A stretch of DNA of 53,947 nt, taken from positions 1 through 53,947 of the forward strand of contig JACPSE010000051.1 of assembly GCA_016193465.1 (NCBI GenBank), given 5' to 3'. The translations under genes were made by a program, and so were the position numbers. The notes under the pieces are model-generated. The model was not told the DNA's origin and made no database searches. It saw nothing but the letters and a program-made list of their open reading frames with translations. This stretch comes from Deltaproteobacteria bacterium. GTDB lineage: Bacteria > Desulfobacterota > Binatia > UBA9968. Below, one piece after another: positions 1 through 53,947 of the stretch; position 1 is the stretch's first letter; every line of letters begins with the position of its first letter.

Positions 1-402
1 ATTAAAGTAAACATTTTCGCGGCCGGTAAGCTCCGGATGGAAGCCCGTGCCCACTTCCAGGAGGGACCCGACCCGGCCAAAGACTTCAGCCTCACCCTCG
101 GTCGGAGCTGTAATCCGCGTCAGGATCCTCAGCAGCGTGTTCTTGCCAGCCCCGTTTCGGCCGATGATCCCCACGACCTCTCCCCTTTTCACCTCAAAGG
201 AGACATCTTTGAGCGCCCAGAGGTAATTATCCGAGGACTGACTGGTGACTGCTGACCGTTGACCGTTGAGCGCGGACGCCACAGCACGGAATGGGGCAGC
301 GAAAGAGCGAGCCAACACATCGCGGAGCGTAGAGTAGGGTTCCCGCTGACCAATGCGGTAGAGCTTACTTAAATTTTCTGCGCGAATGGCAACGTCGGAC
401 AT
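1..402 (-). CDS. Polysaccharide ABC exporter ATP-binding subunit (Wzt-like), 3' end cut by the window
   Basis: Only the first 134 codons are present; the gene runs off the left edge. The protein starts MSDVAIRAENLSKLYRIG, typical of Wzt/TagH/RfbB-type ATPases that drive O-antigen or teichoic-acid export. The Walker A loop is at residues 81-88 and reads GRNGAGKN, with Asn where Ser or Thr normally coordinates magnesium. The ...ITAPTEGEAEVFGRVGSLLEVG stretch and the Q-loop-proximal GFHPELTGRENVY segment match the family. The linker at residues 46-58 is encoded by a short imperfect GGTCA-type tandem repeat. The permease gene lies 190 bp upstream on the same strand, so the two form an exporter pair at the inner membrane. 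The ATPase family is secure; the exported polymer is not known. Confidence 0.9.
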   Translation of the reverse strand, partial: MSDVAIRAENLSKLYRIGQREPYSTLRDVLARSFAAPFRAVASALNGQRSAVTSQSSDNYLWALKDVSFEVKRGEVVGIIGRNGAGKNTLLRILTRITAPTEGEAEVFGRVGSLLEVGTGFHPELTGRENVYFN

Positions 403-592
403 AGACGCGAAGCCTATCCTCGAGCGTCAACTCTTGTGGGCCGCAACCGCAATATTTTCTAAGGACACGCCCTGTTCCTTAAGCCCTGGAATTAGTTTGC
501 TGGCTCTTCCAAAGAGAGCACAAGTAAGCTGGGGAACGGAGTCACCCCTTCCCTTTGCAGCCCCTTCCAGCATGGTCTGTTGTCTGCTGTCG

Positions 593-1528
593 TCAAATAA
601 CATCGGCAAGGGTTTGCTCCACTCTTTGGAAGTAGAAGATGCCGCCAATAAAGACTGCCACCACAATCAAGGCCGAGACCACGAACATTAGGTCCGCCGG
701 GCTTGTCTTCCCCAGAAGAGACCAGCGAAAGCCTTCGACCACCCCGACCATGGGATTTAAACTGTATAGGGAACGCCAGGCCTCGGGCACCACAGAAACC
801 GGGTAAATGATGGGAGTGGCAAACATCCAGATCTGTGTCAACAAAGGAAGCGTATAGCGCACATCTCGATAGACAACGTTCAACGCTGCCAGCCATACGC
901 TCACGCCAAGGGACGCCGTCACGACAAGAAGTACAAATAGGGGTAACGCCAGAATCGAAAGCCCAGGTTGTATGCCGTAAAAAAGCACGAACCCGACCAG
1001 GACGATGAACGCAACAGAAAAATCGATCAGGCTCGATAGAACGGCCGAAACCGGCACGAGGAGTCGAGGAAAGTAGATCTTCGTGATCACCCTCTCGTTG
1101 GCAACCAGACTCATGCTCGCTTCATTGAGCCCCCGCGAGAAGAGCTGCCACGGCAAGATCCCCGAGTAAGCAAAGATCGAATAAGGAAGGCCGTCCGACG
1201 GTACTCCCACGAGACGGCCAAAGAAAAGGGTGAATACGAGCATCAAAAATAGCGGCTGCAGCACCACCCAAGCAACCCCCAGAACGGTCTGCTTGTAGCG
1301 TACCTTGAGATCGCGCCAGACGAGAAAATAGAGCAGTTCCCGATACTCCCACAGCTCTCGGAAACTGAGCGGCATCCAGCCCGAAACCGGCCGGATCAAC
1401 ACCCGCCCGGGCTGAATACTGGCACGACGAAACTCCATAAAGCTGCTGCGTGACAATTCTTGTGCCTCGCCTCTTTCCGTTTCCTGGCAAGGATGAGCCG
1501 GATTGGACCGCAATGCAACGAAGTTCAT
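593..1528 (-). CDS. Polysaccharide ABC exporter permease (Wzm-like, ABC-2 family)
   Basis: A 311-residue open frame encoding an ABC-2 type membrane protein. After an N-terminal cytoplasmic stretch ending RELWEYRELLYFLVWRDLKVRYKQT, a hallmark of Wzm/TagG permeases, there are about six hydrophobic segments, with the conserved FATPIIYPVSVVPEAWR and LNPMVGVVEGFRW motifs near the C-terminus. It would form the inner-membrane channel for an undecaprenyl-linked polysaccharide, partnered with the ATPase immediately downstream. The start is uncertain: the frame is open from ATG 1528, but an internal ATG at 1438 (MEFRRASIQPGRV) gives a protein of more usual length, and neither has a strong ribosome binding site. 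Together with the flanking glycosyltransferases this points to surface polysaccharide or O-antigen export. Confidence 0.93.
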   Translation of the reverse strand: MNFVALRSNPAHPCQETERGEAQELSRSSFMEFRRASIQPGRVLIRPVSGWMPLSFRELWEYRELLYFLVWRDLKVRYKQTVLGVAWVVLQPLFLMLVFTLFFGRLVGVPSDGLPYSIFAYSGILPWQLFSRGLNEASMSLVANERVITKIYFPRLLVPVSAVLSSLIDFSVAFIVLVGFVLFYGIQPGLSILALPLFVLLVVTASLGVSVWLAALNVVYRDVRYTLPLLTQIWMFATPIIYPVSVVPEAWRSLYSLNPMVGVVEGFRWSLLGKTSPADLMFVVSALIVVAVFIGGIFYFQRVEQTLADVI

Positions 1529-1776
1529 TAGCTCGTAGCGATCTCACAGCCCAACCGGCCATATAATAGCAATTTTTAGGCCATCTTTACCAGGTTTGAG
1601 CCTGCGCCCTTGAGCCAACGCCGCTCCCCACTCGCGAGACGTTCCGCCACACGCAGCCGCCCTGTATCGCGCCGATGTTGACACGACCTCTGTAACAGGG
1701 TTAACCTGCGCCAAGCAACAAATGAATGATCCTCGGGCTCCCGACCCGTTCGCGATAGGCGCCCGTCCGGGATGAA

Positions 1777-2805
1777 ATGGTTAGGATGAAGGTCTGGCTC
1801 CCCGCGATCCGGGGGGACAGCGGGACCGATGTCTTCACGCGTCGCCTCAGGGAGGCGCTCCAGCGCCGTGGTGTCGCTGCTGAGGTTTCGTGGTTTCCCA
1901 GCCTGTATCAGCTCTATCCGTTTTTGCTCCGATGGGTTCCTCCGCCCACAGGGACAACCATTGTCCACGCCAATTCGTGGAACGCTTTCGCGTTCAAGCG
2001 CGCCGGGATTCCCTTGGTGGTCACAGAGCACCTGAACATTTTGGATCCCCACTACCGGCCTTACAAGCGGAAGCTGCAGCATTTCTACCATGAAGTCCTG
2101 CTACGCCGATTTATTCTGGCGTCCTATAGGAGCGCTTCTGTGATCACCTGCGTAAGCCGCTTTACCGCGGCAAGCCTTGAAGCGACCTTAGGCGTCGCCG
2201 ACGCCCGAATCATCCCCAATTGGGTTGACACGCGCGTCTTTCTTCCGGCTCACGATCTGACAGCTTCTCTTCACCGGCCTTTCCGCTTGCTCTTTGTCGG
2301 AAACCTATCAAGGCGGAAAGGAGCCGATATGCTCTTTCCCATCATGAAAGAGCTCGGGACTGGGTTTGAGCTGCGCTTCACCAGCGGCCTTAGGAGTCTA
2401 CGGAGCATCCCCCGCTTAGGGAACATGGTCCCCCTGGGCAGGCTGAACGGGGACGAGGAATTGATCGAGGCCTATCGCGCCAGCGATGCGTTTCTCTTTC
2501 CCTCCCGCTTGGAGGGACTACCGCTTGCCCCCCTGGAAGCCATGGCGTGCGCCAAACCTGTGATCGCGGCGCACACTTCATCCCTACCCGAAATTGTCGA
2601 GGATGGACGCAACGGTATCCTATGCCCTCCCGACGACATCGGTGCCTTTGTCGCGGCCTGCCGAGCGCTGGCGGTAGAGCCGCAGACGTGTCTGCGATAC
2701 GGCTGTGCCGCCAGAAGCCGGGCAGAGACGGTTTTTTCCGAGGACATCGTCCTGCCCCGATACATCGCTCTCTATCGCGAGCTATTACTAACCGGCCTTG
2801 CGTAG
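1777..2805 (+). CDS. GT4-family glycosyltransferase
   Basis: A 342-residue GT-B fold glycosyltransferase. The N-terminal half starts MKVWLPAIRGDSGTDVFTRRL, with the loop seen in retaining GT4 enzymes. The C-terminal half has LLFVGNLSRRKGADML (start of the second Rossmann domain) and the EX7E donor-binding motif within SRLEGLPLAPLEAMACAKPVIA, followed by SLPEIVEDGRNGILCPPDD. It would transfer a sugar from a nucleotide-activated donor to a growing glycan on the cytoplasmic face. ATG 1786 (MKVWLPAI) is an equally plausible start, because homologues begin there. It is divergent from the permease gene and its last 18 bp overlap, in convergent orientation, the 3' end of the next glycosyltransferase. 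Donor and acceptor cannot be read from the sequence. Confidence 0.93.
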   Translation: MVRMKVWLPAIRGDSGTDVFTRRLREALQRRGVAAEVSWFPSLYQLYPFLLRWVPPPTGTTIVHANSWNAFAFKRAGIPLVVTEHLNILDPHYRPYKRKLQHFYHEVLLRRFILASYRSASVITCVSRFTAASLEATLGVADARIIPNWVDTRVFLPAHDLTASLHRPFRLLFVGNLSRRKGADMLFPIMKELGTGFELRFTSGLRSLRSIPRLGNMVPLGRLNGDEELIEAYRASDAFLFPSRLEGLPLAPLEAMACAKPVIAAHTSSLPEIVEDGRNGILCPPDDIGAFVAACRALAVEPQTCLRYGCAARSRAETVFSEDIVLPRYIALYRELLLTGLA

Positions 2806-3681
2806 CGCCCGTTTCGGCGGCAAGTATCCCCGGGATCTTAGATAACGGCCGGTGAGCCACACAAACAGCCGAACCCGCTCGCCGATGGGTAAGGCAAAAT
2901 CGAGTAAGAATACCGAAGCATAACGAGAGAGCACGCGCCAGCTTCCGGCCGGGCGGGCGGGCGGAACCGACGCGATCGGAAGTTCCGGCAGTGGTTTACC
3001 AACGATCGACGCGGCTAACCGCTCTGCCACCCGCTGCCGCAGATGACGCAGGGTGACAAAGGTCCAATCGTCGGCATAGTATTCCTTGAGCCGGTACGTG
3101 GCATCTATCTCCGCCTTCCCAGACATGTAATGGCAGTGTTCGAAGATCACCTGCTCGAGATAAAAGATCCGGTCGTGGCCCCTGGATCTCAATCGCTTGA
3201 AGACGTCGAACAGGTGCCAGTCGATGAAACCCGTCCGGTATTCTTCCGGGTAAGGCCGCACCATGACCTCGCAAGCCTGTTTCGTGCAGATGGGAAAGGT
3301 GCACATTCTCTTGCCCATGTGGAGATCGTTCGCATAGGCAAGAAAGATCCCGTCGGGAACCTTCCGACTGACATCGACGACCGCGCGATCCCACGCCGCA
3401 GTGCGCACGATGACATCATCGTTCATCAAGATGACGATATCTCCGGATGCCCGTCGGAGGCAAGCGGTGTTGTACGCGCCCATGCTCGCGCGCGGGCCGA
3501 CGATCTTCACGACGCTGAACCCATCGTGGTCGAGATCGCGGCTGGCCGCGTCGTCCTCATCGATGTACAGCACGACCTCGAGATCCTCGAGGCGAGAGGT
3601 ATGCGCCGCGAGGCTCTCAAAGGCCCTGCGCACCCAATGGGGCCGCCCGCGCGTGGGGAGTAATAGCGAAATCTTGGCCAT
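2788..3681 (-). CDS. GT2-family glycosyltransferase
   Basis: The protein starts MAKISLLLPTRGRPHWVRRAFESL, a typical GT-A family 2 opening, so ATG 3681 is chosen although the frame is open about 70 codons further upstream. The nucleotide-sugar-binding acidic motif is visible as ILMNDDVIV near residue 85, preceded by YIDEDD in the first Rossmann strand region. The C-terminal quarter is basic and lacks an obvious membrane anchor. The ATG lies 2 bp after the stop of the upstream glycosyltransferase (3684-5375), so the pair is almost certainly co-transcribed and translationally linked. The role is inferred as an inverting glycosyltransferase in surface-glycan assembly; substrate unknown. Confidence 0.88.
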   Translation of the reverse strand: MAKISLLLPTRGRPHWVRRAFESLAAHTSRLEDLEVVLYIDEDDAASRDLDHDGFSVVKIVGPRASMGAYNTACLRRASGDIVILMNDDVIVRTAAWDRAVVDVSRKVPDGIFLAYANDLHMGKRMCTFPICTKQACEVMVRPYPEEYRTGFIDWHLFDVFKRLRSRGHDRIFYLEQVIFEHCHYMSGKAEIDATYRLKEYYADDWTFVTLRHLRQRVAERLAASIVGKPLPELPIASVPPARPAGSWRVLSRYASVFLLDFALPIGERVRLFVWLTGRYLRSRGYLPPKRALRKAG

Positions 3682-3683
3682 GA

Positions 3684-5375
3684 TCAAAAAACGATGAGGT
3701 TTTTGAAACCGGGACAGGATCGGATGAGCCCGTGAAAATCCGTGAAGATGTTGCGCGCCAGGATCAGGCTTTCGGGCTCTTTCCGCCGAGCAAGCTCCCC
3801 AAAGTACGCTTCGATTTCGTGCCGGCCTTTGAGCCGCTTGATTCGGATGGCCGGAAGAAAACCAAGCACCATGAGCGCCTTTAAATACCAATGGAGATAG
3901 GGTGAAGTGATGATCAAGAGCTTCTTACCGGGTGCATCCCATGGCGCGCCATTCCGCGTAAAATAAAGGCCCGCGATCATCTCGTTTTCCCACCGATTCA
4001 CGTAGGCTTGGCGATACTTCGTCGCCAGCCATGCCAATTTGCATTGCTGCCATAGCCTTCTCAACCTGGCAGCCATCGATGGCTCTGTGGGCGGGCGAAA
4101 CGCCGGGGCAGCGCGCGGACCCTGATTCTCTTGTCCGACCTTCTCGCGCACCGCCCTAACCAACGCCTTGATCGGAACCGCAAGAGGCCAGAGCCCGAGC
4201 GAAACGAGTGAATGGAACGCAGTAACCCGCTCGCTCAGGCGAAGAAACGCGGGATAGGCTTCATCGATTTTCTCAACAAGATCTTGTACAGTGCCACCTT
4301 CCAAGATACGGCTGCTCGAATCCCCCGACGCTTGGGGCTTCGCATCCGTACTTCTCCACGCGTAGAAGCGCCCGTCGTCGTTGGTAATCTTATGAGCCCG
4401 GTAAAGATCCGTGATGGCTTTTTTCCCAGATTTCCGCTCGCGAGCTTGGCGCTCCGTGACAATGTCCCGGTCCCAATCTCTGCGGTAGCTCTCCTCAATC
4501 AAATGAGTACCGATCCACTCCCCACCCAACTCTTCTCCGGCACGGAGGCAACGAATAGCCCGGTTCTCCACCAGCGGCCGCGTTCGTTTAGTCACAAGGG
4601 CTTCCAGCGCAGTGCTCGACATCTGCTTGCCGTCGTGCGGCCCCTGATAGTTGTCAACGCCGGATTGGCCGGGATGCCAGGTATGGTAGAGAAATTCCGC
4701 CTCGTGCCAGGTCTCTTTAAACCCACAGTTGATCAGACGAAAGGTCATTTCGTAGGGGCCGCAGACATGGCCCAGGTAATCGATATGCTCATCCGCGCCG
4801 CCCAGGGCGATCAGGTCGGCGCGCCGCGCACACATGCACGCGCCATAGTTTCGACTGTGCAAAGGATCGAGCCGCTCCAGGATCCCGGCAGTCGCTCCGT
4901 CGATGTTATTGATGCAGCCCTCGCCAAGGACTTCCTCGAAGGAGGGATAATTGAAGGGGTAAAAATCCTTGCGTAGATTGCGAAATTGATCCAGGTGAAG
5001 CACGATCTTATGCTCCCGCTCAAATTCATCGGCGATCGTCCGGATAAAGCTCTCCCTGACCATCGCATCCGAATCGCACAGAACCACGATCTCACCGTGC
5101 GCGAAGACCAGCCCGCAATTGTACATGAGATGCTTGTGGTACACGCAGGACTCGGGCATCTCGAGGAGCGCCCAGGTATCCACCTGGTCAGCGAACGGCT
5201 TGAGCGCTTCGGCGATGCGCGAATAGTACTCAATGAAAACAACCTCGAACTGATCCCGGTCCACGCTCTGCCGACGCAGGTAGTCGAGCAGATGGAAACT
5301 CTCCCGCACGCTCCAATCCAAAAGAATCAGGCTCACCTTGGGCCTTTTCCGAGTGCTATGCTTAAGGAATTTCAT
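3684..5375 (-). CDS. GT2-like glycosyltransferase with a long C-terminal extension
   Basis: A 563-residue protein. The first ~300 residues are a GT-A domain: KVSLILLDWSVRESFHLLDYL opens the fold, IVVLCDSDAMV is the DXD-like metal site near residue 100, and DYLGHVCGPYEMTFRLINCG resembles the acceptor-side segment of galactosyltransferase-like GT2 enzymes. Residues ~330-563 form an extension I do not recognise, with a short hydrophobic stretch (LVSLGLWPLAVPIKALVRAV) that could be a monotopic membrane anchor. The extension has a second globular-looking portion ending RSCPGFKNLIVF. Start ATG 5375 is divergent from the carbamoyltransferase gene. The enzyme is likely cytoplasmic or membrane-associated and acts in glycan assembly; the extension could be a second domain or a fused accessory protein. 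Confidence 0.83.
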   Translation of the reverse strand: MKFLKHSTRKRPKVSLILLDWSVRESFHLLDYLRRQSVDRDQFEVVFIEYYSRIAEALKPFADQVDTWALLEMPESCVYHKHLMYNCGLVFAHGEIVVLCDSDAMVRESFIRTIADEFEREHKIVLHLDQFRNLRKDFYPFNYPSFEEVLGEGCINNIDGATAGILERLDPLHSRNYGACMCARRADLIALGGADEHIDYLGHVCGPYEMTFRLINCGFKETWHEAEFLYHTWHPGQSGVDNYQGPHDGKQMSSTALEALVTKRTRPLVENRAIRCLRAGEELGGEWIGTHLIEESYRRDWDRDIVTERQARERKSGKKAITDLYRAHKITNDDGRFYAWRSTDAKPQASGDSSSRILEGGTVQDLVEKIDEAYPAFLRLSERVTAFHSLVSLGLWPLAVPIKALVRAVREKVGQENQGPRAAPAFRPPTEPSMAARLRRLWQQCKLAWLATKYRQAYVNRWENEMIAGLYFTRNGAPWDAPGKKLLIITSPYLHWYLKALMVLGFLPAIRIKRLKGRHEIEAYFGELARRKEPESLILARNIFTDFHGLIRSCPGFKNLIVF

Positions 5376-5701
5376 CTCTCAAATGCCCGTTTGGTTGGCA
5401 ACAAGCCCTCTCTTTGTCGCTAATGGGGCTCTGGGGATTTGCGACGTTGATAAACCATCTTCGTTTTCAAGCTCATCGAAAGAGGCACGCTACGACTGTA
5501 CGCTCACCTGAGGTGACAATTATATTCCATGTCACACCATATAGCAAAAAAGAGGGACTGGAGGCCGGAAACCATATGACCCGGTATCTTGCTCAGCCAA
5601 TGTGTCCTATGCTAGTAAGGGCCTGTTGTGCTGAGAACGTTGCGTTGAGATCTGCGTGGACGCTTACGCATCTGCTACCACATGGCATAACGATTGAACT
5701 G
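5376..5701 (+). other. 326-bp divergent intergenic region upstream of the carbamoyltransferase
   Basis: The reading frame of the downstream carbamoyltransferase stays open through most of this stretch, but the translation has no family resemblance and homologues begin MKVLGIHDGH, so I treat it as non-coding. It must contain the divergent promoters for the two flanking genes. The one clear element is a 13-bp palindrome, TCACCTGAGGTGA at 5504-5516, directly followed by an AT-rich stretch. It is a candidate operator, with no known regulator assigned. Confidence 0.45.
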
Positions 5702-7423
5702 ATGAAAGTACTTGGAATCCATGATGGGCACACGTCAACCGCTTGCTTACTCGAAGATGGAAGGATGCTCGCCGCTGTTAGCGAAGAGCGAATGACCCAT
5801 ACAAAAGGGAAGGGTGGTTTCCCAGAGAGGTCGGTCGCCTACATCCTCAAGCGCCATAACCTTGATTGCCGTGATATCGATCACATCGCACTGGTTGGAC
5901 AGATGCGCCCTTTGGAGAGCACGGAGGATTATCGGCGAGGACGCCAGAAGTATTTTCCGATTATCATTCAGTACTTGCCTGTAGACCCGCGGTCGGTGAT
6001 TGCGGCCTACGTCCGATGGGAAAAAGGGCGGCGCTTAAAAGCTCGCGACCTGGTATCCTTGTTTGGCGCTCTGTCGGTACCAATGTCGAGAGTTCAAGTT
6101 GTTGAACACCATCAGACACATGCAGCTACCGCGTATTACCTGTCTCCCTTTCAAGGGCGAGGCGAGAAGGTGTTAGTTATCACGCTAGATGGTTCGGGAG
6201 ACGGGCTTTCCGGGACAGTCTCGATAGTAGCTGAGAATGGGCAGTGGCAACGATTGAGGGGCATTTCGACATTTGACTCCCTGGGGATTGTTTACAGTCG
6301 CGTAACACAGATGCTCGGGATGAAGCCGTGGGAGCACGAATACAAGCTGATGGGGCTCGCTGCGTATGCTCATAAAGAAGCGGCGCTGCGCTGCCGGCAA
6401 ATTTTAAAGTCATATTTGGATGTTACTGATGATGGCTTAGGCTTAAGAAACAAAACAAGGCTTTGGGGCAATAGCCTCCTCGCTCAGATGTATAAGGACT
6501 TTATGGGTCATCGGTTCGACGCTGCCGCCGCAGGTGTGCAGCTTTTACATGAGGACCTGGTTGTAAAGCTGGTGCGAAATTGGATAAAAGAGACAGGTGT
6601 TCGCAAGGTCGCCGTGGCGGGAGGTTGTTTTATGAATGTAAAAGCGAACAAGCTCATTCTTGAGTTGTCGGAATGCGAGGACCTGTTTGTCATGCCGTCT
6701 TGCGGTGATGAAAGCTGCGCCATTGGCGCCGCTTTGTGGGTCTATGCGCAGCGACCGGACCGCGGAGACGCGCCAATTGAGCCACTTGAAAGCGTTTACT
6801 GGGGGCCCGAGTATTCTCGTGACGATATTGAGCGTGCCGTCCGCTCGGCGAGCGGCAAAGTCGCCTTCCGGGTAAGCGAGGATATCGAGCTTGAATCGGC
6901 AAAAATATTGGCAGAACATAAGATCGTTGGTCGCCTCGCTGGACGGATGGAATGGGGAGCCAGGGCGCTCGGTAATCGTTCAATTCTTGCAAACCCAAGT
7001 CGTGGCGATAACATCCGGAAATTAAATGCTGCCATTAAATTGCGTGACTTTTGGATGCCGTTTGCTCCATCTATTCTTTGGGAGATGCGAAGGGATTACG
7101 CTGTTTATAAAAAGGACGTCGATTCGTATTTCATGACGCTCGCTTATGACAGCACGCAGCTTGCGAGAGACCACCTCACCGCTGCCTTACACCCATACGA
7201 CCTCACGATGCGTCCACAGTTGGTGAAGAAGGAACACAATCCCCGTTACTATGCGTTGCTCTCTCATTTTAAAGAATTGACGGGCATCGGGGGGATTTTG
7301 AATACGAGTTTCAATCTCCATGGTTTTCCGATTGTCAACACGCCTGAGGAAGCAATCCATACCTTTTTAAATTCTGATTTAGATTACTTGACCCTCAATG
7401 ACTACCTCGTTTGGAAAAGGTAA
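5702..7423 (+). CDS. NodU/CmcH-type carbamoyltransferase
   Basis: A 573-residue member of the carbamoyltransferase family that moves a carbamoyl group from carbamoyl phosphate to a sugar hydroxyl via carbamoyl-adenylate, as in Nod-factor and cephamycin synthesis. The N-terminal ASKHA/Kae1-like ATPase fold shows MKVLGIHDGHTSTACLLEDG, EHHQTHAATAYYLSPF (metal-binding histidines), TLDGSGDGLSGTVS, EYKLMGLAAYA and AVAGGCFMNVKAN. The C-terminal domain shows WGARALGNRSILANP and ILNTSFNLHGFPIVNTPEEA. The start at 5702 is set by homology, although the frame is open to 5414. Its 3' end overlaps the next gene by 26 bp. Location beside exporter and glycosyltransferase genes suggests carbamoylation of a surface polysaccharide sugar. 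Confidence 0.93.
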   Translation: MKVLGIHDGHTSTACLLEDGRMLAAVSEERMTHTKGKGGFPERSVAYILKRHNLDCRDIDHIALVGQMRPLESTEDYRRGRQKYFPIIIQYLPVDPRSVIAAYVRWEKGRRLKARDLVSLFGALSVPMSRVQVVEHHQTHAATAYYLSPFQGRGEKVLVITLDGSGDGLSGTVSIVAENGQWQRLRGISTFDSLGIVYSRVTQMLGMKPWEHEYKLMGLAAYAHKEAALRCRQILKSYLDVTDDGLGLRNKTRLWGNSLLAQMYKDFMGHRFDAAAAGVQLLHEDLVVKLVRNWIKETGVRKVAVAGGCFMNVKANKLILELSECEDLFVMPSCGDESCAIGAALWVYAQRPDRGDAPIEPLESVYWGPEYSRDDIERAVRSASGKVAFRVSEDIELESAKILAEHKIVGRLAGRMEWGARALGNRSILANPSRGDNIRKLNAAIKLRDFWMPFAPSILWEMRRDYAVYKKDVDSYFMTLAYDSTQLARDHLTAALHPYDLTMRPQLVKKEHNPRYYALLSHFKELTGIGGILNTSFNLHGFPIVNTPEEAIHTFLNSDLDYLTLNDYLVWKR

Positions 7424-8429
7424 TACAAGCACTCCTTCTCGAGAAGAAGGCAGGGGGAGAAGTCTGCTCGTTGTCATCCCTTGTCTTAATGAGGGGCAGA
7501 CGATTGGCTCGCTCATTCAGGCGATTCCTCGGAGCATCCAAGGGGTGAGCAGGATGGAATGTCTCGTTATTGATGACGGCTCTGTGGACCGCACGGCACA
7601 AATTGCCGAAGAGAGCGGTGCTACTGTCATTCGCCACTCACGAAATCGCGGGCTCGGATTTGCTTTTGAATCGGCTGTAAAGCACGCGCTCCGCAACGGT
7701 TACGACGTTATGGTAAATATTGACGGAGACGGTCAGTTCGACCCCAGGGACATCCCAAAGCTCATTGCACCCGTCGTAAACCGTGAAGCCGATTTTGTGA
7801 CTGCTTCACGTTTCCTCGACCCAGGCAATTATCCGAAGATGCCGCGGCTTAACTTTTGGGGGAACCTTGCCATGTCCTCCTTGATTAGCTTTCTTTCAGG
7901 GCAGAAATTTTACGACGTGTCGTGCGGCTTTAGGGCATATTCGCTAGAGGCGCTCGTCACCTTGAATCTTCAAGGTCAGTTTACGTATACCCAGGAAACC
8001 TTTCTCAATTTATCATTTAAAAAGCTGGCGATTAAGGAGGTCCCCGTGCAGGTTCGGTATCTTCCCGGCCGGAAGTCGCGTGTGGCGCAAAGCCTGGGCT
8101 GGTATGGTTGGAGGGCACTTTTGATCATTGTAAGAAGTTATCGGGACTTCCACCCGCTTCGTTTCTTTTGGTGTCTCGCCCTTGCTGCGGCTCTCCTCGG
8201 AACGTGTTTCGCCTTCATTGTATTGGACCACTATTTTAAGACGGGAGGGTTTACCGGTCAGATTTGGGCCGGTTTTGTTGCCGGCTCGCTGTACTTCGTT
8301 GGCATAATGTTCTTTATCGTCGGCATAGTTACCGATATGCTTGCCAGCATCCGAGCAAATCAAGAACGAATTTTGAGCCTGCTCAAAGAGACGGTTACGA
8401 AGACGGACCAGGATTTAGGGACAAAGTAG
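7398..8429 (+). CDS. Polyprenyl-phosphate glycosyltransferase (GT2, DPM1-like) with C-terminal membrane segments
   Basis: A 343-residue GT2 enzyme of the dolichyl/undecaprenyl-phosphate mannose or glucose synthase type. Motifs are VVIPCLNEGQTIGSLI, CLVIDDGSVDRTAQIAEE, RNRGLGFAFESAVKHAL, NIDGDGQFDPRDIPKL (DXD region) and SRFLDPG. The C-terminal ~110 residues contain two membrane-spanning segments (around residues 252-275 and 285-310). It would load one sugar onto a lipid phosphate at the cytoplasmic face for use by a GT-C enzyme. It begins 26 bp before the carbamoyltransferase stop in another frame, which implies coupled translation. The convergent GT-C gene next door is a plausible user of the lipid-linked sugar, though not in the same operon. 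Confidence 0.92.
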   Translation: MTTSFGKGNTSTPSREEGRGRSLLVVIPCLNEGQTIGSLIQAIPRSIQGVSRMECLVIDDGSVDRTAQIAEESGATVIRHSRNRGLGFAFESAVKHALRNGYDVMVNIDGDGQFDPRDIPKLIAPVVNREADFVTASRFLDPGNYPKMPRLNFWGNLAMSSLISFLSGQKFYDVSCGFRAYSLEALVTLNLQGQFTYTQETFLNLSFKKLAIKEVPVQVRYLPGRKSRVAQSLGWYGWRALLIIVRSYRDFHPLRFFWCLALAAALLGTCFAFIVLDHYFKTGGFTGQIWAGFVAGSLYFVGIMFFIVGIVTDMLASIRANQERILSLLKETVTKTDQDLGTK

Positions 8430-8511
8430 AAGCTGATCGATGTCTCTGGACAGCTTCTCGTGCTCCTCCACTCCCTTAGCTTAGAGCCCTCATCTAAAAG
8501 ACCCAATGGCT

Positions 8512-10332
8512 TCACGCCCCCGTCCGGACTTGGTAAACCCCGTATCCCCCCTGATGATAAAGGAGTGTGAGGTATCGAGCTTGAAAACGGACCAACATCT
8601 CTTTTTGCGGCCGTGTGAGGTTGTCATTTAAAAACCTCAGGAAGAGGTCTAATCGCACCAGCAGATGAGTAATACCCCTTTGTTGAAGCTTAACCTCGAC
8701 CTCCTCTTCGTTTTTAGCATCCCTGATCGTTTGGAGAAAAACCGAAGGATAGTCGGCGGCATCATGAAAGTAATCACGCTCACAATAATACACCCTTCTC
8801 CCCACAAAAAGAAAATAGATCCGCGCCGTAGAAGGCGCATGATCATTGATGTATCGAACGGCGGGGTACTCGGGGAGCATGCGGCTGAGATAGGCGTCCC
8901 GGCTCTCGTTCCGCCTGAGGTAATCCAGTGGGGAAACTGTTTGAGAGTAGTTCCATAAGTATATCCCATTCAGCATCCCAAGGAGGATCAACACCCCGAA
9001 GAGGAAGGAGGGATGGACTATTCTCAAGTAGATATTATGGATGGCGTAAACGAGAAGAATCGCGAGCGGGGGAACGATGGGCAAGATGTAGCGGATGCGA
9101 AGATCTGTAAGGAATAAAGCATAGACGAAATAAAAGAGGACGAAGGCAAAGAGGAGCTTTTTTTCCTCAAGCCATTTTCCCTTGAAGGCCCAGGGAAGAA
9201 ATAGAATCAGGATCGGGTTTAAGACCCCATCAAAATATTGCGCTCGATCGTCCTGACCCGCGAAAAAGACCCGCACCGGCAAGGCCAACATTTGCCATAC
9301 GTTTTCACCATAGAGAAGCTCGCGCTTAGCTAAAATACCAAGCCCCGTTACCCCGCCTACCGATACGCCGCCGCCATCTCCGCCCCCAAAGAAATTCCCT
9401 AACAGAGGGAAAAATGGATTCCCCGTCCAAACCAAGTTTTTCAAAAGCCACGGACTCACAGAGACAGCAGCCAACGTGAGTAAAAGAAAGATCGGAGAAA
9501 CCGTTTGCCGTATGCCCCGCGCTTTTTCTCCGCCCAACACAAATGCCAATAGGAAGCAAAGAATCAACAAGACAAGTAAGCCGTTAGGCTTGGCGGCCAG
9601 GGCAAACCCCCCTGACAAACCTGCGAGAATCAACCACCGTTCATCATCGCGCCCTTCCAGCCACCGCAGGAGACAAAGCAAGGATGCTGTAGAATAAAAT
9701 GTCGTTCCTAGATCGACATAGGCCCAATTACTCAAACGAATAACCGCGGGGGTAAAGATGACGACGAAAAAACCCAGAAGACCGTAGATCTGGCTCAGAC
9801 GCCGGGCAAGGTAAGCGTAAAGTAAGAGAGCTGTCAGAAAACCAAACAGGCCGTGAATCAGCTTCGGCACGGAGTCCCATCCCCACCGGACCCACGGCAC
9901 ATAGAGCATTTCTAAAAGCATGGGATAGTAGGAGTAAGGGGCAAAAGGTATCTCAAAAATTCGCCCCGCTCTGACATAGAGGCGAGGCATGGCTAAATGA
10001 TGCGACAGCTCATCTCGCGCTGTGGGCGGAACCAGACCAAGGACAACCTCGACCGACAGGACCAACAGGATCGAACACCACAGCAGCAACATCCATCTGC
10101 TTTTATCCAGCATCTGGATAAAAAGAACGTAAAGGAAAAAAAGTGCCGCCAAAGAAATCCCGGCTGCCGCCGCGACGTTCAGGAGGGCACTGCCCACAAA
10201 CCCGCTTAACCCGCCGATGAGATAAAGGGTGGCGATTGCTCCCAGCAAACAGCCGCAGAAGGAGATGCGATAGAGCAGAATAGAAAAGCGGTCCGGCACC
10301 GCTACTCCCGCCTGTCTCTCTGTTTCAGCCAT
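8512..10332 (-). CDS. GT-C type membrane glycosyltransferase (PMT/ArnT-like)
   Basis: A 606-residue polytopic protein with about 11-12 hydrophobic segments. The first large external loop carries the acidic motif typical of GT-C enzymes that use polyprenyl-phosphate sugars (PTARDELSHHLAMPRLY, near residue 105), followed by aromatic-rich FAPYSYYPMLLEML. The C-terminal ~130 residues form a soluble domain with YPAVRYINDHAPSTARIYF, common in this group. It would transfer a sugar from lipid carrier to an acceptor on the periplasmic side. Its start overlaps the upstream hydrolase gene by 31 bp, so it is the last gene of a minus-strand operon. Family-level assignment is firm; substrate is unknown. 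Confidence 0.85.
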   Translation of the reverse strand: MAETERQAGVAVPDRFSILLYRISFCGCLLGAIATLYLIGGLSGFVGSALLNVAAAAGISLAALFFLYVLFIQMLDKSRWMLLLWCSILLVLSVEVVLGLVPPTARDELSHHLAMPRLYVRAGRIFEIPFAPYSYYPMLLEMLYVPWVRWGWDSVPKLIHGLFGFLTALLLYAYLARRLSQIYGLLGFFVVIFTPAVIRLSNWAYVDLGTTFYSTASLLCLLRWLEGRDDERWLILAGLSGGFALAAKPNGLLVLLILCFLLAFVLGGEKARGIRQTVSPIFLLLTLAAVSVSPWLLKNLVWTGNPFFPLLGNFFGGGDGGGVSVGGVTGLGILAKRELLYGENVWQMLALPVRVFFAGQDDRAQYFDGVLNPILILFLPWAFKGKWLEEKKLLFAFVLFYFVYALFLTDLRIRYILPIVPPLAILLVYAIHNIYLRIVHPSFLFGVLILLGMLNGIYLWNYSQTVSPLDYLRRNESRDAYLSRMLPEYPAVRYINDHAPSTARIYFLFVGRRVYYCERDYFHDAADYPSVFLQTIRDAKNEEEVEVKLQQRGITHLLVRLDLFLRFLNDNLTRPQKEMLVRFQARYLTLLYHQGGYGVYQVRTGA

Positions 10333-11435
10333 CGGCCAATCACGGGGAACACTTCTTCTCTCGCCTTCCTGCCCAAAATCAAATCGACATGCCCATAAGC
10401 TATCGAATCTTTGGAGCGCGGGCCAAAGATTCTCAATGTGCGATCCTTCGAACTGACCGCCCGGTGCGCCACCCGAATCGTCTCCGGCGGCGCCAGCACG
10501 TCTCCTTCTCCCCCTATGAACAGAATCGGGAGCTGGATCTTGGCGAGATTCCTCCGGTAGCTAAAATCCCCTCGTGCGGAAACGAACTCGCCCCGTTTGA
10601 TCATTAATAGCAGGTGGTCCAAGACGCCCGGGTTGACCTCTGCCAGGGCGTCTTCCAATAATGCCGCTTTAACCTCTTCCTCGATGTTCTCCGGGTTATA
10701 GAAAAGTCTCTCTATCTTCGGCACGAACGGAAGGAGCAGCCGTGCGAAAAAAGGAGTGTTGAGGGAGAGAAGCACTCTCTTTAAGGCAGGACTTCCCTCC
10801 AACCTCAGAAGCCCCTTCAGCGGCTCCTGCAGAGGATGATTGAACGTGACCGGGGCGCCAATGGTGACTAGAGCAGCAGAGTCAGAAGCCCCCCTCTTCT
10901 CAAGGTGTCCATAGAGGAGGAGCCCCCCCATCTCATAGCCCAACCAGAGGATCTTGGAACTACTACTTTCTTTTCGCACATAGCGGACGACCGCGGAAAG
11001 ATCCCTGTCCACCATGTCATCCAGAGTCCAGCTCTTCGGACCACCCCTCAGGGGATTGAGACTGCGGCCCGTGCCTCTCAAGGAGAGATTCCATACATCA
11101 AACCCTTCGCTGGCCAGATACCGAGCCAAGCTCTGATCCTCGTCAAGATTGAAAAGGCGGCTGTTGACGAAAATTCCGTGAATGAGAACTACCGGGGACC
11201 GGTGCCTGGGCCTCTTTTCTGCATAGAGCCGCTCCAAAGCCAGCTCAAATTTCTCTCCGGTTACGGCCCAATGAAGCTCCCGAGAGATAGCCGGGGCCTC
11301 GCCAGGCGAGACCGCAGGTAGGGAGAAAAAGAGTGGAAAAAGGAAAAAAAGAACGGAGGTTCGAAGACAAATCCGGGCCAGGTTAATCTTTCCCCTCAAT
11401 AACTGCCACCACCGAGTTAAACGTGACAACTTCAC
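10302..11435 (-). CDS. Exported alpha/beta-hydrolase-fold protein with glutamate at the nucleophile position
   Basis: A 377-residue protein. After a basic start, the hydrophobic stretch RTSVLFFLFPLFFSLPAVSPGEA looks like a signal peptide, so the protein is likely periplasmic. The fold is clear: PVVLIHGIFVNSRLF (oxyanion region), DVWNLSLRGTGRS, KILWLGYEMGGLLLYGHL (nucleophile elbow), PILFIGGEGDVLAPPE (acid) and AYGHVDLILG (histidine). The elbow should read G-x-S/C-x-G, but residue 168 is Glu (GAG at 10932-10934). It resembles PHA-synthase/esterase-type hydrolases. The start is a GTG inside the preceding lipoyl gene (53-bp overlap); no ATG, GTG or TTG lies between the lipoyl stop and the signal peptide, so overlap seems real. 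It may be a non-catalytic binding protein or have unusual chemistry. Confidence 0.8.
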   Translation of the reverse strand: MKLSRLTRWWQLLRGKINLARICLRTSVLFFLFPLFFSLPAVSPGEAPAISRELHWAVTGEKFELALERLYAEKRPRHRSPVVLIHGIFVNSRLFNLDEDQSLARYLASEGFDVWNLSLRGTGRSLNPLRGGPKSWTLDDMVDRDLSAVVRYVRKESSSSKILWLGYEMGGLLLYGHLEKRGASDSAALVTIGAPVTFNHPLQEPLKGLLRLEGSPALKRVLLSLNTPFFARLLLPFVPKIERLFYNPENIEEEVKAALLEDALAEVNPGVLDHLLLMIKRGEFVSARGDFSYRRNLAKIQLPILFIGGEGDVLAPPETIRVAHRAVSSKDRTLRIFGPRSKDSIAYGHVDLILGRKAREEVFPVIGRWLKQRDRRE

Positions 11436-11631
11436 CCTCCCGGACCCGGACCTCGCTCACAAGCCCGGTATCAGGCGCCTCGATCTCCACATTGACCTTG
11501 TCTGTCTCGACTTCCAGAAGGGGTTCTCCCTTTTGAACGGCTTCTCCCTTCTGCTTAAGCCAGCGTAAAACTTTGACCTCATCGCTCTCATCACTCGACC
11601 CGAGACGGGGGATCACTACCTCTTTTTTCAT
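11383..11631 (-). CDS. Free-standing biotinyl/lipoyl-domain protein
   Basis: An 82-residue protein that is a single lipoyl/biotinyl attachment domain. It starts MKKEVVIPRLGSSDESDEV, has the hairpin lysine in LLEVETDKVNVEIEAP (Lys near residue 45, the lipoylation site context ETDKV) and ends VVTFNSVVAVIEGKD. This is the N-terminal domain of 2-oxoacid dehydrogenase E2 proteins without linker or catalytic domain. A good ribosome binding site (GAGGTGAT, 8 bp upstream) supports the start. No E1, E2 or E3 gene lies nearby. The gene follows a GST-like gene by 21 bp and overlaps the downstream alpha/beta hydrolase. Acetoin-dehydrogenase E2 homologues fuse a lipoyl domain to a hydrolase fold, so the adjacency is suggestive, but the next protein has a signal peptide. 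Confidence 0.88.
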   Translation of the reverse strand: MKKEVVIPRLGSSDESDEVKVLRWLKQKGEAVQKGEPLLEVETDKVNVEIEAPDTGLVSEVRVREGEVVTFNSVVAVIEGKD

Positions 11632-11652
11632 CCGGCATCACCTCAAGACTTT

Positions 11653-12240
11653 TTATGCGGCAATATCATACAGCGAGGCCAGATTGAGGGTCTGCCGCAT
11701 CAGATCCATCCACAAATGAAGACTTCCATAGCTCGCGGGGATCTCATATTTCACTACAGTGTAGAGGTAATGGAGTTGGGTAAAGATAGCAATGTCAGCA
11801 ATGGTCATCCGGTCAAAGATGAATTTCTTGCCGGCAAACAACAGATCCAGGCTCCGCAGATGTATTCCCAGCTCCTTCTCCGCCATCTGACGCGCCTCTG
11901 GTGTCTCTGCCCGGCGCATCAGGTGAATGGCATGGATTAAGACCTCATCGGACCAGTCCTCCAACATGAGGCAGAGCCCTTTGTCCGACCCGCCTGTGGG
12001 GTAGATGGTGTCTTGAGGATACCTTTCTTCCAAAAAAGCGGAAATAAAAGTAGAATCGATAACGCATTGACCGTGGTAGTCCATCACCGGCACCTTCCGC
12101 TGACTGGAAAATTCGATCAGAGATTTACGGTCGTCTTTCTTTACGTCCACGACGTCGTACGGGACGTTTTTTAGCGCGAGAACGATTCTCACCTTCTCAC
12201 AAAACATCGAGGTCTGCGACTGAAAGAGTCTGATAGCCAT
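11653..12240 (-). CDS. Glutathione S-transferase / SspA-like protein
   Basis: A 195-residue protein with a thioredoxin-like N-terminal GST domain (MAIRLFQSQTSMFCEKVRIVLALKNVPYDVVDV, then KVPVMDYHGQCVIDSTFISAFLEERYP) containing the cis-proline strand and the Glu-Ser/Asp-Ser glutathione-contact region. The all-helical C-terminal domain includes FIFDRMTIADIAIFTQLHYL, matching the GST N-capping box. It is similar in size to stringent starvation protein A and maleylacetoacetate isomerase-type GSTs. An S-M-F-C motif at the active site suggests a cysteine or serine class. A GGGAGGGGAG element precedes the ATG. It is the probable first gene of a cluster with the lipoyl protein, hydrolase and GT-C. 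The specific substrate is unknown. Confidence 0.85.
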   Translation of the reverse strand: MAIRLFQSQTSMFCEKVRIVLALKNVPYDVVDVKKDDRKSLIEFSSQRKVPVMDYHGQCVIDSTFISAFLEERYPQDTIYPTGGSDKGLCLMLEDWSDEVLIHAIHLMRRAETPEARQMAEKELGIHLRSLDLLFAGKKFIFDRMTIADIAIFTQLHYLYTVVKYEIPASYGSLHLWMDLMRQTLNLASLYDIAA

Positions 12241-12331
12241 GGCCAGGTCTCCCCTCCCTTCTTGTTTACCTAAAGCTCATATAACTAGCCCAGGAGAATA
12301 TCAACGGCGCCGGCAAAAAACCTAACCGCTT

Positions 12332-15300
12332 TCAGCGAGCTGCGTCGACGAGCCGAGAGAGCTCTTGCATACTCTTTTTGGCCAAGAGGTTCCCAGGGTT
12401 TCGGGCCAAGACTTTGGCAAGATAACCCATCGCCCTCTTTAGGTCATCCGCCTCTACAGCCATATTCGCCGCCTCCAACCAGATGGCATCCGGCCCAAGC
12501 TCCCCTCGATGGCTCTCTGCATAGGCAGCGCCCTTCTCAAGATACTCCAACGCGGCCTGGTAGTCTTTTCCCGCCGCATGGACCTGCGCGATCTTGCGGT
12601 AGATCCGCTCTTTTCTGTCGTCGTCAAGACTCAAAAGGCGGTGCAAATAGGCCAAGGACTTTTCCGGCCGCCGGGGACCAAGAAGAGATCTCTGGCTGAG
12701 ATAGGTCTGAAACTCTACGTGGGCCGCGGCCTCCAGATATTCCCTGTTGCCAGAGCCGAGTCGAAGGAGGTATTCGAGTTCTCTACGCGCCGCCTCCAGG
12801 TTCCCCCGCCGCTCTTCAAGACGGGCAAGGGCCCAATGGGCCTCGGGATCTTTGGGGTCCCGCTTAAGCCAGAGGTCCACAAAGTTCCGAGCCAGCCCGA
12901 GCGAGGTGGACGGACCGTAACTTAAATGATAGTTAGCCAGATTTTTTGTCTCTACTGCCGCCAAGGGGTGGGTCTCGAGATAGCGCATGAAATAGAGAGA
13001 AGCGTTATCCGCCGGATAACGTCTCTCATCGTAGGCGACGGCGAGCTGCGAAACTCGGCCCAGGAAGAACGCCTTGGGGGCCTCATACTCCAAAATCGGG
13101 AAAAGATCTTCGTTGAGCCTTCCCTTGCCCGCGGCCCTCCGGACCCCCGCGTCCGAGGCCATCTGGAGCGAAAGAATCGTAGGCAAGGAGCTAATCCCAA
13201 TGCGGCGCAGGTCTCCCATGACGCCCGATGAGCTTAGGCGGTCCAGGGATTTTTTGAAATCCACAGCCAAAGGCTTGCTGGAACCGATGAGCAGGAGGTC
13301 GGCCGTCATGGAGTTCCAGAGCGTCACATGCTCGAAAGCCGCCGCGAAGGTGCGCAGGACAAGTCTCAAAGTCTCATCGGTCATTTCATAGCTGTGAAAC
13401 CATTGCACCAAAAGCCCGTCGGGTCGAAGACGGCTGCGAACGTCTTGATAAAACTCGACGGAATAGAGACTTCCCACTCCGGCTATCCAGGGGTTGGAGG
13501 GCTCGCTGATGACGACGTCGTATTGCCGCGGGCTAACCTTGAGAAAGACCTTGGCATCCTCTAAGTGGAGTTTCAACCTGGGGTCCTCGAGGGCCTGGTC
13601 ATTGTGGGGCGCAAAATGGCGGCTCGCCTCTGCGACCTCGGGAGAGATCTCCACCACGTCCAGCCTTTCCACGGGGTGACGGAGAACGGAGCCGCAGGTG
13701 ATACCGCTCCCAAGTCCGATGACCAGCACCTCCTTGGCATCGGGTTTTAACAGAAGCGGGATCTGTCCCAGCAAGACCTGAGTGGGAAGGTCTCCTTGGG
13801 ACGAGGCGTCAGGTTTGCCGTTCACCTTGAGCGTCAGCTCTTTACTGTCCTTTTGGGACACGGCTACGGTCATGTTGGCCCCATCTTTGTAATAGAGAAT
13901 TTCCTCCCGGGGCGCTCGCCTGAAATCCTCATAGCTTGTGCCCACCTGAAAGTCGCGTATCCGGAAGACTCCGCTGGAAAGAATGTTTTTGTCCCATTGA
14001 GGAAAGGAAATGAGGTAAAAGATAAAAAGGGCAAAAGCGGCGCTCAGAGCCAACCTCTTTTTCCTCCGCCCCAGGCCGGGGCTGACCCACAGAGCGAAGG
14101 CCCCGACCAGCAGATTAATCGCGACTCCCAGCTCGATAAGCCTCTTGATTCCCAGCAGAGGAAGAAGGAACAGCCCGGCGGCTACAGCCCCAAGAAGGGT
14201 GCCGGCGGTGTTTGCCGCGAAGACATTCCCGACATTCTCTCCCAAAGTCTTCACGCTGGAGGCCGACACCCGGCTCACGAGGGGCAAAGTCGTCCCTAAA
14301 AAAAATGTGGGCAAGAGCATGAGGAAAAAACAGACGAGGAAATTGATCAGCTGGTAGAGCCAGAAGGTTTCAGGGACCCGAATAAAAAGATTGGCCAAGG
14401 TGGCAAAATAGAAAGGCAGGCGCCCGTAAACGGGAAGGGTCAAGATAATGGATAAGGCGATGGCCAACTCGGCCAGAGCGAAAAGGGCGTAGGGCCCAAG
14501 CCTGCTCCACCACTTTCGGGCGACCACGAAACTTCCCGAGGCAATCCCCGCTATGAAAGCGGCCAGCATTAAGGAAAAGGAATAGGTGGAGGAACCCAGG
14601 ACTAGGGAGAGGAGGCGTATCCAGGCAATCTCATAAATCAGCGCCGCCCCTCCGGAGAGGGCAATGCCAAGGACTGCGATGCGAAGCTGCCAAGGAGTGT
14701 AGAGAGCCCCTTCGTGGATGTGGGAGGTCGTGGGCGCCGCAGTCTCGTCCCTTTCGTATCTCTCCCACCGCCTTAGGACAAGGGCCGTCAATCCCACGAA
14801 AAGATTGAGGGCGGCTGCTACCATGATCGGCAGATTGAGTCCCAATCGCGGAATAAAAAGAAACCCTGCTAGAAGACTTCCACAGACGGCGCCGAGACTG
14901 TTCAAAAAATAGAGCCATCCAACCCGACTCTCAACCTCACCCAGAGAGCGCACTACGAAGCGGCTGAGGACGGGGAGTGTGCCGCCCATAAGGACAGTGG
15001 GCAAGAAAAAGAGCAGGCTGCTCAGGATAAACCTTGAGGGTGTGGCTAATGCGGAGTCGGACCCGAAGCGGCTGATGAGCGAAATATAAAGCGATCCCAA
15101 CCCCCCTAAAAGGGGCACAAACAACGCCCCGGAAAGGCCGATGGCTATCTCCATCCAGCCGTAGAGGCCCAGCGCGCTACCTGCGCGATCTACCATCTTG
15201 CCGAACAGAAAATAGCCCACGGCCAATCCGCCCATGAAGGTTGCCAGGACGACCGTATGGGCGTTGGCGGTGTTGCCGAGAAACAGGGAGAGGTGTTTCG

Positions 15301-15379
15301 CCCACAGCACCTCATAGATCAAGCCCGCCATCCCGGAGAGAAAAAAAAGGATGGAAATGATAAATCGCATACCCTTCAT
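12332..15379 (-). CDS. Polytopic membrane protein fused to a spermidine-synthase-like domain and TPR repeats
   Basis: A 1015-residue three-part fusion. Residues ~1-490 hold about 12-14 membrane segments in two similar halves (FFLSGMAGLIYEVLWAKHLSL and IALSGGAALIYEIAWIRLLSL), a known arrangement in bacterial spermidine-synthase-like membrane proteins. Residues ~530-740 are the Rossmann domain: VLVIGLGSGITCGSV (cofactor loop), RLDVVEISPEVAEASRHF and DVVISEPSNPWIAGVGSLYS. Residues ~800-1000 are TPR-like helices (DPKDPEAHWALARLEERRGNLEAARRELEYLL). True spermidine synthases need acidic residues for putrescine; the NPW loop here is typical of the membrane-linked subgroup of uncertain substrate. Its ATG overlaps the TGA of the upstream hydrolase (ATGA), so the two are coupled. 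Function is unresolved. Confidence 0.9.
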   Translation of the reverse strand: MKGMRFIISILFFLSGMAGLIYEVLWAKHLSLFLGNTANAHTVVLATFMGGLAVGYFLFGKMVDRAGSALGLYGWMEIAIGLSGALFVPLLGGLGSLYISLISRFGSDSALATPSRFILSSLLFFLPTVLMGGTLPVLSRFVVRSLGEVESRVGWLYFLNSLGAVCGSLLAGFLFIPRLGLNLPIMVAAALNLFVGLTALVLRRWERYERDETAAPTTSHIHEGALYTPWQLRIAVLGIALSGGAALIYEIAWIRLLSLVLGSSTYSFSLMLAAFIAGIASGSFVVARKWWSRLGPYALFALAELAIALSIILTLPVYGRLPFYFATLANLFIRVPETFWLYQLINFLVCFFLMLLPTFFLGTTLPLVSRVSASSVKTLGENVGNVFAANTAGTLLGAVAAGLFLLPLLGIKRLIELGVAINLLVGAFALWVSPGLGRRKKRLALSAAFALFIFYLISFPQWDKNILSSGVFRIRDFQVGTSYEDFRRAPREEILYYKDGANMTVAVSQKDSKELTLKVNGKPDASSQGDLPTQVLLGQIPLLLKPDAKEVLVIGLGSGITCGSVLRHPVERLDVVEISPEVAEASRHFAPHNDQALEDPRLKLHLEDAKVFLKVSPRQYDVVISEPSNPWIAGVGSLYSVEFYQDVRSRLRPDGLLVQWFHSYEMTDETLRLVLRTFAAAFEHVTLWNSMTADLLLIGSSKPLAVDFKKSLDRLSSSGVMGDLRRIGISSLPTILSLQMASDAGVRRAAGKGRLNEDLFPILEYEAPKAFFLGRVSQLAVAYDERRYPADNASLYFMRYLETHPLAAVETKNLANYHLSYGPSTSLGLARNFVDLWLKRDPKDPEAHWALARLEERRGNLEAARRELEYLLRLGSGNREYLEAAAHVEFQTYLSQRSLLGPRRPEKSLAYLHRLLSLDDDRKERIYRKIAQVHAAGKDYQAALEYLEKGAAYAESHRGELGPDAIWLEAANMAVEADDLKRAMGYLAKVLARNPGNLLAKKSMQELSRLVDAAR

Positions 15380-16158
15380 TTAATAAAACTATGCCGCCGC
15401 AAAAATTCCATGACTACCTCGTCAAAGGTAGCCGGATCTTCCAGGCAACAGGCATGGCCCGTGCCGGGAATAACGTGATGCAGTGCCCCGCGAATCCTCT
15501 GCGCCGTCTCGCGGCTGCGCGCCAAGGAATTATCAAACTCGCCATTCATAACCAGGACCGGCATCTTAAGTTCTCCAAGGCGATGCGTCACGTCCCTATT
15601 TTGCAACGCCTTGAAGATCTCCACGATCGCCGCCGCATTGAGCTTCCTGTCCCAGTCAGTGAAGTAGCTAAGCAGATAGCGCCCAAGCCTGCCTTCAGAG
15701 AAATTTTGACTCACAAGGGCCTTAAGATGCTGGATATGATACTCTTCGACCCCTTTCTTATACCCATCGATCCGCGCCTGGTATCTTCCTCCCGGCATGC
15801 TACTGCAGCCGACGAGGATCAATGCCTTGAAGATCTCCGGATGGTCCAAACCCAACTGCAGGGCCATCACCCCGCCGACACTGATCCCGGCAACAATGGC
15901 CTCCCTGATCTCCTCCTGACGACAGACCGCAACAATATCCTCGCTCATCTCCGCTATGCTCGTCGGGGAGGTTGGCTTTTCTGAATAGCCATAGCCTCTC
16001 AGGTCGACGTTGACAACCTGAAAGCAAGTCGAAAAATGTGCCACTTGATAGAGCCAAAGACGCCGATCAAAGGGGTTGGCATGAATGAGAACCAGGGGAA
16101 AGCCCTCGCCCGAAACTTCGTAGTGGATTTTCGCACCGCCAGCTGAACAAAAAGGCAT
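15376..16158 (-). CDS. Alpha/beta hydrolase
   Basis: A 260-residue soluble alpha/beta hydrolase. Motifs are FPLVLIHANPFDRRLWLYQV (oxyanion hole), VNVDLRGYGYSEKPT, AIVAGISVGGVMALQLGL (nucleophile elbow G-I-S-V-G with Ser), PVLVMNGEFDN (acid) and IPGTGHACCLEDPATF (histidine). The triad is intact, unlike the other hydrolase in this window. Start ATG 16158 is chosen because it has a GGAGG 7 bp upstream and begins MPFCSAGGAKIHYEVSG as in homologues, though the frame is open to 16227. The TGA overlaps the ATG of the large fusion gene. It could be a haloperoxidase-like, lactonase or ester hydrolase; the substrate is not predictable. Confidence 0.9.
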   Translation of the reverse strand: MPFCSAGGAKIHYEVSGEGFPLVLIHANPFDRRLWLYQVAHFSTCFQVVNVDLRGYGYSEKPTSPTSIAEMSEDIVAVCRQEEIREAIVAGISVGGVMALQLGLDHPEIFKALILVGCSSMPGGRYQARIDGYKKGVEEYHIQHLKALVSQNFSEGRLGRYLLSYFTDWDRKLNAAAIVEIFKALQNRDVTHRLGELKMPVLVMNGEFDNSLARSRETAQRIRGALHHVIPGTGHACCLEDPATFDEVVMEFLRRHSFIK

Positions 16159-16352
16159 AGTCGATCCTCCGTCACCTTCGCACCAGAGACCAGTGGTGAT
16201 TCTAGAAGGCTTATCTGGTTCTTGCAAGGAAATCCGGCAATTTTTTCCCTGGTTGTTTACCGAGAGCGGCCTCAGCCGAAAAAGCGCACACCGATTGACG
16301 TCTGAAGGCTTACTGAGTATTCTTCTTTCCTACACTCGGCAGGAGGGTTGTC

Positions 16353-17438
16353 ATGAGCAAGACCGATACCGAGAGCGAGCTTAAGGAGTTCTACCAGGAG
16401 GCGGACCGGCGACATTTGATCCCCCTCTGGAAAGTTACTGCCCGGCTTCTTCCCCTTGAGCCGCAGAGCAAGGTCCTTCCCCATCTCTGGAAATGGTCAG
16501 AGCTGCGCCGGATGGCTTACCGCGCGGGCGATCTGGTTCCCGTCGAACGCGGAGGGGAGAGAAGAGTCCTGGGACTGGTGAATCCCGGTCTGGGCGGAAA
16601 GTATGCCGCTACTCATACTCTCTGGGCCGCAGTCCAGATTGTCAAGCCGGGAGAAATTGCTCCCTGCCACCGTCACACCGCCGCGGCGATTCGCTTCATC
16701 ATCGAAGGGGACCGGAGCTATACCAACGTGAACGGGGATAAATGCATGATGAGCCGCGGCGACTTAGTGCTGACTCCCAACTGGAGCTGGCATGACCACG
16801 GCTGCGAGTCGAACCGGCCGATGATCTGGATGGATGGGCTGGACCTGCCTTTGGTCGGCGATCTGGACGCAGTTTTTTTTGAGCCTTTTCCCGCGGACCT
16901 GCAGCCGGTGGCGCAGGTCAATGCTTCGGAGCGAAAGTTCGGCGGGTCGCATCTCAAGCCGACCTGGGAAAAGCCCGAAGGCAACTATCCCCCGCTCCTC
17001 AACTATAAATGGGAACCCACCTTCGAGGCGCTAAAAAAGATCGGTGAGGGGCCTGCGAGTCCTTTCGACGACGTCTGTTTTCAGTATCTCAACCCTCACA
17101 CGGGCGGCCCGGTCCTGCCGACCATCGGCTGCTACATTCAGATGCTTAGGCCTGGCATTCACACCCAAGCCCACCGTCAGGTGAACAGCGCCGTCTATCA
17201 CGTATTTGAGGGACAGGGCTACTCGATCATTAACGGGACGCGCTTTGATTGGGAGCGAGGCGATTTCTTCGTTGTCCCCTCTTGGGCGTGGCATGAACAT
17301 GCCAACGAAGGCAAAGAAGAGGCCATCTTATTCTCGATTCAAGATACCCCTGTCATAGAGACCCTCGGCCTCTACCGTGAGCAGGCCTACCACGAAAATG
17401 GCGGCTATCAGAAAATCACCGGCACCTTTGAGAGCTGA
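16353..17438 (+). CDS. Gentisate 1,2-dioxygenase-like bicupin
   Basis: A 361-residue bicupin resembling gentisate 1,2-dioxygenase and 1-hydroxy-2-naphthoate dioxygenase, Fe(II) enzymes that cleave the aromatic ring next to a carboxyl-bearing carbon. The N-terminal cupin has GEIAPCHRHTAAAIRFIIEG (histidines near residues 105 and 107) and LTPNWSWHDHGCE (histidine near 146), the usual three-histidine iron site. The C-terminal cupin has GIHTQAHRQVNSAVYHVFEG and VPSWAWHEHAN. Length matches the family (about 345-370). A strong AGGAGGG element precedes the ATG. It forms a two-gene unit with the Cys4 protein 22 bp downstream. No other aromatic-degradation genes are in view, so the physiological substrate is uncertain. 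Confidence 0.9.
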   Translation: MSKTDTESELKEFYQEADRRHLIPLWKVTARLLPLEPQSKVLPHLWKWSELRRMAYRAGDLVPVERGGERRVLGLVNPGLGGKYAATHTLWAAVQIVKPGEIAPCHRHTAAAIRFIIEGDRSYTNVNGDKCMMSRGDLVLTPNWSWHDHGCESNRPMIWMDGLDLPLVGDLDAVFFEPFPADLQPVAQVNASERKFGGSHLKPTWEKPEGNYPPLLNYKWEPTFEALKKIGEGPASPFDDVCFQYLNPHTGGPVLPTIGCYIQMLRPGIHTQAHRQVNSAVYHVFEGQGYSIINGTRFDWERGDFFVVPSWAWHEHANEGKEEAILFSIQDTPVIETLGLYREQAYHENGGYQKITGTFES

Positions 17439-17459
17439 CAATACGAGAAGGAGTCTTGA

Positions 17460-17669
17460 ATGGCGAAATACCTCCAATGCAGCGAATGCGGCAAGATCGC
17501 TTTTTACTATGACGATTACGTCGGCACCGAGAAGCCCTTTTACCTCCGGTTCATGAGGTATCCTGACGGCACCAAGCCCCAATCGCCTAAGTGTTTCAGT
17601 TGCGGCGCAGTTCCGAGGTTGATCCACGAGTTCATCAAGGAGGAAAAGGCCGGGGCGAAACACGAGTAG
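17460..17669 (+). CDS. Small Cys4 zinc-ribbon-like protein
   Basis: A 69-residue protein with two CxxC pairs, CSECGK near residue 7 and CFSCGA near residue 46, typical of a structural zinc ribbon. The region between them is aromatic and basic. It starts 22 bp after the dioxygenase stop and has an AAGGAG element in front of the ATG, so it is very likely expressed with the dioxygenase. I do not recognise a named family. It might be a ring-dioxygenase accessory or a general small zinc protein; nothing in the sequence decides. Confidence 0.75.
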   Translation: MAKYLQCSECGKIAFYYDDYVGTEKPFYLRFMRYPDGTKPQSPKCFSCGAVPRLIHEFIKEEKAGAKHE

Positions 17670-17678
17670 AGGAAAGGG

Positions 17679-19259
17679 TTAACCCGGGAAATAGAGCGGA
17701 GGAGGCCGCGGCGGCAGCAGCCGCTTTTCTCTGAATCTGGCCAAGAGCCCTTCCTGCGCGGGCGTTTTTCGTACGAAAACAAAGGCAACAGGGTCGGAGT
17801 AAATATAGACCCACTCCGGGTCTTTGCGCAGCAGTCCCGTTACGGGGTGGTAACGGTTGGTGATGGCAATCTCAGAGGGGTAGCGCTCCAGCAATTTTCT
17901 CCAGCCCTTTTTCCCTTCCATCCAATTCCAGTTGTCCTCAACGAGCGACAACGGGTAGGCCGTGGTGTAACGCCCGTCAATCGAAACACGAATCTCAGGG
18001 TAGAGCTTCCAGATAAAATATTCCCCCCAGTCAAAAGGGACTGCAAGGTTTCCCCGGATCCCGTTGCGGCGCAGAAAATCAACTGCCTGAGTGGGATACT
18101 CGCGCGGGTCTACAACGAGCTGGAATCGATGCTCCAAAAGGACCCTGCCGGCCTCGTAGTATTGATAGAGTGTGAGGACAAACAGACCAACAGCCAGAAT
18201 CGATTCCCGTGCTCTCTTTTTTACCCATTCGAGCAGCCCCTCTATTCCCTTAGCTAAAAGCGGAGCTGCAGCTATGGCAAAGAGAGGCACGTGGCGCTGG
18301 TGGCGGATGGCAAATAAAGCAGCCACAACACCCAGCAAAAAATTCCACCGGCAGAAAGAGCGCTGCCGCACACAAAAGAGAGCGACAACGACAACTGCCA
18401 ATTTAAACCCAAGAAACGAAAAATCGAGAAAGGAAATTGGTTGCCATTCGGTAATGGGGCGATCAAACAGCAAGTCCTTAGATAAGAAGCTTAAGAGGTT
18501 TAAACCATACGGATTAAGAACCGAAAAGATTACGGAAAGCACCAAGGGGACAATAATGCGTAGCGCTATTAGCCTGCTCGCTTCGCCTCCGCGTCGTTCC
18601 CGGATCACGGTCCAAATCGAGAACCATCCAAGGGCTCCAAGACCGGCAACAAACCCTCCGTGGAGATTCACCCAGAGAATCATCAAACATGGGGCCCAAT
18701 AGAGTATGAACTTGCTACCTTTCTCGTAGCCGTAAAAAAGAAAGAGAAAGGCGGTAAAAAGCAAGTAAGTGAAGAGCTGTGGACGGATGTTGAAGCCAGG
18801 AGATAGGACCGCCATCGCCCAGACTAGGGCTAGAACGCGAACAAAACGAGAGGCGACGCCATCTTTGATGTTGAGGTCTAGAACCCAGACAACCATCGAG
18901 CCGATGGCGACCTTGAGCAGGATCAGTCCGGGAGAACCGAAAAAGTAGAAGATGCAGTAAAAGACAACCTCAGCGAGCCATTCGTGGTTGATCCAGGGAT
19001 GGTAGGGGGCCGTGTAGGAATAGAGATTCTGCAATGGAAGCTTACCACTTTGAAGAATCTCTCTCCCAAAAAAGAGATGGCCCCAAAGGTCAGGATCGAC
19101 TCCTGGATAAGAGAAAAAATAGAAGAGGGAGACGAGCAGAAGAAGCAGAAGAATGAGATTAGAGATCGTCTTCACCTGGTGACAACGTAGGGCACCGTGC
19201 AGCCTTCCTCGTTGTATAGTGGAATGACAATAGATAGTAAAGTATTCACCGCGGCTCAA
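17679..19259 (-). CDS. Polytopic membrane protein, GT-C-like
   Basis: A 526-residue protein with about 10-11 membrane segments. The first external loop has the acidic-aromatic motif GVDPDLWGHLFFGREIL, and INHEWLAEVVFY follows, an arrangement common in putative membrane glycosyltransferases. The C-terminal ~130 residues are soluble and begin DPREYPTQAVDFLRRNGIRGN, with DWGEYFIWKLYPEIRVSIDGR, a segment often found in this group. The start is uncertain: a TTG at 19259 overlaps the upstream gene's TGA, while a GTG near 19175 (VKTISNLILLLL) sits just before the first membrane helix. It is co-directional and overlapping with the GT-C gene upstream. Enzymatic activity is inferred from context only. 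Confidence 0.8.
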   Translation of the reverse strand: MSRGEYFTIYCHSTIQRGRLHGALRCHQVKTISNLILLLLLLVSLFYFFSYPGVDPDLWGHLFFGREILQSGKLPLQNLYSYTAPYHPWINHEWLAEVVFYCIFYFFGSPGLILLKVAIGSMVVWVLDLNIKDGVASRFVRVLALVWAMAVLSPGFNIRPQLFTYLLFTAFLFLFYGYEKGSKFILYWAPCLMILWVNLHGGFVAGLGALGWFSIWTVIRERRGGEASRLIALRIIVPLVLSVIFSVLNPYGLNLLSFLSKDLLFDRPITEWQPISFLDFSFLGFKLAVVVVALFCVRQRSFCRWNFLLGVVAALFAIRHQRHVPLFAIAAAPLLAKGIEGLLEWVKKRARESILAVGLFVLTLYQYYEAGRVLLEHRFQLVVDPREYPTQAVDFLRRNGIRGNLAVPFDWGEYFIWKLYPEIRVSIDGRYTTAYPLSLVEDNWNWMEGKKGWRKLLERYPSEIAITNRYHPVTGLLRKDPEWVYIYSDPVAFVFVRKTPAQEGLLARFREKRLLPPRPPPLYFPG

Positions 19260-21013
19260 CCTGAATTCAACCGATAGACAAGAATGGAATGACCAATGGT
19301 CGCAACGGGCTTTCTGGATTTCAGAGGCTTATAGAAGTCTTTTAACGGTTTACCCGATGGAACCCCATAAATGTAGGTAACGCTCACGGCAAGATAGTTG
19401 GGCACGTCGGGATCTTCGCTTTGAGGGCGAGGGGAAAAGATTATGCTTCCAGGCAGGTAGAGGGCATCAATGCCGTAATATTTTGGGTCCGCTGTGCCAA
19501 AATACGCGAGTTGGATTCTTTTCACCCCGTTTCGATCCATCCAGCGCTTCAATCCCTTCAAATCCTGGCCCCAGTCCAGGCTGGAATCCGTTAGAACCTT
19601 ATAGCCATTTTTCGCCCCTCCCACCAGCTCATTAAAGAAGGCAAGATAGTGAGGATAGATATGAACGGAAGACCAGAGGTACCATGACCCCAACAGGATG
19701 AGCAGCCCCCTTTTGATGCCTGTTCCCCCTCTCCAAATCTCTGCCGCAACTCCCCCCAGGATGACAAACAGGAACGGATATATGGGGAGCAGATGGCGCA
19801 GACCAATATTCATCCGCGACCAGACCGCCAATAAAAAATAAACGACCACAGGTAGAAAGAGAAACATTCTGTGGCCAAGGGCCCTCCGCTCGAAGATCCC
19901 CAATCCCGCCGCTCCAAGGAGCAGTAATAGAATTGGCAGCGGTGTTTTGACGGCAAAGGCCACGGGAAAATAGCTCCAAAACCCATTATCCGAGATCTCA
20001 CCCAAGAGATAAGCCGGGCGCCTCAAGGCTTGCATATGGTAAATAAAGCCGTGGGTCCACGCCTCTGGAAAGAGGCGATAGCTGTAAGCCGAAGACTCCA
20101 AAGCCTGGAGAATGGGCCTTCCTGAAATCTCCTCGCTAGCGGCAAAGAGACGACCGGCTTCTTGGGGGGCCGCATGAAAACGAAAACCGTAGGCAGCCCA
20201 GATGAAAAGATAGGCTGTGATGAGGCAGGACGCAAAAAGCCCCATGAAAAGGGCTGTCTTTCCCCGGCGGCTCGATACCACGCGGGGCTCTCCCAGGTGG
20301 AAGGCCACAGGACCGGAAGAAAAGATCTTTCCTAGCCCAAGGAGACACCAAATCGGAATAATCGCCAAGAATGTCTGTTTTGTGATCGTCGCGAGCCCGA
20401 AACAAAGAGACGTCAGCAAGAAATTCGACCATGTCCATTGGTTCCAGCCGCGCCAGAAAAAGTACGTGCCGATGAATAAGAATGCGGTGAACGGGATATC
20501 GGTATGAACGATCGGGCTATGAGCCAGAATGTTTGGATCCAGGCCATAGATGAAAAGCGCGGCCACGGCTGCCGGGATGGCGAAAAGCTCCTTAGCCCAG
20601 AGGTAGACGAAAACTCCCAAGATCATACCGAGAGCAATCATCGGGAGTTTGGCGTAAAAAAAGAGCTTCTCCGCGTCATTGTCAGAGAAAAGCATCTGGT
20701 TCGCCGCCATCCAGCTATAGTCCCTCTCTTTTGGGATAAGATCCCAGTAAGGACTCGAGGGACGTGAATCTTTGATGTCCAGGGCCAAAAGGGGCAAAGC
20801 AGCCAGAACCTTCGCCAAAGGTGGATGTTCTGAATTCGCTCTGAAGTCGGCCCATTTCAAATAGGAGTAGCCCGCGAAAAGGTGCACGCTCTCATCATAA
20901 GTTGGAGAGTTGTAAGAGGAGCTGGTGATGGTGAGGAAACCGAAGAGCAAGACAAAACAGCCGAGGACGACCGTATGGACAGGCCAGTGATTTCGCCGAT
21001 GATAGTCAGCCAC
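19256..21013 (-). CDS. GT39-like (PMT/ArnT family) membrane glycosyltransferase
   Basis: A 585-residue polytopic protein with about 11-12 hydrophobic segments. The canonical first-loop motif is present (SPTYDESVHLFAGYSYLKW, with the catalytic Asp-Glu pair), followed by FRANSEHPPLAKVLAALPLL, the HPP signature of protein O-mannosyltransferase-like enzymes. PIVHTDIPFTAFLFIGTYFFWR follows. The C-terminal domain has KVLTDSSLDWGQDLKGLKRW, typical of bacterial members. It would use a polyprenyl-phosphate-linked sugar outside the membrane to modify lipid or protein. It overlaps the next gene by 4 bp. The radical SAM gene lies downstream of a 196-bp gap upstream of this start. Confidence 0.9.
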   Translation of the reverse strand: MADYHRRNHWPVHTVVLGCFVLLFGFLTITSSSYNSPTYDESVHLFAGYSYLKWADFRANSEHPPLAKVLAALPLLALDIKDSRPSSPYWDLIPKERDYSWMAANQMLFSDNDAEKLFFYAKLPMIALGMILGVFVYLWAKELFAIPAAVAALFIYGLDPNILAHSPIVHTDIPFTAFLFIGTYFFWRGWNQWTWSNFLLTSLCFGLATITKQTFLAIIPIWCLLGLGKIFSSGPVAFHLGEPRVVSSRRGKTALFMGLFASCLITAYLFIWAAYGFRFHAAPQEAGRLFAASEEISGRPILQALESSAYSYRLFPEAWTHGFIYHMQALRRPAYLLGEISDNGFWSYFPVAFAVKTPLPILLLLLGAAGLGIFERRALGHRMFLFLPVVVYFLLAVWSRMNIGLRHLLPIYPFLFVILGGVAAEIWRGGTGIKRGLLILLGSWYLWSSVHIYPHYLAFFNELVGGAKNGYKVLTDSSLDWGQDLKGLKRWMDRNGVKRIQLAYFGTADPKYYGIDALYLPGSIIFSPRPQSEDPDVPNYLAVSVTYIYGVPSGKPLKDFYKPLKSRKPVATIGHSILVYRLNSG

Positions 21014-21209
21014 GCCAGGATCTCCCTACTTCTCCATCTACATAGACCTCCCAGCCTGGATAGAACCATGCAGGGAGAAACGTATGCTACTTATGTTGTT
21101 CCGCCCCTACCAAGAATTACAGATTAGCATACCGGACGGCTTTATACCTTCAAGAGACAGTCATGGCCTCTCAGTAGTTTTCTCTCAGCTAAGCTTAACA
21201 AGGTCGAGT

Positions 21210-22841
21210 CTATTGCTCGGTATCGAAAATCGTAAGCGCCATGCGTTGGCGGGCTTCATCGATGACGGCATGCTGTCTCTGCAGCAGCCGCCGGATAGCA
21301 AATTTGGTGTCGAGGAGGGCATCCTTGAGTCGATACTCGAAGAAAAAGCCGAATTTTTGATTACGGAAGCGCCAACGGGCTACAGGGTGGTAGATCTTAA
21401 AACAAAGACGCAAAAGAGCCGAATTACTGAATTTGTATTCTACATTCTTGTTAGAGAAATACGACGTGAAGCTGATCGCTTCGAGCTTCCGAATCAACTC
21501 GGGAGAAGACCATGACCGATAGTTACGGAGCCAGGTATCAAATTCCATATGTTCCCAGTCTTCCAACTTTTCCGGTCCTTTAAACCCTTCCTTGACGGCT
21601 TGGTCATAGAAAGGGGTGCCGATAATGGGCAAAAACATGAAAATCAGTGTGAAGGCGTTTGGGTTGGTGTCCTGGAGTTCACAGGCAAAGCGGACCGTAT
21701 CCGTCATCTCGGCGTCGGTTTCGCCGGGAAACCCTACAATCAACGTGTACTTCACCTTGATGTCGTATTGGGCAAGTTTTTGATTCGTGAGGCGCATCTC
21801 ATCGAGGGTTTCGGCCTTATTCACCATGCGGATGATGCGTTCGTTGCCGGACTCAATTCCAATATCGAGCGAAAAGCATCCGGAATCATACAGAAGATCC
21901 CATTCTCGATCGTTAAGCTGGGATAACGTATCGGCGCGAATTCCAAGCGTACCCCACAACAGGTCGCGCTTATACTTCCGGAGACCCTCTAGTATCTTAA
22001 TGAAACGGGGCTTGGGCCCGGGAAAGTAATCGTCCTGAAAATAAACCGCTCGGACCCCGTATTTGTAATATAACTCGTCGATCTTCTGAACGATTCGCTC
22101 TGGAGAAAAACCGCGCCAGCGACCCTCGTTGAGCACTGGGTCCGAGCAAAATCTGCACCGGAAAGGACAACCGCGTGAAGTGCTAAGAGTGGCGGAAAGC
22201 CGTCCTCCTTCAAGAGCAAAAACATTATAACGGGTGAGATCCACAAGCTGGTAAGGCAGAGGGGGGAGCGAATCCAGGTCGCGAATCACATCGGCTTGAC
22301 CATTTTTTCGGATAAAAGAATAAGTCTGGCCGCGGCTCCCTATCCCGCCCGCCTTCATCTCAAGCTCGCCGACTGAAGAATGCAATTCCCCGTTCGGCTG
22401 CTTGTAGACCAAACCGCGCAAATCATCGAGCGGTTTCCCGTCGCGCAAGCGCTCGAAAAGCTCGCAGAAAACCAGATCGCCGTCTCCGACAATCACATAA
22501 TCAATAAGCGGGTGTTCAGCCGTTTGCTCGGGCACGAGCGTGGCGTGGACCCCCCCCCAACACACGGGCACTTTGTATTTTCCCTTGACTAACCTGGTAA
22601 CTTCCAGGGCATACTTAATCTGCGGGCCGGTGATGGCTGTAATGCCTACGAGCACGGTCTCCGGACCCATCACCTGATCTAACTCGCGTGCAAAATTTTC
22701 GGAGAGACGTTGGTCGACGATTTTAACGTCATAGCCGCCGGCATACGGGACAGCCGCAACAGCAAGGAGCGACTCGGGCGGACGAACCGACATTTCGTCC
22801 CATGTCCCTGTATAAGGCTGGATTAATACAATTTCGGCCAT
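21210..22841 (-). CDS. B12-binding radical SAM protein
   Basis: A 543-residue protein. Residues ~1-150 form a cobalamin-binding-like Rossmann domain (MAEIVLIQPYTGTWDEMSVRP; VCWGGVHATLVPEQT; DYVIVGDGD). The radical SAM core starts with SRGCPFRCRFCSD near residue 225, the CxxxCxxC iron-sulfur site, followed by VYFQDDYFPGP, SLDIGIESGNERIIRMVNK and TLIVGFPGET. The domain order is that of B12-dependent radical SAM enzymes such as methyltransferases and HpnJ/BchE-like proteins. The C-terminal ~100 residues are basic. It is transcribed alone, divergent from a GT2 gene. In this glycan neighbourhood it might modify a lipid or sugar, but that is inference. Confidence 0.9.
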   Translation of the reverse strand: MAEIVLIQPYTGTWDEMSVRPPESLLAVAAVPYAGGYDVKIVDQRLSENFARELDQVMGPETVLVGITAITGPQIKYALEVTRLVKGKYKVPVCWGGVHATLVPEQTAEHPLIDYVIVGDGDLVFCELFERLRDGKPLDDLRGLVYKQPNGELHSSVGELEMKAGGIGSRGQTYSFIRKNGQADVIRDLDSLPPLPYQLVDLTRYNVFALEGGRLSATLSTSRGCPFRCRFCSDPVLNEGRWRGFSPERIVQKIDELYYKYGVRAVYFQDDYFPGPKPRFIKILEGLRKYKRDLLWGTLGIRADTLSQLNDREWDLLYDSGCFSLDIGIESGNERIIRMVNKAETLDEMRLTNQKLAQYDIKVKYTLIVGFPGETDAEMTDTVRFACELQDTNPNAFTLIFMFLPIIGTPFYDQAVKEGFKGPEKLEDWEHMEFDTWLRNYRSWSSPELIRKLEAISFTSYFSNKNVEYKFSNSALLRLCFKIYHPVARWRFRNQKFGFFFEYRLKDALLDTKFAIRRLLQRQHAVIDEARQRMALTIFDTEQ

Positions 22842-23078
22842 ACTGGTATTACCCTTTTCTGCCTTATTTTCTCCGTTTTTTTGAGGTATAGAATATAGCC
22901 AACTTTAACAGTGGAGTATAAAGGTGAGCCATCGGGGAGTCAATATATGATACTATGGTATCGCAAATTTGAATTTTCGCCTCCTGCCGATGTAATCTAG
23001 CAGTTGGCTTCAATAGATCTCTACCTTTTTTTCAGAGAGACGCCGTGAGTTGCTCCTTTGACACAGAGAGAGGTAAGC

Positions 23079-23825
23079 ATGCCTTTTGAGCAGAGCCAGA
23101 GAGGGGTTTACCTCTCCTTGATCGTCCCGGCGTTTAATGAGGCGTCACGCATTGTGAAGACTTTGGATCATATTGTAAGCTTTTTGCAGTCTCAGTCTTA
23201 TCCCTCAGAGATCATTATCGTGGACGATGGAAGTCAAGACCGAACAAGGGATATGGTCTGGGAACGTTACGGGAATCATCATGGAGTCAGGATCTTTCAG
23301 CAGTCTCGTAATCTGGGGAAAGGAGAAGCCGTCAAGCAGGGCATGCTCCTGGGTAAAGGAGAGTACCTCTTCTTTTCGGATGCGGATCTTTCGGTGCCTA
23401 TCGAGACCTTATCCCTCCTGCTTCCTAAGTTGGAGGAGGATTTCGATGTAACCATCGGTACTCGCCGAAAGGCCGGCGCTGTAATCGAAGTCCATCAACC
23501 GTTCCACAGGGAATTTATGGGAGGAATCTTCACCAGGCTCTCGAACTGGATTTTAGATCTGCGCGTGTCAGATTTTACCTGCGGTTTCAAGGGATTCCGC
23601 AGGAAAGCTGCCAGGGAACTATTTGCCCGCCAACGCCTTAAAAACTGGAGTTTTGATGCAGAGATCCTCTACCTGGCCCGCCTCAAAGGCTACCAGGTTC
23701 TGGAGATCCCAGTTCGTTGGCGTCATGATGAGCGAACAAAGGTAAGGCTCTGGCGAGATATAGTTAGCTCATTTCTCGGGCTCATTCAGATCCGTCTCAA
23801 TGACCTTTTGGGAAGATATCGGTGA
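23079..23825 (+). CDS. Polyprenyl-phosphate glycosyltransferase (GT2, dolichyl-P-glucose-synthase-like)
   Basis: A 248-residue GT2 enzyme without C-terminal membrane helices. Motifs are LSLIVPAFNEASRIVKTLDH, EIIIVDDGSQDRTRDMV, RNLGKGEAVKQGMLLGKG, FFSDADLSVPIETLSLL (DXD) and DFTCGFKGFRRKAARELF, the pattern of dolichyl-phosphate beta-glucosyltransferase-like enzymes. ATG 23079 is chosen over an upstream TTG because GAGAGGT lies 6 bp in front of it. Its TGA overlaps the GTG start of the next gene, so loading of the lipid carrier and use by the GT-C enzyme appear translationally coupled. The sugar cannot be named from the sequence. Confidence 0.93.
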   Translation: MPFEQSQRGVYLSLIVPAFNEASRIVKTLDHIVSFLQSQSYPSEIIIVDDGSQDRTRDMVWERYGNHHGVRIFQQSRNLGKGEAVKQGMLLGKGEYLFFSDADLSVPIETLSLLLPKLEEDFDVTIGTRRKAGAVIEVHQPFHREFMGGIFTRLSNWILDLRVSDFTCGFKGFRRKAARELFARQRLKNWSFDAEILYLARLKGYQVLEIPVRWRHDERTKVRLWRDIVSSFLGLIQIRLNDLLGRYR

Positions 23826-25450
23826 ATAGACCTTCGGGTCCAAGAAAGTGGTTTCGGCCTTGGATGCTACCCTGGCTGATCGCTGGGGGAGTCTTTTCCC
23901 TGGTGGCTCTTACGGCTTCTCACTACGGGCTAACTTGGGACGAGCCTAACTATTTTCATGCCTCGAACTTGGAAATCCGATGGCTCGTTGAGTCTGGCAA
24001 AAATCTCCTAAAGGGCGATATTGCCATGAGCCTTCGAGACGACGTCATCCGATCTGCGTGGCACTGGGATCCGTACCACGTACCCCACCCTCCCTTTTCA
24101 CGAATCCTGTCTGGCCTGGCAGAGACTATTTTTTCACCGATCGTAGACAAATTTACCGCCTACCGTCTGGCTCCAGCCCTATTCTTTGCCCTGCTGACCG
24201 CCGTTATGTACTCATGGATGGCTTCCCTGTTTGACCGCGCGACCGGTTTTTTTGCCGCCCTGTCCCTGGTGCTGATCCCCAACCTATTTGGCTTCGCCCA
24301 CTTCGCAGTGACCGACATGCCGCTCGCTGTAATGTGGTTCCTCACGCTTTATTGTTTCTGGAGAGGCCTGGAAAACTGGAGGTGGAGTCTCGTTCTCGGC
24401 GTCGTATGGGGCCTTGCGCTATCAACAAAATTCCCGGCCCTGGTTATCCCTATTCCATTGCTCCTTTGGGCCCACCTCTACCGCCGCCCTTTTTACGCCA
24501 ACAATCTGTTTTCCATGATCTTCCTGAGCCCCCTGATCATGATCGCGTCGCAACCTTACCTGTGGCACCAGACCTCTCGACGGATCCTCGAATTCCTCTA
24601 CGATGGCCTGAGCCGAGGGTACCGACCCGAGACCAACTTCGCCATCTTTTTCCTCAACAAAATTCATGCCACAAGCACCGTTCCTTGGTATTACCCCTCC
24701 TTCATGACAGTTGTCACGGTACCGGAAACGATTCTATTGTTGTCTTTAACCGGCGCACTTGCTTTGTTCTGGGTCAAACCCCGGAGGCAGGTCATGGTCC
24801 TGTTCCTGTTCAATGCCGTGCTTATACTTGTGATGGGACTCTTGCCTGGAGCCGTTCTACATGATGTCAATCGATTAATGCTCCCAGTTCTCCCCTATCT
24901 GGTGGGTTTGGCAGGCAGTGGTTTTTTTCTGCTGGTCAGATATTTGAAAGAAAGCTGTCAGAAAATCCCAGCCCTTCAAACCATTCATTACCTGCCAGCA
25001 AAACTCGTCGGGATTGTCTATGCGCTGGCACTCTTTCCGCCGGGCTTCGATCTCTACTTATACCACCCCTACGAACTGAGTTACTACAACCGGCTGGTAG
25101 GAGGTCTGCGAGGCGCCTATGAGCGCGGGCTGGAGGTGACCTATTTCATGGAGGCTATGGGCCCCGATTTTTTGAGGCTGCTCAACAGGGAACTACCCGC
25201 CAACGCTGTAGTGAACGCCTCCTTTAGCAATTTCATGCTCGCCTACTACCAAGAAGAAAATCGGCTGCGCCGCGATATTCGGCTCACTGATAAAGGAGAT
25301 TTTGACTACTACATCCTTTTGACTCGATTGAGTTCTTTTTCCCAAACCGACCGGCTTATATTCAGTGAAACCCGGAGACCCCATGCTTCGATTCAGGTGT
25401 TCGGTGTCCCCCTCGTTTCCATCTATAAAGCGAAGGGGCCCAGCCAGTAG
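23822..25450 (+). CDS. GT39-like membrane glycosyltransferase coupled to the upstream GT2
   Basis: A 542-residue polytopic protein with about 10-12 hydrophobic segments. The first external loop carries SHYGLTWDEPNYFHASN (the Asp-Glu motif of GT-C enzymes), followed by HVPHPPFSRILSGLAETIF, the histidine-proline-proline signature. AHFAVTDMPLAVMWFLTLYCFWR matches the corresponding segment in PMT-like proteins. It starts with GTG at 23822, overlapping the GT2 stop (GTGA). The pair looks like a lipid-linked-sugar synthase and its dedicated transferase, as in ArnC/ArnT-type systems. Its last 28 bp overlap, tail to tail, the convergent YfhO-like gene. Confidence 0.9.
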   Translation: MNRPSGPRKWFRPWMLPWLIAGGVFSLVALTASHYGLTWDEPNYFHASNLEIRWLVESGKNLLKGDIAMSLRDDVIRSAWHWDPYHVPHPPFSRILSGLAETIFSPIVDKFTAYRLAPALFFALLTAVMYSWMASLFDRATGFFAALSLVLIPNLFGFAHFAVTDMPLAVMWFLTLYCFWRGLENWRWSLVLGVVWGLALSTKFPALVIPIPLLLWAHLYRRPFYANNLFSMIFLSPLIMIASQPYLWHQTSRRILEFLYDGLSRGYRPETNFAIFFLNKIHATSTVPWYYPSFMTVVTVPETILLLSLTGALALFWVKPRRQVMVLFLFNAVLILVMGLLPGAVLHDVNRLMLPVLPYLVGLAGSGFFLLVRYLKESCQKIPALQTIHYLPAKLVGIVYALALFPPGFDLYLYHPYELSYYNRLVGGLRGAYERGLEVTYFMEAMGPDFLRLLNRELPANAVVNASFSNFMLAYYQEENRLRRDIRLTDKGDFDYYILLTRLSSFSQTDRLIFSETRRPHASIQVFGVPLVSIYKAKGPSQ

Positions 25451-27843
25451 GCATTGCAACCAGCGGATCTTTTACAATCCCCTTCCTTGTTTCGCCTCCC
25501 GGATAGCCACAAGTAGAATAGACTCAAGACTATGCCCGAGAGCGCAATCACGGAGATGATTAAGCCAATAGTCAACGATCGCGGTTGGTAGCGAAACTCC
25601 ACCAGGTGTTCCCCTGCCGACAAGCGGACGGCACGATAGAATAGGTTGGCGCGAACAATTTCCTGTTCCGTACCGTCCACATAAACCCGCCAGCCGGGGT
25701 AGTAGTGATCGGCGAGAACAAGCGCACCCGACCCGTTAAGAGAAGCGCGGACTGTGGCCCTGGTGTTCGCATGGTCCACCATGCTCGCTCGACCCCGGAA
25801 GTCCCTATGGGGGACGATCGACAGAGACTGACCGAGGATCACTTCTTTCAAGGGATCGAACTTATCGCTTGAGAGACGCTCCAGGACTTTTGCCGGCTCT
25901 TTTTCTACGGTTACCTTGGACACGACATACGCCCTGGGGACCGCACGGTTTAATCGGTACAACCAGGAAGGGTGTTCCGGAAAGTGACGTACAAGTGAGA
26001 TCCCTTTGCCTGGCAGGTCACGAAAACTGACAAGGTATTTTACATTCAACGCGCCCAATAAACGGTATAATTGTTCAGGCGGCAGGTTGTTAGCCACGCC
26101 TAAAAATACCAGATAAGTCCATCTCCTAAGAGCGTCCAGCTCCTGCAGATAATCAAATCCATGAAAAACACCTGTGTTGGGCAAGAGGTTGCCAAAAACC
26201 AGAGACTGAAATTCGGGAAAGGATGGTTGCCTAAGGATGGAGTAATAGTTCGGGTGAAGATAGGAATGGCGAGGATAGTAGAAGAGGCGATGCGGTTCTG
26301 GATCGGGATCGGCGATAACCCTCGGGCTGTGATAAACCAGGTCCGGGTTCAGCAGAAAATGATAAGGACGGTGCGCAGAGGTGAGGTCGATAAAAACTAG
26401 CCCAACGAGTAGAGTTTTAAATAGGGCCGCATGGAGCTTTCCTATTTTCCACGAAAACAGGAGAACCAGTACCCCAACGGTCAACACGATTTGTCTCTCT
26501 AAATTGACCATAACCCCAGAGGTTCGAGTGATCGTATCTATGGAAAACAGGGGCGTATTGGCCATGCGAGCGATGAAGCGGCTCAAGGTGGCTGTGTCGA
26601 GACGTAAAAAGAGATAAAGCAGAAAGAGAAGAAAACAGATACAAGAGAAGAGAGTGACGGGACCTTTGATAGATCCCTTGGATTGGACGAAGCGAAAGAT
26701 GCCCTCGAGCGCCATGAACAGAAGAAAAGCGTAAATCAAGAAAAAAAACTTTTCCGGAAAACGGAAAAGGCTGAAAAACGGCACATATCGGAAGAGCAAA
26801 GGGTAGACGGGAGTATAGCCGCCCACGGCAAGGGCTAAAGAAACAATGACCGAACCTACAAGGAGGGTTTTCTCCTTTCGGGAGCTATAGAAAGACCAGA
26901 GGCAGATGCCAATCAGAGAGATGGCGCCCATGTAGTAACTGATAAAGAGCGGAATATCACGCTGGAAGAAAAGACGAATCCCGCTCCCTGCGGCTGTGTT
27001 GACCTCCTTATCGAGAAAGAAGAGATTGATGAGGCTGGATGGTTGAAGGGACCAAAGGGAACTTTCCAAATAAACGATCGGTTTGTACCCGCGCGACTCT
27101 AACAAGAGCTCAAGCGTGGGTAAAATCTGGATCATGGCCAATCCTGCAACCAAGCAATTAGCCGCAACCAGAATCAAGAAACTCTTGCTATAAGCGCCGA
27201 GATTTTCCCCCGTATGGATTCTTATCCCATCCAGAAATAAAAGCCCTGCAGTCATGACATAGAGTTCAGGCGATCCCGCAAGAAGCTGAAGCAACAAAAG
27301 CAAGGTCAAGAAGAGGAAGTCTTTTCCCGATCGGCCCCGCAGAGTTTTTTCCCATGAATAGAGCACCCAGGGCAGCCACACGGCCGTTTGAAAGTGGTTC
27401 AGCAAGTTGCTGAGCGAAACAATAGTGCCGCCGAGAGTGAAGAGAAGGGCCCCTAAAACGGCCAGATATAGAGGGTAGTTCCAGTAGCGGCAGAGCATGT
27501 AGCCGCCTGTGGCGGCAACGAGGTAGTGAAATAAGAAGAGCGCTCTGATAGCTGTAAAAAATGGCAATAGGAGAAATAGCAGGTGGGGCGGATAGAAGGC
27601 CCCTGACTGAAAATCCGCCAGTAAGGGAAACCCCATCCCCATGTGCCGGTCCCATAGGGGCAGTTCTCCCGCCTTAAAGCTTTGCGCTAAGCTAAACCTG
27701 AGAGGGTAAAAATAAGGGCCCAAATCGCGGTAAAATGGGACTTGGTCGCTCCATGCCATCTCGTGGGCAAACCAAAGAACCATCCCTACCAGAAGCCACA
27801 AGGCTATTAGGTCCCTCCGATAAGTGGATATCTTCCCGTTCAT
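25423..27843 (-). CDS. YfhO-family large membrane protein
   Basis: An 806-residue protein with about 13-14 membrane segments and a long C-terminal extracytoplasmic domain. Typical YfhO features are PFYRDLGPYFYPLRFSLAQSF, ELPLWDRHMGMGFPLLADFQSGAFYPPHLL, HRLFYYPRHSYLHPNYYSIL, NVKYLVSFRDLPG and, near the end, LVLADHYYPGWRVYVDGTEQE followed by HLVEFRYQPRSLTIGLIISV. In Gram-positives YfhO is linked to lipid-carrier glycosylation of lipoteichoic acid, so a GT-C-like role is plausible. ATG 27843 (MNGKISTYRRDLIALW) is preferred to the 27939 opening of the frame because it sits directly before the first membrane helix. It is the gene downstream of the pilin terminator, probably an independent unit. 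Confidence 0.87.
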   Translation of the reverse strand: MNGKISTYRRDLIALWLLVGMVLWFAHEMAWSDQVPFYRDLGPYFYPLRFSLAQSFKAGELPLWDRHMGMGFPLLADFQSGAFYPPHLLFLLLPFFTAIRALFLFHYLVAATGGYMLCRYWNYPLYLAVLGALLFTLGGTIVSLSNLLNHFQTAVWLPWVLYSWEKTLRGRSGKDFLFLTLLLLLQLLAGSPELYVMTAGLLFLDGIRIHTGENLGAYSKSFLILVAANCLVAGLAMIQILPTLELLLESRGYKPIVYLESSLWSLQPSSLINLFFLDKEVNTAAGSGIRLFFQRDIPLFISYYMGAISLIGICLWSFYSSRKEKTLLVGSVIVSLALAVGGYTPVYPLLFRYVPFFSLFRFPEKFFFLIYAFLLFMALEGIFRFVQSKGSIKGPVTLFSCICFLLFLLYLFLRLDTATLSRFIARMANTPLFSIDTITRTSGVMVNLERQIVLTVGVLVLLFSWKIGKLHAALFKTLLVGLVFIDLTSAHRPYHFLLNPDLVYHSPRVIADPDPEPHRLFYYPRHSYLHPNYYSILRQPSFPEFQSLVFGNLLPNTGVFHGFDYLQELDALRRWTYLVFLGVANNLPPEQLYRLLGALNVKYLVSFRDLPGKGISLVRHFPEHPSWLYRLNRAVPRAYVVSKVTVEKEPAKVLERLSSDKFDPLKEVILGQSLSIVPHRDFRGRASMVDHANTRATVRASLNGSGALVLADHYYPGWRVYVDGTEQEIVRANLFYRAVRLSAGEHLVEFRYQPRSLTIGLIISVIALSGIVLSLFYLWLSGRRNKEGDCKRSAGCNAYWLGPFAL

Positions 27844-27914
27844 GAGCGGATGAATATTGAAGATGGGGGAAGAGCAGGCAAATTTTTCCGATAATACCGC
27901 TGTAGCCGAAAAAA

Positions 27915-27952
27915 CATAAAGGAAGGGGGAGGACCCCAATCCTCCCCCTTCC
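27915..27952 (-). terminator. Rho-independent terminator of the pilin gene
   Basis: A perfect 13-bp inverted repeat (arms 27921-27933 and 27940-27952) closes a 6-base loop. Read on the minus strand it is followed by a TTTATGTTTTTT tract. It lies about 38 bp downstream of the pilin stop codon and should end transcripts coming from the pilin promoter, separating them from the YfhO-like gene. Confidence 0.85.
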
Positions 27953-27989
27953 TACGTGATGAGTTGACAGGTTTGAGAAACCCGTCGGA

Positions 27990-28301
27990 TCAGTTACAAG
28001 CTGTTCCTGTAACTGTCCCGGAGGTGCTGGCAAACGACCAGATCCCTGTATTGGAAGAACAACCGGCCGCTGCTGTTGCCGTGATGACAAAGTCAGTCAC
28101 GGTCGCCGCCAAACCAACTTTGATATTGGCGCTCTGCTTAAAACCCTTGTTGTTTATGTCCGCAAGAGTAGCAGTGTAGGTGTTCTTGTCCGTGAAGTAC
28201 GCCTCCTCTGAGGTGGCTGCGTTCTTGACGTTGGACTTCGCGTCAGAGTCGTAACCCCGGCGCCGGTAAGCCGCAAACTGCGGGATCGCTATCGCGGCCA
28301 A
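27990..28301 (-). pseudogene. pilA: Type IV pilin-like sequence lacking leader and first half of the N-terminal helix
   Basis: The readable frame begins (L)AAIAIPQFAAYRRRGYDSDAK, which corresponds to about residue 16 onward of a mature type IVa pilin, then KNAATSEEAYFTDKNTYT and a globular tail ending in a short loop between Cys residues (CSSNTGIW ... TACN). The prepilin leader, the processing site and residues such as Glu5 are absent. Directly upstream, in the other frame, the DNA reads GNKGF, as expected just before a prepilin cleavage site. That fits loss of about 44 bp between GGCTT and TGGCC, removing the TLIELMIVVAIIGI-type segment. A sigma-54 promoter precedes it and a strong terminator follows. 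As written it cannot make an assembled pilin; it could be a decayed gene, a silent donor cassette or an assembly error. Confidence 0.75.
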
Positions 28302-28620
28302 AGCCTTTATTGCCTTCCCGCTCCTTTATCCCTCACCCGCTTGCTAGCTGCTTTGTCTCCCCCCTTTCCCTTATAAATTCGGTTCTTCCGAGGGATTGGT
28401 CGGTCTAGGAAGCAAAAAAAGTACCATGAGCGCCTCGACTGGCCCGATATTAAAAGTCGCTTTCCAGTCGTTCAGTTGTCAACGAGAGGCTACCAAAACG
28501 CTTTTAAAATCAGCCGGTTATACGGTATATATTGTGATGTAAAATTATTGGCAAGTAACAAAAAATGGGAAACTTCCATAACCTAACAAAACGCTTCAAC
28601 TAAACCGATGGCAAAAAACG
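28302..28620 (-). other. Pilin upstream region (319 bp)
   Basis: There is no coding sequence in any frame that supplies the missing pilin N-terminus with a start codon. The stretch holds the sigma-54 promoter at 28411-28426. The AT-rich DNA upstream of it, about 28500-28600 (60-190 bp before the promoter on the minus strand), includes TATATATACCGTAT-like sequence where activator sites for a PilR-type protein would be expected. An AAAGGAG element lies about 20 bp before the pilin-like frame. Confidence 0.5.
28411..28426 (-). promoter_or_regulatory. Sigma-54 (RpoN) promoter upstream of the pilin
   Basis: Read on the minus strand the sequence is TGGTAC-TTTTT-TTGCT. It matches the -24/-12 consensus TGGYAC-N5-TTGCW with exactly 10 bases between GG and GC. 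The predicted transcription start is near 28400, about 100 bp before the pilin-like frame. The neighbouring gene encodes a sigma-54 activator, which strengthens the call. Confidence 0.88.
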
Positions 28621-30660
28621 TCATTCAGCCGCCTCCTCCCCAAGCTGCTGGTTCTTCATATTCAAAAGCCCGTATTTTTCCAACCTATGCCTAAATGATC
28701 TGTAATTGATCCCAAGCAGTTCAGCGGCCTTCTTCTGCACCCCGCTGGATCTCTTCAAGGCACCCAGTAGTAAACACTTCTCGTGCGTCTCCAACTCGTC
28801 ATCTAATGACATTCCCTTATTGAAAAATAGATCTGGTCCGCCGGGAGCCGTCCGCTCAAAAAGCTTCACCTCTTCTGTAATGGAGACGCCCTTAATCTGA
28901 GGCGGTAAATCCTCTTCGGTTAAAATATTCTTATTGGTTACCGCGACCGCGTGCTCGATGATATTCTCCAACTCGCGGATGTTTCCCTGGTAAGAATAGT
29001 TCATAAGGTACATGAGCGCCTCGCTGGAAATTTCCTCTACCTGCTTGTTGAGGGCGTGGGCAAATTTTTGGATAAAAAAGTTTGTCAGCTCAGGGATGTC
29101 CTCCTTTCTGTTGCGCAGAGGGGGAAGAGTCATTTGCACCACGTTGAGACGGTAAAACAAGTCTTCACGAAACCGCCCCTTTTCCAACTCCTTTCGGAGA
29201 TCCTTGTTGGAGGCGGAAATGACCCGAACGTCGACTTTGATCTGCTTGCTGCCCCCAACCGGAGTAAAGGATTTCTCTTGCAGCACGCGAAGAAGTTTAA
29301 CTTGAAGGTGGAGGGGGAGTTCTCCAACTTCGTCCAGAAAAATGCTCCCTCCATCGGCCCGCTTGAAAAGTCCGTCATGGTCGGAAACTGCGCCTGTAAA
29401 GGCGCCGCGGACGTGACCAAAAAGCTCGCTCTCTATCAGGTTCTCCGGGATGGCGCCGCAGTTGACAGCGACGAATGGACGATCTCGCCGTGGACCGTTA
29501 AAATGGATAGCCCGCGCCACCAGCTCCTTTCCAGTGCCGCTCTCGCCGCTGATTAAAATGCTTGTGTCCGTAGCGGCCACCTTTTGCACCAGATTATAGA
29601 TCTTGCCGACACCGCCCCCTTGACCTACAACTCCCGCAAAACGGAAGGAAGAGGATTTTTCTTCCCTTTTATCGTCGGTCAAGTCCCTCTCCCTTGCCTT
29701 GCGCATCTCAGCCTCAAGACGGATTTTTTGCTCAAGCTCCCTCTGCTTGGTGACATCTTCAAAGATCGAGACGAAGCCGATAGCTTTATCTGTGGGGTCG
29801 CTTAGAGGGGCCAGGGTCAAACGCAGATGCTTATTTCGCCCCTGAGAATCCGTAAACGAAAAATCGTCTACCACAACTCTCTTGCCCTCTTGGGAGCCGT
29901 CAAAGTTATAAGTGAGACCGGGAAAGATATCGCTCAGCTTCTTTCCCTTCACAGTTCCCTCCTGGAGTGATGTGAGGGCTTGGGCTTGACCGTTGAAGTA
30001 ATTGATGTGCCCGTTGATATCGGTGATGGCGACGCCACTCCCTACTCCCTGAAGCAGGGCCTCCTTGAGCGCTTCAAGATCCAGGTACTCCTTTTGTTTC
30101 TCTACGAGGAGTCGCTCCGCCTCAAAGACCTTACGGGCCAAAAACCCGCTCAAGAAGGCAATGATAAAAAACGTCGGTACGTTTAGCGTCAGGTCCATGG
30201 GCAGTTGCCCGGCTGTGGAGACCACGGTCCCGGACCATAGGTAGTGACTCCAGAGCAGCAAGCCGCCGTAACAAAGGCTGGAGAATCCAGCGGTGATAAA
30301 GGCACCCCAGTAGAATAATAGGATCGCGCTGTTAATAATCGCGAGGTTGTAAAGAAACGGGAACGGACTATCGATGTCTCCGGTGATGAAGACGATGCCG
30401 GTGATTAGCAGGACATCAAAATCTACCTGGGCGTGCGCGAAGAAGCCTAAGTTCCTGATCCACGGAAGGATGAGGGCCGAGCTAATCGAGATTATGTAAG
30501 CGGCGATTAACGGCACCTGGAGGGAACGAAATAAGCTGGGATCTCCGCCCTTGAAGAAATGAAAGAGCGCCGTAGCACCCAAAAAAAAGGTCAGGATGAC
30601 TACCCTAAGGAAGAGCAGCCATTTGATCTTCCTGGCGAGCTCTCTTTGTTCTTCGTTCAA
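28621..30660 (-). CDS. PilS-PilR hybrid: membrane sensor fused to a sigma-54 activator
   Basis: A 679-residue single-chain regulator. Residues ~12-185 contain about six membrane segments with the DSPFPFLYNLAIINSAILLF region of PilS sensors. Residues ~195-315 are a PAS domain (LLQGVGSGVAITDINGHINYFN). Residues ~340-580 are the AAA+ sigma-54 interaction domain: Walker A GESGTGKE near 370, ESELFGHVRGAFTGA (the sigma-54 contact loop) near 415-423, and IFLDEVGELP near 443. The C-terminal Fis-type helix-turn-helix is AAELLGINYRSFRHRLEKYGL. No histidine-kinase H-box or ATPase and no receiver domain are present, so signal transfer must be direct. It lies between pilC and the pilin and likely activates the RpoN promoter at 28411-28426. 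DNA binding from a membrane anchor is implied. Confidence 0.92.
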   Translation of the reverse strand: MNEEQRELARKIKWLLFLRVVILTFFLGATALFHFFKGGDPSLFRSLQVPLIAAYIISISSALILPWIRNLGFFAHAQVDFDVLLITGIVFITGDIDSPFPFLYNLAIINSAILLFYWGAFITAGFSSLCYGGLLLWSHYLWSGTVVSTAGQLPMDLTLNVPTFFIIAFLSGFLARKVFEAERLLVEKQKEYLDLEALKEALLQGVGSGVAITDINGHINYFNGQAQALTSLQEGTVKGKKLSDIFPGLTYNFDGSQEGKRVVVDDFSFTDSQGRNKHLRLTLAPLSDPTDKAIGFVSIFEDVTKQRELEQKIRLEAEMRKARERDLTDDKREEKSSSFRFAGVVGQGGGVGKIYNLVQKVAATDTSILISGESGTGKELVARAIHFNGPRRDRPFVAVNCGAIPENLIESELFGHVRGAFTGAVSDHDGLFKRADGGSIFLDEVGELPLHLQVKLLRVLQEKSFTPVGGSKQIKVDVRVISASNKDLRKELEKGRFREDLFYRLNVVQMTLPPLRNRKEDIPELTNFFIQKFAHALNKQVEEISSEALMYLMNYSYQGNIRELENIIEHAVAVTNKNILTEEDLPPQIKGVSITEEVKLFERTAPGGPDLFFNKGMSLDDELETHEKCLLLGALKRSSGVQKKAAELLGINYRSFRHRLEKYGLLNMKNQQLGEEAAE

Positions 30661-30713
30661 GGTCCTACCAGTAAGCTTCCAACCCGGAACAGGATTAGCG
30701 CCGCGTTAACCCT

Positions 30714-31934
30714 TTATGAGACCAGCGAGCCCAACTGGAAGATCGGCAGATACATCGAGATCACCAATCCGCCAAGGATAATCCCTAAAACCACCATGAT
30801 CAGCGGCTCCATGAGGGCGGTAAGGTTGGCTACCGCGTTATCTACCTCGTCTTCGTAAAAGTCCGCTACCTTTTTAAGCATCGCGTCCAGCGCCCCGGTA
30901 TTCTCCCCAATGGCCACCATCTGACAAACCATGGGGGGAAAAATTTTACTTTCGGCTAATGGCTCTGCCACCGTTTTTCCCTGGCTAATACTGACACGAG
31001 CACCCATAATGGCCCTTTCCACCACCTTGTTTCCAGCCGTCTTAGCCGTAATCGCCAGCCCGTCTAAAATAGGCACGCCCGAACTTAAAAGAATGGACAT
31101 GTTCTGTGAGAATCGGGCCACGGCGACCTTGCGGATGAGATCGCCCATAACGGGAAGCTTAAGCATGATACCATCAATAGTTATTCTTCCTTGCTCCGTC
31201 TTATAGAACATGCGGAGGGCGACAACGGCGCCAGCAATCACAAAGACCATGTAGATAAAATAGGAGCGGAACCAGTTGCTGATGTTGATTGTGATTTGAG
31301 TGGGGGCAGGCAGGGCTTTTCCCATGCCGCCGTATAGCTCGGCAAATACCGGGATAACATAGAGAAGTAGAACGGTCACCACTGCCGCCGCCACGCCAAC
31401 AATCGTGCAGGGATAGATCATAGCCCCTTTCACTTTTGATTTGAGCTTAGCGGCTTTCTCGATGAAGATAGCAATTCGATTAAGGATGGTGTTCAAGACG
31501 CCGCCGACTTCTCCAGCAGCAACCATATTGACATAGAGGTCATCAAAGATCTTAGGGTGTTTCTTCAAGGCGTCAGCCAGCGTAAAGCCGCTTTCGACAT
31601 CCTGCTTGATCGTTCGGATGGTATTCCTGAAGGCCTTATTCTCTGACTGCGTGCTCAAAATCTCGAGGCCCTGAACGATGGGGAGACCCGCATCAATCAT
31701 GGTGGCGAATTGGCGCGTAAAGAGCATCACATCGTGAGACGAGACCTTGGCCCCGAAGCCCGGAATGGCGATCTCTTTTTCTAGCCCTTTTCCCTTCTCC
31801 CGGACTCGCGCCGGGATGGGCTGAATCCTTTGGCTCCTTAAACGGGCAAAAACCGCCTCCTGGCTTACCGCCTCCATTTCGCCCTTAAGGATTTTTCCTT
31901 GGGCGGTTCTCCCCTCCCAGACAAAGACTGGCAT
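30714..31934 (-). CDS. pilC: Type IV pilus inner-membrane platform protein PilC
   Basis: A 406-residue GspF/PilC family protein. It starts MPVFVWEGRTAQGKILKGEM, then has two copies of the T2SSF domain: FTRQFATMIDAGLPIVQGLEIL followed by VNMVAAGEVGGVLNTIL, and FSQNMSILLSSGVPILDGLAI followed by CQMVAIGENTGALDAMLKKVADFYEDEV. Three membrane segments are visible (around residues 175-200, 225-245 and 375-400). It forms the inner-membrane platform that couples the PilB motor to pilin assembly. It follows pilB by 89 bp and precedes the hybrid regulator by 53 bp on the same strand, consistent with one operon. Length is normal for the family. Confidence 0.96.
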   Translation of the reverse strand: MPVFVWEGRTAQGKILKGEMEAVSQEAVFARLRSQRIQPIPARVREKGKGLEKEIAIPGFGAKVSSHDVMLFTRQFATMIDAGLPIVQGLEILSTQSENKAFRNTIRTIKQDVESGFTLADALKKHPKIFDDLYVNMVAAGEVGGVLNTILNRIAIFIEKAAKLKSKVKGAMIYPCTIVGVAAAVVTVLLLYVIPVFAELYGGMGKALPAPTQITINISNWFRSYFIYMVFVIAGAVVALRMFYKTEQGRITIDGIMLKLPVMGDLIRKVAVARFSQNMSILLSSGVPILDGLAITAKTAGNKVVERAIMGARVSISQGKTVAEPLAESKIFPPMVCQMVAIGENTGALDAMLKKVADFYEDEVDNAVANLTALMEPLIMVVLGIILGGLVISMYLPIFQLGSLVS

Positions 31935-32023
31935 AATGTTTCCTCCTGACTAACTAGCCAAAACGGCACATCGCTCGAACTGCTCCCATGTTTAAAGCGC
32001 TCCCAAGCTCCCCACCCTTTCCG

Positions 32024-33751
32024 TCAGATACCCAAAGAGAAGACCGAGCCGAAGCCCTTGTCCGAATCGGTCACCCGAACCGTTTCCTCTATGGTCGTGA
32101 GCCCCTCCCGGACTTTCTTAATGGCGCTTATCCTAAGGGTGCTCATCCCCGCCTTGACCGCCTCGCGCTTCAGATCAGCGGCAGAAGCTCCTCTCAGGAT
32201 CAATTCCTTCAGCCCCTCATGCATCACCATGACCTCGTAGAGGGCGATGCGTCCTTTATATCCCGCCTGGTTACAGGTAGGGCAACCCTGGCCCCGAAAT
32301 GTACCAAAGCCCATGCTGACCTCTGCGGGATCGACACCGATGTTGATTAGGGCCTCAGGGCTCACCTCTACCGGCGCCTTGCAACCCGCACAGATTTTTC
32401 GCACCAACCTTTGAGCCACAATCAGATTGATCGAGGAGGTGAGGAGGAATGGCTCTAGGCCCATATTGATAAGCCGATCCACCGTCGACGGAGCGTCATT
32501 AGTATGAAGGGTACTGAGCACCAAGTGCCCCGTGAGCGCCGCTTTGACTCCGATCTGAGCCGTTTCCAGGTCGCGGATTTCTCCCACCATAATAATGTCG
32601 GGGTCTTGACGCAGGAACGATCGCAAGCAAGACGCGAAATTCAGGCCGATATCGTCGCGCACCTGTACCTGATTGATTCCCATGAGGTTATACTCGACCG
32701 GATCTTCAGCGGTAGAGATGTTGACGTCCGGTTTGTTAAGCTCCGAAAGGGCAGAGTACAGAGTCGTGGACTTCCCGCTTCCTGTCGGACCCGTGATAAG
32801 AATCATCCCATACGGCTTGTAGAGCGCTTCCTTAAAGTCCTTAAGCGCCTGAGGATCAAAACCGAGTTTGGACATATCGAGCTGGAGGTTAGATTTGTCC
32901 AAGAGCCGCATGACTATCTTTTCGCCAAAAAGGGTAGGTAGTACGGAAACCCGAATATCGAGCTCCTGCCCGCCGCCCATCTTCAGCTTGATCCGCCCGT
33001 CTTGGGTGAGTCTTCTCTCGGCAATATCCAAATTGGACATAACTTTAAGACGCGAGATCAAGGCGTTCTTGAGTTTTTGCGGCGGGGTCATAATGTCCTG
33101 GAGCACCCCATCCACACGAAACCGTATCCTAAAGACTTTCTCGTAAGGCTCGATGTGGATGTCGCTCGCCCGGCGCTTCGCCGCATCGGCGAGGATGGCA
33201 TTGACCAAAGTGACAACCGGGGCTTCATTGGTAGCCTCTTGTAGCTCCCGGAGGTTTATCTCTTCCTCGTCGCGGATAACCTCCATCTCATTGCCGCCGA
33301 ATTTTTTGAGCACCTCGTCGTAGCTAACCACCCCGAAACGTTTTTCCAGCACCCTTTTGATTTCCGAGGCGGGCGCGAGGGCAACCTTGACTCCATAGCC
33401 GGTAATAAATTTAACCTCGTTTATGGCTATAAGATTGGTCGGGTCTGTCATGGCCACCGTCAGCGTGGAGCCGACAAGCGTAAGGGGAACAAGCTGGTGC
33501 TTCTGGATAAGATCGGAGGGGACTACGTTAAAAACCGCATCTGGAATATCGAGATCGGCTAGCGCGACCTTTTCAATGCCGAATTGTTTGGCGAGAAACT
33601 GAGTGAGTTCCGCCTCGGTAGTAAACCCAAGGCGAACCAGCTCTTGAACAAGATGGGAGCCGTTGCTCTGCTCTTTTTCCAAGGCCGCGTTGAGTTGCTC
33701 CCGAGTGACGATACCCCCTCGGACCAAAAGCTCACCAATACGAGGTTCCAT
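32024..33751 (-). CDS. pilB: Type IV pilus assembly ATPase PilB
   Basis: A 575-residue GspE/PilB family ATPase that powers pilus extension. An N-terminal MshEN/GspE_N domain spans residues ~1-150 (LGFTTEAELTQFLAKQFGIEKV). The motor domain contains ILITGPTGSGKSTTLYSAL (Walker A, near residue 320), DPDIIMVGEIRDLETAQIGV (Walker B), the His box LTGHLVLSTLHTNDAPST and the zinc-binding tetracysteine pairs CAGC (near 453) and CPTC (near 487). All catalytic motifs are intact. It is the first gene of the minus-strand pil operon, with a sigma-70 type promoter directly upstream. No pilT retraction ATPase follows, unlike many pil operons. Confidence 0.97.
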   Translation of the reverse strand: MEPRIGELLVRGGIVTREQLNAALEKEQSNGSHLVQELVRLGFTTEAELTQFLAKQFGIEKVALADLDIPDAVFNVVPSDLIQKHQLVPLTLVGSTLTVAMTDPTNLIAINEVKFITGYGVKVALAPASEIKRVLEKRFGVVSYDEVLKKFGGNEMEVIRDEEEINLRELQEATNEAPVVTLVNAILADAAKRRASDIHIEPYEKVFRIRFRVDGVLQDIMTPPQKLKNALISRLKVMSNLDIAERRLTQDGRIKLKMGGGQELDIRVSVLPTLFGEKIVMRLLDKSNLQLDMSKLGFDPQALKDFKEALYKPYGMILITGPTGSGKSTTLYSALSELNKPDVNISTAEDPVEYNLMGINQVQVRDDIGLNFASCLRSFLRQDPDIIMVGEIRDLETAQIGVKAALTGHLVLSTLHTNDAPSTVDRLINMGLEPFLLTSSINLIVAQRLVRKICAGCKAPVEVSPEALINIGVDPAEVSMGFGTFRGQGCPTCNQAGYKGRIALYEVMVMHEGLKELILRGASAADLKREAVKAGMSTLRISAIKKVREGLTTIEETVRVTDSDKGFGSVFSLGI

Positions 33752-33775
33752 AGAAAATCCCTGAACAATTACATA

Positions 33776-33804
33776 ATTATCCTAAAAATGACTCTTTTTG
33801 TCAA
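33776..33804 (-). promoter_or_regulatory. Sigma-70 type promoter for the pilB operon
   Basis: On the minus strand TTGACA (33799-33804) is separated by 17 bp from GATAAT (33776-33781), one mismatch from consensus in the -10 box. The -10 ends 24 bp before the pilB ATG. The surrounding DNA is AT-rich. Confidence 0.75.
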
Positions 33805-33894
33805 TTTCCACCGCTAACGATTTTTTGTAACGAAATCAAACTCCAGACAACTTTTGGAACGGCCAGTTAAGGAAATTACAAAATTTGACTGATT

Positions 33895-36609
33895 TCATTC
33901 TCTTAGAGCCGCCTGTGCTGCCGCCAACTTAGCAATTGGAACCCGGTAGGGAGAGCAACTCACATAGTCGAGGCCGATCTCGTAGCAGAAGGTGACTGAC
34001 TTGGGGTCTCCGCCATGCTCCCCACAGATACCGATCTCAAGCCCTTTCCGCACCTTGCGTCCCTTGTGCACTGCCAGGCGCATCAGAGCGCCCACCCCGT
34101 CTCGATCAATGCTGATAAAGGGATCTTCCGGCAGAATTCCGTTAAGCACATAGCTGGGTAAAAACTTCCCGGCATCGTCGCGGGAAAGACCTAAACAGGT
34201 TTGCGTCAGGTCGTTGGTTCCGAAAGAAAAGAACTCTGCTTCCTGGGCAATCTCGTCAGCCAGCAAGCATGCACGGGGCAGCTCGATCATGGTTCCAATA
34301 AGATAGCGCACCTTGACGCCATACCTTTTCATCGCTTCATGGGCAACCCGCTCGACAATCTGACGCTGCGCGTGCAGCTCCTGGCGGGAACTCACTAAAG
34401 GAATCATCACCTCAGGGAAAGGGTTTTTGCCCTCCAGCCGTAGTTCACAGGCGGCCTCGAAAATAGCCTGAGCCTGCATCTCCGTTATTTCAGGATAGGA
34501 AATACTCAAGCGGCAGCCGCGATGACCCAGCATTGGATTAAACTCGTGTAATACCTCGACCTTATTTTTGAGAGTCTCGACCGGGACGCCCATGATCTTG
34601 GCGAGTTCCACGATCTCCCCTTCCGCCTTGGGGAGAAATTCATGTAGCGGCGGGTCCAAAGTGCGGATGGTTACAGGGAGATTTCCCATGATCTCGAGGA
34701 TACCTTTGAAGTCTTCCTTCTGCATCGGCAGTAGTTTTGCCAAGGCCCGACGCCTCCCCGCTTCGTCTTCCGCTAGAATCATCTCCCGGACGGCCTGAAT
34801 CCGCTCTCCTTCAAAAAACATGTGCTCGGTCCGACAAAGTCCAATTCCTTCGGCACCAAAGGCCATCGCCACTCGGGCTTGGTCCGGCTGGTCTGTATTG
34901 GTACGGATGCCAATCTTCCGGGCTTTGTCCGCCCACTTCATCAGTTTGGCAAACTGCTGGTACACAGGCGATGCCTTAGCCTCCAAAGTTCCCCCAATCA
35001 AGACCTGAAGAACTTCAGAAGGAAGGGTCTGCAGCTCGCCTTCGATGACTTCACCAGTGGACCCATCCACAGAAATCCAGTCTCCCTCCCTTAGCGCGGT
35101 CTCCTCGATGCGCATCTCCCGCGCGGCGTAGTCAATGGTTACGGCCTCACACCCCGCCACACAGACCTTTCCCATTTGCCTCGCCACTAGGGCGGCATGC
35201 GAGGTCATGCCACCCCGTGCGGTAAGAATTCCCTGAGCCGCGTCCATGCCACGGATATCGTCCGGACTGGTCTCGATGCGGCACAGGATCACCCGCTCGC
35301 CCCGCTTTTTCCATGTCTCCGCATCCTGCGCGTGAAAAACCATCCGGCCAGCAGCCGCGCCGGGACCGGCAGGCAAACCTTTCGCCAGAATGCGACCTTC
35401 TTTAGCGGCTCGCTCCTTATTCGCCTGGTCAAAGATGGGACGCAGAAGCTGATTCAACTGGTCAGGATCGATCCGGAGCAGCGCCTCCTTTTTGGAGATG
35501 ATCCGCTCCTCCACCATATCCACGGCAATCCGCACCGCGGCAAAGCCGGTCCGCTTGCCTGCCCGGGTCTGGAGCAACCATAGCTTGCCATTCTCAATAG
35601 TAAACTCGATGTCCTGCATCTCTTTGTAGTGTCTTTCCAGGACCTTGCAGGTCCGCTCTAGCTCCCGATAGTTCTCAGGCATAACATCCTTGAGCTCTGC
35701 AATCGGCCTCGGCGTGCGCACGCCCGCCACCACGTCTTCGCCCTGCGCGTTTACCAGGAACTCGCCGTAGAACTGCCTGTCGCCCGCAGCCGGGTTCCGT
35801 GTGAAGGCAACGCCGGTTGCAGAGCGCTCGCCCATATTGCCGAACACCATCGTTTGCACGTTAACCGCAGTGCCCCAAGCGTGGGGGATGTGATACAGTT
35901 GCCGATAGGCGATAGCGCGGTCATTGTTCCACGAACCAAACACCGCGCCGATGGCGCCCCAGAGCTGTTCGTAGGGGTCTTCGGGAAATTTTTTCCCCAG
36001 CTTGGTCTCTATCTCAGATTTGAATTCGGCTACGAGATCCTTGAGGTCCTCGGCAGCCAACTCAGTATCGAAACGGACACCCCGGGCCCTTTTCCTGTTT
36101 TCGAGAATAATCTCAAAAGGATCACGCTCCTCCTTATCCTTAGGCTTCAGTCCTAGAACGACATCCCCGTACATCTGAGCGAAGCGCCGATAGGAGTCAT
36201 AGGCAAAGCGCGGATTCTTGGTCTGGGCGATGAGGCCTTGGACGGTTTGATCGTTCAGGCCCAGATTAAGAACCGTATCCATCATCCCCGGCATCGATTC
36301 GCGCGCCCCGGAGCGGACGGACACGAGCAAGGGATTGTCGGGATCGCCGAACCGCCTCCCCATGATCCCCTCCACCCGACGCAATGCCCCGAGGACCTCC
36401 TTTTCTAAACCTTTAGGATACCGGCGCTGGTGTCCATAGTAATAAGTGCACACCTCGGTGGTGATCGTGAAACCAGGCGGGACCGGAACGCCGATCCGTG
36501 TCATCTCGTGGAGGCCGCCTCCTTTTCCTCCCAGAAGTTCTCGCATGCCCGCTTTGCCCTCGGCCTTGCCGCCGCCGAAAAGGTAAACAAGTTTTTTGCC
36601 TTTAGCCAT
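33895..36609 (-). CDS. ppdK: Pyruvate, phosphate dikinase
   Basis: A 904-residue enzyme catalysing reversible conversion of pyruvate, ATP and phosphate to phosphoenolpyruvate, AMP and pyrophosphate. The N-terminal nucleotide-binding domain starts [32 protein letters not shown]. The swivelling phosphohistidine domain has [20 protein letters not shown] with catalytic His near residue 467. The C-terminal PEP-binding barrel has [43 protein letters not shown] and [15 protein letters not shown], including the essential Cys. Length matches bacterial PPDK (about 875-910). A good AGGAGAAG element precedes the ATG. It indicates gluconeogenic or pyrophosphate-dependent glycolytic metabolism and is separate from the pil genes. 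Confidence 0.98.
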
Positions 36610-36634
36610 TTTTTTCTTCTCCTAGATAGACTCT

Positions 36635-36663
36635 TCGATACGACTTCTAATTAGTTTTTTCAA
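36635..36663 (-). promoter_or_regulatory. Possible sigma-70 promoter for ppdK
   Basis: On the minus strand TTGAAA (36658-36663) and TATCGA (36635-36640) are separated by 17 bp, about 26 bp before the ppdK ATG. The -10 box is weak, so the call is tentative. Confidence 0.4.
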
Positions 36664-36681
36664 GCCGAGGAAGCGCAAAAA

Positions 36682-37449
36682 TCATTCCGAGTAGAAGGCA
36701 TCGAGAAACGGCGCCGATTTTAACTCTCTATTGGCCTGAAACTGGATGAACCTGAGGAGAGCGGGGCGGCCCTCCCTTAAAACAGTGGAGGGTAAAGAAA
36801 GGTGGTGCGGGAGGATGCGGTTCGCTCTCTGAAGCTCTGCCAGAGCGTCTAGGGCCTCGCCGGACAGTGGGATGGCCTCTCTCCTGAATGTGGAACAGGG
36901 AGCGCAAAGGACACCGCCGTCGCGCGGACTAAAGCGCCACGGGATCTGAGAGCCCTCTTGAAAATGTCTTCGGCAGCGGCGGCAATGCTCCAAAATCGGT
37001 TGGTAACCGGCAAGCTTCAGTAGCCTTAGCTCAAAAAAGGTAAGAAAAGAAAGCGAGGGTCCATTCTCTTCGACGAAGATCAACCCTTCCCTTAAATGCT
37101 CAAAGATCCTCCGATTCTCTTCGCGCTCGCCGGCAAGCCCATCGGTAATCTCCACGAGATAGGAGGCATACGCGATTTTCTCCAGACTCGTGGTCAGATC
37201 CTTAAAGAGTCGTATCGGATCACAGGCTTGAACAAATGCCAGAGTGCTGTGGGGCCGGTCTTGAAAGCGCAGATTAATCAAAGAGAAGGGCTCCAGTGTG
37301 TTGACAAACCGCTTTCGAGAACGTTTGGCCCCCTTAGCGATGCCGGTGACCTTGCCGTGATCCTCGGTAAAGAAGGAAACGATCTTGTCGGATTCGCCGA
37401 AGGGCCAAGAGCGTAGTACTATAGCTGGGGTCACACAGGGAGAGCGCAT
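36682..37449 (-). CDS. recO: DNA repair protein RecO
   Basis: A 255-residue RecO, which with RecR and RecF loads RecA onto SSB-coated single-stranded DNA. The N-terminal OB fold starts TPAIVLRSWPFGESDKIVSFFTEDHGKVTGIAKGAK, followed by the helical domain (YASYLVEITDGLAGEREENRRIFEHL) and a zinc-site pair CRRC ... CAPC. ATG 37449 (MRSPCVTPAIVL) is chosen because homologues start close to TPAIVL, although the frame stays open to a TTG at 37500. It is divergent from grpE with about 150 bp between them. Confidence 0.93.
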   Translation of the reverse strand: MRSPCVTPAIVLRSWPFGESDKIVSFFTEDHGKVTGIAKGAKRSRKRFVNTLEPFSLINLRFQDRPHSTLAFVQACDPIRLFKDLTTSLEKIAYASYLVEITDGLAGEREENRRIFEHLREGLIFVEENGPSLSFLTFFELRLLKLAGYQPILEHCRRCRRHFQEGSQIPWRFSPRDGGVLCAPCSTFRREAIPLSGEALDALAELQRANRILPHHLSLPSTVLREGRPALLRFIQFQANRELKSAPFLDAFYSE

Positions 37450-37537
37450 GATTCGCCGATGGTTAAAAGTACCTTTAACACGTTTCTTAAAAACCCGCAA
37501 ACTCTTTGAAAATCAAGAAGTTTCTTAGCAACCGGCC

Positions 37538-37566
37538 TTGACAAGGGTGGGGTGGGTGATTAAATT
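37538..37566 (+). promoter_or_regulatory. Sigma-70 type promoter upstream of grpE
   Basis: TTGACA (37538-37543), 17-bp spacer, TAAATT (37561-37566), ending 36 bp before the grpE ATG. The -35 is a consensus match. I see no CIRCE element (the HrcA operator) in the region, so control of the heat-shock operon by HrcA is not supported here. Confidence 0.7.
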
Positions 37567-37602
37567 CACCGCCGCTGTCTATTCGAGGGATCGGGAAGCC
37601 GT

Positions 37603-38214
37603 ATGGACGAGAACAGCAAAAAGAGCGACCAGGAAAACGCTGAAGATTCATGTGAGCAGGGAGCAGAAGAGAAGGGACTCGCCTCAGAGCTGGCGGAGCT
37701 CCGGCAGCAGCTAGAGAAAAGGGAGTTGGAGGCGCGCGAGAATTACGATCGTTTTTTGCGGCAGGTAGCGGAACTGGAGAACTTTAAAAAGCGCGCGAGC
37801 CGGGAGAAAGACGAGGCGATCCGTTACGCTAACGAGAACCTTATCAAAGATCTCCTCCCCATCTTGGATAACCTGGAGAGGGCAGTCGATCACGCAAAGG
37901 GAGGGGGGAACGGAAAGCCGCTGGTGGAAGGAGTGGAGATGGTCCTCAAGGGGTTTCTCGACGTGTTAAATAAATATGGGGTAACCCAGATCTCGGCCAA
38001 GGGGCAATCTTTTGATCCAGAAAAACATGAGGCCATCGCCCAAGTGGAAAGCCAGGAATGTGAACCCAACATCGTAGTCGAGGAGCACCACAAAGGGTAC
38101 TACTTGCTGGATCGCCTTCTTCGACCCGCCCTCGTTACTGTGGCCAAAGCTCCCGACACCAAGGAGAAAAAAAGGAGCGATGGGGAGGTTGAAAAAAGGG
38201 GGGGGGATGATTAA
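37603..38214 (+). CDS. grpE: Nucleotide exchange factor GrpE
   Basis: A 203-residue GrpE, the ADP-release factor for DnaK. Residues ~1-30 are charged and disordered, residues ~30-75 a long coiled coil (LAELRQQLEKRELEARENYD), followed by NYDRFLRQVAELENFKKRASREKDEA and the beta domain with FDPEKHEAIAQVESQECEPN and VVEEHHKGYYLLDRLLRPALVTVAK. The C-terminal tail is short and charged. It starts the grpE-dnaK-dnaJ series; a hairpin lies between it and dnaK. Confidence 0.97.
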   Translation: MDENSKKSDQENAEDSCEQGAEEKGLASELAELRQQLEKRELEARENYDRFLRQVAELENFKKRASREKDEAIRYANENLIKDLLPILDNLERAVDHAKGGGNGKPLVEGVEMVLKGFLDVLNKYGVTQISAKGQSFDPEKHEAIAQVESQECEPNIVVEEHHKGYYLLDRLLRPALVTVAKAPDTKEKKRSDGEVEKRGGDD

Positions 38215-38217
38215 ATA

Positions 38218-38248
38218 AACTCTGGTGTAACGTCAGAGTTCTTTTTCC
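38218..38248 (+). terminator. Hairpin between grpE and dnaK, possible attenuator
   Basis: A perfect 7-bp stem (AACTCTG 38218-38224 with CAGAGTT 38234-38240), a 9-base loop and a CTTTTTCC tract. It follows the grpE stop by 3 bp and ends just before the dnaK ribosome binding site (GAGGAGAG). The stem is only moderately stable, so partial termination or mRNA processing that sets the grpE:dnaK ratio is more likely than a full stop. Confidence 0.55.
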
Positions 38249-38263
38249 TGAGGAGAGTCAAAA

Positions 38264-40189
38264 ATGGCAAAAGTGATAGGGATTGATTTGGGGACAACCA
38301 ACTCCTGTGTGGCGATCATGGAAGGAGGGGATCCTAATGTCATTGCTAATGCGGAAGGCAGCCGCACCACACCCTCGGTAGTCGCCTTCTCAGATAGTGG
38401 TGAGCGGCTGGTTGGGCAGATCGCGAAGAGACAGGCCATCACCAACCCGGAGAACACCATCTTCGCAGTCAAGCGCCTGATCGGGCGGCGTTACGACGAC
38501 TCTATGGTCCAAAAGGCCATGAAAGTCCTTCCTTATAAGATTGTCCGTGCCGATAACGGGGATAGCTGGGTGGAGATCAGAGGCAAACACTATAGCCCGG
38601 CGGAGGTCTCTGCTTTTATTCTCCAGAAGATGCAACAGACGGCAGAGGATTACCTGGGGGAGAAGGTGACCGAGGCGGTGATCACGGTTCCCGCATATTT
38701 TAACGACAGCCAGAGACAGGCAACAAAGGATGCCGGACGGATCGCAGGGCTGAATGTGCTCCGGATCATCAATGAGCCCACGGCCGCATCTCTGGCCTAC
38801 GGGCTGGACAAAAAGAAGGACGAAAAGATCGCGGTCTTCGACCTCGGCGGAGGCACCTTTGATATCTCCATCCTCGATCTCGGGGATGGCGTCTTTGAGG
38901 TCAAGGCCACGAACGGTGATACCTTTCTCGGAGGGGAGGACTTCGACCAGAGGGTGATGGATTACCTGGCGGATGAGTTCAAGAAGGACCAGGGGATCGA
39001 TCTGCGCAAGGATCGGATGGCCTTGCAGCGTCTAAAGGAAGCTGCGGAAAAGGCCAGATGCGAGCTCTCCTCGTCGATGGAGACGGACATCAACCTCCCT
39101 TTCATCACTGCCGATCAACATGGGCCAAAGCACCTCAACATGAAGCTCACGCGCTCCAAACTGGAGGCGCTCTGCGCTGACTTGATCGATAAGACCGAAG
39201 GGCCGTGCCGACAGGCCCTCAAGGATGCGGGCCTAACTCCGCGGGAGATTGACGAGGTTATCCTGGTCGGGGGAATGACGCGGATGCCGGCGGTGCAAGA
39301 GAGAGTAAAAAGGATCTTCGGCAAAGATCCGCACAAAGGAGTCAACCCGGATGAGGTGGTGGCCGTGGGCGCTGCGATCCAGGCCGCGGTGCTCAAGGGA
39401 GAAGTCAAGGATGTCCTGCTTCTCGACGTAACGCCGCTATCTCTCGGGATAGAGACGTTGGGGGGGGTCTTTACCAAGCTGATTGAGCGCAATACCACGA
39501 TCCCGACGCGGAAGGGGCAGGTTTTTTCTACCGCTCAGGATAACCAGACAGCCGTCTCCATCCGCGTCTTTCAGGGGGAGAGAGAGATGGCCGCGAACAA
39601 CAAGCTCCTGGGTCAATTCGATCTCGTCGGCATCCCTCCGGCGCCGCGAGGCATACCTCAAGTTGAAGTCACCTTTGATATCGATGCCAACGGCATTGTG
39701 CATGTCTCGGCAAAAGATCTAGGAACGGGGAAGGAGCAGTCGATCAAGATCACGGCCTCAAGCGGCCTCAGCGAAGAAGAGATCAAAAACATGGTCAAGG
39801 AAGCGGAGGCGCACGCGGCTGAGGATAAAAAACGCAAAGAGGTCGCGGAGGCGCGTAATCACTTAGACTCCCTGATCTATTCAACGGAGAAGTCTCTGAA
39901 GGACTACGGCGGGGAACTGGATGCCGCTGTCAAGCAAAATATCGAGGCAGCGCTGGACAAGGCCAAAAAGGCGCTCGATAGCCAGGATGTCCAGACCCTC
40001 CGCTCTGCGGCGGATGAACTAAGCCAATCCTCGCACAAGCTCGCAGAGGCGATGTACGCCAAGGCGTCCCAACAGCAATCCTCGACGCAACAGCAGTCGC
40101 CTGGGAGCGAGCAGGGCCAGACAACAGATGGGGCGGGCAAAAAGAAAGAGGATGTGGTGGACGCAGATTTCGAGGAGGTTAAGGAGTAG
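38264..40189 (+). CDS. dnaK: Hsp70 chaperone DnaK
   Basis: A 641-residue Hsp70. The ATPase domain has [56 protein letters not shown] and [17 protein letters not shown]. The linker and substrate-binding domain follow ([38 protein letters not shown]). The C-terminal lid ends in a Gln/Ser-rich tail and the acidic end [12 protein letters not shown]. It folds nascent and stressed proteins with DnaJ and GrpE. Length and motifs are standard. Confidence 0.99.
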
Positions 40190-40228
40190 AGGGGGGCAGA
40201 GGAAATCAATTTGATGGTCCATTTTGGG

Positions 40229-40270
40229 AAGGCCCCTGCTCCCCATCCATTGAGGAGAGGGGCTTTCTTG
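40229..40270 (+). terminator. Possible terminator/attenuator between dnaK and dnaJ
   Basis: An imperfect GC-rich hairpin: AAGGCCCCTGCTCC (from 40229) pairs with GGAGAGGGGCTTT (from about 40253) with one bulged base, followed by CTTG and only a short T stretch. It would reduce read-through from dnaK into dnaJ rather than block it, since no separate dnaJ promoter is obvious. Confidence 0.5.
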
Positions 40271-40305
40271 CTCTGTAAGAGATATCGCTTGCAAGGGGTT
40301 GACGA

Positions 40306-41418
40306 TTGAACGGAAAAAGGGATTACTACGAGCTCCTCGGGGTAAGTCGAGGCACCAGCGAGGAGGAAATCAAAAAGGCCTACCGCAAGCTGGCGCTGAA
40401 ATATCATCCTGACCGAAACCCAGGAGATAAACAGGCAGAAGAAAAATTCAAGGAAATCTCCGAGGCCTACCAAGTCCTAACCGACCCGGGGAAGAGATCC
40501 CAGTACGACCAGTTTGGCCACGCGGCTTTTGGAGATGGAGGTCCGTTTCGGGGAGGATTCGATTTTTCTTCAGGCTTTGAGGACATCTTCGGCGATATCT
40601 TCGGAGAATTTTTTGGCGCCGGCGCTACCAAGCGTCGCGGCCGCGCACGGGGCGAAGATCTTCGCTACAATCTCACTATCAGTTTCGAAGAGACGGCCTT
40701 TGGAACCGAGAAAAAGATCAAGATCCCCCGACAGGGTTCCTGCGAGGCGTGTCACGGGAACGGCTGCAAGCCTGGCTCGTCCCCGCGCGCCTGCCCCACC
40801 TGCCGGGGCAAGGGGCAGGTTAACTTCCAACAAGGCTTCTTCAACATCTCCCGGACCTGCGCACAGTGCCAGGGGCAAGGGAGTCTCATTACCGATCCTT
40901 GTAGTTCGTGCGGGGGCGTAGGTCGAGTGCGAAAATTCCACACGCTCAGCGTTAAAATCCCGCCGGGCGTGGACACCGGCTCACGCCTGAAGCTTAGAGG
41001 GGAAGGAGAGGGCGGTGTCGCGGGGGGTGTGCCGGGGGACCTTTACGTAGTCATTCACGTTGAGCCGCATCCTCTGTTTATCCGCGATGGGTTGGATATT
41101 ATCTGCGAGGTGCCGATCAGTTTCGTTCAGGCAGCGTTGGGGGCGGAAATCGATGTGCCTACTTTGGAGGGAAAGGTCAAGATAAAGATTCCGGCCGGGA
41201 CCCAAGCGGGAAAGGTCTTTCGTTTGAAGGGGAAAGGCATCAGAGACGTTCAGGGGTACCATCAGGGAGATCAGCACGTGAGGGTAACAGTAGAAACCCC
41301 TACGCATCTCGCGCCGCGACAGAAAGAGCTTCTAAAGGAGTTCGCAGAGCTTGGGGGAGAAGAGATCCACCCCCTCTCGAAAGGTTTCTTTGACAAAGTC
41401 AAGCAGATATTTGGTTGA
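40306..41418 (+). CDS. dnaJ: Chaperone DnaJ (type I)
   Basis: A 370-residue type I J-protein. The J domain has [20 protein letters not shown] and the HPD motif in [11 protein letters not shown] Gly/Phe-rich region follows (residues ~75-105, [20 protein letters not shown]), then four CxxCxGxG zinc repeats ([32 protein letters not shown]) and the C-terminal substrate domains. The start is TTG at 40306, giving the normal N-terminus ([11 protein letters not shown]), with an AAGGGG element 9 bp upstream. A less efficient start codon plus the upstream hairpin would keep DnaJ below DnaK. Confidence 0.97.
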
Positions 41419-41464
41419 GCCCGCTTTTGTCTTGCTGCCTGGCTCCTGGACCGCAAGATTTTTG

Positions 41465-41493
41465 TTGACCCCGGCAACAGATGTGATTAACTG
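41465..41493 (+). promoter_or_regulatory. Possible sigma-70 promoter for lon
   Basis: TTGACC (41465-41470), 17-bp spacer, TAACTG (41488-41493), ending 20 bp before the lon ATG; an AAGGAC ribosome binding site follows. The -10 box is imperfect. Confidence 0.5.
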
Positions 41494-41513
41494 TCAAAAA
41501 GGACCTAAAATCT

Positions 41514-44006
41514 ATGAGTGAAACGCAATGGAACGTTGACGGCCAACCAGGAAAGGGACCCCAGGCGGAGGTCCCGGATGTGCTCCCGCTGTTACCAATC
41601 CGCGACATCGTTATCTATCCCTACATGATGCTGCCGCTCTTCGTCGGCAGGGACGTGTCGATCCGCGCGGTCGAGGAGTCCCTGTCCCGCGATCGTCTCA
41701 TCTTCCTGGTCGCGCAAAAGAACCCCGCCGAAGATAACCCTGCCCCGGACGACATCTACGTGGTAGGGACCGTTGCTTCCATCATGCGGATGCTCAAGCT
41801 AGCCGATGGCCGGGTGAAGATCCTGGTGCAAGGCCTCTCTAAGGGGGAGGTGGAAAGCTATCTTCGGGAGCGCCCCTTCTTCGAGGTGAAAATCCGCAAG
41901 GTGGTAGAGCCCGCCCTGCAGGAGGGTTCGATCGAGGTGGAGGCCTTGATGCGTAGCGTCAAGGAAAAGATCGAGCAGATTTTGAACCTCAAGAATCTAC
42001 CACCGGAGATCGTGATGGTGACGGACAACATCAGCGATCCAGGCGTGTTGGCGGACCTGGTAGCTTCTAACCTCCGCCTCAAGATCGAGGAGAGCCAGGG
42101 GATCCTGGAGATCTTCGAACCGGTAGCTCGATTGAAAAAGGTCAACGAGCTTCTCAGCCGTGAGCTCGAGCTTTCGACCGTGCAGGCCCGCATCCAAAAT
42201 CAGGCCAAGGAGGAAATGAGCAAGACCCAACGAGACTATTTCTTGCGCGAGCAGCTCAAGCAGATCCAGCAGGAGCTGGGAGAGGGCGACGAGCGGGCCG
42301 AAGAGATCAACGAGCTCAAGAAGCAGATCGAGAAGGCCAAGATGCCTTCAGAGGTAAAACGGGAGACCGAGAAACAACTCAAGCGGCTTGAGCAGATGCA
42401 TCCCGAAGCCTCTGAGGCCTCTCTGGTCCGCACTTATCTCGATTGGCTAGTGGACCTGCCCTGGAGCAAAAGGACCAAAGACAATCTGAACATCCAAAAG
42501 GCTAAGGAGGTCCTCGACGAGGACCACTACAATCTAGAAAAGATCAAGGAAAGGATTGTGGAATACCTGGCCGTCAACAAACTCCGGCGCAAAATCAAGG
42601 GCCCGATCCTTTGCTTCGTCGGGCCCCCGGGAGTCGGCAAGACCTCTCTGGGAAAGTCGATCGCCCGAGCCCTCGGGAGACATTTTGTCAGGATCTCTCT
42701 CGGGGGGATTCGCGACGAGGCGGAGATTCGCGGTCACAGGCGGACCTACGTCGGAGCGCTGCCGGGCAGGATCATTCAGGGAATCAAACAGGCCGGTTCC
42801 AACAATCCGGTTTTTATGCTGGACGAGATCGATAAGGTGGGAACCGACTTCCGCGGCGATCCGTCGGCCGCCCTCCTGGAGGTCTTGGATCCGGAGCAAA
42901 ACCACGCCTTCAGCGACCATTATTTGAATCTGCCGTTTGATCTCTCCAATGTCCTGTTTATCTGCACGGCCAACCTGCTGGATCCGGTTCCCCCGGCACT
43001 TGCCGATCGCATGGAGGTCATACAGCTCTCTGGCTACACCAACGAAGAGAAGCTCGAGATCGCGCGCAAGTTTCTCATCCCCAGACAGCTTGAGGATAAT
43101 GGCATCTCCAAGAACTTTTTGGAGATCTCCGATGACGCGTTGCTGCGCATCGTTGCACAGTACACTAAAGAAGCGGGGCTCAGAAACTTGGAACGAGAGA
43201 TCGCCTCTATTTGCCGGAAAGTGGCGCGCAAGATCGCCGAAGGAAAAAAGGATCTCGTCCGCGTGACCCGCGCGAACCTGCACCTGTTTTTGGGGCCGCC
43301 CAAATTCCTGCCCGAGGCGGAACAAGAAAAACACGAGGTCGGTGTTGCCACCGGCCTTGCCTGGACCAGCGCGGGTGGCGAGGTCCTCTACGTGGAGGCC
43401 TCGCTCTCCAAGGGACGGGGAAACCTGACACTCACCGGGCAGTTGGGTGAAGTGATGAAGGAGTCCGCCCAGGCGGCGGTGAGCTACGCCCGTTCCCATG
43501 CCAAAAAGTTAGGGATCGAGGAGGATTTTTACCAGAAGCTGGACATTCATATCCACGTTCCGGCAGGGGCCATCCCGAAGGACGGCCCTTCGGCCGGCAT
43601 CACCATGGCTACCGCCCTCATCTCCGCCCTTACCAAACGGCCGGTGAGTCGTGATGTGGCGATGACCGGAGAAATTACTTTACGGGGAAGAGTGCTGCCC
43701 GTAGGCGGCCTCAAGGAGAAATGTCTTGCGGCCTTTCGGGCGGGAATCAGGACCATTGTCGTCCCCGATCGCAACCAGAAAGATCTCGATGAGATCCCCA
43801 AACAGCTCCGACGCAAACTCAACCTGTTCGTCGTGACGAGCATGTCGGATGTCCTGAAGGTCGCCCTGGTTGATAAAACAGGCAAGAAGAGCTTTGCAGT
43901 TGCGCTTTCTGCCAGAGGATCCAAGGCGAGAAAACGCAAGCAGCGAAAGCACAAAGAGAGACCGCTAGAAAAGGTCCGTGAAAGGGTGGTCCCGCTTAGG
44001 GCCTAG
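41514..44006 (+). CDS. lon: ATP-dependent protease Lon
   Basis: An 830-residue Lon protease. The N-terminal substrate domain starts [25 protein letters not shown] coiled coil lies at residues ~190-290, then the AAA+ module has [20 protein letters not shown] (Walker A near residue 370) and [19 protein letters not shown] (Walker B). The C-terminal protease domain has [15 protein letters not shown] with catalytic Ser near 691, and [17 protein letters not shown] containing the partner Lys near 733. It degrades damaged and short-lived regulatory proteins in the cytosol. The basic tail ([12 protein letters not shown]) is slightly longer than usual. Its position after dnaJ fits a heat-shock cluster. 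Confidence 0.98.
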
Positions 44007-44094
44007 ACTGCCACAACTTTTTTGTCTAAGGCGTTGCGCCAGGCCAAGAAACGAGCATAACGAGGCGCGCAGTATCGTTATTCGTGTCCGTGGC

Positions 44095-44135
44095 TCGTGT
44101 TCGTAAACGAGCACGAAATCCAAGCACGAGCACGA
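44095..44135 (+). repeat. Short direct and inverted CGAGCACGA repeats downstream of lon
   Basis: Two exact copies of CGAGCACGA (44108-44116 and 44127-44135), 19 bp apart. The first also pairs with TCGTGTTCG at 44095-44103 across a TAAA loop (one G-T pair). They sit in the 184-bp gap between lon and thiL. This may be a weak terminator or a dispersed intergenic repeat; there is no T tract. Confidence 0.5.
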
Positions 44136-44190
44136 TTAAGGGCGAGGGGCGATAAACGAAGTCAGGCGAAGTTAATTGGACTGGCGCTAG

Positions 44191-45186
44191 ATGCTGCTGA
44201 AGGAGCTAGGTGAGTTTGGCCTGATCGAAAGGATCCGTCAGGCCACCCCAAAGGGTCGCGGGGTGCGTATCGGGATCGGGGATGATGCCGCGTGGCTGGA
44301 CTGTAGGAACCACTCCCTCCTTGTTACTTCGGACCTGCTCATCGAGGGAATCCACTTTAACCTGAAATGGACCTCATTCTATGCCTTGGGGTACAAGAGC
44401 CTCGCCGTGAACCTGAGCGACATCGCCGCCATGGGAGGGCGCCCTGATTACCTGATTCTTTCCCTGGGCATCCCAGTTGACTTCAAGGCCGAGAATGTAG
44501 AAGAATTCTACTGTGGCATCAGGGCTCTTGCATCCCAAAGCGGTGTCGCGCTAGTGGGCGGGGATACGAGCGCATCGAGCCGTCTCTTCGTCAATGGCTG
44601 TCTGCTCGGCCATGCTCCGCGCAGGCCAGTTACTCGGAGTGGCGGAAGGGCTGGAGATGACCTCTGCGTTACCGGAACTTTAGGAGACTCCGCCCTGGGA
44701 CTGAAACTCCTGAAACAAAAAAGCGTCCGAGGCAATAATAAGGAGCATACCTATCTCATCTCCCGCCACCGTTTTCCAACCGCTCGTCTTAAGGCAGGAA
44801 TCATGCTAGCGCGGGAAAGGCTCGCAAAGGCGATGATCGACGTGAGCGACGGGTTGCTGCAAGATTTAACCCATCTCTGTAAAGCAAGCGGCATGGGCGC
44901 CGTGATCTGGGAGGATGCCCTGCCTCTTTCCCGCGCCTACCGGACCCTTGCCGGCAAAAAAGGGCCGCTCTACGCCCTCACGGGCGGAGAGGATTACGAG
45001 CTCCTCTTTTGTCTGAGACGCCGGGACCGGGGTCGACTGGAAAAAATCAAAAAGCATCTGGGAGTCCCCATAGCCCGGATCGGCACGTGCGTTGCCGCTC
45101 GCGAAGGGATAAAAATTATCAACCGCCAGGGAAGTCCTCTATCCATCTCTATTACAGGCTACGATCACTTCAGAAACAGACACTAG
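44191..45186 (+). CDS. thiL: Thiamine-monophosphate kinase ThiL
   Basis: A 331-residue ThiL that phosphorylates thiamine monophosphate to the active diphosphate cofactor. Family motifs are RIGIGDDAAWLD, LLVTSDLLIEGIHFNLKW, GYKSLAVNLSDIAAMGGRPDYLILS, VALVGGDTSASSRLFVNG and AMIDVSDGLLQDLTHLCKASG, followed by LTGGEDYELLFCL, covering the metal-binding aspartates and the PurM-like fold. Length is normal. It stands between lon and larB without other thiamine genes in view. Confidence 0.96.
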   Translation: MLLKELGEFGLIERIRQATPKGRGVRIGIGDDAAWLDCRNHSLLVTSDLLIEGIHFNLKWTSFYALGYKSLAVNLSDIAAMGGRPDYLILSLGIPVDFKAENVEEFYCGIRALASQSGVALVGGDTSASSRLFVNGCLLGHAPRRPVTRSGGRAGDDLCVTGTLGDSALGLKLLKQKSVRGNNKEHTYLISRHRFPTARLKAGIMLARERLAKAMIDVSDGLLQDLTHLCKASGMGAVIWEDALPLSRAYRTLAGKKGPLYALTGGEDYELLFCLRRRDRGRLEKIKKHLGVPIARIGTCVAAREGIKIINRQGSPLSISITGYDHFRNRH

Positions 45187-45264
45187 GGTTCAGTGGCGCG
45201 ACATATGCCAAATAGTAAGGGAAGAGCACTCCGGCGCCGACCCGGAAGGATAGACAGAAGGTAG

Positions 45265-46014
45265 ATGGACGCGCAGGCGCTAGCAGGGCTTTTAGAAGGG
45301 GTGCGGCGCGGCAAAGTAAGTGTCTCGCGGGCGCTAGAGAGGCTGCGCCATCTTCCCTTTGAGGATCTTGGTTTTGCCAAGGTAGACCACCATCGCGCGC
45401 TCAGGCAAGGCTTCCCAGAAGTCATCATGGGAGAAGGAAAAGAACCGTCTGAAATCGCTGCCATTGCGCGGGCTATGCAGCGCCGCCGGGCAAATGTCTT
45501 GATCACCCGACTTTCGGCAGAGAAAATGGCTAGGCTCAAGAAACAAATCAAGGGGCTCCGTTATCAGCCAAGAGCACGCGCGGCGACCTGGGTCGCAAGG
45601 CCCATTCGTCAGCGCGGACGGGGTTCCGTCTTGATTGTCTGCGCGGGAACGTCGGATATCCCGGTGGCGGAGGAAGCAGCGCTGACGGGGGAAATAATGG
45701 GCAACCGCGTGGAGCGCCTGTTTGATGTCGGGGTCGCCGGCATCCACCGCCTGTTAGAGAACCGGGAAAGGCTTTTTTCAGCCTCCGTCCTGGTGGTGGT
45801 TGCGGGGATGGAAGGGGCACTACCCAGCGTGGTCGCGGGGCTGGTTGACAAGCCAGTCATCGCTGTCCCAACAAGCGTGGGCTATGGGGCCAGCTTCCAT
45901 GGCATCGCCGCACTTTTGGGGATGCTGAACTCCTGCGCCGCTGGAGTGATGGTAGTGAACATCGACAACGGATTCGGAGCGGGCTTTGCAGCCAGCCTCA
46001 TCAATCGGGTATAA
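45265..46014 (+). CDS. larB: Nickel-pincer cofactor biosynthesis protein LarB
   Basis: A 249-residue LarB, the nicotinate-adenine-dinucleotide carboxylase/hydrolase that makes the precursor of the nickel-pincer cofactor of lactate racemase-type enzymes. The N-terminal segment has [50 protein letters not shown]. The C-terminal PurE-like domain has [52 protein letters not shown] and [21 protein letters not shown], with the active-site Cys in the last. Length matches the family. larC, larE and any lactate racemase are absent from the window, so the pathway partners must lie elsewhere. Confidence 0.94.
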
Positions 46015-46025
46015 GTTCATTGCCT

Positions 46026-46340
46026 ATGCAGTGCTTTCACTGCGGCCGGGAGGTACGGGAGACGACGCATACCCAAAAGGGATACCGGGTAGATTATTAC
46101 CTGCTCCATACGGGACGGACGGAGTGGGCCTTCCTCAAAGACCCCAAAGAGGATGGAGCTACGCTTCACTACCTCAAATTACAGGACCCCATAGACATCG
46201 TCAGTTGTGCCGACTGTTATGCCAATCCACAGATTCGACAGCGGCTGGAGCAAGACTTCAACGGATCGGCGTCGATCCTGAACGGAGAGGGAGTAAAGGC
46301 TGCGGAAAAGAATACTTCACCCCAACCGGACCATGGATAA
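46026..46340 (+). CDS. Small protein with two CxxC pairs
   Basis: A 104-residue protein starting MQCFHCGREVRETTHTQKGY (CxxC near residue 3), with a second pair CADC near residue 61, suggesting a structural zinc site. I do not recognise a named family. ATG 46026 is chosen; a TTG at 46020 is an alternative. It begins 11 bp after larB and overlaps the archease gene by 8 bp, so it belongs to the larB-archease operon. The middle contains an aromatic segment (YLLHTGRTEWAFLKD). Confidence 0.75.
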   Translation: MQCFHCGREVRETTHTQKGYRVDYYLLHTGRTEWAFLKDPKEDGATLHYLKLQDPIDIVSCADCYANPQIRQRLEQDFNGSASILNGEGVKAAEKNTSPQPDHG

Positions 46341-46758
46341 CCTAAAGAGATATCGCATTTTGACCCGTTCCTCGGACTTGGCCATTAAAGTCTTTGGCAA
46401 GACTCAGGCCGAGCTCTTCACCAACTCGGCCTTCGCCCTCTTTGACCTGATGACCGATGTCGAGAAGGTAGAGGTGCGCGACCACCTGCCCCTGGAGGTG
46501 GAGGGAGTGGATCGCGATGACCTCATGGTCAACTGGATGCGCGAGCTCCTCTACCTTTTTCAGGGGAGCGGATACCTGCTGAAAGAGTTCCAGGTCCTCG
46601 AGGCCAAGGAGACTTACGTCCGAGGGCAGGTGAGCGGGGAAAAATACGATCCTGATCGTCACGAGCTGCAGCGCGAATTTCGTTCCGTGGTCTACCACCA
46701 AAGCCGGATGGAAAAGACCGGGGACCAGTGGACGGCCCAAGTGATCTTCGAGCTCTGA
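46333..46758 (+). CDS. Archease family protein
   Basis: A 141-residue archease. It starts NLKRYRILTRSSDLAIKVFGKTQAELFTNSAFALFDLM, matching the archease N-terminus including the metal-binding Asp, followed by LEVEGVDRDDLMVNWMRELLYLF and the C-terminal YDPDRHELQREFRSVVYHQ and WTAQVIFEL. In known systems archease speeds multiple turnover of the RtcB RNA ligase, usually from an adjacent gene. Here rtcB is not in the window; neighbours are a small Cys protein and an HD phosphohydrolase. The HTAD motif of typical archeases is RSSD here, so the activity may be altered. Confidence 0.9.
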   Translation: MDNLKRYRILTRSSDLAIKVFGKTQAELFTNSAFALFDLMTDVEKVEVRDHLPLEVEGVDRDDLMVNWMRELLYLFQGSGYLLKEFQVLEAKETYVRGQVSGEKYDPDRHELQREFRSVVYHQSRMEKTGDQWTAQVIFEL

Positions 46759-46763
46759 GGAAA

Positions 46764-48167
46764 ATGGCGCAACCGATCGAGAGCGAATATGAAGGGATCG
46801 CCCTGGTGGCCGATCCCATTCACCGCTACGTCCCGTTCACGGTGCCGCAAGCAAAGGGGGAGGTCACAGAGAAAGAGATCATCGATTCCCCCTGGGTTCA
46901 AAGACTGCGCTATATCTATCAGCTCCAGAGCGCCCGCTGGGTCTTTCCCTCGGCAGAGCACAGCCGATTCCAACACTCCCTTGGGGCGATGCACCTCGCG
47001 GGCGAGTTTGCCAGGCACCTCTATCCCTCGCTGCGACGGGTCTTGGGAAGCGATTGCCCCTCTGCCCCTTTTATCGAAGAGTACATGAGAATCACCGGGC
47101 TGCTGCATGATGTCGGCCACGGCCCTCTCGGCCACTTTTTTGACGATAACTTTCTGGCCGATTTTAAAATCACCCACGAGGACATAGGGCAGAGCATCAT
47201 CCAAGAGAGACTGGGCGCCTTAATCGCTCAACTGCGGCGCAGTCCCAGCGGCGTCTTTGCTGCCGGCGAAGAGTTGCGTCCCGAGGATATCGCCTTTCCC
47301 ATCAAAAAGAACGGCAAGGACGACCACCGTAAGCCCAGGTGGGTAAGGCTGCTCCAACCTTTGACCAGTGGCATCTTTACTTTCGACAATCTCGACTACG
47401 TTTCGCGCGACTCCTACATGTGCGGCGTCGCCGTCGGGCCCATCGATCGCGACCGGCTCATGCACTATAGTTTTTTCTCCCCCAAGGGGCTCACCCTCCA
47501 CAAAGCAGGAAACGCAGCGCTAACGATGTTTTTGAATGCCCGGCTCTACCTTTACACCAACGTCTATTATCACCGTACCACCCGCGCCATAGATCTCCAC
47601 CTGAGGGAAATCTTCCCCGGGACCATGAAGGTAATTTTCCCGGGAAACCCGCTGGACCATATGGAAGCGTACCTCCATCTCACCGACTGGTCTCTGCTGG
47701 AGGAAGTCTCGCGCTGGCGCCGAAGCAAAACCCCAAACCAATCGTTGACACGCGAATGGGGGAGAATCCTGGACCGCGACATCAAATGGAAGATGGCCTA
47801 TGACCGGACCCTCTCCTTGAACGAACTGCGCTATGGCGTAGCCTTGATCCAGGACACCGATTGGGAAAAGCGGATCCGGGCGGCGCTTCCCCCCTCGGCC
47901 CACGACCTGGTATTCCGAGTAGATATGGCAACTCAAGACCCCCGGCCAGAAAGCCCGTTCGCCATGGGAAAGAAGCAGATCTATATCTTCGATCCCTCCA
48001 CCGGCGAGATCGAGAAGGAATCCCTCTCCGAGCTTTTCGAGTTCATCCCTTCCAAGGTGGTGCAGTTCCGGGTCTTCGCCCTGGATCACGAGAACGACCG
48101 CCTGCTGGCCGAAGTAGCCGAAGCGACCCTTAAAGGCGGGACGCCTGCCGTAAAGACGAGCGTATAA
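46764..48167 (+). CDS. HD-domain phosphohydrolase (YdhJ/dGTPase-like)
   Basis: A 467-residue HD superfamily protein of the dGTPase-like group. It starts with DPIHRYVPFTVPQAKGEVTEKEIIDSPWVQRLRYIYQLQSA, a signature of this COG1078-type family. The metal site is formed by SAEHSRFQHSLGAMH, RITGLLHDVGHGPLGHFFDD and later IFTFDNLDYVSRDSYMCGV. ATG 46764 is chosen because GAGG lies 5 bp upstream and the frame opening at 46728 lies inside archease. It starts 5 bp after the archease stop. The substrate could be a dNTP or another nucleotide; an antiphage dNTPase role is known for some HD proteins but nothing here shows it. Confidence 0.92.
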   Translation: MAQPIESEYEGIALVADPIHRYVPFTVPQAKGEVTEKEIIDSPWVQRLRYIYQLQSARWVFPSAEHSRFQHSLGAMHLAGEFARHLYPSLRRVLGSDCPSAPFIEEYMRITGLLHDVGHGPLGHFFDDNFLADFKITHEDIGQSIIQERLGALIAQLRRSPSGVFAAGEELRPEDIAFPIKKNGKDDHRKPRWVRLLQPLTSGIFTFDNLDYVSRDSYMCGVAVGPIDRDRLMHYSFFSPKGLTLHKAGNAALTMFLNARLYLYTNVYYHRTTRAIDLHLREIFPGTMKVIFPGNPLDHMEAYLHLTDWSLLEEVSRWRRSKTPNQSLTREWGRILDRDIKWKMAYDRTLSLNELRYGVALIQDTDWEKRIRAALPPSAHDLVFRVDMATQDPRPESPFAMGKKQIYIFDPSTGEIEKESLSELFEFIPSKVVQFRVFALDHENDRLLAEVAEATLKGGTPAVKTSV

Positions 48168-48177
48168 AGTCAGCCCC

Positions 48178-49368
48178 ATGAAGGTTCCTCTCCTTGACCT
48201 CAAAGCGCAGTATCGAAGGATCGGGGCCGAGGTGCGTCAGGCGATCGATGAAGTTCTGGAATCCCAGCAGTTCATCTTAGGCCCTACGGTGCAAAGATTC
48301 GAGGAGCAGGCAGCTTCCTATCTGCAATGTAGCTCTGCCATTGGCGTTGCCTCTGGCAGCGATGCGCTGCTCCTCTCCCTGATGGCGCTCGGTATCGGCG
48401 CCGGCGATGCGGTTGTGGTCCCGCCTTTCACCTTTTTCTCTACGGTATCGTGCATCACACGCCTCGGCGCAACTCCCATTTTCGTTGACATCGATCCTGA
48501 GGGCTGTCTGCTGGACACAAGGAAGGTAGAGGCGCTATTTGAAGAACGCTGCCGCCCCAACCCTGATGGGCAAGGTCTGATAGAATCGCAGAGCCAGCGA
48601 CAGATCAAGGCTATCCTGCCGATTCATCTCTTCGGTCAATGTTGCCCTATGGCGCCGCTTGTTAGCCTTGCCCAAAGGCACCGCCTCCACATCGTCGAGG
48701 ACGTTGCTCAGGCGTTTGGCGCCAGCGCCTTGCCCTCCCCAGGTGTTGCCAAGCCGGCGGGTACCGTTGGGGACTTGGGCTGTTTCTCCTTTTTCCCGAC
48801 AAAAAATTTAGGCGCCATGGGCGACGGCGGGCTGGTGGTAACGAACCAAAAGGCGCTGGCCGCAAGGGTAAAAATGCTTAGGACCCACGGGGCAAACCCA
48901 AAGTACCATCATCAGGCCGTAGGGCTGAATTCCCGTTTGGATGCCATACATGCCGCTGTGCTAACCGTCAAGCTCCGCCATGTGGAACAGTGGTGCCAGG
49001 AGAGGATCCGGCGCGCCCGTCTCTATCAAAAGCTTTTCTCGGAAACTGGCCTGGTGGGAAAGCAGATCATTGGCCTTCCTCCCTTAGGCAGTGGAAAGAG
49101 CCATGTCTTTAACTACTACGTGATCCAGGTGAAGCAGAGAGACGAGCTAAGACAATACCTCAGGCAGCAGGGAATTCAGAGCGAGGTCTACTATCCCCTT
49201 CCCCTGCACCTGCAGCCCTGTTTTGCTGACCTCGGCCATAAGAGGGGGGATTTTCCCAACTCAGAACTCGCGGCCTCCCAAGTCCTTGCCCTCCCCATGT
49301 ATCCGGAGCTCGCCCTGAAACAGCAAGGAGTCGTGGTCCAGGAAATCAAAAACTTTTACCGCGCCTGA
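48178..49368 (+). CDS. DegT/DnrJ/EryC1/StrS-family aminotransferase
   Basis: A 396-residue PLP-dependent enzyme of the sugar aminotransferase family. Motifs are VPLLDLKAQYRRIGAEVRQAI, QFILGPTVQRFEEQAASYLQ, GVASGSDALLLSLMALGIG, HIVEDVAQAFGA and FFPTKNLGAMGDGGLVV, with the PLP-binding Lys in PTKNLG near residue 211. Such enzymes transfer an amino group to keto-sugars of nucleotide-linked sugars for O-antigens or antibiotics. It is located between the HD protein and the SIS-domain gene, so it may contribute an amino sugar to surface glycans; the substrate is unknown. Confidence 0.94.
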   Translation: MKVPLLDLKAQYRRIGAEVRQAIDEVLESQQFILGPTVQRFEEQAASYLQCSSAIGVASGSDALLLSLMALGIGAGDAVVVPPFTFFSTVSCITRLGATPIFVDIDPEGCLLDTRKVEALFEERCRPNPDGQGLIESQSQRQIKAILPIHLFGQCCPMAPLVSLAQRHRLHIVEDVAQAFGASALPSPGVAKPAGTVGDLGCFSFFPTKNLGAMGDGGLVVTNQKALAARVKMLRTHGANPKYHHQAVGLNSRLDAIHAAVLTVKLRHVEQWCQERIRRARLYQKLFSETGLVGKQIIGLPPLGSGKSHVFNYYVIQVKQRDELRQYLRQQGIQSEVYYPLPLHLQPCFADLGHKRGDFPNSELAASQVLALPMYPELALKQQGVVVQEIKNFYRA

Positions 49369-49432
49369 CTCCGCTTTACCCCTCCTTCCCCTTGTGGTAG
49401 AAAACTACCTTGACAATCTCTAAGGAGGAGGC

Positions 49433-49531
49433 ATGGCAAAGGCGCCACTGGTGCGAAGGCTATTTGAGGAGGCCTTAGCCCGCCACGGCATTAAGGGCCG
49501 GATGGAAAAATATCACCAAAAAAATCCATGA
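49433..49531 (+). CDS. 32-residue ORF translationally coupled to the SIS-domain gene
   Basis: The ORF encodes a basic 32-residue peptide, MAKAPLVRRLFEEALARH followed by a lysine-rich end. It has the best ribosome binding site in the region (AAGGAGGAGG, spacing 1-3 bp from the ATG). Its TGA overlaps the ATG of the SIS-domain gene (ATGA at 49528-49531). It may be a true small protein or a leader peptide controlling translation of the downstream gene. Amphipathic-helix character is suggested by the spacing of hydrophobic and charged residues. Confidence 0.55.
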   Translation: MAKAPLVRRLFEEALARHGIKGRMEKYHQKNP

Positions 49532-50103
49532 AAGACGCAATCGCCAAAGCTTTCGAGGAAAGCATCCAGGCAAAAAAATCGTTCCTCAAGGAAAATCTCA
49601 GCACGCTGATGACAACCATCGAGGTGATCGCGCAGGCCTTTCTGCGCGGCAACAAGTTCCTCATCTTGGGAAACGGCGGCAGCGCCGCAGATGCGCAACA
49701 CATCGCCGCGGAATTTGTCAATCGCTTTCGCATTGAAAGGCCCCCTCTGCCCGCGCTGGCCCTCACTACCGACACCTCCGCCATCACCAGTATCGCCAAC
49801 GACTACGATTATAAGGAGATCTTTGCCAAGCAGATCAAGGCTCTGGGGAAAGAAGGGGACGTGGTCCTTGCCATCTCCACAAGCGGCAATGCCGCGAATG
49901 TCCTGGCAGCGATTGAGACCTGCAAAAAGCTCAAGATCATCACCGTGGGGCTCACCGGCGGCGACGGCGGCAAGATGGCACGGCAAGTGGACTACCTCTT
50001 GCGTGTCTCTGAAGGCAAAAACACCGCGCGCATCCAGGAAACCCACATCCTGGTCGGCCACGTCATCTGCGAGATGGTGGACCAGAGGCTCTTCTCCGTG
50101 TAG
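49528..50103 (+). CDS. gmhA: SIS-domain phosphoheptose isomerase-like protein
   Basis: A 191-residue SIS-domain protein of the GmhA/DiaA group. Motifs are NKFLILGNGGSAADAQHIAAEFVNRF (phosphosugar binding), ALTTDTSAITSIANDYDYKEIFAKQI and VVLAISTSGNAANVLAAIETCK. GmhA converts sedoheptulose 7-phosphate to D-glycero-D-manno-heptose 7-phosphate, the first step to LPS core heptose. The length (about 192) and the SAADAQH motif fit. DiaA, a replication-initiation regulator, is a close paralogue, so the symbol is probable rather than certain. Translation is coupled to the 32-residue ORF. Confidence 0.88.
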   Translation: MKDAIAKAFEESIQAKKSFLKENLSTLMTTIEVIAQAFLRGNKFLILGNGGSAADAQHIAAEFVNRFRIERPPLPALALTTDTSAITSIANDYDYKEIFAKQIKALGKEGDVVLAISTSGNAANVLAAIETCKKLKIITVGLTGGDGGKMARQVDYLLRVSEGKNTARIQETHILVGHVICEMVDQRLFSV

Positions 50104-50121
50104 CCCTCCTCCCTTCCGCCA

Positions 50122-51069
50122 ATGGCAAAAAAAAACTTCAAGCCGCTAGATCTCTCCAAGGTCAGAACCTATCCGCTGAAAAAGCGCTTTAGCAAAGTCA
50201 ACCAAACCCTTTTAGGAAAAAAGCTGCAAAAAGGCGCTCGCCTGCGCTCTTTTATCCGAGGACTCCCGGATATCCTCGCGGCGCAAAATCTCAAGGAGAT
50301 CGTCCGCAGGATCGCACGCGCACACCGCAACGATAAGACCATCCTTTTAGGGATGGGCGCCCACCCGATCAAAGTCGGCCTTAGCCCGCTGATTATAGAC
50401 TTTATGGAAAGGGGCATTGTCAGCGCCGTGGCGCTGAACGGCGCCGGCATCATCCATGACTTCGAGATCGCCTTTATGGGCGAGACCTCCGAAGATGTCG
50501 CCACCAGCCTCAAGGATGGGAGCTTCGGCATGGCGGCAGAGACCGGCAGCTTCTTGAACCGCGCCATCACCCGGGGCTACGACCGAGGGCAAGGAATCGG
50601 CAGAGCTGTCGGCGAGGCGATTCTCAAAGCCCGTCTGCCCAATCACCGGCTGAGCATCCTTGCCAGCGGCGCGAGACTGGGCATTCCGGTCACTGTCCAC
50701 ATCGGCATCGGCACGGACATTATTCACATGCATCCCGGCGCCGACGGCAAGGCCTTGGGGGAAGGAAGCCTGAAGGACTTTCATACCCTGGCCTCGGTGG
50801 TGGCGACGCTCAGGGACGGAGTGTTTCTCAATCTGGGCTCTGCGGTGATCCTGCCTGAAGTGTTCTTAAAGGCCCTGAGTCTGGCACGCAACCTGGGCCA
50901 CCCGGTCCGCAACCTCACCACCGTCAACCTCGACTTTATTCCCCACTACCGCCCGCTCACCAACGTGGTCACCCGCCCCACCCTGGACAGCGGCAAGGGA
51001 TACCACCTCACCGGTCATATGGAGATCATGGTCCCGTTGCTCTTCGCCGCGATTCTGGAGGAGTTATAG
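50122..51069 (+). CDS. Conserved protein of uncertain family (deoxyhypusine-synthase-like fold suspected)
   Basis: A 315-residue soluble protein without signal peptide. Strong family-like blocks are visible: ILLGMGAHPIKVGLSPLIID, ALNGAGIIHDFEIAFMGETS, VTVHIGIGTDIIHMHPGAD, LNLGSAVILPEVFLKALSLAR and NLDFIPHYRPLTNVVTRPT. I associate these with a bacterial family whose fold resembles deoxyhypusine synthase, but the hypusine lysine site of true DHS is not evident. It begins 18 bp after the gmhA-like gene and is surely co-transcribed, suggesting a sugar-phosphate or nucleotide-sugar role. The histidine-aspartate motifs (IHDFE, IIHMHP) could bind metal. The function is unknown. Confidence 0.82.
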   Translation: MAKKNFKPLDLSKVRTYPLKKRFSKVNQTLLGKKLQKGARLRSFIRGLPDILAAQNLKEIVRRIARAHRNDKTILLGMGAHPIKVGLSPLIIDFMERGIVSAVALNGAGIIHDFEIAFMGETSEDVATSLKDGSFGMAAETGSFLNRAITRGYDRGQGIGRAVGEAILKARLPNHRLSILASGARLGIPVTVHIGIGTDIIHMHPGADGKALGEGSLKDFHTLASVVATLRDGVFLNLGSAVILPEVFLKALSLARNLGHPVRNLTTVNLDFIPHYRPLTNVVTRPTLDSGKGYHLTGHMEIMVPLLFAAILEEL

Positions 51070-51431
51070 TGCCAGGAACTCTTATCCCTTGGCTCCAAGT
51101 GCCTCCTTGTCGGGACGGTCCGTTCGGGGACTCACCTCGCGCGCCGAAAGCAATGGGTCAGTGGGCTCTTTAAAGCGTTCACTCTCGGTGCTTTCGGCTT
51201 GCTCGGCAAGCCCCCTCACTCTCAGAGGAGAGGCCGAGGGGAGCGCGAGTGAGGCTGCGGACAAGCCCTGCGGGATCTCAAATGGCAGATCTCAAATTGC
51301 AAATATGAGATCTGAAATCTGCAATCTGAGATTCCGAGCGCAGCGAGGACAGCCCATCGGCCGCAGCCGAGAGCGCGTTCCCCGAGGACTCGGTCTATCG
51401 GCTGCGCTCGGAGGAGCCAGCCTTGCGTAAA
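51070..51431 (+). repeat. Repeat-rich non-coding spacer with nested inverted repeats
   Basis: No real gene is visible. Inverted repeats follow one another: GCCGAAAGCA/TGCTTTCGGC (51143-51152, 51189-51198); the hairpin GGCTTGC-TCG-GCAAGCC (51196-51212); CTCACTC/GAGTGAG (51215-51221, 51247-51253); AGATCTCA/TGAGATCT (51287-51294, 51306-51313) within degenerate 'atttgagat' units; and a perfect 12-bp pair TCCGAGCGCAGC/GCTGCGCTCGGA (51333-51344, 51401-51412). The pattern suggests REP/BIME-like elements or remnants of a transposed element. Confidence 0.6.
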
Positions 51432-52103
51432 ATGAAAATTTCCCGTCGAGAATTGATGCAGCTCTACCGCCGCCTTTACCGTCATTACGGCAACCTCCAG
51501 TGGTGGCCGGGGGACACTCCATTGGAGATCTCCGTAGGCGCGATCCTCACGCAAAATACCGCCTGGACCAATGTGGAAAAGGCGATCAAGCGCCTCAAAG
51601 AGACGCGCTCTCTGAACGTCGCTGCGTTAGCGCGGATGAGTCATAGCCGCCTGGCGCCCCTTATCAAGTCGGCAGGCTATTTCAACGTAAAGGCGCGACG
51701 GCTTAAGCATTTCATCTCCTTTCTTCAGGGACACTACGGCGGCAGTTTAAGAAAAATGTTTACGCAGAAGCCGTCTCATCTGCGTGAAGAGCTTCTCTCC
51801 GTAAACGGCGTGGGGCCTGAAACGGCCGACTCCATCCTGCTCTATGCCGGGCAGAAACCTTCTTTTGTCATCGACGCCTATACCAAAAGGATCCTCTCGC
51901 GCCACGGTGTCATGCCGTACGAAAAGAGCTACGATGACTTTCGACAACTCTTTATGAAGCACCTTCCCCCGGATGCGCCTTTCTACAACCAGTACCACGC
52001 CATGTTCGTCAACGTGGGGAAAGATTTCTGCCGCAAGAAACCTCTCTGCGACTCCTGCCCCCTCAACGGCTGGCGCAGCGTCCCCCCGCTCCGGACCGAC
52101 TAG
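51432..52103 (+). CDS. HhH-GPD DNA glycosylase, MagIII/Nth-like
   Basis: A 223-residue helix-hairpin-helix base-excision glycosylase. The N-terminal half has GDTPLEISVGAILTQNTAWTNVEKAI and the hairpin is LLSVNGVGPETADSILLYAG followed by FVIDAYTKRI with the conserved Asp. At the position of the Nth catalytic lysine (GVGRKTAN) there is Glu (GVGPETAD), as in MagIII-type 3-methyladenine glycosylases, so an AP-lyase activity is unlikely. The C-terminal cluster is CRKKPLCDSC with only three cysteines instead of four, so a standard 4Fe-4S site is doubtful. ATG 51432 is used; TTG 51423 is possible. Confidence 0.87.
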   Translation: MKISRRELMQLYRRLYRHYGNLQWWPGDTPLEISVGAILTQNTAWTNVEKAIKRLKETRSLNVAALARMSHSRLAPLIKSAGYFNVKARRLKHFISFLQGHYGGSLRKMFTQKPSHLREELLSVNGVGPETADSILLYAGQKPSFVIDAYTKRILSRHGVMPYEKSYDDFRQLFMKHLPPDAPFYNQYHAMFVNVGKDFCRKKPLCDSCPLNGWRSVPPLRTD

Positions 52104-52153
52104 CGAAAATTTCCCCTTGCCCGCAAAGTCCCGCCTCGGTTACACTTACGCCT

Positions 52154-52423
52154 ATGGCGGATAGTCCCCCACAAATTACCGATCTGACTAGGAAGTTTGA
52201 GCAGAACATTGACTCTTACCGCAATCAAGCCTACGGCGAGGCCGAGGTCCGGGTGGAATTCATCAACCCGTTCTTTGAAGCCCTTGGCTGGGACGTAACC
52301 AACAAGGCGGGCTATGCCGAGGCCTACAAAGATGTTATCCATGAAGATGCCATTAAAGCGGGCGCGACAAAAGCACCAGTCTTCACAATTTTATTGAAGC
52401 AAATTGCTGTGAGTTTCGTCTAA
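52154..52423 (+). pseudogene. N-terminal stump of a restriction-modification enzyme-like gene
   Basis: The 89-residue frame starts PPQITDLTRKFEQNIDSYRN and continues EAEVRVEFINPFFEALGWDVTNKAGYAEAYKDVIHEDAIK, which is the N-terminal region of type IIG/type I-like restriction-methylation proteins that normally exceed 900 residues. The resemblance stops at TKAP (about position 52376), followed by about 15 unrelated residues and a stop. The nuclease core, methyltransferase and target-recognition regions are absent. It sits 184 bp before the broken integrase, so the truncation is likely tied to the mobile-element history. Confidence 0.75.
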
Positions 52424-52516
52424 AGAGTCAGCCGATAGGTAGGGCAGAAGGGAACACGGAAGTTACCCCTTAATGGGGCAAAGGATCTGCCCGAGCATAG
52501 ATCGGACTGAGGACGG

Positions 52517-52578
52517 GAGCCCGATTCTCTATCAGATGGACTGGTTTGTCTGAGGAGGGGATCGGGCTCTTTTCTTTT
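52517..52578 (+). terminator. Bipartite hairpin with T tract before the integrase
   Basis: GAGCCCGAT (52517-52525) pairs perfectly with ATCGGGCTC (52561-52569); an inner stem TCAGA/TCTGA (52532-52536, 52549-52553) forms inside. A TTTTCTTTT tract follows. It could end transcription from the left or attenuate the integrase gene. The adjoining 52440-52516 stretch also holds a CCCC-UUAA-GGGG hairpin, so a larger structured RNA is possible. Confidence 0.65.
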
Positions 52579-52607
52579 CCACACTCCAATCTGGCAGGGA
52601 GGTCGCC

Positions 52608-53640
52608 ATGGAAGATTCGAAAGTGAGAAATCTAGTTGACTACAAGCTCAGAGCAACAAATCAGAGCAGACAACCGGGCATGAACTCCTCTCCTCCGTCG
52701 GTCTCGCCAAAGCCTAAGCTCCTGGAGCAAGTCCGGCAGGCCATCCGCACGCGCCACTATAGCTACAAAACCGACGAGGCCTATGTCGGGTGGATAGCGC
52801 CACCCGGCGGAGATGAGTGAGGTAGAGATCGCGCACTTTCTTTCCAGCCTCGCCAGTGACTCCCATGTCAGTGCCTCGACGCAGAACCAAGCTTTGAATG
52901 CCCTCTTGTTTCTGTACCACGAGGTGTTGGCTAAGGACATCGGCTACATCAACGGTGTTGTCCGGGCGAAAAGGCCCAAAATCCTACCCGTAGTGCTGAC
53001 CCGGCAGGAAGTCAAGTCGCTCATCGACTTGCTTCATGGCACCGAATGGATCATGGCTACGCTCCTTTACGGTGGTGGCCTTCGTCTCCTAGAATGCATG
53101 CGACTCAGAGTAAAGGACATTGACTTTAGCAGTAACCAGATCGTGGTTCGGAGTGGAAAAGGTAGCAAGGACAGGCTGACAATGCTTCCCACGTCCATAA
53201 AGGAGCCTTTGCGTAGGCATCTGGAGTGGGTAAAGAAACAATACCAGAGGGACTTGCAGAGGGGTTACGCCGGTGTGTCATTGCCATACGCCCTTGAACG
53301 CAAATATCCTAATGCGGCCAAAGAATGGGGTTGGCAATGGGTGTTTCCGGCCTCGAAGCTTTATATCGAGCGGGGATCGGGTGTTACAAAGAGGCATCAT
53401 CTTCATGAATCGGTTTTACAGAGAGCGGTAAAAGAAGCGGTCCGAAAAGCCGGTATAGCTAAAGCGGCGAGTTGCCATACCTTCCGCCACTCTTTTGCAA
53501 CCCACCTACTTGAGGATGGGTATGACATTAGGACGGTTCAGGAGCTGCTAGGACATAAGGAGGTAAGCACCACCATGATTTACACTCACGTTCTAAACCG
53601 CGGCGGGCGGGGCGTTTTCAGCCCGGCGGATCGGCTGTAA
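52608..53640 (+). pseudogene. Integron-type tyrosine recombinase (IntI-like), broken by a short deletion
   Basis: Two frames together encode an IntI-type recombinase. The first (52608-52820) has KLLEQVRQAIRTRHYSYKTDEAYVGWI then shifts. The second (from 52813) resumes with [19 protein letters not shown] and runs to the end. In intact family members YVGWI is followed by about RRFILFHGKRHPAEM; here the DNA after TGGATA jumps to GCGCCACCCGGCGGAGATG, which reads RHPAEM in the second frame. About 26 bp are therefore missing. The catalytic set is intact ([38 protein letters not shown]), as is the IntI-specific insertion ([16 protein letters not shown]). The strong GGGAGG ribosome site before 52608 remains. 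As read it makes no full enzyme. Confidence 0.85.
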
Positions 53641-53947
53641 CAGATGGAGGTTGCCGTGATACACTGCGGGCTGATATCCCGATACGCTGCGCCGGGCGCA
53701 GCGTTTGTCGGAAAATGGACCTTGACAAGTTCTGCCTAAGTAGGGGATATTGCCTACAGTTTTGCCTTATCGGGTCGCGACGGTAATGGAGATACATTGC
53801 GGCAGTTCACTTAATAGTTGAACTAAACCGCTTCGCGGTGGGGCTGGCTGCGTGAGGCCGGTTTCTTCCACTCACCTTTTTGTTTTCCAGTTATCTTCCT
53901 GGCTCATTGTCGTCATCTGGTCTAGCGTAGCTTCCAAATTTAAATCC
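53641..53947 (+). other. Region downstream of the integrase with hairpins, no gene seen
   Basis: 307 bp without a credible ORF. A perfect 9-bp hairpin, ACGCTGCGC-CGG-GCGCAGCGT (53684-53704), lies 43 bp after the integrase stop and may act as a terminator, although the T tract is short. A second small palindrome ACCGCTTCGCGGT lies near 53827-53839. Neither has the flanking core sites required to call an attC. Confidence 0.45.

Follow-up and report, generated by a model that had tools for sequence, protein, structure and literature searches.

A GSU2086-family protein encoded beside gmhA, a candidate heptose-phosphate epimerase in place of HldD

The window, that is, the whole stretch of 53,947 nucleotides that was analyzed, carries an SIS isomerase gene of the gmhA type followed on the same strand by a gene for a 315-residue protein of the GSU2086 family, with 18 bp between the end of the former and the start of the latter as given by the ORF coordinates (Table 1). 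A preliminary description of this DNA had reported the pair, its spacing, and the DegT aminotransferase gene upstream, and its coordinates proved exact. The larB gene lies 4.1 kb upstream on the strand of the GSU2086-family gene. It belongs to a one-strand series at 44191-48167 consisting of thiL, larB, an unknown 106-aa protein, archease, and an HD protein.

Table 1. Features of the gmhA and GSU2086-family locus
Feature	Position	Strand	Details
larB, nickel-pincer cofactor biosynthesis	45265..46014	+	NF033503, 300.5 bits (cut-off 175)
DegT/DnrJ/EryC1 aminotransferase gene	48178..49368	+	Upstream neighbor; profile match
gmhA-type SIS isomerase gene	49528..50103	+	191 aa; ORF, Pfam/NCBIfam profile matches
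GSU2086-family gene, proposed heptose-phosphate epimerase	50122..51069	+	315 aa; NF052581 match
Motif NGAGIIHDFE, residues 106-115	50437..50466	+	N106, H112, D113, and E115 at least 99% conserved (n = 124)
Motif IGTDIIHMHP, residues 196-205	50707..50736	+	D199 and H202 100%, H204 98% (rounded); kept in plasmid paralogues
Motif LNLGSAVILPEVF, residues 236-248	50827..50865	+	E246 100%; kept in plasmid paralogues
YRPLTNVVTRP, residues 276-286	50947..50979	+	R277 and R285 invariant; P286 aligned with the catalytic lysine of DHS

Several features were found downstream of the pair. The intergenic stretch at 51126-51412 contains a direct repeat of 14 nt (GATCTCAAAT...) as well as four inverted repeats, imperfect or perfect, and no RNA element reached its gathering score between 44000 and 53947. 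An HhH-GPD DNA glycosylase (Pfam) is encoded at 51423-52103; its nearest NCBIfam model is a 3-methyladenine glycosylase, the cut-offs not being reached. Close to the contig end, an integron integrase (52813-53640; TIGR02249, 414.5 bits, cut-off 265) is encoded by an ORF that, as read, begins at position 41 of the model, and a chromosomal integron possibly continues past the contig end. The DNA glycosylase and integrase genes flank an 89-aa ORF (52154-52423) for which an NCBIfam search gave nothing and which may be akin to the N-terminal part of a restriction enzyme subunit.

The SIS protein matched SIS_2 in Pfam (E 8e-28), and its top NCBIfam matches were phosphoheptose isomerase models, under their equivalog cut-offs. 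For TIGR00441, the score was 191.9 bits against a cut-off of 209.45; among 297 genomes from the phylum of the window, only 32 pass this cut-off. Aligned to GmhA of Escherichia coli, the protein keeps H61, E65, Q172, and H180, with S124 replaced by Ala; we take Glu65 and His180 of the E. coli enzyme to be catalytic.

The 315-residue protein matched NCBIfam NF052581, the GSU2086 family, at 426.5 bits (cut-off 250, E 6.7e-128) along the full length of the model (1-301 of 301), and was the single match to this family in its genome. The family has no assigned function and was the only confident match, so the protein is uncharacterized, as had been stated; the result that would have refuted the earlier reading, a confident match to an enzyme already known to act on some unrelated substrate, did not turn up in the profile searches. 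Among 14 well-known control genomes, none had a match above the NF052581 cut-off, three archaea giving matches below it, and the protein found no phage match at E 1 or better.

Conservation was evaluated in an alignment of 124 sequences, comprising the window protein and the 123 near-full-length members of a set of 125 distinct sequences. At least 98% conservation was observed at 61 positions of the 315-residue protein. Judged by its sequence, the ORF is real, because the whole-model match together with these 61 positions excludes a chance reading frame; the conserved blocks named in the preliminary description, IGTDIIHMHP, LNLGSAVILPEVF, and NGAGIIHDFE, are all present. The conserved polar residues, each at 98% or more (rounded), include H81, K84, H112, E115, H193, D199, H202, H204, D219, E246, K250, D271, R277, and R285. 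Of these, K250, just past LNLGSAVILPEVF, is 100% conserved. Two divergent GSU2086 paralogues occur on plasmids of Solidesulfovibrio and of a Chloroflexota bacterium (L138:14456-17537 and L139:15098-18528). They keep all of the listed polar residues, K250 included, except K84, which is arginine in both. Across 14 sequences including these two paralogues, which are 37-40% identical to the window protein, 22 polar columns are invariant, a regularity that reads as an active-site pattern. Residue 300 (51019-51021) is Met in the window protein and His in 95% of the aligned sequences. Apparent gene fusions, seen as open frames of approximately 500-880 aa at some loci, were rejected: eight ORFs of at least 490 aa are frames that overlap gmhA in another reading frame.

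We used 130 loci, made up of 50 from whole genomes (the 30 best and 20 picked by place) and 80 from named contigs, to evaluate gene pairing; L017 and L046 refer to one and the same position, and the loci were counted without further deduplication between sets. The flank was only about 1.5 kb at 30 of them. In 103 of the 130, gmhA closely precedes the family gene on its strand, with gene centers within 1.6 kb. The remaining loci comprise 3 at a contig edge without room, 2 with a gmhA match elsewhere in the locus, and 22 without any. The neighbors scanned at such loci were mostly unrelated housekeeping genes, and several loci had no heptose gene nearby. Other heptose genes did adjoin the family gene in places. 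Specifically, in an Omnitrophota locus an HldA ORF directly follows it (384.7 bits, cut-off 345) and four waaF-like genes lie upstream, and in L051 hldE and gmhB lie downstream. Relatives of the DegT gene were near the family gene at only 2 of the 130 loci (30 with about 1.5 kb of flank), both close relatives; the DegT gene of the window is probably outside the heptose system, and the amino-sugar synthesis offered as an alternative in the preliminary description thus gains little support. A conserved link to larB was rejected, larB being near the family gene at 1 other locus of the 130 (L054, from a close relative; 30 with about 1.5 kb of flank), which is also the sole locus where thiL, larB, archease, and HD are grouped again.

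In Geobacter sulfurreducens, the order by locus tag is hldE (GSU2085), GSU2086, and gmhA (GSU2087), as given in PMC5585712. The gmhA neighbor is as in the window; the hldE neighbor differs, the genome of the window having hldA and hldC together on another contig. The same paper describes the GSU2086 product as hypothetical, assigns the gene to an operon for sugar biosynthesis, and gives similar Tn-seq values for growth on electrodes: -3.1 for hldE, -3.2 for GSU2086, and -3.7 for gmhA, where insertions may be polar. The operon with hldE and gmhA is thus already visible in that paper. Full-text literature searching found one paper naming GSU2086 and none giving a function for the family, none joining deoxyhypusine synthase and heptose, and no useful paper on the structure of LPS heptose in Geobacter; the excerpts of PMC8824477 and PMC8305020 held nothing bearing on the function of the family.

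The distribution of the family was compared with that of heptose genes in 68 genomes picked for completeness, 51 with the family and 17 without, using E limits of 1e-20 for GmhB, 1e-25 for GmhA, and 1e-30 for HldA, and the model's own cut-off for HldD. GmhA was found in 46/51 genomes with the family vs 7/17 without it, GmhB in 47/51 vs 8/17, and HldA in 50/51 vs 14/17. HldD was rarer in the presence of the family, at 6/51 vs 8/17. Replacement of GmhB by the GSU2086 family was rejected on the basis of the GmhB count. In the genome of the window, a profile search found no HldD, and a GmhB-like gene (below cut-offs) lies beside two heptosyltransferase-like genes on a further contig.

The same opposition to HldD was observed in 297 genomes of the window's phylum, 180 of which carry the family when six genomes with matches below its cut-off are counted as negative. 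HldD occurred in 12/180 genomes with the family vs 52/117 without it (Fisher 1.5e-14, ancestry ignored). Among the 250 gmhA-positive genomes the figures were 11/170 vs 45/80 (Fisher 1.1e-17, ancestry ignored), and among the 47 gmhA-negative genomes, 1/10 vs 7/37, there was no association (p 0.67). Shared ancestry inflates the unstratified p-values. Upon stratification by taxonomic family, the HldD signal is modest, with a chi-square of 9.45 for the 279 genomes with an assigned family, and weaker in the gmhA-positive set, at 4.71. In a hand-picked high-quality subset (at least 95% complete, at most 100 contigs), HldD was found in 5/70 genomes with the GSU2086 family vs 37/61 without it. Each of five taxonomic families (f5, f21, f30, f57, and f91) contains GSU2086-only members as well as HldD-only members. 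Similarly, in a 198-genome sample of a second phylum, that of a Nitrospira genome, HldD occurred in 3/144 genomes with the GSU2086 family vs 29/54 without it (Fisher 1e-16, ancestry ignored), and none of the 12 family-bearing genomes behind the named loci has HldD. Neither gene is obligatory, since among the 297 genomes the 12 with HldD carry both and 35 gmhA-positive genomes carry neither. Ten family-positive genomes in this set had no gmhA match at E 1e-35.

An AlphaFold2 model of the protein, calculated with 25 family sequences as input, had a pLDDT of 90.9 and a pTM of 0.88. Using Foldseek against the PDB, all 50 of the matches listed were deoxyhypusine synthases (DHS), and VIA-align related the predicted model to the whole-chain fold of DHS (PDB 7cmc, 1dhs) with a Z of 22.0 over 275 aligned residues at 3.6 A. 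The C-terminal ornithine cyclodeaminase domain of AgrE/ArgZ and an archaeal LOR/SDH protein (PDB 6lrg, 3c2q) likewise have a fold like the predicted model (Z 20.4-21.3, 205-219 residues). The resemblance to DHS that had been described thus holds at the level of the predicted fold and fails at that of sequence. The protein scored 22.2 bits with Pfam DS (PF01916), under the cut-off of 27, and the score with TIGR00321 (DHS) was 17.0 bits against a cut-off of 304.25.

Weak matches to the DS profile were seen in 23 of the 25 family members, and weak matches to ornithine cyclodeaminase/LOR-SDH models (TIGR00300, NF052526, PF21570) in 10-14 of them. The best E value among the 25 for an NCBIfam ornithine cyclodeaminase model was 3.8e-4, under cut-off, and a plasmid paralogue scored 23.5 bits with TIGR00300/ArgZ, for which the cut-off is 410.8. 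The two plasmid paralogues barely passed the ArgZ-like PF21570 model (30.0 and 30.3 bits, cut-off 27), with which the window protein gave no match. The HD.E part of NGAGIIHDFE is common to ornithine cyclodeaminases in an alignment to AgrE/ArgZ. When a full-length ornithine cyclodeaminase (L140) was aligned instead, the C-terminal half was unreliable at residue level. The HD.E segment and a predicted dinucleotide-type domain appear to be shared with ArgZ/TIGR00300, and NGAGIIHDFE is a putative dinucleotide-site loop. Unlike those of the ornithine cyclodeaminases, the partners of the GSU2086 family are a sugar isomerase and a kinase and not enzymes of arginine metabolism. In the DHS reaction, the dinucleotide takes a hydride and then returns it, and ornithine cyclodeaminases likewise use borrowed-hydride chemistry. 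The title of the AgrE entry 6lrg is that of a complex with ornithine and NAD+.

Both plasmid paralogues are accompanied by an SIS isomerase and an HldA-like kinase, all of which score below the heptose equivalog cut-offs. The plasmid of Solidesulfovibrio carbinolicus has, in order, an HldE-like fusion with its two domains swapped, the GSU2086-like gene, and the SIS isomerase gene, within a glycan cluster that also holds pseudaminic-acid genes. That of the Chloroflexota bacterium has a HAD hydrolase, the GSU2086-like gene, an HldA-like PfkB kinase, and the SIS isomerase, with annotated sugar-transport genes adjoining them. The paralogues may make or break other heptoses. Given the recurring combination of isomerase, GSU2086-family protein, and kinase, the likeliest substrate of the family would be a sugar phosphate. 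Scanning five neighbors on the Chloroflexota plasmid revealed no nucleotidyltransferase, which also favors action on a sugar phosphate.

Based on these data, the GSU2086-family protein very probably belongs to the heptose pathway. The preliminary description had suggested that it may catalyze a step of heptose synthesis, and the suggestion is strengthened by the pairing with gmhA, by HldA or HldE neighbors at some loci, by the positive association with GmhA, HldA, and GmhB and the negative one with HldD, and by the similar Tn-seq values of the Geobacter genes. Tentatively, and with a little less than even confidence, we propose that the protein is a redox-neutral, dinucleotide-dependent heptose-phosphate epimerase that replaces HldD. 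Its partners in ADP-heptose synthesis would be GmhA and HldA, the heptose-phosphate kinase, and in most hosts it would take the place of HldD. A dinucleotide-type cofactor bound on the DHS/ornithine-cyclodeaminase fold would take a hydride from a carbon of the sugar, in the simplest case C6 of D-glycero-D-manno-heptose 7-phosphate, and would return it on the opposite face to yield the L-glycero epimer ahead of ADP activation. The choice of cofactor, reaction, and carbon is inferred, and so is the stage within the pathway. HldD (RfaD; TIGR02197, ADP-glyceromanno-heptose 6-epimerase) has the proposed job and pathway and a largely complementary distribution. It is an SDR-fold enzyme and not a relative of the GSU2086 family, and its substrate stage differs from that proposed here.

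The pairing and co-occurrence data also fit an enzyme of the heptose pathway with a different product, one that epimerizes or oxidoreduces another carbon of a sedoheptulose or heptose phosphate. The core sugar would then not be L-glycero-D-manno-heptose, and HldD would be absent as another heptose is used; its absence might also reflect the simple use of D,D-heptose. The paralogues, one in a pseudaminic-acid type cluster and the other beside a sugar-uptake cluster, accord with a different product in that they show the module in settings other than the LPS inner core, as do the 12 genomes with both genes. We nevertheless consider a different product unlikely: the family and HldD trade places within five taxonomic families and again in a second phylum, which looks more like same-job replacement than a new sugar. 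It is more doubtful still that a conventional SDR epimerase does the job of HldD, leaving the 315-residue protein another supporting role with GmhA. A TviC/GalE-like SDR epimerase gene does lie within about 2 kb of hldA at 5 of the 19 hldA loci read from genomes that carry the family and lack HldD (G045, G010, G089, G147, and G013), and the five products are 46-60% identical to each other. These genomes were, however, picked for an SDR match sharing a contig with hldA, and the stretches read at the other 14 loci contain no SDR epimerase. Moreover, the best model for the SDR proteins is a UDP-sugar C4-epimerase, and they fall under the cut-offs of all models listed. In those five genomes the SDR protein could substitute for HldD, and our confidence in HldD replacement by the GSU2086 family is tempered accordingly.

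A role as a partner or regulator of GmhA without enzymatic activity of its own would be consistent with the frequent pairing with gmhA. The 22 invariant polar columns, with their apparent active-site pattern, and the 22 of 130 loci without gmhA make this role very improbable. A true DHS-like transferase, moving an aminobutyl or aminopropyl group to a sugar or protein, is suggested by the top fold matches and the weak DS profile matches, yet we regard it as the least credible of these explanations. The catalytic lysine of DHS sits in an SW(G/N)K motif, and in a low-scoring but ungapped aligned stretch it corresponds to the invariant Pro286 of the GSU2086 family; Lys292, near its place, is conserved in 41% of the sequences (n = 124). 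The score with the DHS model is also far below its cut-off.

For the proposed epimerase, NAD+ remains the default cofactor. The related ornithine cyclodeaminases are labeled nickel-pincer-nucleotide dependent by NCBIfam. In the case of TIGR00300 this is a database name for which literature searching found no supporting paper, nor was a paper found that joins the nickel-pincer nucleotide and ornithine cyclodeaminase. The nickel-pincer-nucleotide epimerases of the LarA family, which is different from GSU2086, perform hidden-redox epimerization, the chemistry proposed here. LarB was found in 158/180 genomes with the GSU2086 family vs 92/117 without it (p 0.05; 297 genomes, unfiltered) and, in high-quality genomes, in 69/70 vs 44/61 (p 1e-5), a filter set after the first count. 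The association is a lead only, because LarB, the sole lar marker counted, is common in the phylum for other possible reasons. According to PMC11796402 (2024), approximately 15% of the genomes analyzed there lack larA although they have larB, larE, and larC, and a cofactor user other than LarA is expected. It is a long shot that the GSU2086 family is such a user. The enzyme would then be a nickel-dependent sugar-phosphate epimerase with the DHS/ornithine-cyclodeaminase fold, producing L-glycero-D-manno-heptose 7-phosphate ahead of nucleotide activation and replacing HldD across several phyla.

If the proposed epimerase is real, many Nitrospira-type and deltaproteobacterial genomes would own a complete L,D-heptose route by way of an enzyme unrelated to HldD, and a gap in the pathway would be closed for a large fraction of the sampled genomes. 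It would also explain why a hypothetical protein scored as necessary when Geobacter grows on electrodes, and would mean that the DHS fold can support a sugar epimerase. Finally, were the enzyme nickel-pincer dependent, it would answer what else uses the nickel-pincer nucleotide.
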